NCBI GenBank assembly: GCA_018064645.1
Contig: JAGHUT010000043.1
Span: 1 to 36,040, forward strand
Origin: Candidatus Crickella merdequi
GTDB lineage: Bacteria > Bacillota > Clostridia > Peptostreptococcales > Anaerovoracaceae
Direction of reading: 5' to 3'
DNA: 36,040 nucleotides
Positions 1 to 36,040 of this stretch are shown piece by piece. The translations under genes were made by a program, and so were the position numbers. The notes under the pieces are model-generated. The model did no database searches and had not been told where the DNA came from. It saw nothing but the letters and a program-made list of their open reading frames with translations. Numbering within the stretch: the first letter of the stretch is position 1; each line of letters begins with the position of its first letter.

Positions 1-141
1 CAAACCTTCACTATTGTAACAGAGGTTTTTTTATACATAAACTAAAGTAACTTTACCTACCCCTGGTAGAACCAGGGGTTTAATCTAGCTAAAGCGCCAA
101 AGAAAAAAAGCGCTCCGATGTCGGAGCGCTTTTGGCATTTA
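1..141. terminator. Left-edge intergenic region with stacked hairpins
   Basis: Three hairpins lie between the window edge and the glmS stop codon. The strongest has arms at 109-118 and 121-130 (AGCGCTCCGA/TCGGAGCGCT). On the minus strand it is followed by a run of seven T, so it is the intrinsic terminator of the glmS operon. An inner hairpin at 60-67/71-78 (CCCCTGGT/ACCAGGGG) is followed by TTTAA on the plus strand. A weaker pair at 2-7/23-28 (AAACCT/AGGTTT) is followed by T-rich sequence. The last two may terminate a plus-strand gene that lies left of the window. No coding region is visible here. Confidence 0.75.
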
Positions 142-1974
142 TTATTCAACAGTTACACTCTTTGCAAGATTACGAGGCTTGTCGATTTCGCACTTTCTGT
201 CCTTCGCAACGAAGTAAGCGTACAGCTGAAGTGGAACTACTGACAGGAGTGGTGAAACCTCATCTCTGCAGTTCGGAATATACATAGTCTCGTTTGAATG
301 AGCCTCAATTGATATATTACCTTCCTTGGCAACTGAGATGATGTGTGCATTTCTTGCTCGTACTTCCTGAATGTTCGAAACAGTCTTATCGAACAGAGCA
401 TCCTGTGTAGCCAGTGCAATTACGATTGTACGTGGCTCCATGAGAGCAATTGTTCCGTGCTTCATCTCGCCGGCTGCAATAGCAAATGATGAAATGTATG
501 ATACCTCTTTAAGCTTAAGTGAGCCTTCGAAAGCTACGCATGAATCCATACCTCTTCCAATGAAGAATACCTGCTCTCTGTCATAGTAGTCAGCAGCAAG
601 TCTCTTGATGAATGGCTCAAGTTCGAAGCATTTCTCAATCTTTGCAGGAATTGCCTTGAGTTCCTCAACGAAATCTGCATAATCCTCTTCTGTAATTGTG
701 CCCTTGATGTCGGCGAAATAAAGAGCAAGCATATAGAAGCAGAGCAGCTGTGTTGTGTATGCCTTAGTTGAAGCTACAGAAATCTCAGGACCTGCAAATG
801 TGTAGAATACCTGGTCTGACTCTCTCGCTACTGAACTTCCAACTACGTTAACAATTGAGATAACGTGAGCGCCCTTCTTCTTAGCCTCTCTAAGAGCCTC
901 GAGTGTATCAGCTGTCTCTCCTGACTGTGATACAGCAATGAAAAGGGTCTTATCATCAATGAACGGATCTCTGTATCTGAACTCTGATGCTACATCAATC
1001 TCTACAGGAATCTTTGCAACCTTTTCAATTACGCGCTGTCCAGCAAGACCTGCATGATATGCTGTTCCACAAGCGACAATTACAATCTTGTTATATTTGT
1101 CGAGTTCCTCTGCAGTCATCTCAATGCCGTAAAGCTTGATTCTGTTATCCTCTGTAAGACTTCTGCTTAATGTCTCCTCAATGCCCTTAGGCTGCTCGTG
1201 AATCTCTTTAAGCATGAAGTGTTCATACTCTCCCTTATCAGCTGCATCTACATCCCAGCCGATATGCATGAGATCTCGCTCAATCTGCTGATCCTTCTCA
1301 TCATAGATAGTAATCGCGTCCTGAGTAAGTACTACTGTATCTCCATTCTCAATAAGATATACGTCTTTTGTATGCTTGAGAATCGCACAGAAGTCTGAAG
1401 CAACCATGTTGAAATCCTTGCCCTTTGCAGCGATCAGCGGAGCATTTCTTCTATGTGCTACCAGCATGTCAGGCTTATCTGCAGCTACAGCAACAAGTAC
1501 ATAAGTTCCCTCCATCTCTGAAGCAGCCTTATCAATTGCCTCCTTGAGATCGCCAAGTTCTTTGTAGTGCTTTGATACGAGCATGCAGGCAACCTCTGTA
1601 TCTGTGTCTGATACAAATCTTACGCCCTCTGCCTGGAGCTGCTCCTTAAGCTCGATATAGTTCTCTACTGTTCCGTTGTGAACAAGAGCAAGGCTTCCAT
1701 CCATGTTAGTGTGTGGATGAGCATTTGCAACTGTTACGCCACCGTGCGTAGCCCATCTTGTATGTCCGATACCAACATGACCTCCAAGATTCTCATCTCC
1801 GATGAGTTTTCTAAGATTCGCAATAGGTCCTACGGCTTTTCTTACTTTGATTTCGCCGTTGTCATTTACAGCAACACCTGCAGAGTCATAGCCTCTGTAC
1901 TCAAGTTTCTCAAGTCCCTCAATAAGAAAATTCTGAGGCTCATTAGGTCCTACATATCCAACGATTCCGCACAT
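142..1974 (-). CDS. glmS: Glutamine-fructose-6-phosphate aminotransferase (isomerizing)
   Basis: Converts fructose-6-phosphate and glutamine to glucosamine-6-phosphate, the first committed step to UDP-GlcNAc and peptidoglycan. The protein is 610 aa, the usual length. It begins MCGIVGYVG, so Cys2 becomes the N-terminal nucleophile of the glutaminase domain. Two SIS sugar-isomerase domains follow, and it ends in the conserved DKPRNLAKSVTVE. I chose the ATG at 1974 because the catalytic Cys must follow Met directly and an AAAGGAG site lies just upstream; the longer frame to 2019 is rejected. It sits 16 bp after glmM and is the last gene of the cdaA operon. That spacing leaves no room for a glmS ribozyme. 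The 109-130 hairpin ends the transcript. Confidence 0.97.
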   Translation of the reverse strand: MCGIVGYVGPNEPQNFLIEGLEKLEYRGYDSAGVAVNDNGEIKVRKAVGPIANLRKLIGDENLGGHVGIGHTRWATHGGVTVANAHPHTNMDGSLALVHNGTVENYIELKEQLQAEGVRFVSDTDTEVACMLVSKHYKELGDLKEAIDKAASEMEGTYVLVAVAADKPDMLVAHRRNAPLIAAKGKDFNMVASDFCAILKHTKDVYLIENGDTVVLTQDAITIYDEKDQQIERDLMHIGWDVDAADKGEYEHFMLKEIHEQPKGIEETLSRSLTEDNRIKLYGIEMTAEELDKYNKIVIVACGTAYHAGLAGQRVIEKVAKIPVEIDVASEFRYRDPFIDDKTLFIAVSQSGETADTLEALREAKKKGAHVISIVNVVGSSVARESDQVFYTFAGPEISVASTKAYTTQLLCFYMLALYFADIKGTITEEDYADFVEELKAIPAKIEKCFELEPFIKRLAADYYDREQVFFIGRGMDSCVAFEGSLKLKEVSYISSFAIAAGEMKHGTIALMEPRTIVIALATQDALFDKTVSNIQEVRARNAHIISVAKEGNISIEAHSNETMYIPNCRDEVSPLLSVVPLQLYAYFVAKDRKCEIDKPRNLAKSVTVE

Positions 1975-1990
1975 AGTGTGTGTCTCCTTT

Positions 1991-3346
1991 CTATTTCTTC
2001 TCGCCGAATTTCTCGACAATCAGATCTGCAATATACTGAGCATAGCCCTGAATCTGATCTACATCTTCTCCCTCGAGCATTACTCTGATGAGAGGCTCTG
2101 TTCCTGAAGGTCTGATGAGTACTCTTCCTGTTCCCTCTACCTTCTTCTCAACCTCTTCTATTCTTGCCTTAACCTCTGCATCGTTAAGAGCAATTTTCTT
2201 ATACTCTGTCTTTACTCTTGCGTTAACAAGGGCCTGTGGGAAAATCTTAATCTCGTCTCTGAGTTCGCTTACCTTCTTGCCTGATGAGAGGAAGGCCTTC
2301 ATGAACTGCAGTGATGAGAGAACTCCGTCACCTGTTGTTGTGTGGTTCAGGAAAATCATATGACCCGACTGTTCTCCGCCAAGCACTGATCCTGTCTGGC
2401 GCATTGATTCAAGTACATATCTGTCGCCTACTCCTGTAACATCAACACTGATACCCTTCTCTTCCAGGTGCTTGTGGAGACCGATGTTGCTCATTACAGT
2501 TGCTGTAACCTTGTTGTCATAGAGGAGCCCATCCTTTTGAAGCTTGTCTGCGCAAATGCAGATTACTCTGTCACCGTCGATTACTCTACCTCTGTCATCT
2601 ACAACAATGAGTCTGTCAGCATCACCATCGTATGCGAATCCTACATCAGCGCCTGTCTCGAGAACCTTTGCCTGAAGCTTCTCAGGGTGAGTTGAACCGC
2701 AGGCATTGTTGATGTTGATGCCATCTGGACTATCTGCGATTACAGTCACATCTGCACCCAGTGCCTCATATACGATTCTGGCTGTCTGGTATGCAGCACC
2801 GTTAGCTGTATCGAGAACAACCTTAACGCCCTTGAGATCACCCTCAAATGTGCCGAGAAGGAATTTTGTATATATATCGAGTGCCTCTTCTGACTTTGAG
2901 CATCTGCCAAGATTCTCTCCGATGAACTCTGGATGATTAAACTCATGAGCCAGAATAATATCCTCGATTCGACCTTCAGTATCATCATCAAGCTTAAAGC
3001 CGTCTCCGCTGAAAATCTTAATTCCGTTATATTCAAATGAATTGTGGGAAGCTGAGATTACTACACCTGCATCAGCGTTGAAATGCTTAACCAGGTTAGC
3101 TACTGCTGGTGTTGGAATAACTCCAAGGCTGATAACGCTTCCTCCTACAGAAAGAACTCCTGCAGTGAGTGCGCACTCCAGCATATCTCCCGAAATTCTT
3201 GTGTCCTTACCAATGATGAAAAGTGGCTTCTTATTGTTCTCACTGAGAACAAAAGCCGCAGCCTTACCAATGTCGTACGCAAGTGAAGCTGTAAGTTCCT
3301 TGTTAGCTACGCCTCTTACGCCATCTGTTCCAAATAATCTACCCAT
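1991..3346 (-). CDS. glmM: Phosphoglucosamine mutase
   Basis: Interconverts glucosamine-6-phosphate and glucosamine-1-phosphate, the step after GlmS. The 451-aa length is typical. It starts MGRLFGTDGVRG, the family hallmark. The phosphoserine loop VISASHN puts the catalytic Ser at residue 100, as in Bacillus GlmM. The metal-binding DGDADR loop and the C-terminal phosphate-binding RPSGTEP motif are present. AAAGGATG lies upstream of the ATG. It follows cdaR by 18 bp and precedes glmS by 16 bp. In Firmicutes GlmM binds and inhibits the diadenylate cyclase CdaA, and this gene order is the classic conserved cluster. Confidence 0.97.
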   Translation of the reverse strand: MGRLFGTDGVRGVANKELTASLAYDIGKAAAFVLSENNKKPLFIIGKDTRISGDMLECALTAGVLSVGGSVISLGVIPTPAVANLVKHFNADAGVVISASHNSFEYNGIKIFSGDGFKLDDDTEGRIEDIILAHEFNHPEFIGENLGRCSKSEEALDIYTKFLLGTFEGDLKGVKVVLDTANGAAYQTARIVYEALGADVTVIADSPDGININNACGSTHPEKLQAKVLETGADVGFAYDGDADRLIVVDDRGRVIDGDRVICICADKLQKDGLLYDNKVTATVMSNIGLHKHLEEKGISVDVTGVGDRYVLESMRQTGSVLGGEQSGHMIFLNHTTTGDGVLSSLQFMKAFLSSGKKVSELRDEIKIFPQALVNARVKTEYKKIALNDAEVKARIEEVEKKVEGTGRVLIRPSGTEPLIRVMLEGEDVDQIQGYAQYIADLIVEKFGEKK

Positions 3347-3364
3347 ACCTACATCCTTTACTAA

Positions 3365-4297
3365 TTATTTATCAAATCTCACTTTAACTGCAGAAGACAT
3401 GGAAGCGCATGCAAGCTGCACACCTTCCGGAAGATTGTATTTAATCTTTACATTTGCGTCTTTCTTTATGTTTGAAATATCCACAGTCTGTGCATCAATT
3501 GATTCAATTCCTTCAAGAACTGATGATCTGCCCTTGATTACAACTGTCTTAGGCACCTCATAAATCTTGTTATTGCCGGAACTGCTGTCTGTTACCATAA
3601 CATTTACTTTGACGGTCTTTGTTGAAGCCCTGTAGACCGTTGTACTTATTGTTGAAGGCAGCACGACAATATGCTTTACAGGTTTACCATTCTTATCCAC
3701 CGCAACTGGCTTGACTGTCAATGTAGACTCTGCACCACCTGGAATTGCAGTCTCACTAACAGGAAGAACAACATATTCAACCTTCTCGATCTGTGATTTA
3801 GCGCCAAGTACACTTACACGCTCTGCACTCATTTCAGTAGCAAAAGGTTCCCAGGTTGACTCCGTTGAATCTAATACACCTGCTGTCACATCTACATCAA
3901 TATTGTTGCTCGATGTTACATAAACAATCAGATTATTGGCTGACTGTGATTTGAGTTTAACATCTGATGGAGTCTTAATGTCGATCGGCAGAGTATTGCT
4001 GCCCTTGTTAGCGCCTGATACGTCAACAACAGCCGTTATGTTATCAGCCGAAATCTTATTAAGTTCCTGCCTTGAAAGAGACACTGTCACATTAACAGTA
4101 TCGATATTTGCAGATTCCACACCTAAACCGTTTGTTCCCAGCTCGTATTCGCCTTCACAGCTTATAGGCACGTTCCTTATGGTCTTTGTAATAGAAGGAG
4201 ATACCTCTACAGCGACATAGTACCAGGCAGCAAAGGCTACAAGAATGGAAATCGCAATGTTAATTGTGTCGAGCCTGCGACCCTTGAGTTTACTCAT
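3365..4297 (-). CDS. cdaR: CdaA regulatory protein, YbbR-domain
   Basis: A membrane-anchored regulator of the diadenylate cyclase CdaA. It is about 310 aa: a short basic N-terminus (MSKLKGRRLD), one transmembrane helix near residues 15-33, then extracytoplasmic YbbR-type beta repeats rich in V, T and S. The ATG at 4297 overlaps the end of cdaA by 8 bp and has a GGAGGTGACC site upstream, which suggests translational coupling. An upstream in-frame ATG (4366) would add 23 residues read from inside cdaA and is rejected. Position between cdaA and glmM supports the assignment, because YbbR repeats diverge quickly in sequence. Confidence 0.9.
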   Translation of the reverse strand: MSKLKGRRLDTINIAISILVAFAAWYYVAVEVSPSITKTIRNVPISCEGEYELGTNGLGVESANIDTVNVTVSLSRQELNKISADNITAVVDVSGANKGSNTLPIDIKTPSDVKLKSQSANNLIVYVTSSNNIDVDVTAGVLDSTESTWEPFATEMSAERVSVLGAKSQIEKVEYVVLPVSETAIPGGAESTLTVKPVAVDKNGKPVKHIVVLPSTISTTVYRASTKTVKVNVMVTDSSSGNNKIYEVPKTVVIKGRSSVLEGIESIDAQTVDISNIKKDANVKIKYNLPEGVQLACASMSSAVKVRFDK

Positions 4298-5132
4298 CAC
4301 GGTCACCTCCTCCCAGACCAAAGAATCTGAAAAACTTGTTGCGCGACACCTTCTCTGCAGGAACATATATCTCCAGCAGCAGCTTCTCGAGAGCTTTTAC
4401 ATCGACAAATCTCTTCAGCGATCCATTCTCAGCAACTGATATTGCACCAGACTCCTCCGATACAATGATAACAAGAGCATCAGATACCTCACTTAGTCCA
4501 AGACCAGCTCTATGTCTTGTACCAAGATTCCTTCCTATATCCTTCTTCTCTGTCAGTGGAAGAACACAGCTTGCGGCCAGTATTCTTGTTCCTCTGATAA
4601 TTACAGCGCCATCATGAAGCGGCGATCCCTCGTAGAAAAGATTACCAAGCAATCTTGCGGAAATCTTCGCATCAACCTCAGCACCTTTTTCGAGAAGCTC
4701 ATTAAGCCTTGTATCCTTCTCAATAACGATGAGAGCTCCTGTTCTTGTTTTGGAGAACTCCTCGCATGCATCAACAATCTCCTCAACCACTCCCATTGCC
4801 GGCTCATCGTCACCATCACGGAACTGGCTAGCAGTAAAGAACTTGCGGCCAACCTTCTCGAGACCTCTTCTGAGCTCCGGCTGAAAAATAACAACTACTG
4901 CGAAGAGTCCCATTGTCAGCAGACTTTTGAGCAGCCAGTTAAGCAGATTCAGGTTCAGCAGATCTGATGCAAAGAAAACGACCACCAGAAGGAAAACTCC
5001 CCTCAGCAGCTGCTGAGCTCTTGTCTCACGGATAAATTCGAGCACCTTGTAAATAAGGTACGCAACGATGGCAATATCAATGACATCTGTTACCCTTATG
5101 CTCATTAATACGCTCATCAAATTATCCAGCAT
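4290..5132 (-). CDS. cdaA: Diadenylate cyclase (c-di-AMP synthase)
   Basis: Makes c-di-AMP from two ATP. The protein is 280 aa, with three N-terminal membrane helices within residues 15-83 and a DisA_N domain. The catalytic DGA motif is at residues 174-176 (PLHDGAVII) and the RHR motif at 206-208 (GTRHRAGLG). A strong GGAGGAG site precedes the ATG. c-di-AMP controls osmolyte uptake and cell-wall homeostasis, and the operon links it to GlmM and GlmS. The gene starts 47 bp after the LCP gene. A weak TTACTG-18-TATAGT promoter may lie there, so the operon could be read from its own promoter, from the LCP promoter, or both. Confidence 0.96.
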   Translation of the reverse strand: MLDNLMSVLMSIRVTDVIDIAIVAYLIYKVLEFIRETRAQQLLRGVFLLVVVFFASDLLNLNLLNWLLKSLLTMGLFAVVVIFQPELRRGLEKVGRKFFTASQFRDGDDEPAMGVVEEIVDACEEFSKTRTGALIVIEKDTRLNELLEKGAEVDAKISARLLGNLFYEGSPLHDGAVIIRGTRILAASCVLPLTEKKDIGRNLGTRHRAGLGLSEVSDALVIIVSEESGAISVAENGSLKRFVDVKALEKLLLEIYVPAEKVSRNKFFRFFGLGGGDRDE

Positions 5133-5179
5133 ATGTTCTCCTCCGGTGGTTTAGAAAAATTCTGTTACTATATTTGTTA

Positions 5180-6427
5180 TTATTTCTCTGCAGTAAGCAC
5201 TGCGTTGATCTTCTCTTTAGCTGTCGCAATGCTGTCTGCATCCTGTGCCATTACATATACCTTTGTGCCGCCAGTACTGTATGTACTAGATGATGAATCA
5301 TGGCCTGACAGAGTATACTTCTCAATCTTCCAGTCAATGTTCTTGGCAATCTGAATCTTTACAAGAGCTCGAATCTCCTGAGATGACATATTCATCTCAA
5401 TGTAATCTGAAAGTGCAGAAAGAATCTTTGTGTAACTGAGCAGCAGAGTCTTACTGCTTGTCGCCTTCTTAATCATAGCCTGGAATACTGCCTGCTGATT
5501 CTTGATTCTCTGATTGTCACCTTCCTTGAACGCTTTACGTTCTCTTGCAAAGGCAAGGGCCTGTGATCCGGTCATATGCTGCCAACCCTTCTTAACAGTC
5601 CATGTGTCGAACTTAACCGGAACAAACTCATACTCAGAGTAAACCTCAATTCCTCCAATGGCATCAACAAACTTTACGATAGTATCGAAGTTTACTTTAA
5701 CATAGTAGTTAACCTTAACATCAAGCAGATCCTCTACAGCGCCGATCGTATCATTAACGCCATAGAATCCTGTATGAGTAATCTTATCTGTAGCATTGCC
5801 GTGGTTAACCATTCTAATCTGATAGTCTCTTGGAATAGATGTCATAAGCATCTCTCCTGTTGACGGATTAATTGTAACCAGCATATTAACATCTGAACGA
5901 CCCTGATTATCAACAGTTCCATCAACATCCATTCCTGTGATCAGAATGTTGAAAGGCTCTCTTGTTACATTAACGCTGTTCTTGTTCTCAGTGTTAGTTC
6001 CGATTGTATCAAGGAATGAAAGTGTTCCAAGAGCATATGCTGAACCGACTCCATATACTAAAATTAATATAACACTCATAAATGTGGCAATAACCTTGGC
6101 CCACATCTTGATATTCTTGAAAAACAGCTGGATAAACAACACTACACTGAGCAGTGACATTACCACTACAAGCGCAATAAGTGTTGGTGCAGGAAGCACA
6201 TCCATAATTACAAGAACACTCTCAAAAGCTACAAGCCCAATAAGATATACAAAGGCAAGAATTCTTGTAAACTTGTAGAACTTACTGTTCTTGTGGTTCT
6301 TTTTCTTCTTCTTGGCCTTTTTCTTTCCTTTGCCTGACGCCTCCGCAATTCTCGCGTCTCTGTCTTTATACTCAAAGCTTGGAACTTCGAGAATCTCATC
6401 GAAATCGTCTTTGCCTCGATTGCTCAT
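5180..6427 (-). CDS. LytR-CpsA-Psr (LCP) family cell-wall ligase
   Basis: LCP enzymes move lipid-linked anionic glycopolymers onto peptidoglycan outside the membrane. The protein is 415 aa. A basic cytoplasmic N-terminus (a K-rich run around residues 33-45) is followed by three predicted membrane helices (about 52-75, 80-102 and 110-133). The LCP domain starts near residue 150 with FNILITGMD. The signature residues are visible: GRSDVNM, SIPRDYQI and the ALAFARERK segment, whose Arg residues bind pyrophosphate. Three N-terminal helices instead of one occur in some clostridial LCP proteins. It lies upstream of the c-di-AMP/GlcN operon on the same strand, and a promoter is visible between hpf and this gene. 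Confidence 0.9.
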   Translation of the reverse strand: MSNRGKDDFDEILEVPSFEYKDRDARIAEASGKGKKKAKKKKKNHKNSKFYKFTRILAFVYLIGLVAFESVLVIMDVLPAPTLIALVVVMSLLSVVLFIQLFFKNIKMWAKVIATFMSVILILVYGVGSAYALGTLSFLDTIGTNTENKNSVNVTREPFNILITGMDVDGTVDNQGRSDVNMLVTINPSTGEMLMTSIPRDYQIRMVNHGNATDKITHTGFYGVNDTIGAVEDLLDVKVNYYVKVNFDTIVKFVDAIGGIEVYSEYEFVPVKFDTWTVKKGWQHMTGSQALAFARERKAFKEGDNQRIKNQQAVFQAMIKKATSSKTLLLSYTKILSALSDYIEMNMSSQEIRALVKIQIAKNIDWKIEKYTLSGHDSSSSTYSTGGTKVYVMAQDADSIATAKEKINAVLTAEK

Positions 6428-6469
6428 AATGTTATAACTCCTTATTTTTCATTGATTGCTCATCGAATA

Positions 6470-6498
6470 ATTCTATCAAAAATCCGACAGGCCTTCAA
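6470..6498 (-). promoter_or_regulatory. Promoter of the LCP gene
   Basis: On the minus strand the -35 box TTGAAG (6498-6493) and the -10 box TAGAAT (6475-6470) are separated by exactly 17 bp. The -35 starts just past the hpf stop codon. The site lies 43 bp upstream of the LCP start codon. Confidence 0.6.
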
Positions 6499-6500
6499 TA

Positions 6501-7031
6501 TTATCTAATAGTCTCGATAAGTCCGTAAGCGTTGCCTTTTCTCTTATATACAACATTTACAGAATCTGTATCCATGTCGAGATAAACGAAGAAATCGTGT
6601 CCGAGCATCTCCATCTGGAGAATTGCCTCCTCAGCTACCATAGGCTGAAGCTCGTACTGCTTTCTCTTAACAACAACTGCTTCCTCAATCTCATCTTCCT
6701 CAGGCTCAGGGATGAACTCAAGCTTAAGAGCCTTGTTCTCCTTGTATCTCTCCTCCAGCTTGCCCTTGAGCTTGCTCATCTGATTTGACAGCTTGTCCAT
6801 TACAACATCCATTGCATCGTATACATTGTCCTGAATTGCTTCAGCTCTGAATACTGCCTGCTTGGCATTGATTGTTGCCTCAAGCTTAGTCATATCCTTG
6901 AACTTTGAAACTACCACATTTGCATTAACATCCTCGTGGAAAAACTTATCGAGCTTCTCGAACTTCTTCTCGATGTTCTCCTCAAGCTTCTCACTTACCT
7001 TGTAGTTCTTTGCTAAAATGTTGATCTTCAT
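6501..7031 (-). CDS. hpf: Ribosome hibernation promoting factor, long form
   Basis: Long-form HPF (RaiA/YvyD family) dimerises 70S ribosomes into inactive 100S particles in stationary phase. The 176-aa length separates it from short HPF. The N-terminal domain (1-100) binds in the mRNA/tRNA channel; an acidic linker (EPEEDEIEEA) follows; the C-terminal dimerisation domain carries the typical PMVAEEAILQMEMLGHDFFV and YKRKGNAYGLIE segments. I chose the ATG at 7031 because an AAGGAGG lies 9 bases upstream; the longer frame to 7064 has no site. An ACAAC/GTTGT inverted repeat flanks the Shine-Dalgarno. It is transcribed divergently from comFC. Confidence 0.94.
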   Translation of the reverse strand: MKINILAKNYKVSEKLEENIEKKFEKLDKFFHEDVNANVVVSKFKDMTKLEATINAKQAVFRAEAIQDNVYDAMDVVMDKLSNQMSKLKGKLEERYKENKALKLEFIPEPEEDEIEEAVVVKRKQYELQPMVAEEAILQMEMLGHDFFVYLDMDTDSVNVVYKRKGNAYGLIETIR

Positions 7032-7068
7032 AATACACAACCTCCTTATGTTGTAGTTGTTCAAGGTT

Positions 7069-7074
7069 ATTGTA
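7069..7074 (-). promoter_or_regulatory. Extended -10 promoter of hpf
   Basis: On the minus strand TGGTACAAT is an extended -10 element located 38 bp upstream of the hpf ATG. No good -35 is seen at 17 bp, as expected for extended -10 promoters. I found no clear plus-strand promoter for comFC in the same 156-bp gap. Confidence 0.5.
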
Positions 7075-7187
7075 CCACATATATCTTTTGCTGTGTGGAA
7101 ACTCTGTGTTTTTCTCTTCTAAATGTGTACTGTTATGCAGACAAAGACGTGTTATTCTTGTCGTTACAAAAGAATGGAGGAATCTGA

Positions 7188-7943
7188 ATGTTCAGAGAAT
7201 TATCAGTTAAAATATCACGATCTTTATTGGGCCTTCTCTACCCTGAAGGGCTGTATTGTCTATGCTGCGACAAGATTATTGACAGCAGCAGACCATACCA
7301 GCTGTGCAATGAATGTATGGACGGTTTCAAATGGGCAACTGGCAGAACCTGTACCAAATGCGGCAAGCCTCTCTCCGTTTCAAACACGAGGAATATATGT
7401 TACAGCTGCGCCGAACACACTCATTTTTTCCGAAAGGGATACACATGTTCCGAATACGGAACCCACGAAAGAGCTCTGCTCTACAAACTCAAGTACAATT
7501 CAGACACTGCTGTGGCAGTTATGGCAGGTGAAGCCGTTGCAGATATGCTTGCCTACTCCTGCGATTGTGATTATGACCTGATTATCCCAGTCCCTGCCCA
7601 CAGAAGCAGGCAGCTGTCCAGAGGGTACAACCAGGCTCAGCTCATCGCAGAAGAAGCAGCCTCGAAGCTTGGAATCACATGTGACAGCACCATTGTCGAA
7701 AGAACAGCTCACACTGACAAGCTGAGAACAAAGACGCCAGACGAGAGAAGAGCGATTCTCGATGGTGTTTTTCGTGTCAGGGCAGGTAAAAATGCCGCCA
7801 TCCGAGGGCTGAAGATTCTTGTAGTAGATGATATTTACACAACTGGCGCAACAATGGATTCTGTCGCCAGGGTTCTCTATGAGGCAGGAGCCGAAAGTGT
7901 AGATATTGTATCTTTTGCTTCCGGGGCAGATGTGGTAAAATAA
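7188..7943 (+). CDS. comFC: ComF-family phosphoribosyltransferase-like protein
   Basis: ComFC proteins are required for DNA uptake during competence, but they occur in many non-transformable Clostridia. The protein is 251 aa. An N-terminal zinc-binding region has four CxxC pairs (LCC, CNEC, CTKC, CYSC). It is followed by a type I PRTase domain with PVPAHRSRQLSRGYNQ and the PRPP loop ILVVDDIYTTGAT. GGAGG sits 7 bases before the ATG. The gene is divergent from hpf. A structured RNA starts directly after its stop codon, so its last codons also appear to carry that RNA's promoter. Confidence 0.92.
   Translation: MFRELSVKISRSLLGLLYPEGLYCLCCDKIIDSSRPYQLCNECMDGFKWATGRTCTKCGKPLSVSNTRNICYSCAEHTHFFRKGYTCSEYGTHERALLYKLKYNSDTAVAVMAGEAVADMLAYSCDCDYDLIIPVPAHRSRQLSRGYNQAQLIAEEAASKLGITCDSTIVERTAHTDKLRTKTPDERRAILDGVFRVRAGKNAAIRGLKILVVDDIYTTGATMDSVARVLYEAGAESVDIVSFASGADVVK
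7936..7941 (+). promoter_or_regulatory. Probable ncRNA promoter embedded in the comFC stop region
   Basis: TGGTAAAAT forms an extended -10 (TGnTAnAAT) across the last comFC codons and the first base of the TAA. The predicted start point is 7947-7949, exactly where the terminal stem of the RNA begins. The -35 candidate (TTTTGC, 7913-7918) is weak. Confidence 0.4.
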
Positions 7944-7946
7944 CTT

Positions 7947-8130
7947 GATTGTGACGAGTCATGTTCGTGGTTGAAAGTCCAGGCCAGATACGGGCGAAGG
8001 GATCCACGTAAGCAGCGAGCAAGCGGCCGCTGTGATCATGGCGTATCTTAGATGTAAGTCCTCCACAAAGTGGGTAAAGGCGAGTGTGGGGTCAAAGACC
8101 AGGTCGAGTGGCGCGTCACGATTTAATTTT
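7947..8130 (+). ncRNA. Structured non-coding RNA, candidate raiA-motif RNA
   Basis: About 180 nt with no plausible reading frame but many nested helices. The two ends close on each other: 7947-7956 pairs with 8114-8123 (GTGACG/CGTCAC core, extended by A-U and G-U pairs). Internal helices include CGTGG/CCACG (7966-7970/8004-8008), CAGCG/CGCTG (8013-8017/8028-8032), CTTA/TAAG (8047-8050/8055-8058), CTCCACA/TGTGGGG (8061-8067/8085-8091) and the competing GGTC/GACC (8090-8093/8097-8100). The terminal stem is followed by a U-rich tail. The known raiA-motif RNA of Bacillota and Actinomycetota typically lies between raiA (hpf) and comFC, and is tied to sporulation and aggregation in a Clostridium. 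Here it directly follows comFC and hpf is the next gene on the other side. Identity rests on synteny and foldability; I have not matched a consensus. RNase P and tmRNA are unlikely: wrong length and no conserved core. Confidence 0.65.
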
Positions 8131-8149
8131 TCAAGAATTGGAGATTACA

Positions 8150-8815
8150 ATGGCTAAAGAGAACGATATTTATTACGGCGACCTTATGCTTCTCAAGAGA
8201 AGAGTAAATGAATGGGCTGCAAGCCACCCTAAGAACAAGCTTTTTCAGCTTACTAAGATTGGAGTTCTTCTGGCTGGCTTTGGAGCAATGATTCTTGCAT
8301 ACATGGTCAATCCTGCAGCAGCTCAGGAGCAGCGTGTTTCACTATTTACATGTACGATTTTCTTTGCTTTTGTAGCAATGATTACTGTAGCAAGAAAGAT
8401 AACAAGCACACTACAGCCTCCATTCAACAAACTTTATAATGTAAGATTTGAGGCAAGTGATGAGGGCATTCTCTGTTACTATCAGCAGAAGATGGTCGAG
8501 TACAACTACTATATCAAGGACAAGAATATTAAGGAGTGGATTATCGACAGCGATGTCAACTGCATGTACATCAGAGGCAAGGCAGAGCTGACAAAGGCTA
8601 CTAAGGAAGGTCCAGAAAGAGTTGGCTCAGTTGAGGCTTTCTATATGCTGATTCCATTTGACCAGTTTGACCTTGATGACCTCGTTGAGCCATACGGCAA
8701 TCTTGTTCAGTACCAGAACGGAACAATGCGAGACAGAATTGCAGCCGCTGGAGTAACGAAACCTGTCGTAGACGAAGTTAAGCCATATTCAAAAGCAAAG
8801 AAGCTTAATAAATAA
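8150..8815 (+). CDS. Hypothetical two-helix membrane protein
   Basis: I do not recognise this 221-aa protein. After a basic, amphipathic first 30 residues come two hydrophobic helices (about 35-56 and 65-86) with a short loop. A C-terminal cytoplasmic domain of mixed beta character follows, with features such as VRFEASDEGILCYYQQ and YMLIPFDQFD. That layout is reminiscent of YcxB-like domains, but this is only an impression. The ATG at 8150 has GGAG 6 bases upstream; an earlier in-frame ATG (8084) falls inside the structured RNA and is rejected. It starts 20 bp past the RNA, so it may be expressed by read-through from the RNA or comFC. A strong terminator follows. Confidence 0.7.
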   Translation: MAKENDIYYGDLMLLKRRVNEWAASHPKNKLFQLTKIGVLLAGFGAMILAYMVNPAAAQEQRVSLFTCTIFFAFVAMITVARKITSTLQPPFNKLYNVRFEASDEGILCYYQQKMVEYNYYIKDKNIKEWIIDSDVNCMYIRGKAELTKATKEGPERVGSVEAFYMLIPFDQFDLDDLVEPYGNLVQYQNGTMRDRIAAAGVTKPVVDEVKPYSKAKKLNK

Positions 8816-8833
8816 CAGTTGAGAGACTGAAGG

Positions 8834-8862
8834 AGAGGAGTGACATACCACTCCTCTTTTTA
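8834..8862 (+). terminator. Intrinsic terminator
   Basis: A 9-bp perfect stem (AGAGGAGTG/CACTCCTCT, 8834-8842/8849-8857) with a 6-nt loop is followed by TTTTTATTT. It ends the comFC, ncRNA and membrane-protein block. Confidence 0.9.
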
Positions 8863-8872
8863 TTTGAAAAGT

Positions 8873-9526
8873 CTATTCGGATGTCTCATCTGAGAGAATT
8901 GTATCAATTACTAATTGAATCTCAGATTTAGTAAGGGGCGAGTTTTTTGTTTCCATTGTCATAAAAAAATTCTTCCCAAGAAGCCACCCCTCTGCCGAAT
9001 AATCAATCAATCTGTATCCTGTCTTTCTAATATAATCCGGCTTGTCCATCAGTCCGTTGTGCTCAAGTTTATAGTGTTTACCCGTCACAGGATGTCTCAT
9101 AGCAAAGTCCGTATAATGAATATGTCCATTCAGAATATTCTTCTCCTCATATCTATATGGAATTCCATTAGCGTAAAAACCGTCGGCAATCATCGCTTCT
9201 GATTTGGATCTGACCATATGTCCTTTAACTGTTGGGTGTACCAGTTCATGTAGATAATTATGATTTGTCTCATAATCTGCTTCCTCCCACTCCACAAGTT
9301 CAGCTTTCATGTCTTCCAAGGCTGAATCCATAACTCGGCTCTTCTCATGGTTATTGATAATACTCTGTTCTTTTGCCAGAAATGAAGAGACTGCAGCATT
9401 GAATCCCGCAATCAGTTGCAATGTACTGTCAATTGCCCGAAGCTGATTCTCAAGCAGCTCCTGCTTGACCGCCCTACTTGCAAACTTGATTTCTTTTCGA
9501 GGGAGATAAAAGGTGTATTCACTCAA
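8873..9526 (-). CDS. Hypothetical protein, divergent PD-(D/E)XK nuclease-like
   Basis: A 217-aa protein of uncertain function. Residues 15-85 are helical and charged. The second half has RSKSE (106-110), RYEE (125-128), YTDF with Asp140, and KLEHNG with Glu155. The order Glu110...Asp140...Glu155-x-Asn157 resembles the core of divergent PD-(D/E)XK endonucleases, with the usual Lys missing. The frame opens at TTG (9526) with GGGAG only two bases upstream; no ATG is available near the start. A 15-codon ATG frame (9540-9587) with a good ribosome site ends 13 bases before it, so initiation may depend on coupling. It stands alone between two terminators, next to the repeat-rich gap. It is more AT-rich than its neighbours, so it may be acquired DNA. 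Confidence 0.5.
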   Translation of the reverse strand: MSEYTFYLPRKEIKFASRAVKQELLENQLRAIDSTLQLIAGFNAAVSSFLAKEQSIINNHEKSRVMDSALEDMKAELVEWEEADYETNHNYLHELVHPTVKGHMVRSKSEAMIADGFYANGIPYRYEEKNILNGHIHYTDFAMRHPVTGKHYKLEHNGLMDKPDYIRKTGYRLIDYSAEGWLLGKNFFMTMETKNSPLTKSEIQLVIDTILSDETSE

Positions 9527-9539
9527 CTCTCCCTTCGAC

Positions 9540-9587
9540 CTACGCAGAAAGCCTGCTGATATGTAAAATTGTTTCTAAATATTTCAT
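9540..9587 (-). CDS. Short upstream ORF (15 codons) before the nuclease-like gene
   Basis: ATG at 9587, preceded by GGGAGGAACCACCA, encodes MKYLETILHISRLSA and stops at TAG (9542-9540). The next gene starts at TTG 9526 in a different frame. This could be a leader peptide that delivers ribosomes to the TTG, or the intact N-terminus of a protein broken by a one-base indel. The good ribosome site suggests it is translated. Confidence 0.4.
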   Translation of the reverse strand: MKYLETILHISRLSA

Positions 9588-9674
9588 TGGTGGTTCCTCC
9601 CTGTCAGAGTATTACATATTTAGAATTCCCCTTCAGTACATATCTCCACGTGAAAAAATTGTGCAGCTGGCGAT

Positions 9675-9840
9675 TTGTGGACAAGTCGCCAATAGAGAAT
9701 TTGTTTTGTCCACAAATTTACAAAGAATATGCCATTTCTTGTAAAAATCGAAGCCTAAACAGCCTCTAAAAAGGTCTTTTCCCCCTGCACTTTCATTAAT
9801 TTGTGGACAAACCGCACAATAACTTCCAGTTTATCCACAA
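9675..9840. repeat. Four DnaA-box-like sites in two inverted pairs
   Basis: The 369-bp gap 9527-9895 holds no gene beyond the 15-codon frame. It contains four copies of a 10-mer: TTGTGGACAA at 9675-9684, TTGTCCACAA at 9706-9715, TTGTGGACAA at 9801-9810 and TTATCCACAA at 9831-9840. The last contains a perfect DnaA box (TTATCCACA) and the others differ by one base. They form two inverted pairs with start-to-start spacings of 31 and 30 bp. The first site also sits inside a TGGCGA/TCGCCA inverted repeat (9668-9673/9686-9691). Confidence 0.55.
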
Positions 9841-9867
9841 AATTGCGTCTGCAGCAACACATCAACT

Positions 9868-9896
9868 AAAAAAGCTCGCGCGTGCGAGCTTTTTTC
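9868..9896 (-). terminator. Terminator of the yhaM-recD2 operon
   Basis: The stem AAAGCTCGC/GCGAGCTTT (9871-9879/9884-9892) has a 4-nt loop and is followed on the minus strand by T residues. It begins right after the recD2 stop codon. It is symmetrical enough to work in both directions. Confidence 0.85.
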
Positions 9897-12121
9897 TACC
9901 ACGGATTCACATCCGCGTTCTCCAGTCGGTATTTCAATCCTGTATATCTTTCATCTATGCGATTGTTATCAATCATCCATTGCAGTCTTCGTTCGCTTCC
10001 ATCAATGATTACGAGTTTCTTGCCCCTTGTTACAGCTGTATAAAGAAGATTCCTTGTCATCAGCATTGGTGGAAAAGCCCACATAGGGATTATAACTGCG
10101 GGAAACTCACTGCCCTGACTTTTGTGGACAGTTATGGCGTAAGCCAGATCGAGTTCTTCAAGCATCTCTCCTTCGAAAGTCACCAGCTTATCGTCCATCT
10201 CCACATAAATAGACTTGTTGTACTCATCAATACTCTCGATGATTCCCATATCACCGTTAAAGATTCCATAGCCGGTCACAAATGACTCGGGGTCTTTCCA
10301 CTCGGCGTTGTAGTTGTTGCGCAGCTGCATTACTCTGTCGCCCTCGCGGAATAATTTTGAACCAGCCTTAAGCTCAGCTTTTCCAGGTGCTGCCGGATTA
10401 ATGACATCCTGCAGGACAGCATTAAGGTTAGGTGCTCCGAGAATGCCTTTTTTGGTTGGTGTAAGAACCTGAATGTCGTGGGCACTTCTGATAAAATCAT
10501 AGTGTTTCTCAAGTCTTCCTCCCACCAGACTTTTGATATTGCTGAGGATTGCCTCTTCGCTGTCCTCATGAATGATATAAAAATCTTTTTCGCCTTCACG
10601 AGTGGCAGGATATTCACCCTCATTAATCATGTGAGCATTTGTAACAATAAGACTGTCTTCGGCCTGTCGGAATATTTCCTTCAGTCTGACGGTAGGGACG
10701 AATTCGCTTCGTATGATATCTCTTAGGACATTGCCGGCTCCTACAGAAGGCAGCTGATCAGCATCACCTGTAAAAATCAGCCTTGCGCCTGATTTGATTG
10801 CTGCCAGAAGTCCATCCATCAGCATAATATCTATCATAGAGGCCTCATCTATGATTATTGCCAGCTGATCAAGCTGATATTCTTCATTCCTTCCGAAAAT
10901 CATCTCATCCTCATCCTCGGAATATACATATTCAAGAAGTCTGTGTATAGTCATGGCCGGTCTTCCTGTAGCCTCTTCCATACGCTTCGCAGCACGTCCT
11001 GTTGGCGCGGCAAGGGCAACTTCCACTCCAAGACGCTCAAAAATTTTAACAATCACATTAATGATTGTTGTTTTTCCCGTTCCAGGACCACCAGTGATAA
11101 TAGTTACATTGTTAAGAAGAGTTTCCTTTACAGCATCCCTCTGCTTGTGGCTCAAACTAACATTACCGCCTTCTGCGCTTAGAGCCGCTTCGGCATCTGC
11201 AATCATATTATCTATATCTGCAGGCAGATGTGTGAACCTGTCACGTTTAATTCTTTCCAGGTTATAGACAGTTCTCTGTTCTGCATGGAAATAGCCATAG
11301 AGGTATATTACTGGCAGGCCGTCCACATTATCAGTCTGGAGTTCCCCGCCAAAGGCCATGCCTGTTATACAGTCCTCAACCAGGACTCTGCTTGTATCTA
11401 TCAGCTCGACCACTTTCTCAATAAGAAGCTCCTCAGGCATAAGAGTACTTCCATTGACTGCCCACTGCTTCAGAACGTGCTTAACCGCACATCTTATTCT
11501 GAATTCGCTGTCCTCCTCAATACCAATGACCGCTGCAATCCTGTCAGCCTTGACAAAGCTTATTCCACGTATATCATCCACAAGAATATACGGATTCTCA
11601 CGAACAACTGCAGCCGCTTCATTTCCATAAAGTCTGTATATCCTTACAGCGTCGCCCGTCTCGATTCCCATTTCCTGGAGTTCAAGGGAAATCCTTGCGA
11701 ATTCACGCGATTCGCCGAAGGATGTTGTAATTTTATCAAGAGTCGTCTTGCCAATTCCCTTTAGGTCAAGAAGCTTCTCCGGCGTCTCTTCAATAACCCG
11801 GAGCGAGTCCTCTCCAAAAGCATCTACGATTAGATCCGCTGTCTTAGGTCCAATACCTTTTATTGCGCCGGTTGCCAGAAAATGTCTGATTGCTTCAGCC
11901 CCTTCAGGGAGAATTTCGCTGAAAGATGTAAACGAGAACTGCTCTCCATACTTCGGATGAATAGTAAAATTTCCTTCCAGCGCATAAGTTGTTCCAATTT
12001 GAGGCTCATTAAAAGCACCGGCTACTCTGATGCCTCCATCTTCTGTATCTAAGATAGCTACCGTATAGCCGTTGCTGTCATTATTATAAATTATTCTGCT
12101 TATGCTGCCTTTAATCTGCAT
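9896..12121 (-). CDS. recD2: ATP-dependent RecD2 DNA helicase
   Basis: A RecD2-type 5'-3' superfamily 1B helicase used in DNA repair and replication-fork maintenance in bacteria that lack RecBC. The 741-aa length fits the family. The long N-terminal region carries helix-hairpin-helix repeats (AIKGIGPKTADLI near residue 90 and LDLKGIGKTTLDKI near 120), absent from the RecBCD RecD subunit. The helicase core has Walker A GGPGTGKTT, Walker B IIDEASM, TGDADQLPSVGAG, and a C-terminal AITVHKSQGSEFPAV motif. The start overlaps the yhaM stop as TAATG, so it is translationally coupled. AddAB or RecBCD partners are not in the window. Confidence 0.95.
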   Translation of the reverse strand: MQIKGSISRIIYNNDSNGYTVAILDTEDGGIRVAGAFNEPQIGTTYALEGNFTIHPKYGEQFSFTSFSEILPEGAEAIRHFLATGAIKGIGPKTADLIVDAFGEDSLRVIEETPEKLLDLKGIGKTTLDKITTSFGESREFARISLELQEMGIETGDAVRIYRLYGNEAAAVVRENPYILVDDIRGISFVKADRIAAVIGIEEDSEFRIRCAVKHVLKQWAVNGSTLMPEELLIEKVVELIDTSRVLVEDCITGMAFGGELQTDNVDGLPVIYLYGYFHAEQRTVYNLERIKRDRFTHLPADIDNMIADAEAALSAEGGNVSLSHKQRDAVKETLLNNVTIITGGPGTGKTTIINVIVKIFERLGVEVALAAPTGRAAKRMEEATGRPAMTIHRLLEYVYSEDEDEMIFGRNEEYQLDQLAIIIDEASMIDIMLMDGLLAAIKSGARLIFTGDADQLPSVGAGNVLRDIIRSEFVPTVRLKEIFRQAEDSLIVTNAHMINEGEYPATREGEKDFYIIHEDSEEAILSNIKSLVGGRLEKHYDFIRSAHDIQVLTPTKKGILGAPNLNAVLQDVINPAAPGKAELKAGSKLFREGDRVMQLRNNYNAEWKDPESFVTGYGIFNGDMGIIESIDEYNKSIYVEMDDKLVTFEGEMLEELDLAYAITVHKSQGSEFPAVIIPMWAFPPMLMTRNLLYTAVTRGKKLVIIDGSERRLQWMIDNNRIDERYTGLKYRLENADVNPW

Positions 12122-13077
12122 TAGAAGGTTCTCTTGTATAATTTCCTGTTATCAAGCTGGAAGACCTTGTCTGAGAATTCACCCGGCTTTACGTTGCTGA
12201 GTGTGTCCTCAAAGTCGAACATCTTTGCATCCATCATATCAAGATAATGGAGAAGTTCTGCTTCCGGGAAAAGCGGCTTCTTAGGACTTCCAAAGTCCGG
12301 TTCGTAGTGATGTGAAATTGACATGTGCTCCAGCATCAGTGCCTTTTCTTCTGGAATTCCAAGCTCTCTGCATCTTCCATCTATTACGATTGCTCCCATG
12401 GTAAGGTGTCCGAGCAGCTGTCCCTTTGTTGTATATCCTGGGGACATTCCGTTCTCATCTGAAAGAATCTCATTAAGCTTCTCTATATCGTGAAGGGCCA
12501 CACCTGCAAGAACAAGATCCTTTGAGAGATTTGTGTACACCTCGCACGCTCTCTCACCCATCATCATCATTCTTTTAACATGATAAAGAAGACCACCGTA
12601 TTCCGCATGGTGATTCCTCATGGCCGCAGGATAATACATAAGCTTCTCTCTGTTATCTTCATAGAACGAGAGGCAAAGTTTCTTAAGGTCCTCATCTTCA
12701 AAGGCGTTGATTCTGCCTATAATCCACTGATACATATCTTCTGATGGCTCAGGTGCAGTCTTGTACAGTTCACTTCTTTCAATCGGCTCCTCTGAAGACA
12801 CTGCTCTTATGGCTTCAATATTAAGCTGTGGAGTTCCGGCGAATTCTGTAACCTTGCCGCTTATCTTGACAATATCTCCAGCCTTGAGACCGTAAACAAA
12901 ATCTCTTTCGTTAGGATAAAGATCCCATTTCTTTCCGCTTACAATTCCTGTAGCATCAGATAGATCCACAGCAAGATAATGCTTGCCAGTCTTACCGGTC
13001 TTAACATCAGCCGCCTTAATGACAAAAAACTCGTTTACGCTGTCTCCATTGACGAAATCTGCAATATTATATCTCAT
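12121..13077 (-). CDS. yhaM: YhaM-family 3'-5' exoribonuclease (OB fold plus HD domain)
   Basis: YhaM/Cbf1 enzymes trim RNA and single-stranded DNA 3' ends in Firmicutes. The protein is 318 aa: an N-terminal OB-fold nucleic-acid-binding domain (about 10-95, with LKAGDIVKISGKV), then an HD metal-dependent domain. HD-domain ligands are visible: HHAEYGGLLYHV, ALHDIEKL and LLGHLTMG, followed by EHMSISHHYEPDFGSP. Both size and domain order match YhaM. AAGGAGA precedes the ATG and the stop overlaps the recD2 start by one base. A promoter lies in the gap shared with nadE. Confidence 0.92.
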   Translation of the reverse strand: MRYNIADFVNGDSVNEFFVIKAADVKTGKTGKHYLAVDLSDATGIVSGKKWDLYPNERDFVYGLKAGDIVKISGKVTEFAGTPQLNIEAIRAVSSEEPIERSELYKTAPEPSEDMYQWIIGRINAFEDEDLKKLCLSFYEDNREKLMYYPAAMRNHHAEYGGLLYHVKRMMMMGERACEVYTNLSKDLVLAGVALHDIEKLNEILSDENGMSPGYTTKGQLLGHLTMGAIVIDGRCRELGIPEEKALMLEHMSISHHYEPDFGSPKKPLFPEAELLHYLDMMDAKMFDFEDTLSNVKPGEFSDKVFQLDNRKLYKRTF

Positions 13078-13109
13078 ACATTCTCCTTTGATGTTATTGT
13101 CTGTTACTC

Positions 13110-13149
13110 ATTATACCACATTGATGTTGAGAGAACATTTGTGTATAAT
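13110..13149. promoter_or_regulatory. Divergent promoters for yhaM and nadE
   Basis: Plus strand: TTGATG (13121-13126), 17 bp, TATAAT (13144-13149), reading into nadE. Minus strand: an extended -10 TGGTATAAT (TATAAT at 13115-13110), reading into yhaM, with only a weak -35. The two promoters overlap, so polymerases should compete. Confidence 0.7.
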
Positions 13150-13200
13150 CCATTTGTTAAGATACTTTATCGAAAGATTTTTAAATCAGGAGGAATAACA

Positions 13201-13938
13201 ATGGATTTTGATCCGGCTAAAGCTACCGCGGCGACAGTTGAATGGATTAGAGACTGGTTCGACAAGAACGGTAAGGGCTGCAATGCAGTTATCGGTATCA
13301 GTGGAGGAAAGGACAGCTCAATCGTTGCTGCTCTTTGCGTAGAGGCTCTCGGCAAGGACCGCGTTATCGGCGTTCTCATGCCTAACGGCGAGCAGAGCGA
13401 CATCGATATGGCTCTCATGCTGGTTGATCATCTCGATATCAGGCACTACATCATCAACATCGCAGTAGCTTTCAACTCGCTCATCGAAGAGATGGAGAAT
13501 GCTGGCGTAGAGCCATCCAGAGATACAATCATCAACCTTCCGCCAAGACTCAGAATGTCAACTCTTTATGCAGTTGGCCAGTCAAATAACGGAAGAGTTA
13601 TCAACACCTGCAACCTTTCAGAGGATTGGGTTGGCTACTCAACAAGATACGGCGATTCAGCTGGAGATATGAGTCCGGTTGCAAATTTCACAACAGCAGA
13701 GATCAGAGCTATCGGTCGTGAGCTTGGAGTTCCTTCTGTTCTCATTGAAAAGGTGCCTACAGATGGACTTAGCGGAATGAGTGACGAAGAGAAGCTTGGT
13801 TTCACATATGAGGTTCTGGACAGATATATAAGAACAGGCGAGATTGACGACCCTGCAACCAAGGAGAGGATTGATACAATGCATGAGCGTAACCTCTTCA
13901 AACTGAGATATATGGATACATTTAAATACGAAGGTTAA
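13201..13938 (+). CDS. nadE: NH3-dependent NAD+ synthetase
   Basis: Amidates nicotinic-acid adenine dinucleotide to NAD+, the last step of NAD synthesis. The 245-aa length marks the short, ammonia-using form without a glutaminase domain. The ATP-pyrophosphatase loop ISGGKDSS is at residues 33-40. CNLSEDWVGYSTRYGDSAGDMSPVANFTT contains the typical NaAD-binding residues and is followed by EKVPTDGLSG. A perfect AGGAGG (13188-13193) precedes the ATG. A longer frame from 12979 would start inside yhaM and is rejected. The gene is monocistronic, with its own promoter and terminator. It converges on a nicotinamidase-like gene that could serve the same pathway. Confidence 0.96.
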   Translation: MDFDPAKATAATVEWIRDWFDKNGKGCNAVIGISGGKDSSIVAALCVEALGKDRVIGVLMPNGEQSDIDMALMLVDHLDIRHYIINIAVAFNSLIEEMENAGVEPSRDTIINLPPRLRMSTLYAVGQSNNGRVINTCNLSEDWVGYSTRYGDSAGDMSPVANFTTAEIRAIGRELGVPSVLIEKVPTDGLSGMSDEEKLGFTYEVLDRYIRTGEIDDPATKERIDTMHERNLFKLRYMDTFKYEG

Positions 13939-13947
13939 TATATGCAA

Positions 13948-13980
13948 AAATAGAGCAGCCGGCCGGCTGCTCTATTTGTT
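13948..13980. terminator. Bidirectional terminator after nadE
   Basis: A perfect 13-bp stem (13948-13960/13965-13977) with a GGCC loop is followed by TGTTTGT on the plus strand and by a T run on the minus strand. It separates the convergent nadE and DUF1461 genes. The 47 bases to 14027 hold nothing else that I can see. Confidence 0.85.
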
Positions 13981-14027
13981 TGTCGTTGGGTTTACAGCAT
14001 GTCGAAACACGCGATTTTGCCATATTT

Positions 14028-14690
14028 TTACAGAATATTTCTCTTTGTAACGCTGAATCCACACAATCCTACTGCAACCAGCACCACACCTCCGATTCCT
14101 ACACACATCTTAACTGTATCCCTGAAGAATCCAATCGGAAGCAGGTTTATCAGATTGTCATGTCGCGGATCCAGGAGCCACAAATCATTGTCAAAGACCA
14201 GATAATGGAACTTTGCGAACAGATTTATGAAATCTGCTCCGCATACAGCTGCAGCTGCCAGGGCAACAGCCACTATAGCGGCAAGAGTAAGCCAGTAAAC
14301 ACGCGGCCTGAAAGCTTTTTTACAAATAAGCCACAGAAGGCTTGTCACAAGCACCACCAAAGCAATGTTTCGCACCAAAAGGGCCATACCAAAGAGATCC
14401 CTGCAGTCAGCCAGGTGGCTCACTTCTCTCTCACTAAAGAAATCGCATAGCTCAGGCTCACTTCCTGTCAGGTAGTTCTGGAGATTCTCTGTAACAGCAA
14501 GAGCCTCATCCATTGTCAATTCAGCGCCTCTCACATCCTCAAGCACGCTGTACTTCTCGTATTCCTTCTCATACCAGCCGGTACCTTTGAAGCAAAGAAG
14601 CTCCATGGACGAAATCAGCACAACAATAACAAGACAGACTGTCCCAAGAACCGTTATCGCAATTCCGTGATCAGCTGTCTTGCTTGTCAT
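14028..14690 (-). CDS. DUF1461/TIGR01906-family integral membrane protein
   Basis: A 220-aa membrane protein with four predicted helices (about 10-30, 101-124, 131-152 and 193-212). A long extracytoplasmic loop follows the first helix, containing YEKYSVLEDVRGAELTMDEAL. The family hallmark between the third and fourth helices is seen in FHYLVFDNDLWLLDPRHDNLI followed by LLPIGFFRDTV. The function of this family is not established. Its start lies one base after the stop of the cysteine hydrolase gene, so the two are in one operon and probably coupled. Confidence 0.8.
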   Translation of the reverse strand: MTSKTADHGIAITVLGTVCLVIVVLISSMELLCFKGTGWYEKEYEKYSVLEDVRGAELTMDEALAVTENLQNYLTGSEPELCDFFSEREVSHLADCRDLFGMALLVRNIALVVLVTSLLWLICKKAFRPRVYWLTLAAIVAVALAAAAVCGADFINLFAKFHYLVFDNDLWLLDPRHDNLINLLPIGFFRDTVKMCVGIGGVVLVAVGLCGFSVTKRNIL

Positions 14691-14691
14691 A

Positions 14692-15219
14692 TTAAATTAC
14701 CTCAATCTGGCATGGTTTCATTGCTGTGAGCGCTGCCTCATGCTGCTCAGGGGTAACTCCTGCGCAGAGATCCTTGTGAACATAAACAGGAGTCTCGCGA
14801 CAGAAAGCTTTGAGCATCATTGCATTTGATATTACGCAGATATCTGTGCACACACCTACAAGGTGTATCTCTTCAGGCTTCTGCCCGAATCCGCACATCA
14901 TTCCAATCATCTGCGGAAGCTCAACAGAACCGAATGCAGGCTTCATAACTCTAACGGCACCCACTTCTGCAGCCGCCGCTTCAACTGCTGGACAAAGCTG
15001 CCATCCGTCTGTGTCCTTTACGCAATGCTTGACCGGCAGATAATGACCCTCAAGCGTATCCAGATAATCCTCCTGATGTGTATCGTATGTGCAAAGAACT
15101 GCTCCATCCCATTCCTTCATCATTGCAGCAATATCCTCACTGATTGCCTGTGCCTCCTTAGTTCCAAGGCAGCCATCAACGAAATCATTCTGCATATCAA
15201 CTACTACAAGAAATTTCAT
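14692..15219 (-). CDS. Nicotinamidase-like cysteine hydrolase
   Basis: An isochorismatase-fold hydrolase of 175 aa. The catalytic triad is visible: Asp8 (VVDMQNDF), Lys93 (VMKPAFGS) and Cys128 (GVCTDICV). DTHQ (46-49) and His59 lie where nicotinamidases bind metal. The likely reaction is nicotinamide to nicotinic acid, feeding NAD synthesis; nadE lies 1.3 kb away, converging on this operon. Isochorismatase-type or other amide substrates cannot be excluded. A TTGACC-17-TATAAT promoter is 45 bp upstream. It is followed by the DUF1461 gene with a 1-bp gap. Confidence 0.82.
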   Translation of the reverse strand: MKFLVVVDMQNDFVDGCLGTKEAQAISEDIAAMMKEWDGAVLCTYDTHQEDYLDTLEGHYLPVKHCVKDTDGWQLCPAVEAAAAEVGAVRVMKPAFGSVELPQMIGMMCGFGQKPEEIHLVGVCTDICVISNAMMLKAFCRETPVYVHKDLCAGVTPEQHEAALTAMKPCQIEVI

Positions 15220-15264
15220 TTATCTCCTCCTTTGCCGTTACGGCTTTGTATCTAGTTCTCGTTT

Positions 15265-15293
15265 ATTATATTTGCTTTAAAAAGTTCGGTCAA
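15265..15293 (-). promoter_or_regulatory. Promoter of the cysteine hydrolase operon
   Basis: On the minus strand TTGACC (15293-15288) and TATAAT (15270-15265) are 17 bp apart. The inverted repeat at 15305-15326 lies 11 bp upstream of this -35. Confidence 0.75.
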
Positions 15294-15304
15294 TATTTCT
15301 CGAC

Positions 15305-15326
15305 TTTAACACTTTAGTGTGTTAAA
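15305..15326. promoter_or_regulatory. Inverted repeat, candidate operator between divergent genes
   Basis: TTTAACAC (15305-15312) and GTGTTAAA (15319-15326) form a perfect 8-bp inverted repeat with a 6-bp centre. It lies between the yerC-like regulator and the hydrolase operon, 43 bp upstream of the regulator's start. This is a typical place for an autoregulatory operator. Confidence 0.5.
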
Positions 15327-15368
15327 ATATCAATGTTCGATTAAACTATCATTGGGAGGCTAATTACC

Positions 15369-15659
15369 ATGTTCACTGAAAGAGATGAGCTTTACAAGCA
15401 TGAATTTTATGAGGCTGTTCTCAAACTGGAAACCGAAGAAGAGTGTGCTGCATTCTTTGAGGATGTTGCAACCATCAAGGAACTCCTTGATCTTTCTGCA
15501 CGTCTTCGCGTTGCCAAGCTTCTCGACGAGGGAAGGATTTTCAACGATATCAGCAAGGAGACCGGCTGCAGTTCAGCAACTATCAGCCGTGTCAACAAAT
15601 GTCTTAGATTCGGCCCTGGCGGCTATCGCACTGTACTTGACAGGCTCAAGGAAGACTAA
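15369..15659 (+). CDS. yerC: YerC/YecD-family TrpR-like DNA-binding protein
   Basis: A 96-aa all-helical protein of the TrpR superfamily, YerC/YecD branch. The helix-turn-helix is at about residues 54-78 (GRIFNDISKETGCSSATISR). The RFGPGGYRTVLDRL end is characteristic of this branch. The ligand and targets of YerC proteins are not well known. GGGAGG precedes the ATG. The inverted repeat in its upstream region may be its operator, and the divergent nicotinamidase-like operon is a candidate target. It has its own terminator. Confidence 0.88.
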   Translation: MFTERDELYKHEFYEAVLKLETEEECAAFFEDVATIKELLDLSARLRVAKLLDEGRIFNDISKETGCSSATISRVNKCLRFGPGGYRTVLDRLKED

Positions 15660-15673
15660 CGACTAAGTAAAAC

Positions 15674-15706
15674 AACCGGTTCACAGCAGTGAACCGGTTT
15701 TATTAT
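15674..15706. terminator. Terminator between yerC and the O-acylation operon
   Basis: An 11-bp stem AACCGGTTCAC/GTGAACCGGTT (15674-15684/15689-15699) with an AGCA loop is followed by TTTATTATTTC on the plus strand. A shorter GTTTTAC tail follows on the minus strand, so it may serve both convergent units. Confidence 0.85.
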
Positions 15707-15710
15707 TTCT

Positions 15711-16862
15711 TTAATTATTCAACATCATCGCAAGTGAGTCATCTCCGAAATATGTATTCGCATTATAGAGGAACATCACTTCATTAACACTTTCAAGGGC
15801 CATCAGCTCAGCAAGATTATCGTAGTAATATCTAGGATCAACCACGACAATCTCCCTGTAATACTGGGACAGGAAAGGAATCATGCTGTTGGCATATGAA
15901 TCCTTGACCAGGAGCAGTCTTCGGTTGTCAGAAGTCGGTGTCTTGATTGTATATACCGGATGATTGCTTCCGCCAAAGACAGTATATGCATCTTTAAGAT
16001 TGAGATTCTCCATTTTGTAGAATGCTGTGGTCTTCTCCTTGGTGTCTTCATAGTATATTACAGAGTGCTTGTACTGTTTTGAATCTGCAGGCCTTGCCAG
16101 TTTAATGGCATCAGCCCTGCCATTGGCAAAACCGCTCTTTGAAGCAAGTGTTCCAACAAATCTATTGGCAACAGGTACAGTCTCAAAGACCATATCCCCT
16201 TTGATTCCCATAATACCTTTTGCATATTTGAAGGCTTCATACGCACCATCTGTTGTCCAGTGATGGTCTGTTCTGTAGTAGACCTGGATTCCATCAGTTG
16301 CTGCCTTTCCAAGAGTATCTCTTACATCAATATTCGTGTATCCGGCAGCAGCTGTCGCCGCAAACATCTCATCCATGTACCTGTTCTGATCCTCAGGCTG
16401 CGCACCATATGGCAGCTTATCGCCCATAATGCTGACTGCATTTGGGGCAAGAAGGAAGTACATCCTCATTTTTGGGTATTTTTTGCGAAAAGCTGCAAGA
16501 GCCTGTGCATCGGCTTCCATTCTATCATCAGTTGGTACGGTAGTATCCTCTATCAGATATCCATCCTGACTCTTCCATACTCCATTTGAATATACAGCAC
16601 CTGCGCTTACATCCATAGCAGTCTTAAGCCTTATGAAAGGACCTCTCATAAGGAACTGGTCATTAGCATAATTCTCCAGCTTCGTCTCAAGACTTCCATC
16701 CATATATTCAGCTACAGAGAATCCCGGAAACTGCTGAAGCGCCCTGTTCTCCGATTCAGAAATCTCGCTGTCAGGAATAAGCGCATTGAAACAGAACATG
16801 CCGATAAGGACCGTCATGAAAACAATTCCCATTATTCTGTTAAAGTTCTTCTTCTCGTTCAT
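15711..16862 (-). CDS. DHHW-family protein (AlgJ/AlgX-like, SGNH-related)
   Basis: A 383-aa secreted or membrane-anchored protein. An uncleaved signal anchor at about 9-28 is followed by the DSEISESENRALQQFP segment typical of the family. The naming motif is in YYRTDHHWTTDGAYEAF (DHHW at 199-202), and LLLVKDSYANSMIPFL supplies the SGNH-like Asp/Ser pair. Such proteins work with MBOAT membrane acyltransferases to transfer acetyl groups to extracellular polysaccharides, as AlgJ/AlgX do for alginate. It is the last gene of a four-gene operon, 18 bp after the MBOAT gene. The acceptor polymer is unknown. Confidence 0.88.
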   Translation of the reverse strand: MNEKKNFNRIMGIVFMTVLIGMFCFNALIPDSEISESENRALQQFPGFSVAEYMDGSLETKLENYANDQFLMRGPFIRLKTAMDVSAGAVYSNGVWKSQDGYLIEDTTVPTDDRMEADAQALAAFRKKYPKMRMYFLLAPNAVSIMGDKLPYGAQPEDQNRYMDEMFAATAAAGYTNIDVRDTLGKAATDGIQVYYRTDHHWTTDGAYEAFKYAKGIMGIKGDMVFETVPVANRFVGTLASKSGFANGRADAIKLARPADSKQYKHSVIYYEDTKEKTTAFYKMENLNLKDAYTVFGGSNHPVYTIKTPTSDNRRLLLVKDSYANSMIPFLSQYYREIVVVDPRYYYDNLAELMALESVNEVMFLYNANTYFGDDSLAMMLNN

Positions 16863-16880
16863 TGCGCCTCTTAGTTCAAT

Positions 16881-18284
16881 TTAGAATCTGAAATACAGGA
16901 ATGGATTGTATGATCCGAATACCAGATATGCAAGAGCCATTACAAATACTGCCATGATAAAGGTAATTCCAAGCTTCTCGTGGGAGTCGCAGAGTTTTCT
17001 AATGAACTCTGCCGGCTTAGGTGTGCTTCCTGCAGTTGCCGCTATCAGCAGAACAATTGAAGTTCTGAGATAATATACTGTTGTCATGTTAGCAAGAGAT
17101 ACACCACCGAGGCCGAACATCATTGCAAGATAATGGAACATCTGTGCCGTATCTGTAATGCTGAAGAAAACCCAGCTTATAATTACAATCAGCATTGTAT
17201 ATACATGCTTCGCCCACTCCGGTAGCTTCTCAATGTATTTGCCAATCAGATACTTCTCAAGAATAAGCAGAATTCCAAAGTATGTACCCCACGCCACAAA
17301 GTTCCAGTTGGCTCCATGCCATAGACCTGTCAGTGACCACACAATCAGCAGATTGAGTATATGTCTCGGCACACTGCATCTGTTACCGCCAAGCGGAATA
17401 TATACATAATCTCTGAACCAGGATGAAAGCGATATGTGCCATCTTCTCCAGAAATCAGAAATACTCTTCGAAATATATGGATAATTGAAATTCTCCTTAA
17501 AGTCGAATCCGAACATTTTGCCAAGTCCAATGGCCATGTCTGAATAACCGCTGAAGTCGAAATAAATCTGGAAAGTATATCCGAGAATGCCTATCCATGC
17601 TGTGACTAGAGACATTCTGCTGTCAGGCAGCAGGCATATCTCTGCAAAAAGTGCTCCAAGATTATTTGCAAGGATTACCTTCTTGCCGAGTCCGATACAG
17701 AAGCGCACAGCTCCCTCTCCGAAGCGATCCATATTGCAGGTTCTCTCATCAAGCTGCTTCTCAATATCCTTGTAATTGACAATAGGTCCTGCAATGAGCT
17801 GCGGGAACAGCGCCAGGTAAAGAGCAACCTTAAGCGGATTCTTCTGAACCTCCACCTTGCCTCTGTATACATCGAAAATATACGAGAGCCCCTGGAATGT
17901 ATAGAAAGAGATACCAATAGGCAGCGGCAATGCTGTGTACTGGAGATGAAGCCCGAGTACAGCATTGATTGTCTCCATAAGGAATCCCCAGTATTTGAAA
18001 AAACCAAGAATGAGAAGATTCATTACCAGGGTGAAAAGCATATTTCTTTTGCCGCTTCCACCCATTTCCTTCTCTCGTGCAATCTGTCCAGCCATGAAAT
18101 AATTGAACAGAGCGCTGTAAATCATCAGGAAAACATATACCGGCTCACCCCAGCTGTAGAACACAAGGCTGGCAAGGAGCAGCCAGATATTACGAAGATC
18201 AAGGCGCTTCGTCGGAATACTGTAATATACGATAACCGTAATCGGCAGGAAGTATACCAGGAAGATGAGACTACTGAATAGCAT
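16881..18284 (-). CDS. MBOAT-family membrane O-acyltransferase (AlgI/DltB-like)
   Basis: A 467-aa polytopic protein that would carry acyl groups across the membrane. Conserved AlgI-type stretches are visible: PIGISFYTFQGLSYI (122-136), YFDFSGYSDMAIG (241-253) and FWRRWHISLSSWFRDYVYIPLGG (His283). The catalytic His323 lies in GLWHGANWNFVAWG. Length and motif order match AlgI-like enzymes better than DltB: there are no other dlt genes, and the neighbours are DHHW and SGNH proteins. Its start overlaps the DUF4358 gene by 14 bp, so it is translationally coupled. Confidence 0.93.
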   Translation of the reverse strand: MLFSSLIFLVYFLPITVIVYYSIPTKRLDLRNIWLLLASLVFYSWGEPVYVFLMIYSALFNYFMAGQIAREKEMGGSGKRNMLFTLVMNLLILGFFKYWGFLMETINAVLGLHLQYTALPLPIGISFYTFQGLSYIFDVYRGKVEVQKNPLKVALYLALFPQLIAGPIVNYKDIEKQLDERTCNMDRFGEGAVRFCIGLGKKVILANNLGALFAEICLLPDSRMSLVTAWIGILGYTFQIYFDFSGYSDMAIGLGKMFGFDFKENFNYPYISKSISDFWRRWHISLSSWFRDYVYIPLGGNRCSVPRHILNLLIVWSLTGLWHGANWNFVAWGTYFGILLILEKYLIGKYIEKLPEWAKHVYTMLIVIISWVFFSITDTAQMFHYLAMMFGLGGVSLANMTTVYYLRTSIVLLIAATAGSTPKPAEFIRKLCDSHEKLGITFIMAVFVMALAYLVFGSYNPFLYFRF

Positions 18285-18813
18285 CCAGAACCACCTCCTT
18301 GTACTTATCCGCCTTATCTGCAGTGCAGTAAATCACATAATTGCCTACCTTCTTTACTGCCGCATTCTTAAGCATCTTAACCTGCTCCGGCGCATAGCCG
18401 CTGTAAGCAGTAATCTGTGATTCGATTCTTTTGCGAACGGCTGTCTCGACACCATCGACAGAGGTTCCCTCCTTAGCCTTAACAACAAGGACCTCATCAA
18501 CAGCAAGAGCCTGAGTGTTTCGGTAATAAAGCACCTGCTCATAATCAGCTGCATTAAGGCCAATGAACTGCATCAGGTCTCTGTCACTCTGATCCTTGAG
18601 AACAGCTGTGAATTCAGTATCAGCCTTCAAAGCCGCGTCAATCTCTGCAAGATCCACATCTTCAGCCTCTGCACCCTTATATACAACGAATAGGAAGCCT
18701 GCCAGAACTGCAATAAAAAGAATTTTTAACAGGAAAAAGCCGAGGCCCTTCGGGTCCCGACTCTTCTTGATGTTGTTCATCTCTTCTGTCATAGGATTCT
18801 TTGTTTCGTTCAT
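18271..18813 (-). CDS. DUF4358 domain protein
   Basis: A 180-aa protein with a cytoplasmic N-terminus of about 25 residues, one membrane helix (about 26-44), and an extracytoplasmic DUF4358 domain. The domain shows YEQVLYYRNTQALAVDEVLVVKA and the C-terminal VGNYVIYCTADKADKYKEVV. The family has no proven biochemical role but recurs beside MBOAT, DHHW and SGNH genes, and this context matches. Its start is immediately adjacent to the SGNH gene stop (TAA then ATG), and its 3' end overlaps the MBOAT start. An accessory role in the acylation complex is inference. Confidence 0.82.
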   Translation of the reverse strand: MNETKNPMTEEMNNIKKSRDPKGLGFFLLKILFIAVLAGFLFVVYKGAEAEDVDLAEIDAALKADTEFTAVLKDQSDRDLMQFIGLNAADYEQVLYYRNTQALAVDEVLVVKAKEGTSVDGVETAVRKRIESQITAYSGYAPEQVKMLKNAAVKKVGNYVIYCTADKADKYKEVVLDAIQ

Positions 18814-19584
18814 TTACATCCCTGCTACTTCTATCATTCTGTCCATCCAGATTGGATAGTATGAAGGTGCTGCGTGAATTCCATCGCCTGCATAGAGATC
18901 AGGATGTGATGGAAGAATATCGGAGATATCAATAAATGTAAATCCGTTGTCTTTGCACATCGCCTCAATTGCAGTATTAAATGTCTTGTAGTAACTGATT
19001 GAGTGGTTGCCCTTTATTGCACCTTCCGTAGGTGTGGAAATACTGCAGACGCAAATCTTTGTATCTGGTGATGTTGCTGCAAAATCGTTGAGAAGCTGGC
19101 TGTATTTTGCAATAAAGGCCTTCTCATCTCCTCCGAAATTACCCATATCATTCATGCCAAAGGCGAAGAATGCAAATTCAGGGAATGTCTTTGCAGCTGT
19201 CTGGAACTGATCATCAGCATACACAATTCCACCGCCCACCTTGGCAGATACCTGTGCCTCTGTCAGCCAGTTGTAAACTGTCAGACCTTCAGTCAGTGAG
19301 TCTCCAAGAATAATTGATCTTGCAAAGGCTCTTCTGTATCTGATTCTCTGACCGGCGGTTGCATCTACCTTTGATGCTCTGTCAAGCTGTGCAACGGCAT
19401 TCTCTATCGTTGCGACCTCTGCAATCTGAAGGGCTTCAATCTGGTTAATATTCTCATTTATCTCTTCGTCTGACACATCAGCCTTTGCATAGCCTCTGCA
19501 AAGGTTGAACATGAAAAACACTAAAAAAGCAGCAACGACAACTGCAACTGCTTTACTTGCTTTTGTTGGAAAAAACTTCTGCAT
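18814..19584 (-). CDS. SGNH/GDSL-family hydrolase, membrane-anchored
   Basis: A 256-aa esterase-fold protein. A signal anchor at about 10-30 is followed by a helical stalk (36-75). The SGNH blocks are all present: GDSLTEG with nucleophile Ser96, the block II Gly in KVGGGI, GMND (143-146) with Asn145, and DGIH (234-237) for the Asp/His pair. It probably de-acylates or trans-acylates a cell-surface glycan. It is the first gene of the DUF4358, MBOAT, DHHW operon and has its own promoter. Confidence 0.9.
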   Translation of the reverse strand: MQKFFPTKASKAVAVVVAAFLVFFMFNLCRGYAKADVSDEEINENINQIEALQIAEVATIENAVAQLDRASKVDATAGQRIRYRRAFARSIILGDSLTEGLTVYNWLTEAQVSAKVGGGIVYADDQFQTAAKTFPEFAFFAFGMNDMGNFGGDEKAFIAKYSQLLNDFAATSPDTKICVCSISTPTEGAIKGNHSISYYKTFNTAIEAMCKDNGFTFIDISDILPSHPDLYAGDGIHAAPSYYPIWMDRMIEVAGM

Positions 19585-19619
19585 TTAAGTCTCCTGTTTA
19601 TCTCTTTAAACCGAAGTGC

Positions 19620-19648
19620 ATTATACATTATATGAGGCTTGTTTTCAA
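19620..19648 (-). promoter_or_regulatory. Promoter of the O-acylation operon
   Basis: On the minus strand TTGAAA (19648-19643), a 17-bp spacer and TATAAT (19625-19620). The start codon of the SGNH gene is 35 bp downstream. Confidence 0.75.
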
Positions 19649-19660
19649 GGAATGGGCACA

Positions 19661-19695
19661 CAAAAAGACCATTTTGATACTATCTCCATGGTCTT
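19661..19695 (-). terminator. Terminator of the copper operon
   Basis: AAGACCAT (19665-19672) pairs with ATGGTCTT (19688-19695). On the minus strand the stem is followed by TTTG. It lies 12 bp past the copZ stop codon. Confidence 0.7.
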
Positions 19696-19706
19696 CCTTC
19701 TTTAGC

Positions 19707-19916
19707 CTACTGGATATCAATTACTGTGAACTCAAGATCCTCTACAGCCTTTGTCAGAATCTCATCTGAAACCTCTGCAGACAGCTCTACTACAGCCTTT
19801 CCTGTTGTGTGGTCAGCAGTCGCTGAAGTTACTCCGTCAAGAGCCTCCAGTGCCTCTTTAACAGCTGAGCTGCATCCATTACACATCATTCCATCAATTT
19901 CGATAGTCTTATTCAT
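19707..19916 (-). CDS. copZ: Heavy-metal-associated (CopZ-like) copper chaperone
   Basis: A 69-aa single HMA domain with the copper site GMMCNGC (Cys12 and Cys15) in the usual first loop, followed by the beta-alpha-beta-beta-alpha-beta layout typical of CopZ. It would pass Cu(I) to the CopA ATPase. AAGGAGG precedes the ATG. It is the last gene of csoR-copA-copZ, 21 bp after copA. The C-terminal loop lacks the Tyr/Lys of Bacillus CopZ, so affinity may differ. Confidence 0.9.
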   Translation of the reverse strand: MNKTIEIDGMMCNGCSSAVKEALEALDGVTSATADHTTGKAVVELSAEVSDEILTKAVEDLEFTVIDIQ

Positions 19917-19937
19917 CTTGTATACCTCCTTATATGA

Positions 19938-22142
19938 TTAATGAATTTGTGCCAGATTAAGTCGCAGTGCGTTCATGCAGACGCTGAAGCTTGACAAGCT
20001 CATTGCCGCCGCTGCGATCATTGGGCTGAGCGTCCATCCTCCAAGCAGTGCAGTATAAAGTCCTGCAGCAAGTGGAATCAGCGCCACATTATAGAAAAAC
20101 GCCCAGAATAAGTTCTCCTTGATATTCTTAAGTGTCTTCTGTCCAAGTCTTACTGCTGCAGCTACATCAGTCAGTCTGCTGTTCATCAGGACAACATCTG
20201 CCGCATCAATTGCCACATCAGTACCTGCTCCGATTGCAATTCCTACATCAGCTCTTACAAGTGCAGGCGCGTCGTTGATTCCATCACCAACCATTGCAAC
20301 CTTGCCCTCTTCCATAAGCTGCTTTATTACATCTTCCTTGCCATCTGGAAGAACTCCGGCAACCACCTGGTCAACACCGGCAATAGCACCGATGTAATTA
20401 GCCGTCTTCTCATTATCTCCCGTGATCATTACAACCTTCTTGCCGAAAGCCTTAAGCCTTGCAACAGCACTGCTGCTGTCTTCTTTGATAGTATCTGCAA
20501 CAGCAATCATTCCGAGATAACGTGAGCCCATGGAGAAAAACATTATTGTTTTTCCCTCTGATGCCAATTCTGCGGCAGTTTCTGCTACATCGGTCGGAAG
20601 ACTTTCTCCCATACATTCCTCAATGAAATCAGCTTTACCGCCTGCAATCTGTCTTGCATAACCATCATCAGTAATAAAAGCGCTTACGCCTTTACCTGTA
20701 ACAGATGTGAAGTCGGCTATTCTTATGTTGGTATTGCGTGAAAGGTCTGTGATGGCTTTGGCAAGAGGATGCTCACTTCTTCCCTCAAGTGCACCTGCCA
20801 TGTCCAGAAGCTCATCCCTGTCTGAATCTTTTCCCGGGATAATGTCTGTAACTCTTGGGGCACCTTCTGTTATGGTACCTGTCTTATCAAGAGCAATAAT
20901 ATCAACTCTGCCTATCTCCTCAAGGGCTGCTGCCGTCTTAAAGAGAATTCCATTCTTTGCGCCCAGGCCGCTTCCGACCATAATTGCTACAGGCGTTGCC
21001 AGGCCAAGCGCACATGGACAGCTTATTACTACTACTGCGATTCCTCTTGTAAGCGCGAAGGCCAGAGGCTGTCCGAGAAGCAGCCAGATAACTGTAACTG
21101 CTGTTGCAATAAGCAGCACTGCCGGAACAAATATTCCTGCAACCTTATCAGCTACTCTTGCTATTGGTGCCTTTGTTGCAGCTGCATCGCTGACAAGACG
21201 AATAATCTGCGACAGTGTAGTATCTTCACCGACACGAGTAGCCTTTGCCTTAATATACCCCTCCCTGTTGATAGTTGCAGCAGAGATATGGTCACCCGGC
21301 TTCTTATCCACAGGAATGCTCTCTCCTGTAAGAGCAGATTCATCAACGGCACTCACGCCATCGATAATGATGCCGTCCACAGGAATCCTCTCTCCCGGCT
21401 TCACAGCAAAAACTGCGCCTGTCTGAACCTTTGAGACATCTACAATTTTCTCCTTCTCCTTTGGTCCTATGAGAAGTGTCGCCGTCTCAGGAGCCAGACC
21501 TATAAGACCCTTGAGAGCATCTGTTGTTCTGCCCTTCGACATTGATTCGAGCATCTTACCTACAGTGATCAGCGTAACAATCATTGCCGCCGATTCAAAG
21601 TAAAGGGTATCGTGAGAGCCCATCATGTTAAAAATACTCCAGATATATGACACTCCGGCACCCATGGCAACAAGGGTATCCATATTTGGAGCGCCCCTCA
21701 TGGCGCCCTGCACGCCTTTAATAAAGAAAACTCTGTTGATGACAAGTACAATTGTACACAGCACCAATTCTGCAAAGGCGTAATAGAAACTGTTATGCTC
21801 CAGCACCTCCGGCACAGGCCAGCCCCACATCATGTGTCCCATTGTCAAATACATGAGCAGGACCATAAAAACAACAGATATTATAAGCATTCTTCTAAGC
21901 TTAGGTGTCTCTTTATCCTTGAGTGCCTCAGCCTGATTTCTCACCATATCGAGTGACGCACCGAAGCCGGCATCCTCGACTGCCCTAACTACAGTATCTG
22001 CCTGGGCCGTTCCATCAACAATCATCGAATTGGTAAGAAGACTTACTGCAACACTCTTAACGCCCGGAACCTTGCTTACAGCAGCTTCAACCTTGGCAGA
22101 GCAAGCCGCACAGCCCATTCCGGTAATCTGATAATGTTCCAT
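19938..22142 (-). CDS. copA: Copper-exporting P1B-type ATPase
   Basis: Exports Cu(I) from the cytoplasm. The protein is 734 aa. One N-terminal HMA domain has GMGCAAC (Cys11, Cys14), and membrane helices follow from residue 84. The actuator motif is LTGESIPVDK (271-280). The membrane Cys-Pro-Cys is at 375-377 (SCPCALGLATP). The phosphorylation site is Asp419 in DKTGT; SEHPLAKAI and GDGINDAPAL complete the ATP-binding domain. I chose the second Met (22142): GAAAGG ends directly against the first ATG (22148), which is too close, but is 6 bases from the second. It lies 11 bp after csoR. Confidence 0.95.
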   Translation of the reverse strand: MEHYQITGMGCAACSAKVEAAVSKVPGVKSVAVSLLTNSMIVDGTAQADTVVRAVEDAGFGASLDMVRNQAEALKDKETPKLRRMLIISVVFMVLLMYLTMGHMMWGWPVPEVLEHNSFYYAFAELVLCTIVLVINRVFFIKGVQGAMRGAPNMDTLVAMGAGVSYIWSIFNMMGSHDTLYFESAAMIVTLITVGKMLESMSKGRTTDALKGLIGLAPETATLLIGPKEKEKIVDVSKVQTGAVFAVKPGERIPVDGIIIDGVSAVDESALTGESIPVDKKPGDHISAATINREGYIKAKATRVGEDTTLSQIIRLVSDAAATKAPIARVADKVAGIFVPAVLLIATAVTVIWLLLGQPLAFALTRGIAVVVISCPCALGLATPVAIMVGSGLGAKNGILFKTAAALEEIGRVDIIALDKTGTITEGAPRVTDIIPGKDSDRDELLDMAGALEGRSEHPLAKAITDLSRNTNIRIADFTSVTGKGVSAFITDDGYARQIAGGKADFIEECMGESLPTDVAETAAELASEGKTIMFFSMGSRYLGMIAVADTIKEDSSSAVARLKAFGKKVVMITGDNEKTANYIGAIAGVDQVVAGVLPDGKEDVIKQLMEEGKVAMVGDGINDAPALVRADVGIAIGAGTDVAIDAADVVLMNSRLTDVAAAVRLGQKTLKNIKENLFWAFFYNVALIPLAAGLYTALLGGWTLSPMIAAAAMSLSSFSVCMNALRLNLAQIH

Positions 22143-22153
22143 ATTCATCCTTT

Positions 22154-22459
22154 CTACTTCATGAGCTTGCCAAGTGTAGCAACAAGCTCATCAATCACTT
22201 CATCATTGCCGGACCTTATATCATCAGCAACACATGTTCTTATATGATTACCAAGAAGAACCTTGTTGAAGCTGTTAAGCGCAGCGTTGGCTGCAGCAAC
22301 CTGCACCAGAATATCAGTGCAGTAGCAGTCCTCATCCAGCATTCTCTTTATACCTCTGATCTGACCTTCAATTCTGTTCAGTCTGTTGACCAGATCCTTG
22401 TATTCTGTCTCACTTCTATCCTTCTTCTTTCCAGAACAGCAGCATTCATTCCCGCTCAT
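22154..22459 (-). CDS. csoR: CsoR-family copper-sensing repressor
   Basis: A 101-aa all-helical DUF156 protein. The Cu(I) ligands are Cys47, His72 and Cys76, with spacings of 25 and 4 identical to those of characterised CsoR. A Cys-rich N-terminus (NECCCSG) is an extra feature that may bind metal. Without copper the repressor should hold the two operators upstream; Cu(I) would release it and start csoR-copA-copZ. It is the first gene of the operon, so it is autoregulated. Confidence 0.95.
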   Translation of the reverse strand: MSGNECCCSGKKKDRSETEYKDLVNRLNRIEGQIRGIKRMLDEDCYCTDILVQVAAANAALNSFNKVLLGNHIRTCVADDIRSGNDEVIDELVATLGKLMK

Positions 22460-22471
22460 ATTTACCTCCGT

Positions 22472-22532
22472 ATACCCCCATGGGGTATTTGTTTTGCAAA
22501 AGCATTATATACCCCCACGGGGTATCTTGCAA
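22472..22532 (-). promoter_or_regulatory. csoR promoter with two CsoR operators
   Basis: Two 17-bp pseudopalindromes, ATACCCC-CAT-GGGGTAT (22472-22488) and ATACCCC-CAC-GGGGTAT (22509-22525), match known CsoR operators. The minus-strand promoter is TTGCAA (22532-22527), 17 bp, TATAAT (22509-22504). The distal operator fills the spacer exactly. The proximal one lies between the start point and the ribosome site of csoR. The operator starts are 37 bp apart. Confidence 0.92.
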
Positions 22533-22540
22533 CACCTTTC

Positions 22541-22575
22541 TTGCAATTAATCTTCTCTCCCAATATAATCGAATT
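22541..22575 (+). promoter_or_regulatory. Promoter giving a probably leaderless mRNA
   Basis: TTGCAA (22541-22546), 17 bp, TATAAT (22564-22569). Transcription would begin 6-8 bases later, at or next to the A of the ATG at 22576. No Shine-Dalgarno sequence is present between the -10 and the start codon. Confidence 0.65.
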
Positions 22576-23760
22576 ATGATTTATGACTATATTGTAATAG
22601 GAGGCGGGGCTTCAGGCCTCATGTTCGCCTCTCAGCTAAAAAATAATAAGTCTCTCCTTCTCGAGGGCTCCCCTTCTTTCGGAACTAAGCTTCTGATAAG
22701 CGGAGGCGGCCATTGCAACATTACTCACGGGGGATCAATCAAGGATTTTGTTGACTGTTATGGGGAAGCAGGCAGACGCATCAGAACCTGCCTCTACAAG
22801 CACAGCAATCTTGAACTTATTAAGCTGCTCGAAGATAACGGAATAGCGACATATGCCAATGAAGAGAATAAGATTTTTCCCGTATCTATGCGAGCCCGCG
22901 ATATTCTTGACCTCCTGATAAGTAGAGCAAAGGCAAACGGATGGAGTCTTCACGCCAATGCAAAAGTAAAGGCCATTACAGAACAGGGCGAGACGATACT
23001 TGTTCACACCGAGGACGAGACCTACGAGGCGCGGAGAGTTGTAATCGCAACAGGTGGAATAACTTATCCAAAGACGGGTTCTGACGGTTCTATGTTTGAG
23101 ATACTGAAGAGCCTTGGAATTGAAGTAACAGAACTGCACTCTGTTCTGGCGCCGCTTACGCCTGAAGGCTATCCGTACGGAGAACTGGCAGGAATCGCTT
23201 TTCCTGATGCTGTTGTAACAACAGGTACAACGAAGAAGGACAGGCACACATTCAGAGATGCCCTGCTTTTTACCCACAAAGACCTGTCAGGACCTGCAAT
23301 TCTCAATATTTCAAGATACACTCCCGAGGGGACAGAATTCTCCATTAACTATATTCCTGATGTGGAGGATCCTTTCAAAGAGCTGGTGGCAGCGGTTGCA
23401 TCAAGTCATGCAAATTACGCAAATATTGTTGCAGATACTTTCGGAGTTCCTAAGAGATTTGCCGAGATTATCGTTTCTCGTGCTCAAGGCACAAGAAAAG
23501 CCACCGCTTCACGCGATGGCATATCTCTTAAATGTATTGTCGAGCTTCTCACCAATGACCGCTTCATCGTAAAAGAACGCGGAGATAATGGAATGGTAAC
23601 CATGGGCGGCGTTTCACTGAAGGAAATCAGCACATCAACCATGGAGCTTAAGAATCATCCTGGAATCTATGTTATAGGTGAAGCTCTCGATGTGGATGGA
23701 ATAACAGGAGGCTACAACCTCCAGTTCGCTTATTCCTCTGCAATGGCAGCTTCGTCGTAA
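22576..23760 (+). CDS. BaiN/HI0933-family FAD-dependent oxidoreductase
   Basis: A 394-aa flavoprotein annotated variously as BaiN-like or aminoacetone-oxidase-like. The FAD dinucleotide loop is at the very N-terminus (YIVIGGGASGLM), followed by GTKLLISGGGHCNITH, an internal VVIATGGITYPKTGSDGSMF, and the C-terminal VIGEALDVDGITGGYNLQFAYSSA. The substrate is not defined for most members; bile-acid dehydrogenation (BaiN) is only one proposal. The start is fixed by the FAD motif; earlier in-frame ATGs run through the CsoR operators and are rejected. Its last 31 bases overlap the end of argH on the other strand. Confidence 0.88.
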   Translation: MIYDYIVIGGGASGLMFASQLKNNKSLLLEGSPSFGTKLLISGGGHCNITHGGSIKDFVDCYGEAGRRIRTCLYKHSNLELIKLLEDNGIATYANEENKIFPVSMRARDILDLLISRAKANGWSLHANAKVKAITEQGETILVHTEDETYEARRVVIATGGITYPKTGSDGSMFEILKSLGIEVTELHSVLAPLTPEGYPYGELAGIAFPDAVVTTGTTKKDRHTFRDALLFTHKDLSGPAILNISRYTPEGTEFSINYIPDVEDPFKELVAAVASSHANYANIVADTFGVPKRFAEIIVSRAQGTRKATASRDGISLKCIVELLTNDRFIVKERGDNGMVTMGGVSLKEISTSTMELKNHPGIYVIGEALDVDGITGGYNLQFAYSSAMAASS

Positions 23761-25313
23761 TCAGGGTTGCCTACAAGCTCAACCCATACGCCATCATCCC
23801 AGTCTGAATCGATTGCCATATCAACTGAACCAGTTGTCTCGGCTATCGGCTCAAGATCATCAGCATCAAGAACTACAGGCTCTTCAGCATTTGCTGCAAG
23901 GGCCTCTTCTTCTGTCTCTTCTTCAGAAGTTGCAGCTCCAATTCCAAGCTTCTCCTCAACATAAGCGAACTGCTTAAGAACTGACTGAATTGAAGTTCCG
24001 CCTGCAGAGATTCTTCTTTCTACGCAGTTTCTGATATCAAGGGCATCATATACATCCTCCTCGATAATGCTGCAGAGATTCTTGTAATTATCAAGAGATA
24101 GGGTCTCAAGAACTTCTCCCATGGCGATGCACATTGCAACAGCCTTGCCCGAGATCTTGTAAGCATCACGGAAAGGAAGACCTTTTACAACGAGATAGTC
24201 TGCCAGGTCTGTTGCATTGATGTAACCTGTCTTAACTGCGTTCAGCATTGCATCACTGTTAACCTTCATCTCAGCAATCATTGGAATATATACCTCGATG
24301 CACTTCTTAACTGTATCGATTGCATCGAATACCATCTCCTTCTCTTCCTGCATATCCTTGTTATATGCAAGCGGAATTCCCTTGAGGATTGTCAGGAGAG
24401 CAACCAGATCGCCGTATACTCTTCCAGTCTTACCGCGGCAGAGCTCAGCCATGTCAGGGTTCTTCTTCTGAGGCATGATTGATGAGCCTGTTGTAAATGC
24501 ATCTGAAAGTGTGATGAAGCCGAATTCACTGCTTGACCAGAGAACAAGCTCCTCTGAGAAGCGTGAAAGGTGCATCATAAGAACTGATGCATCGCTTACG
24601 AACTCGATGCAGTAATCTCTGTCAGATACTCCATCAATGCTGTTCATTGCAATTCCATCGAAGCCAAGTGCATTAGCCTCGAACTCTCTATCTGTGTTAT
24701 AAGTTGTTCCGGCAAGTGCGCATGAACCGATTGGAGAAATGTTAGTTCTCTTGCGGCAGTCCTCGAGTCTGTCAATATCTCTAAGGAACATCATTGCGTA
24801 TGCCATCATGTGATGTGCAAAAAGAATAGGTTGTGCTCTCTGAAGATGTGTATAACCAGGCATGATTACATCCTGATTAGCCTTTGCAACCTCCAGCAGA
24901 ACCTGTACCAGCTCCTTCAGCATAGCAATGATTGTATCAATCTCCTCCATAGTGTACATTCTGAGATCGAGTGCAACCTGATCATTTCTGCTTCTTGCTG
25001 TGTGAAGCTTCTTGCCTACATCTCCAAGTCTCTTTGTAAGCTCAGATTCTACGAACATGTGAATATCTTCTGCTGTCATATCGAAATCGAGCTGTCCACT
25101 GTCGAGTTCTGCAAGAATCGCCTCAAGTCCTTCAAGAAGCTTCTCTGCATCCTGGAACTCGATAATTCCCTGCTTGGCAAGCATTACTGCATGAGCCATA
25201 CTTCCCTGAATGTCCTGCGCATACATTCTCTTGTCTACGCCGATTGATGAATTGAAATCGTCAGCTATAGGACTGGTGTCACCGCCAGTTCTTCCTGCCC
25301 ACATTTTTGCCAT
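23730..25313 (-). CDS. argH: Argininosuccinate lyase with acidic C-terminal tail
   Basis: Cleaves argininosuccinate to arginine and fumarate, the last step of arginine synthesis. The core (1-457) is standard: MAKMWAGRTGG start, HTARSRNDQVALDLRMY, PGYTHLQRAQP, and the fumarase-superfamily signature GSSIMPQKKNPD. The usual length is about 460 aa. This one has 527, because about 70 residues with 24 Asp/Glu and no Lys or Arg follow the core. The last 31 bases overlap the flavoprotein gene on the opposite strand. It lies 100 bp after argG, with a terminator in between, so its expression may be partly uncoupled. GAGG precedes the ATG. Confidence 0.95.
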   Translation of the reverse strand: MAKMWAGRTGGDTSPIADDFNSSIGVDKRMYAQDIQGSMAHAVMLAKQGIIEFQDAEKLLEGLEAILAELDSGQLDFDMTAEDIHMFVESELTKRLGDVGKKLHTARSRNDQVALDLRMYTMEEIDTIIAMLKELVQVLLEVAKANQDVIMPGYTHLQRAQPILFAHHMMAYAMMFLRDIDRLEDCRKRTNISPIGSCALAGTTYNTDREFEANALGFDGIAMNSIDGVSDRDYCIEFVSDASVLMMHLSRFSEELVLWSSSEFGFITLSDAFTTGSSIMPQKKNPDMAELCRGKTGRVYGDLVALLTILKGIPLAYNKDMQEEKEMVFDAIDTVKKCIEVYIPMIAEMKVNSDAMLNAVKTGYINATDLADYLVVKGLPFRDAYKISGKAVAMCIAMGEVLETLSLDNYKNLCSIIEEDVYDALDIRNCVERRISAGGTSIQSVLKQFAYVEEKLGIGAATSEEETEEEALAANAEEPVVLDADDLEPIAETTGSVDMAIDSDWDDGVWVELVGNPDYDEAAIAEE

Positions 25314-25358
25314 TATAATGTCCTCTTTTCTAGTTTAAAGTGTGTTATCCATTTCGTG

Positions 25359-25382
25359 CGAAAAATCCCCTTTCGGGGATTT
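25359..25382 (-). terminator. Terminator between argG and argH
   Basis: AAATCCCC/GGGGATTT (25363-25370/25375-25382) with a 4-nt loop. On the minus strand the stem runs into TTTTT, so it should stop argFG transcripts at least partly before argH. I see no strong promoter for argH in the remaining 45 bp. Confidence 0.75.
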
Positions 25383-25413
25383 CTCAATTATATCATATAT
25401 TTCTGTTATCTGC

Positions 25414-26628
25414 TTAGAGCTTTCCCTGCTCGAGAAGAGCCTGTACAACTGTTGGAAGACCCCAAAGGTTGATGAAGCCCTCAGCCTGACGCTGATCGTA
25501 ATCACTCTCGCCAAATGTTACAAGATCCTCTGAGTAGAGTGAGCAAGGTGAAGTCATTCCTGCCGGGATTACATTACCCTTGTAGAGCTTCATCTTAACT
25601 TCTCCAGTTACGTTCTTATTAGCCTCGTTAGCGAACGCTGTGAGAGCCTCCTGAAGAGGTGAGTACCACTTTCCATTGTAGATCATGTCAGCATAATCTA
25701 CAGCAAGCTTCTGCTTAAGATGGAGTGTATCCTTATCTACTGTGATCATCTCGAGCTGCTCGTGAGCTGCGTAGAGGATTGTTCCGCCAGGAGTCTCATA
25801 TACACCACGGTCCTTCATTCCGATGAGACGGTTCTCAACGATATCGATGATTCCAACACCGTTTCTTCCGCCTGCCTCATTAAGACCTGCGATAATCTCT
25901 GAAACCTTCATTGCCTCACCGTTGAGTGAAACAGGCTTTCCAGCCTCGAAGCCGATTGTTACATACTCAGGTGTGTCTGGAGCTGCATATGGTGAAACTC
26001 CCATCTCAAGGAAGCCAGGCTTATCAAGATTTGGCTCGTTAGCTGGATCCTCAAGATCGAGACCCTCGTGGCTGAGGTGCCAGAGGTTCTTATCCTTTGA
26101 ATAGTTAGTCTCTCTTGAAATCTTCAGAGGAACATTATGTGCCTCAGCATAGTCGATTTCCTCATCTCTTGACTTGATGCCCCACTCTCTCCATGGAGCG
26201 ATGATCTTCATCTGTGGAGCGAATCTCTTAACAGCAAGCTCGAAACGAACCTGGTCGTTTCCCTTACCTGTGCAGCCGTGGCAGATTGCATCAGCGCCTT
26301 CTTCGATAGCGATCTCAGCAAGTCTCTTACCGATTACAGGACGTGCAAAAGCTGTTCCAAGAAGATACTTCTCATATTTTGCACCCATCTTCAGTGATGG
26401 AACGATAACGTCATCACACATCTCATCTACAAGGTCTGCAACGATGAGCTTTGATGCTCCTGTCTTGATTGCCTTCTCCTCAAGGCCCTCAAGCTCGTCA
26501 GCCTGTCCAACGTTACCTGATACTGCGATGATCTCAGGATCGTCATAGTTCTCCTTGAGCCAAGGAATGATAATTGATGTGTCAAGTCCGCCTGAATAAG
26601 CGAGTACTACTTTCTTAATTGCTCCCAT
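25414..26628 (-). CDS. argG: Argininosuccinate synthase
   Basis: Joins citrulline and aspartate to argininosuccinate with ATP. The 404-aa length is typical. The ATP-pyrophosphatase loop [10 protein letters not shown] is at residues 9-18. Other hallmarks are [14 protein letters not shown] and [19 protein letters not shown], and the aspartate/citrulline-binding region around [16 protein letters not shown] precedes the ATG by 8 bases. It follows argF by 34 bp and precedes argH, giving the order of the pathway. Confidence 0.97.
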
Positions 26629-26662
26629 GATTATTACCTCTCTATGTCTATAAAATTGTTAA

Positions 26663-27646
26663 CTAAAGTGTTGCTGCCATAACGGCTTTGATTGTGTGAA
26701 GTCTGTTCTCAGCCTCGTCAAATACGATTGACTTAGGTCCCTCGAATACTTCGTCTGTAACCTCAAGTTCCTTGTACTTGAACTTCTTGAAAATATCCTG
26801 TCCAACTGTAGTCTTGAGATCGTGGAATGCAGGCAGACAGTGCATGAATAAAGCTGTTGGCTTTGCTGCATCCATAAGCTTCTGATTAACCTGGTAAGGC
26901 ATCAGATCCGTAAGTCTCTCAGCCCAGATATAATCAGGCTCTCCCATTGATACCCATACATCTGTATAAACGATGTCGGCATCCTTAACTGCATCATATG
27001 GATCCTCATTGAGTTCGATGATTGCTCCAGTCTCCTTTGCAATCTCCTGGCAGTACTCAACCAGCTCCTGACTTGGCTGATACTTCTTAGGGCTGCATGC
27101 AACGTAATGCATTCCAAGCTTAGCACATCCAACCATCATTGAGTTACCCATATTAAACTCTGTGTCGCCCATGAATACAAGCTTAACGCCCTTAAGCTCT
27201 CCGAGATGCTCCTTGATTGTGAGGAAGTCAGCAAGAATCTGTGTTGGATGAGCCTCATCTGTAAGACCGTTCCATACAGGAATGCCTGCATACTCAGCAA
27301 GTGTCTCAACTCTTGCCTGCTCGAAACCTCTGTATTCAATAGCATCGAACATTCTTCCAAGTACTCTTGCAGTATCAGGAACGCTCTCCTTCTTTCCAAT
27401 CTGCGAAGTCGATGGATCAAGATATACGGTGTTCATTCCGAGATCGTATGCTGCAACTTCGAAAGAGCATCTTGTTCTTGTACTTGTCTTCTCAAATATA
27501 AGAGCAACGTTCTTTCCTGTGTGTGTAGCATGTGGAATGCCAGCCTTCTTCTTTGCTTTCAGATCAGCTGCAAGGGCGATTAAATACGCCAGCTCTTCCG
27601 GTGTAAAATCCTTCAGCTTCAGAAAGTTCCTACCTTTAAGATTCAT
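26663..27646 (-). CDS. argF: Ornithine carbamoyltransferase
   Basis: Makes citrulline from ornithine and carbamoyl phosphate. The protein is 327 aa from the chosen ATG. The carbamoyl-phosphate site is [12 protein letters not shown], and the ornithine-binding HCLPAFHD is near residue 270; DVWVSMGE completes the active site. I chose the second ATG (27646): AGGAG lies 7 bases before it but only 1 base before the ATG at 27652. As the first gene of argF-argG-argH this is biosynthetic; no arcA or arcC is present that would suggest the catabolic form. Confidence 0.95.
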
Positions 27647-27682
27647 CTTCATTCTCCTTAAGCTTTAATTTATTTCCGTAAA

Positions 27683-27761
27683 AATTGCGGCCACTGCCGC
27701 GATTCTACATTTTGTTATGTTTTATGCACAACATTGTATATTTATGCGAGCCCTTTGTCAA
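27683..27761 (-). promoter_or_regulatory. argF promoter and leader hairpin
   Basis: Minus strand: TTGACA (27761-27756), 17 bp, TACAAT (27738-27733), a strong promoter with a start point near 27726. About 22 nt into the leader a 9-bp hairpin (27683-27691/27696-27704, GCGGC/GCCGC core) is followed by TTTTTAC, like a small intrinsic terminator. Two TTTATGC copies (27721-27727 and 27741-27747) flank the -10 region and may be regulator contacts. No perfect ARG box is visible. Confidence 0.6.
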
Positions 27762-27793
27762 CCCCCTACGAGGTGTTATTGTTGAAAAACAAG

Positions 27794-27830
27794 AAAAAGT
27801 GGCTGCTTCATATCAAAGCAGCCACTTTTT
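27794..27830 (-). terminator. Terminator of the PTS EIIC gene
   Basis: A stem of 15 bp in total (27794-27808/27816-27830, GTGGCTGCTT/AAGCAGCCAC core) begins 10 bp past the stop codon. On the minus strand it runs into TTTTTCTTGTTTTTC. Confidence 0.92.
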
Positions 27831-27839
27831 TAATATTCA

Positions 27840-28934
27840 TTAAAGCGTCAGGTCTCCATCCTTAACCCATCCAAGCTTGCGACAGCCCATATTGATAAGT
27901 GGACAAATCACTGCCGGAAGGATGAAACAGATAAGAACAAGCCCCATCCAGTCCATAGTTGTGATAGCCGCCTTAGCTCCTGATGCGACATCTGCAACCC
28001 ACCCGGAGTATACACCGATCTGACCGACAAGACCGCAGGTTCCCATTCCTGATGAAACAGGAGCTCCATTCATCTGCATCTTGAAGATGCAGGTTGCGAT
28101 TGGTCCCGTAATAGCAGCAGTAAGCGTAGGCGCAATCCATATTCTTGGATTCTTAACAATGTTTCCCATTTGAAGCATTGATGTTCCAATACCCTGTGAG
28201 ATAAATCCGCCCCACTTGTTCTCCTTGAATGACATTACAGCAAATCCGATCATCTGTGCACAGCAGCCTGCAACAGCTGCTCCTCCCGCAAGTCCAGTCA
28301 GCTGGAAAGCTGCGCAGATAGCCGCAGATGAGATTGGAAGCGTAAGAGCCATACCAACGATTACCGATACGAGAACTCCCATCATGAACGGTCTAAGCTC
28401 TGTCGCCCACATGATGAGGTTACCTACCTTCATAGCGAGGGCTCCGATTGGAGGTGCCCACCATGCAGAAAGCGCAACTCCAACACCGATTGTTACCAGA
28501 GGAGTAACGAGGATGTCGACCTTGGTCTCTCCGGCAACCATTTTGCCAATCTCTGATGCGATTATGGCAATAAAGAGAACTGACAAAGGTCCACCAGCTC
28601 CACCAAGTCCGTTAGCTGCAAAGCCTACAGGAATCAGCGAGAAAAGCACCATTGGCGGACACTTGAGTGCGTATCCGATCGCTACAGCCATTCCAGGTCC
28701 TGTCATAGCTGTGCAGAGACCACCTACTGTGTAATCAACACCTGCAATATTTGCGACAGGGTTCATCAGAAAACCAATTCCGAACTGAGTTCCAATAGTG
28801 TTAATGATGGTTCCTACAAGCAATGTGCAGAAGAGTCCCTGCGCCATTGCTCCAAGCGCATCGATTCCGTAGCGTCTGGCCGATACCTCAATGTTCTTTC
28901 TCTTGAGGAAATCTCTGAATCTGTTATTCTTCAT
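27840..28934 (-). CDS. Orphan PTS EIIC-type membrane protein (EIIC_2 family)
   Basis: A 364-aa, Gly- and Ala-rich polytopic membrane protein with 8-10 hydrophobic segments. Features such as GTIINTIGTQFGIGFLMNP, ANGLGGAGGPLSVLF and MNGAPVSSGMGTCGLVGQIG fit the EIIC_2 family, annotated as PTS sugar transporter subunit IIC. There are no EIIA or EIIB domains in the protein or neighbouring genes, so a phosphotransferase role is doubtful and the substrate is unknown. AAAGGATTC precedes the ATG. The 92-nt leader contains a tandem hairpin repeat and a complementary anti-Shine-Dalgarno segment, so the gene is probably regulated at translation. Confidence 0.8.
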   Translation of the reverse strand: MKNNRFRDFLKRKNIEVSARRYGIDALGAMAQGLFCTLLVGTIINTIGTQFGIGFLMNPVANIAGVDYTVGGLCTAMTGPGMAVAIGYALKCPPMVLFSLIPVGFAANGLGGAGGPLSVLFIAIIASEIGKMVAGETKVDILVTPLVTIGVGVALSAWWAPPIGALAMKVGNLIMWATELRPFMMGVLVSVIVGMALTLPISSAAICAAFQLTGLAGGAAVAGCCAQMIGFAVMSFKENKWGGFISQGIGTSMLQMGNIVKNPRIWIAPTLTAAITGPIATCIFKMQMNGAPVSSGMGTCGLVGQIGVYSGWVADVASGAKAAITTMDWMGLVLICFILPAVICPLINMGCRKLGWVKDGDLTL

Positions 28935-28937
28935 TTC

Positions 28938-29026
28938 GAATCCTTTCTATGCCCCATATTACCGTTGAGCTTCATTATTTCAGATCCTTAATTGCCCCGG
29001 TTACCGTTGGGCAGGATTCTTTTTTC
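28938..29026 (-). promoter_or_regulatory. Tandem hairpin leader, candidate riboswitch or RNA switch
   Basis: The leader RNA of the PTS EIIC gene holds two similar 19-20-nt elements: GCCC-AACGGUAA-CCG-GGGC (29012-28994) and GCUC-AACGGUAA-UAU-GGGGC (28970-28951). Each can close a short stem around an identical AACGGUAA loop. GAAUCCU (29019-29013), just before the first hairpin, is fully complementary to AGGAUUC (28944-28938), which contains the Shine-Dalgarno. It can also pair over 5 bp with AGGAU (28988-28984) between the two hairpins. Mutually exclusive pairings of this kind are typical of translational switches. I do not recognise the class. Confidence 0.55.
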
Positions 29027-29032
29027 GATGGT

Positions 29033-29061
29033 ATAATAGCACACTTTGACAAGTTTGTCTA
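29033..29061 (-). promoter_or_regulatory. Promoter of the PTS EIIC gene
   Basis: Minus strand: TAGACA (29061-29056), 17 bp, TATTAT (29038-29033). The start point near 29026 gives a leader of about 92 nt. Confidence 0.65.
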
Positions 29062-29088
29062 TACAGTTGTCTTGTCACCTGTAAAGTT

Positions 29089-29586
29089 TTATTTAAAGAC
29101 TTTGCTTACCTGCTCTGCGAATCTCTTTCCATAAATATTGAATAGTTCTCTGAAGCTTTCAATATCCTGACTCATTCCAACAGGTCCCAGATGAATTACC
29201 GGCTTGCCGAGAGCACTTCCGCCCGAATAAGTCATCATGCCCTTGCACATCTCATTTGTGAGGATTGAACTGATTACATTCTCGGCACCACCATGAACAT
29301 ACTGTTCAGTAGCATATGCACCTCCCAGCTTTCCAGCAAGTTCAAGCTTGCCTGCCTCACTTTGAAGCCATGTGAGCATAGCAGCAGTTGTCTGCGCTGA
29401 ATAGGTTGGTGATCCAATAATCACACCCTTTGATGCTTTAATGTACTCAAGCACAGCAGTATCTGATGTCTTATCAATGCCAAAAGTCTTTGCCTCAAGA
29501 CCTGCTTCTGCAATTCCTTCCGCTATGTAATCTGCCGCCGTCTTTGTTGTGCCGGTTCTTGAATCATAAATAACTGAAATCTTCAT
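29089..29586 (-). CDS. Flavodoxin-fold protein
   Basis: A 165-aa flavodoxin or NAD(P)H:quinone-oxidoreductase-like protein. The FMN phosphate loop is SRTGTTK (9-15), followed by GVIIGSPTYSAQTTAAM and GKLGGAYATEQYVHGGAE, typical of the isoalloxazine-binding loops. It could carry electrons for the 2-oxoacid oxidoreductase encoded just upstream; that is inference from position. GGAGG precedes the ATG. There is no promoter between the tRNA terminator and this gene, so it seems to depend on read-through from the tRNA or por transcript. Confidence 0.85.
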   Translation of the reverse strand: MKISVIYDSRTGTTKTAADYIAEGIAEAGLEAKTFGIDKTSDTAVLEYIKASKGVIIGSPTYSAQTTAAMLTWLQSEAGKLELAGKLGGAYATEQYVHGGAENVISSILTNEMCKGMMTYSGGSALGKPVIHLGPVGMSQDIESFRELFNIYGKRFAEQVSKVFK

Positions 29587-29603
29587 ATAATTCCTCCATT
29601 CAG

Positions 29604-29633
29604 TAAAAAAAGAGAATCGCTCTGCGATTCTCT
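29604..29633 (-). terminator. Terminator after tRNA-Ala
   Basis: AGAGAATCGC/GCGATTCTCT (29611-29620/29624-29633) is a perfect 10-bp stem, followed on the minus strand by seven T. It begins 4 bp after the tRNA 3' end. Confidence 0.9.
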
Positions 29634-29637
29634 TAAT

Positions 29638-29713
29638 TGGTGGAGAATAAGGGGCTCGAACCCTTGACCCCCTGCGTGCAAGGCAGGTGCTCTCCCAGCT
29701 GAGCTAATTCCCC
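29638..29713 (-). tRNA. tRNA-Ala (anticodon TGC)
   Basis: A 76-nt cloverleaf including an encoded CCA. The acceptor stem is GGGGAAT/ATTCTCC with one G-U pair. The D arm has AGCTCAGCTGGGAGAGC, the anticodon loop CTTGCAC gives anticodon TGC, and the T arm has GGTTCGAGCCC. It lies between porB and the flavodoxin gene on the same strand. Confidence 0.97.
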
Positions 29714-29739
29714 AAACAGTGGTGATTTTGTTCACCACC

Positions 29740-29767
29740 ATTATATGTTTACAAAAGGAAAAATCAA
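29740..29767 (-). promoter_or_regulatory. Promoter of tRNA-Ala
   Basis: Minus strand: TTGATT (29767-29762), 16 bp, TATAAT (29745-29740). A GTGGTGA/TCACCAC hairpin (29719-29725/29732-29738) lies in the 5' leader. The -35 is part of an A/T-only inverted repeat just past the porB stop that might also act as a weak terminator. Confidence 0.65.
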
Positions 29768-29782
29768 TACTTTTTTTGATTT

Positions 29783-30712
29783 TTATTTGCATCGTGCCTT
29801 TAGAGCTTCCCATCTTCTGTCTGTCTCTTCCTGAATTCTTGCAACAAGCTCCTCATTGCCAGGCTCGAAAAGATGCTTGAATCGGCCCTGTGGTCTCAGG
29901 AAATCTTCGATTGGGAGTTTTTTCTTAGGCTCATAATTGAGAACCCATTCACCGTCAATTACTTCGAAAAGCGGCCAGTAGCATGTATCAACTGCCAGCT
30001 TGCAGATTTCCATAATATCCGGAGTATTATATCTCCAGCCTCTTGGACAAGGTGCCATTACATTGAGAAAAGCTGCTCCCGGTGTGTAGATCGCCTTTTC
30101 TGCCTTGATGTGAAGGTCCTTGAAATTCTGTACGAAGGTAGTCTGTGCCACATATGGAATATTGTGAGCAGCAATAATTGCAGCAAGATCTTTTCTGTTC
30201 TGCTCTTTACCGTGTCCTACTGTTCCTGCAGGTGTTGTAGTAGTATCTGCATACATAGGTGTTGCTGATGATCTCTGGATTCCGGTGTTCATATATGCGC
30301 CGTTGTCGTAGCACACATATACCATGTCGTGGTTTCTCTCCATTGCACCGGAAAGTGACTGAAGTCCGATATCATAAGTTCCGCCATCGCCACCGAAGGT
30401 TATGAACTTGTATGTATCATCAATCTTGCCGCGCTTCTTAAGAGCCTTGTATGCTCCTTCTACGCCTGCCATTGATGCACCGGCATTGGCGAAAGCTGTA
30501 TGAACATAGCTGTCTTCCCATGCTGAGTATGGATACATGAGAGTTGATACCTCAAGACAGCTTGTTGCGTTACCGATTACAGCTTTATCACCCTCGTGAA
30601 GTCCTCTTAGAACGTTTCTCACTGCGATAGTTCCACCGCATCCGGCACACATTCTGTGACCAGGAGCAAGACGCTCAGGCTTATTCATTGTTTCTTTGAA
30701 ATTATAATCCAT
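29783..30712 (-). CDS. porB: 2-oxoacid:ferredoxin oxidoreductase, beta subunit
   Basis: The thiamine-diphosphate-binding subunit of a four-subunit pyruvate (or related 2-oxoacid):ferredoxin oxidoreductase. The protein is 309 aa. Its 4Fe-4S cluster ligands are visible: MCAGCGG (Cys22, Cys25), ATSCLEV and APCPRGWRY. The TPP-Mg site is GDGGTYDIGLQSLSGAMER. The last gene of the operon, 11 bp after porA. The motifs match PorB of pyruvate-type enzymes, but the closely related 2-oxoisovalerate enzymes share them, so substrate is not certain. Confidence 0.92.
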   Translation of the reverse strand: MDYNFKETMNKPERLAPGHRMCAGCGGTIAVRNVLRGLHEGDKAVIGNATSCLEVSTLMYPYSAWEDSYVHTAFANAGASMAGVEGAYKALKKRGKIDDTYKFITFGGDGGTYDIGLQSLSGAMERNHDMVYVCYDNGAYMNTGIQRSSATPMYADTTTTPAGTVGHGKEQNRKDLAAIIAAHNIPYVAQTTFVQNFKDLHIKAEKAIYTPGAAFLNVMAPCPRGWRYNTPDIMEICKLAVDTCYWPLFEVIDGEWVLNYEPKKKLPIEDFLRPQGRFKHLFEPGNEELVARIQEETDRRWEALKARCK

Positions 30713-30723
30713 TGTCTTCCTCC

Positions 30724-31905
30724 CTACTCTCTAACGCCAAGATACCTGTATGTATCACCGGCGCTGTCATTTCTCACAACCTCTGCCAGATCTTCATATA
30801 CCTTAGCGAAATCCTTAACAGTAATATCTCTTCCACCAAGACCGTAAATGTAATTTACTGCCAGCGCCTGGGATCTTGCTCTGAAAAGTGCAGCCATCAC
30901 ATCTGCTCCCAGTGGTCCTCCGCAGTTCGTATAGCTTTCTGCTCTGTCGAGCACCGCTACTGCCTTAACGCCCTTGAGAGCCCCGGCCAGTGCCTCTGCA
31001 GGGAAAGGTCTGTACATTCTCACCTTGATGAGACCAACTTTTTCTCCGGATTCTCTCAGCATATCGACAGCATCCTTACCTGTTCCTGCTGCAGAACCGA
31101 TTACTACAACAGCTCTATCCGCATCTTCCATTTTGTACTCTTCAAAGAAGCCGTAGGAGCGTCCGCTTATTGCCTCAAAGTCTTTTCCGACCTCAAGAAC
31201 TACTGATGGAACATTGAGCATTGCTTCAGCCTGAGCTCTTTTTGCTTCCATATAGTAGTCGCTTACTCCGTAAGAGCCTATGGCCATAACCTCATCCCTG
31301 TTGAGAAGGTAATGCTCCGGCTCATACTCACCTACGAAGTTTTTTACCGCTTCATCTTCAAGAAGCTCTATATTCTGAACAGCATGAGAGGTGATAAAAC
31401 CATCCTGGCACACCATTATCGGCAGTCTGACTGCCGGATTTTCTGAAATTCTATATGCCTGAACAAGGTTGTCATAAGCCTCCTGGTTATTCTCTGCGTA
31501 GAGCTGAATCCAGCCTGATTCTCTTACACCCATACTGTCTGAATGATCGCAGTTAATATTGATAGGACCTGTCAGCGCTCTGTTTACTACTGCCAGAAGA
31601 AGAGGCAGTCTATCAGAGGATGCGATATAGAGCGGCTCGAACATGTAGGCAAGTCCGCAGGATGAAGTAGCAGTCAATGCCCTTGCGCCTGCTGCTGAAG
31701 CAGCGATTGCAGCCGACATTGAGCTGTGTTCGCTCTCGACTGTAATGAACTCTGTATCAACCTCTCCATTTGATACATATGTTGCAAAGTTCTGTGGAAT
31801 CTCTGTCGATGGTGTTATAGGGAATGCAGGAAAAACATCTGGATTAATCTGCTTAAGTGCAAAAGCGACTGCTTCGTTTCCCGAAAGTCTGTCTTTAGTT
31901 GCCAT
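30724..31905 (-). CDS. porA: 2-oxoacid:ferredoxin oxidoreductase, alpha subunit
   Basis: A 393-aa subunit with the pyrimidine-binding half of the TPP site. Features: GNEAVAFALKQINPDVFPAFPITPSTEI at the N-terminus, FITVESEHSSMSAAIAASAAGARALTATSS, the Glu in that segment activating TPP, and VRMYRPFPAEAL near residue 285. The start overlaps the porD stop (TAATG), so it is translationally coupled. Together with PorB, PorC and PorD it forms the complex that oxidises a 2-oxoacid to acyl-CoA and CO2 while reducing ferredoxin; the reaction is reversible. Confidence 0.92.
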   Translation of the reverse strand: MATKDRLSGNEAVAFALKQINPDVFPAFPITPSTEIPQNFATYVSNGEVDTEFITVESEHSSMSAAIAASAAGARALTATSSCGLAYMFEPLYIASSDRLPLLLAVVNRALTGPININCDHSDSMGVRESGWIQLYAENNQEAYDNLVQAYRISENPAVRLPIMVCQDGFITSHAVQNIELLEDEAVKNFVGEYEPEHYLLNRDEVMAIGSYGVSDYYMEAKRAQAEAMLNVPSVVLEVGKDFEAISGRSYGFFEEYKMEDADRAVVVIGSAAGTGKDAVDMLRESGEKVGLIKVRMYRPFPAEALAGALKGVKAVAVLDRAESYTNCGGPLGADVMAALFRARSQALAVNYIYGLGGRDITVKDFAKVYEDLAEVVRNDSAGDTYRYLGVRE

Positions 31906-32204
31906 TACTCTATTCCCTCCATTTCTATTGCTCCGAAAGGACAGCTTTTCACGCAGATTCCGCAGCCCTTGCAGTGATCGTAATCGAAATCAAGCCTCTT
32001 CATATCCTTTACCGGGATACTGCTGTCAGGACACACAGGTACACAGAGAAGACACTGTCTGCACTTATCAGCTTCGAAGGTCGGCTTTATAACGGCCCAC
32101 TCGCCTGTATTGAACTCCCTCGAGGTTCCACCGCCGGTTACCATTGTTCCTTCATTTATTTCTCTCCAGGTTACCCTTGCGCCCAGTTCCACGGCTCTAT
32201 CCAT
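31905..32204 (-). CDS. porD: 2-oxoacid:ferredoxin oxidoreductase, delta subunit (2[4Fe-4S])
   Basis: A 99-aa ferredoxin-like subunit. Two classical 4Fe-4S motifs are CRQCLLCVPVCP and CKGCGICVKSCP in the second half. The N-terminal half (WREINEGTMVTGGGTSREFNTGEWAVIKP) is the family-specific part that docks to the complex. Both ends overlap their neighbours as TAATG, so the unit C-D-A is strictly coupled. Confidence 0.93.
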   Translation of the reverse strand: MDRAVELGARVTWREINEGTMVTGGGTSREFNTGEWAVIKPTFEADKCRQCLLCVPVCPDSSIPVKDMKRLDFDYDHCKGCGICVKSCPFGAIEMEGIE

Positions 32205-32776
32205 TAGTGCACCTCCTTAAGAGCCATCTCAAGGGCCCTCATATTTCCTTCAACTACTTCTGGTTTTCTCGCAAACTTGTGCTCAAAGGATTCCCTCATC
32301 TCCCTGAGGAACACTTCCTCGTCCATTACTCCCGCCAGCTTGACAACTCCTGCAAGAAGAGGTGTATTAGGAAAATACTTTCCAAGAGCCGCGAGAGATA
32401 CTTTTCTTGCGTCAAGAACTTTCAGATCGCCTTCGTAGCCATTCATCAGAGGTCTGAGCTCCTCAGCAGGCTTATTGCTGTTAACAAGCACGCAGCCTCC
32501 TTCCTTAAGCCCTGCTGTAACATCAATGCTCTCCAGCAGAGTTTCATCAACAACTACGACATACTCCGGCTCGTAAATATTGGAATGAGTTCTGATTTTT
32601 TCATCAGAAATTCTATTGTACGCTGTAATAGGCGCTCCCATTCTCTCAGGACCGTATTCAGGAAAACCCTGAACTTCCTTACCTGTCTTAAAAGCCACAT
32701 CAGCGAGAAGCAGAGCTGCTGTTTTCGCACCCTGTCCTCCTCTTCCATGCCATCTGATTTCAGTTGTTCTACTCAT
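32204..32776 (-). CDS. porC: 2-oxoacid:ferredoxin oxidoreductase, gamma subunit
   Basis: A 190-aa subunit from the chosen start, with the EIRWHGRGGQGAKTAALLLADVA motif and QGFPEYGPERMGAPITAYNRIS, both hallmarks of the gamma subunit. I chose the ATG at 32776, with AGGAG 8 bases upstream, over the ATG at 32782, which is only two bases from it. It is the first structural gene. An intrinsic terminator (32800-32836) lies immediately upstream of its ribosome site, so expression needs antitermination. Confidence 0.92.
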   Translation of the reverse strand: MSRTTEIRWHGRGGQGAKTAALLLADVAFKTGKEVQGFPEYGPERMGAPITAYNRISDEKIRTHSNIYEPEYVVVVDETLLESIDVTAGLKEGGCVLVNSNKPAEELRPLMNGYEGDLKVLDARKVSLAALGKYFPNTPLLAGVVKLAGVMDEEVFLREMRESFEHKFARKPEVVEGNMRALEMALKEVH

Positions 32777-32799
32777 TTTCATATCTCCTTAAACCTAAT

Positions 32800-32836
32800 A
32801 AAAAAACCACATGACCTCGTCAGAAGTCATGCGGTT
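32800..32836 (-). terminator. Leader terminator (attenuator) in front of porC
   Basis: On the minus transcript AACCGCAUGAC (32836-32826) pairs with GUCAUGUGGUU (32815-32805): 11 bp with one G-U, a 10-nt loop, then seven T. The odd pair is G-U on the minus RNA but would be A-C on the plus RNA, so the hairpin belongs to the minus transcript. It is between the operon promoter and porC. Confidence 0.85.
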
Positions 32837-32869
32837 GGAATTACAGTTATTCGCTATTCGGCGTTATGT

Positions 32870-32977
32870 TCATTCACAATTTACAGCACAACTTTTGACG
32901 CTATCTGGCTGGCAAATAATGCAGCTAATAGCGCTAATAATAATAATGCTGATAATAATTGCGAATGTATTAAACAT
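32870..32977 (-). CDS. Ile-rich leader peptide (35 aa)
   Basis: A 35-codon frame starting at ATG 32977, with AAAGGA 8 bases upstream, inside the leader of the por operon. It reads MFNTFAIIISIIIISAIS, then CIICQPDSVKSCAVNCE. Ten of residues 7-21 are Ile (7-9, 11-14, 17, 20, 21), encoded by AUU or AUC. This resembles the composition of enterobacterial ilv leader peptides. AAGUUGUGC in codons 28-31 (32894-32886) can pair with GCAUGACUU (32832-32824), the 5' arm of the terminator, as an antiterminator. An alternative is a small hydrophobic membrane peptide. Confidence 0.6.
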   Translation of the reverse strand: MFNTFAIIISIIIISAISCIICQPDSVKSCAVNCE

Positions 32978-33009
32978 TAAATTATTCCTTTCAAATATAT
33001 TTCTATTGG

Positions 33010-33039
33010 ATTATATGTCCTCACAACACATTCTGTCAA
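33010..33039 (-). promoter_or_regulatory. Promoter of the por operon
   Basis: Minus strand: perfect TTGACA (33039-33034), an 18-bp spacer, and perfect TATAAT (33015-33010). The start point near 33003 gives a leader of about 225 nt before porC. The promoter begins 22 bp after the upstream gene's stop codon. Confidence 0.85.
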
Positions 33040-33061
33040 CATTTTTGTGCGAATTCACAAA

Positions 33062-34960
33062 TTATTTCTTTTCAATAGAGATTCTATTTAGATTTGCAAG
33101 CTTCTCCCTGCGTGCATACTCTTCCATCCATTGTCTCAGCTCCTCATTGACTGCATCCACTTCTTTGCGGAAGTTCTCTGCCTGTACAGGAATAGCATTG
33201 TTGCTAAGAATGATAATCTGCTCGGCAACATCCGAAGTAACGACTCTGACACGACGTTTTTTGCGAAGCTCATATGATGTTCGCTCGATATAAGTGTCTG
33301 CCGATTCTGCTTCCCCTGTATAAACTACGAATATGTTACCCTGCCTCTCAGTTCTCTGCACGCCGCCCTTAACGCGATATGCATCAAAAACCACGATGAC
33401 CTCTGCGTTAACTCTACCTTTATAATTGCAAAGCTCTTCGATAAGTGCTTCTCTTGCTGAATCGATGTTGATTCTTGCCAGTTCCTTGTACTTATCCCAT
33501 GCAAAAATCACATTGTATCCATCGATGAGTATGTACTCCGGCAGAATTTCTTCTTTCTTTATGACTACTTTCTCGGCAGTTCTCACCTCTGCAGCCTTGT
33601 GGAATGTATCCTTTGGCTTTCCATAGGTGCTTTCAAAAATTCTCTTAAGCTCGTCATCAAGGTCTTCTCCTACGCCGGCTCCTCCTGTATGACCGGGCAT
33701 CCACCTTGAGTTCAGATCAATTCGATTATCTTCTTCCTCGATAACTTCTTCAATTATCTCCTCATACACAGGCGGTATATATTCACAGATCTTAACCGCA
33801 ATACCAAGTCGCTGCAGTATAAGCTTCTCAAGCACCTCAAGCTGAACTTCGCCCATAATTCTTACAAGCAAAGCCTTCTCTTCAGTTACATAGAGCTGCA
33901 GCTCAGGGTGCTCCTCTTCAAGAAGCATCATATTCTGAATAAACCTGAAGCTGTTAACACTTGATGGGTATTGGATTTCACGCACTACACCCAGGTCGAG
34001 GGCACTTACTCTTCCCGCCTTGTCTGCACCAAGGCTCTGTCCCGCATAAGTATTCTCAGGTCCTGCTACAGCAACAATCATGCCTGGAGCAGCTTCGTCA
34101 ACTGTCCTGTATTTCTCACCCGAATATATTCTGATCTGATTGATCTTCTCTTCTGATTCCCCGGTGCGGATAAGGTCTTTAACCTTGAAAGACCCTCCTG
34201 TCACCTTCATGTGAGTAAGTCTTCCGCCCTTCTCATCTCGCGTGATCTTGTACACCCGCGCAGCAAATTCGTTTTTGTATTCTTTCTCAGCACTGTATCG
34301 CAGGATTCCCTCAATCAGATTATCTACACCTGCATCTTTAAGTGCAGAACCGTAATAGCAAGGGAAGAGCTTCCTTGCAAGGATTGCTTCGACTATCTCT
34401 TCATCTGAGATTTCTCCTGTCTCAAGGAATCTCTCAAGAGCTGAATCTTCATACAATGCTGCTGTCTCAAGGAATTCTTCCGTGCCCGCTTCTACGCAGG
34501 AGGAAGCAAGCTCTTCAGAGAGCTGCTTTCTGATGCCTTCCTTGTCAACAGCGTTAAGGTCCATTTTGTTAACCCAGATGAATGTTGGGATGCTGTACTC
34601 TTCAAGAAGTCTCCAAAGCGTTCTTGTATGCTGCTGAACTCCGTCTTTTCCATTGATAATGAGAATAGCATAATCGAGAACTCTAAGAGTTCTCTCCATC
34701 TCAGCTGAGAAGTCCACGTGGCCCGGCGTATCGAGGAGCATTATGGCTGTATCTCCGAAAGTCAGCTCAGCCTGCTTGGAATAAATAGTTATGCCTCTTG
34801 CTCTTTCCTGCTCGTCGCTGTCAAAAAAAGCGTCTTTACTGTCTACACGTCCTCTCTTTCTGATAACCCCTGCACTATAAAGCAACGCTTCGGAAAGCGT
34901 TGTTTTTCCAGCATCTACATGTGCAAGAAGGCCTACAGTGAGGCGTCTGCTGTTACCCAT
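33062..34960 (-). CDS. TetM/EF-G-like GTPase fused to a Rae1/YacP-like NYN ribonuclease domain
   Basis: A 632-aa fusion. Residues 1-400 are a translational GTPase of the TetM/EF-G type: G1 AHVDAGKT (13-20), G2 RGIT (55-58), G3 DTPGH (77-81), G4 NKMD (131-134), G5 GSAL (204-207), then domain II (about 235-325) and domain III ending in RIMGEVQLEVLEKL (368-380). Where EF-G and TetM continue into domains IV and V, there is an acidic linker (about 401-475) and then a NYN/PIN-like domain. That domain has LIDGYNV (Asp480), VVFDAY (Asp526), VKGG, AESADTYIE (Asp555) and VVTSDVAEQ (Asp577), in the order of Bacillus Rae1 (YacP), the nuclease that cuts mRNA in the ribosomal A site. The obvious reading is a GTPase that delivers or positions an mRNA nuclease on the ribosome; that is inference. 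Tetracycline resistance is unlikely because domain IV is missing. Confidence 0.9.
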   Translation of the reverse strand: MGNSRRLTVGLLAHVDAGKTTLSEALLYSAGVIRKRGRVDSKDAFFDSDEQERARGITIYSKQAELTFGDTAIMLLDTPGHVDFSAEMERTLRVLDYAILIINGKDGVQQHTRTLWRLLEEYSIPTFIWVNKMDLNAVDKEGIRKQLSEELASSCVEAGTEEFLETAALYEDSALERFLETGEISDEEIVEAILARKLFPCYYGSALKDAGVDNLIEGILRYSAEKEYKNEFAARVYKITRDEKGGRLTHMKVTGGSFKVKDLIRTGESEEKINQIRIYSGEKYRTVDEAAPGMIVAVAGPENTYAGQSLGADKAGRVSALDLGVVREIQYPSSVNSFRFIQNMMLLEEEHPELQLYVTEEKALLVRIMGEVQLEVLEKLILQRLGIAVKICEYIPPVYEEIIEEVIEEEDNRIDLNSRWMPGHTGGAGVGEDLDDELKRIFESTYGKPKDTFHKAAEVRTAEKVVIKKEEILPEYILIDGYNVIFAWDKYKELARINIDSAREALIEELCNYKGRVNAEVIVVFDAYRVKGGVQRTERQGNIFVVYTGEAESADTYIERTSYELRKKRRVRVVTSDVAEQIIILSNNAIPVQAENFRKEVDAVNEELRQWMEEYARREKLANLNRISIEKK

Positions 34961-35066
34961 CGAAAGGAGTCTCCTTATCTGTCTTCTTCATGCCTATTGT
35001 AGCACATTTCCATATTGACTAATATTGTATAATTGATACGAATAATCTATAGACAAGGAGAAGAAT
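34961..35066. promoter_or_regulatory. Divergent intergenic region
   Basis: This 106-bp gap separates the GTPase-Rae1 gene (minus) and mltG (plus). TATAAT at 35028-35033 could be the mltG -10, but no good -35 lies at 17 bp. TACAAT at 35001-34996 on the minus strand could serve the GTPase gene, again with a weak -35. AAGGAG for the GTPase gene is part of a short palindrome (34964-34976). Confidence 0.35.
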
Positions 35067-36040
35067 ATGTCTAAAAAAGGAAAGAAGACAAGCAAAAAAA
35101 AGCGCCAGAAGACCATCATAGCAATCCTGCTGGTTCTGCTTGTGCTGGTAATCGGAGCTTTTGCATATATGATAGGGCTAGGTCCTGTTGATTCAAAGGA
35201 TGATACTGATATTACAGTAACCATTCCAAACGGCAGCGGAGCCTCATATATCGTTACTCTTCTTGATGAAGAGGGTCTTGTTAAGAACACATTCTGCGCT
35301 AAGATCAACGCAAGAATCGGAGGCTACAACTCACTGCAGGCCAACACTTATGTATTCAACAAGACAATGTCTTTCAGAGAGATGATGAGAGCTATTAATA
35401 CAGGCGATTTCGACTACATCTCAAAGACAAGCATTAACATTATTGCAGGAGACAGACTTGAGCAGATTGCTTCAAAGATGGCCGCTGAGCTGCCATATAC
35501 TCAGGAGGAGATTCTTGCAGTATGGAAGGATACAGCATACCTCAAGGAGCTCATTGACAAGTACTGGTTCCTGACAGATGAGATTCTTGCACCTGATATC
35601 ATTTATCCGCTTGAGGGATACTTCTACGCTGATACATATTTCATCACTGATGAGAAGGAAACTATCAAAGAAGCTACAGAGATGTTCCTTGACAGAATGG
35701 ATACAGAGCTTACATCTCGCAAGGATGATATCAAGAAGTCAGGCTTCACAGTTCACAAGTTCCTTACACTCACTTCAATCGTAACTAAGGAAGGTGGAAG
35801 TCTTGATGAAGAGCTCCCAATCGTTGCCGGAGTATTCATCAACAGACTGAACAAGGGAGTTTCGCTTGGTTCTGATGTAACCGTAAACTACATCTATCAG
35901 CAGGATAAGGTTAATCTGACAAAGAGTCAGCTGGCCAACGATTCCCCATACAACACAAGAATCCACGTTGGTCTGCCACCAAGCCCAATCGCGGCAATGC
36001 TGGGTTCAAGAATGGATGCTGTTCTCCATTACGAGAAGAC
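35067..36040 (+). CDS. mltG: Endolytic murein transglycosylase MltG (3' end outside the window)
   Basis: Cuts nascent glycan strands at the outer membrane face and helps set strand length. At least 324 codons are present; the stop lies beyond 36040. A Lys-rich N-terminus (1-16) and one membrane helix (17-38) are followed by a LysM-like part (48-110) and the YceG domain. Hallmarks are PLEGYFYADTYF (181-192), the catalytic Glu242 in TSIVTKEGG, FINRLNKGVSLGSDVTVNYIY, and SPYNTRIHVGLPPSPI. AAGGAG precedes the ATG. Its neighbour on the minus strand is the GTPase-Rae1 gene. Confidence 0.95.
   Translation, partial: MSKKGKKTSKKKRQKTIIAILLVLLVLVIGAFAYMIGLGPVDSKDDTDITVTIPNGSGASYIVTLLDEEGLVKNTFCAKINARIGGYNSLQANTYVFNKTMSFREMMRAINTGDFDYISKTSINIIAGDRLEQIASKMAAELPYTQEEILAVWKDTAYLKELIDKYWFLTDEILAPDIIYPLEGYFYADTYFITDEKETIKEATEMFLDRMDTELTSRKDDIKKSGFTVHKFLTLTSIVTKEGGSLDEELPIVAGVFINRLNKGVSLGSDVTVNYIYQQDKVNLTKSQLANDSPYNTRIHVGLPPSPIAAMLGSRMDAVLHYEK

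Follow-up and report, generated by a model that had tools for sequence, protein, structure and literature searches.

What does a bacterium gain from a translational GTPase that carries an RNase of the Rae1 type at its C-terminus, and has that nuclease taken the place of a missing GTPase domain? Both questions are raised by a gene on the minus strand of the window, the 36,040-nucleotide stretch of Candidatus Crickella merdequi DNA analyzed here. A sequence-only reading of the gene had proposed that domain IV of an EF-G/TetM-type GTPase was replaced by an A-site mRNA nuclease domain, yielding a GTP-dependent factor for cleaving mRNA on ribosomes. As a whole, this interpretation is partly supported. 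We confirmed that the protein joins an EF-G/Tet-type G-II-III half to a C-terminal YacP/Rae1 NYN domain and lacks domains IV and V. The gene and its parts are as follows.

33062..34960, minus strand: short GTPase–NYN fusion gene, 632 aa, ATG start (open reading frame and Pfam)
34971..34976, minus strand: AAGGAG, 10 nt before the ATG, presumably a ribosome-binding site (sequence)
34295..34945, minus strand: G domain, residues 6-222, with five G motifs (Pfam GTP_EFTU and alignment)
34031..34267, minus strand: domain II, residues 232-310 (Pfam EF-G_D2)
33770..33988, minus strand: domain III, about residues 325-397 (weak in Pfam, clear in the model)
33548..33769, minus strand: linker, residues 398-471, mostly at pLDDT <50, the site of the missing domains IV-V (model and alignment)
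33623..33661, minus strand: short linker helix, residues 434-446, ELxxIF..T[YF]G (model and alignment)
33095..33532, minus strand: NYN_YacP nuclease domain, residues 477-622, with Asp480, 526, 555, and 577 (Pfam, alignment, and structure match)

Pfam matches place GTP_EFTU at residues 6-222 (3.9e-49) and EF-G_D2 at residues 232-310 (2.9e-12), and the five G motifs read AHVDAGKT, RGIT, DTPGH, NKMD, and GSA. EFG_III reached only E = 0.13, under the Pfam cut-off, and neither EFG_IV nor EFG_C gave a Pfam match anywhere in the 632 residues. NYN_YacP (PF05991) covers residues 477-622 at 1.7e-42 (145.7 bits vs a cut-off of 24.6; profile positions 1-148 of 166). The same part matches the solved YacP chains 5mq8 and 5mq9 at about 2e-20, with the Asp residues of the catalytic pattern aligned to Asp of solved YacP. 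Among the best 25 of 38 matching NCBIfam models, the top match is tet_protect, over residues 8-394. All whole-protein models in this set fall under their cut-offs, including tet_protect (279.2 bits vs 775) and RF3 (133.6 bits vs 473), and the generic small_GTP domain model alone passes.

An AlphaFold2 model of the protein is confident for the G-II-III body, through residue 397, and for the NYN domain at residues 474-623. Residues 1-397 of the model align to ribosome-bound EF-G (9rtu; 2.2 Å, 397 residues) and ribosome-bound TetM (3j9y; 2.5 Å, 392 residues), indicating that domain III is present despite its weak Pfam score. The earlier description of the G domain, domains II and III, the absent domains IV and V, and the Rae1/YacP-type NYN domain with its Asp pattern was thus borne out. 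The two confident bodies are separated by stretches of pLDDT <50 at residues 398-435 and 445-471, with one helix (434-446) in between. Because this linker of ~75 residues is mostly disordered, no fixed position of the NYN domain in domain IV's place is predicted, contrary to the earlier suggestion that the nuclease sits where domain IV would. The helix motif is common to short and long fusions (E437 and I441 are each found in 33 of 34 rows) and is perhaps a docking motif. At the joint, Y399, E401, D415, and W420 can each be matched to the long forms in 33 or more of the 34 rows, in an alignment that is unsure over so large a gap.

To place the missing domains in the history of the family, we aligned 46 full-coverage fusion proteins; partial frames were dropped, with L036 of G307 kept although partial. 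The stretch from domain III to the NYN domain spans 76-81 residues in three short forms (81 in the window protein) vs 308-404 in 43 long forms, in which the NYN domain sits after domain V. In a 34-member subset, Pfam detected EFG_IV in 31, EFG_C in 31, and NYN in all 34. In a maximum-likelihood tree from which the IV-V columns were excluded, the three short forms make up one clade (100/100) nested among the long forms, which argues that domains IV-V were lost later. The sister of this clade is G127 (support 94/93), and its stem branch measures 0.86; the short forms are not among the rows with long branches (L090, L096) or the three rows of odd composition. The simplest history that the sequences suggest is that IV and V were lost once, from a protein already fused. 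As judged from this tree and the alignment, the long fusion with IV, V, and NYN is the common, ancestral form and the short form the rarer, derived one, domain IV having been lost secondarily in a single small clade. Replacement of domain IV was not how the fusion was first built: 43 of 46 fusions carry both a IV-V stretch and the nuclease. Loss of the catalytic residues across the family, which had been named as a finding that would count against the idea, was not seen, since Asp480, 526, 555, and 577 are invariant in all 46 proteins.

Fusions of this kind have been noted before. Atkinson 2015 (PMC4342817) reports the acquisition of a YacP-like NYN domain by Tet proteins in ten species of Clostridiales; the long fusions are filed there under Tet, with a suggestion of RNase-based resistance. 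This is the only description of the fusion in the literature that we found, an absence that is weak since subscription journals lay outside the search; PMC12893667 and PMC10269496 mention NYN for unrelated genes. The full-length fusion is therefore already in print; the shortened form differs from it in lacking IV-V. The window protein shares with the published fusions a Tet/EF-G-type GTPase and a YacP-like NYN domain, and with the long forms found here the G domain, domains II and III, the linker helix, and NYN, whereas IV and V are missing from it.

We next consider how the fusion relates to free YacP. A standalone yacP, which the sequence-only reading had marked for checking, was not found in the window genome (92% complete). 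In an order-level sample of 148 genomes, each at least 90% complete and with all rows covered, NYN_YacP was found in 136, of which 41 carry it in a fusion-sized frame (635-923 residues) and 95 only as a free protein (171-216 residues, plus one split copy). The 41 fusions comprise all 26 matching genomes in the window's family, 13 in a second family, and two in a third. A free copy is absent from 40 of these 41 genomes; G418 has both, as does G485 from outside the order sample. A class-level sample gave NYN_YacP in 126 of 186 genomes: 62 in frames of at least 847 residues, 57 free (168-216 residues), and seven intermediate, six of them cut or split and the seventh being the window's own. In both surveys "fusion" denotes frame length, domains having been checked in the 46 aligned proteins only. 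When six family genomes with two NYN matches (G041, G114, G131, G209, G248, and G276) were re-searched, no clear free second copy emerged, and the second matches were incomplete or weak, or belonged to the frame that gave the first match. Genomes of the family can do without the gene, since 39 of 153 of them (at least 90% complete, at most 5% contaminated; 120 of 296 overall) have no NYN_YacP match.

Free YacP and the GTPase-tethered form thus nearly exclude each other, an observation that we consider more interesting than the loss of domain IV. With no separate YacP in the window genome or in 40 of the 41 order-level fusion genomes, the fusion plausibly does the job of Rae1. A plausible history would begin with a separate GTPase and a free Rae1, followed by their fusion, loss of free Rae1, and then loss of IV-V in one lineage. 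About half of the NYN_YacP-bearing genomes in the class sample (62/126) carry the nuclease in a fusion-sized frame; together with the near exclusion, this makes a ribosome-targeting GTPase a candidate route for bringing Rae1-type nucleases to stalled ribosomes. The broader idea of a delivery factor for free Rae1, brought to light by the fusion, fared less well. Close un-fused relatives of the GTPase, 635-672 aa long and with 43-45% identity across about 616 residues, were found in five of 21 free-YacP genomes, which lends it weak support. The other 16 gave no un-fused relative that close (in one of them, G355, a Tet-like protein matched at 32%), so Rae1 does not in general depend on such a GTPase.

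For the molecular role of the protein, we see an even chance that it docks on ribosomes through its GTPase, holds a Rae1-type A-site mRNase on a tether, and stands in for free Rae1; we infer its nuclease activity, docking, A-site target, and use of GTP. The GTP-bound protein would dock with G-II-III at the factor-binding site in the manner of EF-G or TetM, and the NYN domain, on its flexible tether of ~75 residues, would reach the nearby A site and cut the mRNA of paused ribosomes. Ribosomes on cut mRNA would then be rescued by tmRNA, which is present in G000 (the window genome), G082, and G307. Domain IV of EF-G and TetM occupies the A site. In the long forms domain IV should fill this site, so that it and the nuclease would not be there together; in the short form the A site would be empty because domain IV is gone, and the in-frame loss of IV and V in one lineage may thus leave it free for the nuclease. 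Rae1 is described in PMC12320835 as an endonuclease attacking mRNA in the A site, and tmRNA as able to rescue ribosomes after A-site cuts. A known substrate of Rae1, S1025, is named in PMC11780869.

Possible, if doubtful, is the alternative that the GTPase is a mere anchor on ribosomes and that GTP hydrolysis has no part in controlling the nuclease. As stated in PMC4339808, EF-G domain IV is needed for multiple-turnover GTPase activity, and the short form may therefore turn over inefficiently; C-terminal truncations of EF4 are described there as binding ribosomes and losing ribosome-dependent turnover. The predicted flexibility of the linker is also consistent with an anchor. On the other hand, the GTPase active-site residues D16, G18, K19, T20, DTPGH with its His, N131, K132, and D134 are invariant in all 45 rows that could be scored; two short forms are among these, the residues of G307 being hidden by a run of N. 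A bolder version, which we think somewhat unlikely, is that a two-function fusion became a dedicated, GTP-gated A-site mRNase when IV-V were lost, the docked GTPase letting its own tethered Rae1 domain into the vacant A site at a time set by GTP hydrolysis.

The nuclease might instead act on rRNA or tRNA, in maturation or decay. A role for the NYN domain in rRNA and tRNA maturation has been proposed, as cited in PMC4342817. We nevertheless consider such a target unlikely: the domain belongs to the YacP/Rae1 family, PMC12320835 characterizes Rae1 as cutting mRNA in the A site, and 40 of 41 genomes have the fusion in place of free YacP.

When 47 genomes of the genus were searched with the protein, three among the matches listed had the same layout: G000 itself and G082 and G307, two other species. 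The G082 protein is 66% identical to that of G000 and comes from a genome that is 99% complete; the G307 protein is 61% identical over residues 199-631, the preceding part lying in the N run. Because both share the layout, assembly error is excluded as the cause of the missing domains. Homologues with the same truncation therefore exist, but long homologues with IV-V and NYN prevail. No further short forms were found among the sub-800-residue frames examined from 17 other genomes, all of which were cut by contig ends or split over two frames and none of which contained the domain III-NYN junction; the count of three covers the frames examined and leaves out other short frames, e.g., those of G029, G049, G070, G245, G262, and G263. 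Between G000 and G082, pN is 0.23 vs a pS of 0.81, where pN/pS stands in for a proper dN/dS because synonymous sites are saturated over the whole gene. The short form is under purifying selection across species of the genus. It also evolves faster than its surroundings (66% identity between G000 and G082 vs 81-95% for five neighboring genes), a point against its being a tightly tuned factor.

The gene is flanked by two further features.

35067..36038, plus strand: mltG/YceG-like gene that runs off the window, given as context and unproven as part of the system (locus comparison)
32782-33061 in the window, and about 6570-6830 in L071, minus strand: leader of a vor/por (2-oxoacid:ferredoxin oxidoreductase) operon, adjoining the fusion gene

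The mltG/YceG gene adjoins the short fusion divergently in all three species. An mltG-fusion-vor order was found in none of 18 long-form loci compared, leaving an in-place deletion at the mltG-vor locus unsupported; in one of the long-form loci (L110), an mltG-like frame lies about 3 kb off.

The short form might also be taken for a decaying remnant of the long fusion, produced by deletion and without a function of its own, which we judge quite unlikely. The ancestral position of the long forms on the tree and their far greater abundance are consistent with decay, as are the faster evolution of the gene, its stem branch, and an EFG_III score under the cut-off. Against this, the frame is open and the active-site residues are kept in three species near synonymous saturation (with the GTPase residues of G307 out of view), pN is well below pS, and the place beside mltG is retained in 3/3. 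The short form is a natural minimal version: whatever function selection maintains can do without the domain that would reach tetracycline and the decoding site, and both active sites persist.

The tip of domain IV gives a further view of the GTPase. The motif GxxHxxHTxxGDFR is found in six long fusions and in four of the five un-fused relatives, the fifth having a stop in frame and being left out of the alignment. The same search also gave four Tet-like proteins with different tips, among them L119 with SPVSTPADFR, of the TetM type. The un-fused relatives stop near the point at which the fusions' linker starts. Judging from these comparisons, the GTPase half does not seem to be a plain resistance protein. 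That the protein is a tetracycline ribosomal-protection factor to which an RNase was joined, the role put forward in 2015 for the long fusions filed under Tet, is accordingly very improbable even with tet_protect as its best named model, given a score of 279 bits vs 775, the absence from the short form of the domain IV tip that holds the tetracycline-dislodging loops (PMC4342817), and the tip motif that the long and un-fused proteins carry in place of the L119 type.

Comparison with known systems places the protein between several families. It has the same NYN family and Asp positions as Rae1/YacP, but its NYN domain is tethered to a GTPase, whereas free YacP frames of 168-216 aa have none. 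Its G-II-III body superposes on ribosome-bound TetM at 2.5 Å, whereas domains IV and V of TetM/TetO are missing from it and the TetM-type loop tip is missing from its long relatives. RF3 is a translational GTPase without EF-G's domain IV; its chain 4v85_AW aligns to the model at 4.0 Å over 387 residues, and the C-terminal parts differ. EF4/LepA likewise lacks EF-G's domain IV, according to PMC4339808, and again differs in its C-terminal part.

Several other features of the window were observed. The vor/por leader contains a sigma70-type consensus (12/12) at 33039-33010, a small ORF of 35 codons with 10 Ile residues (32870-32977), and a terminator-like hairpin (32836-32805) directly ahead of the first gene. 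A similar ORF of 37 codons with 12 Ile, and by eye a similar hairpin, are present in the G082 leader. From its sequence, the leader looks like an isoleucine leader-peptide attenuator. A raiA-motif RNA (RF03072; 127.4 bits vs 101.3) at 7954-8116 on the plus strand overlaps the start of a 243-aa frame (8084-8815) with zero Pfam matches. In the 527-aa argininosuccinate lyase (23730-25313, minus strand), Pfam matches stop at residue 432, and about 95 C-terminal residues are unmatched. Finally, the minus-strand region 15711-19584 holds a cluster of DHHW, MBOAT acyltransferase, DUF4358, and GDSL-like proteins, whose role is perhaps the acylation of a surface polymer.
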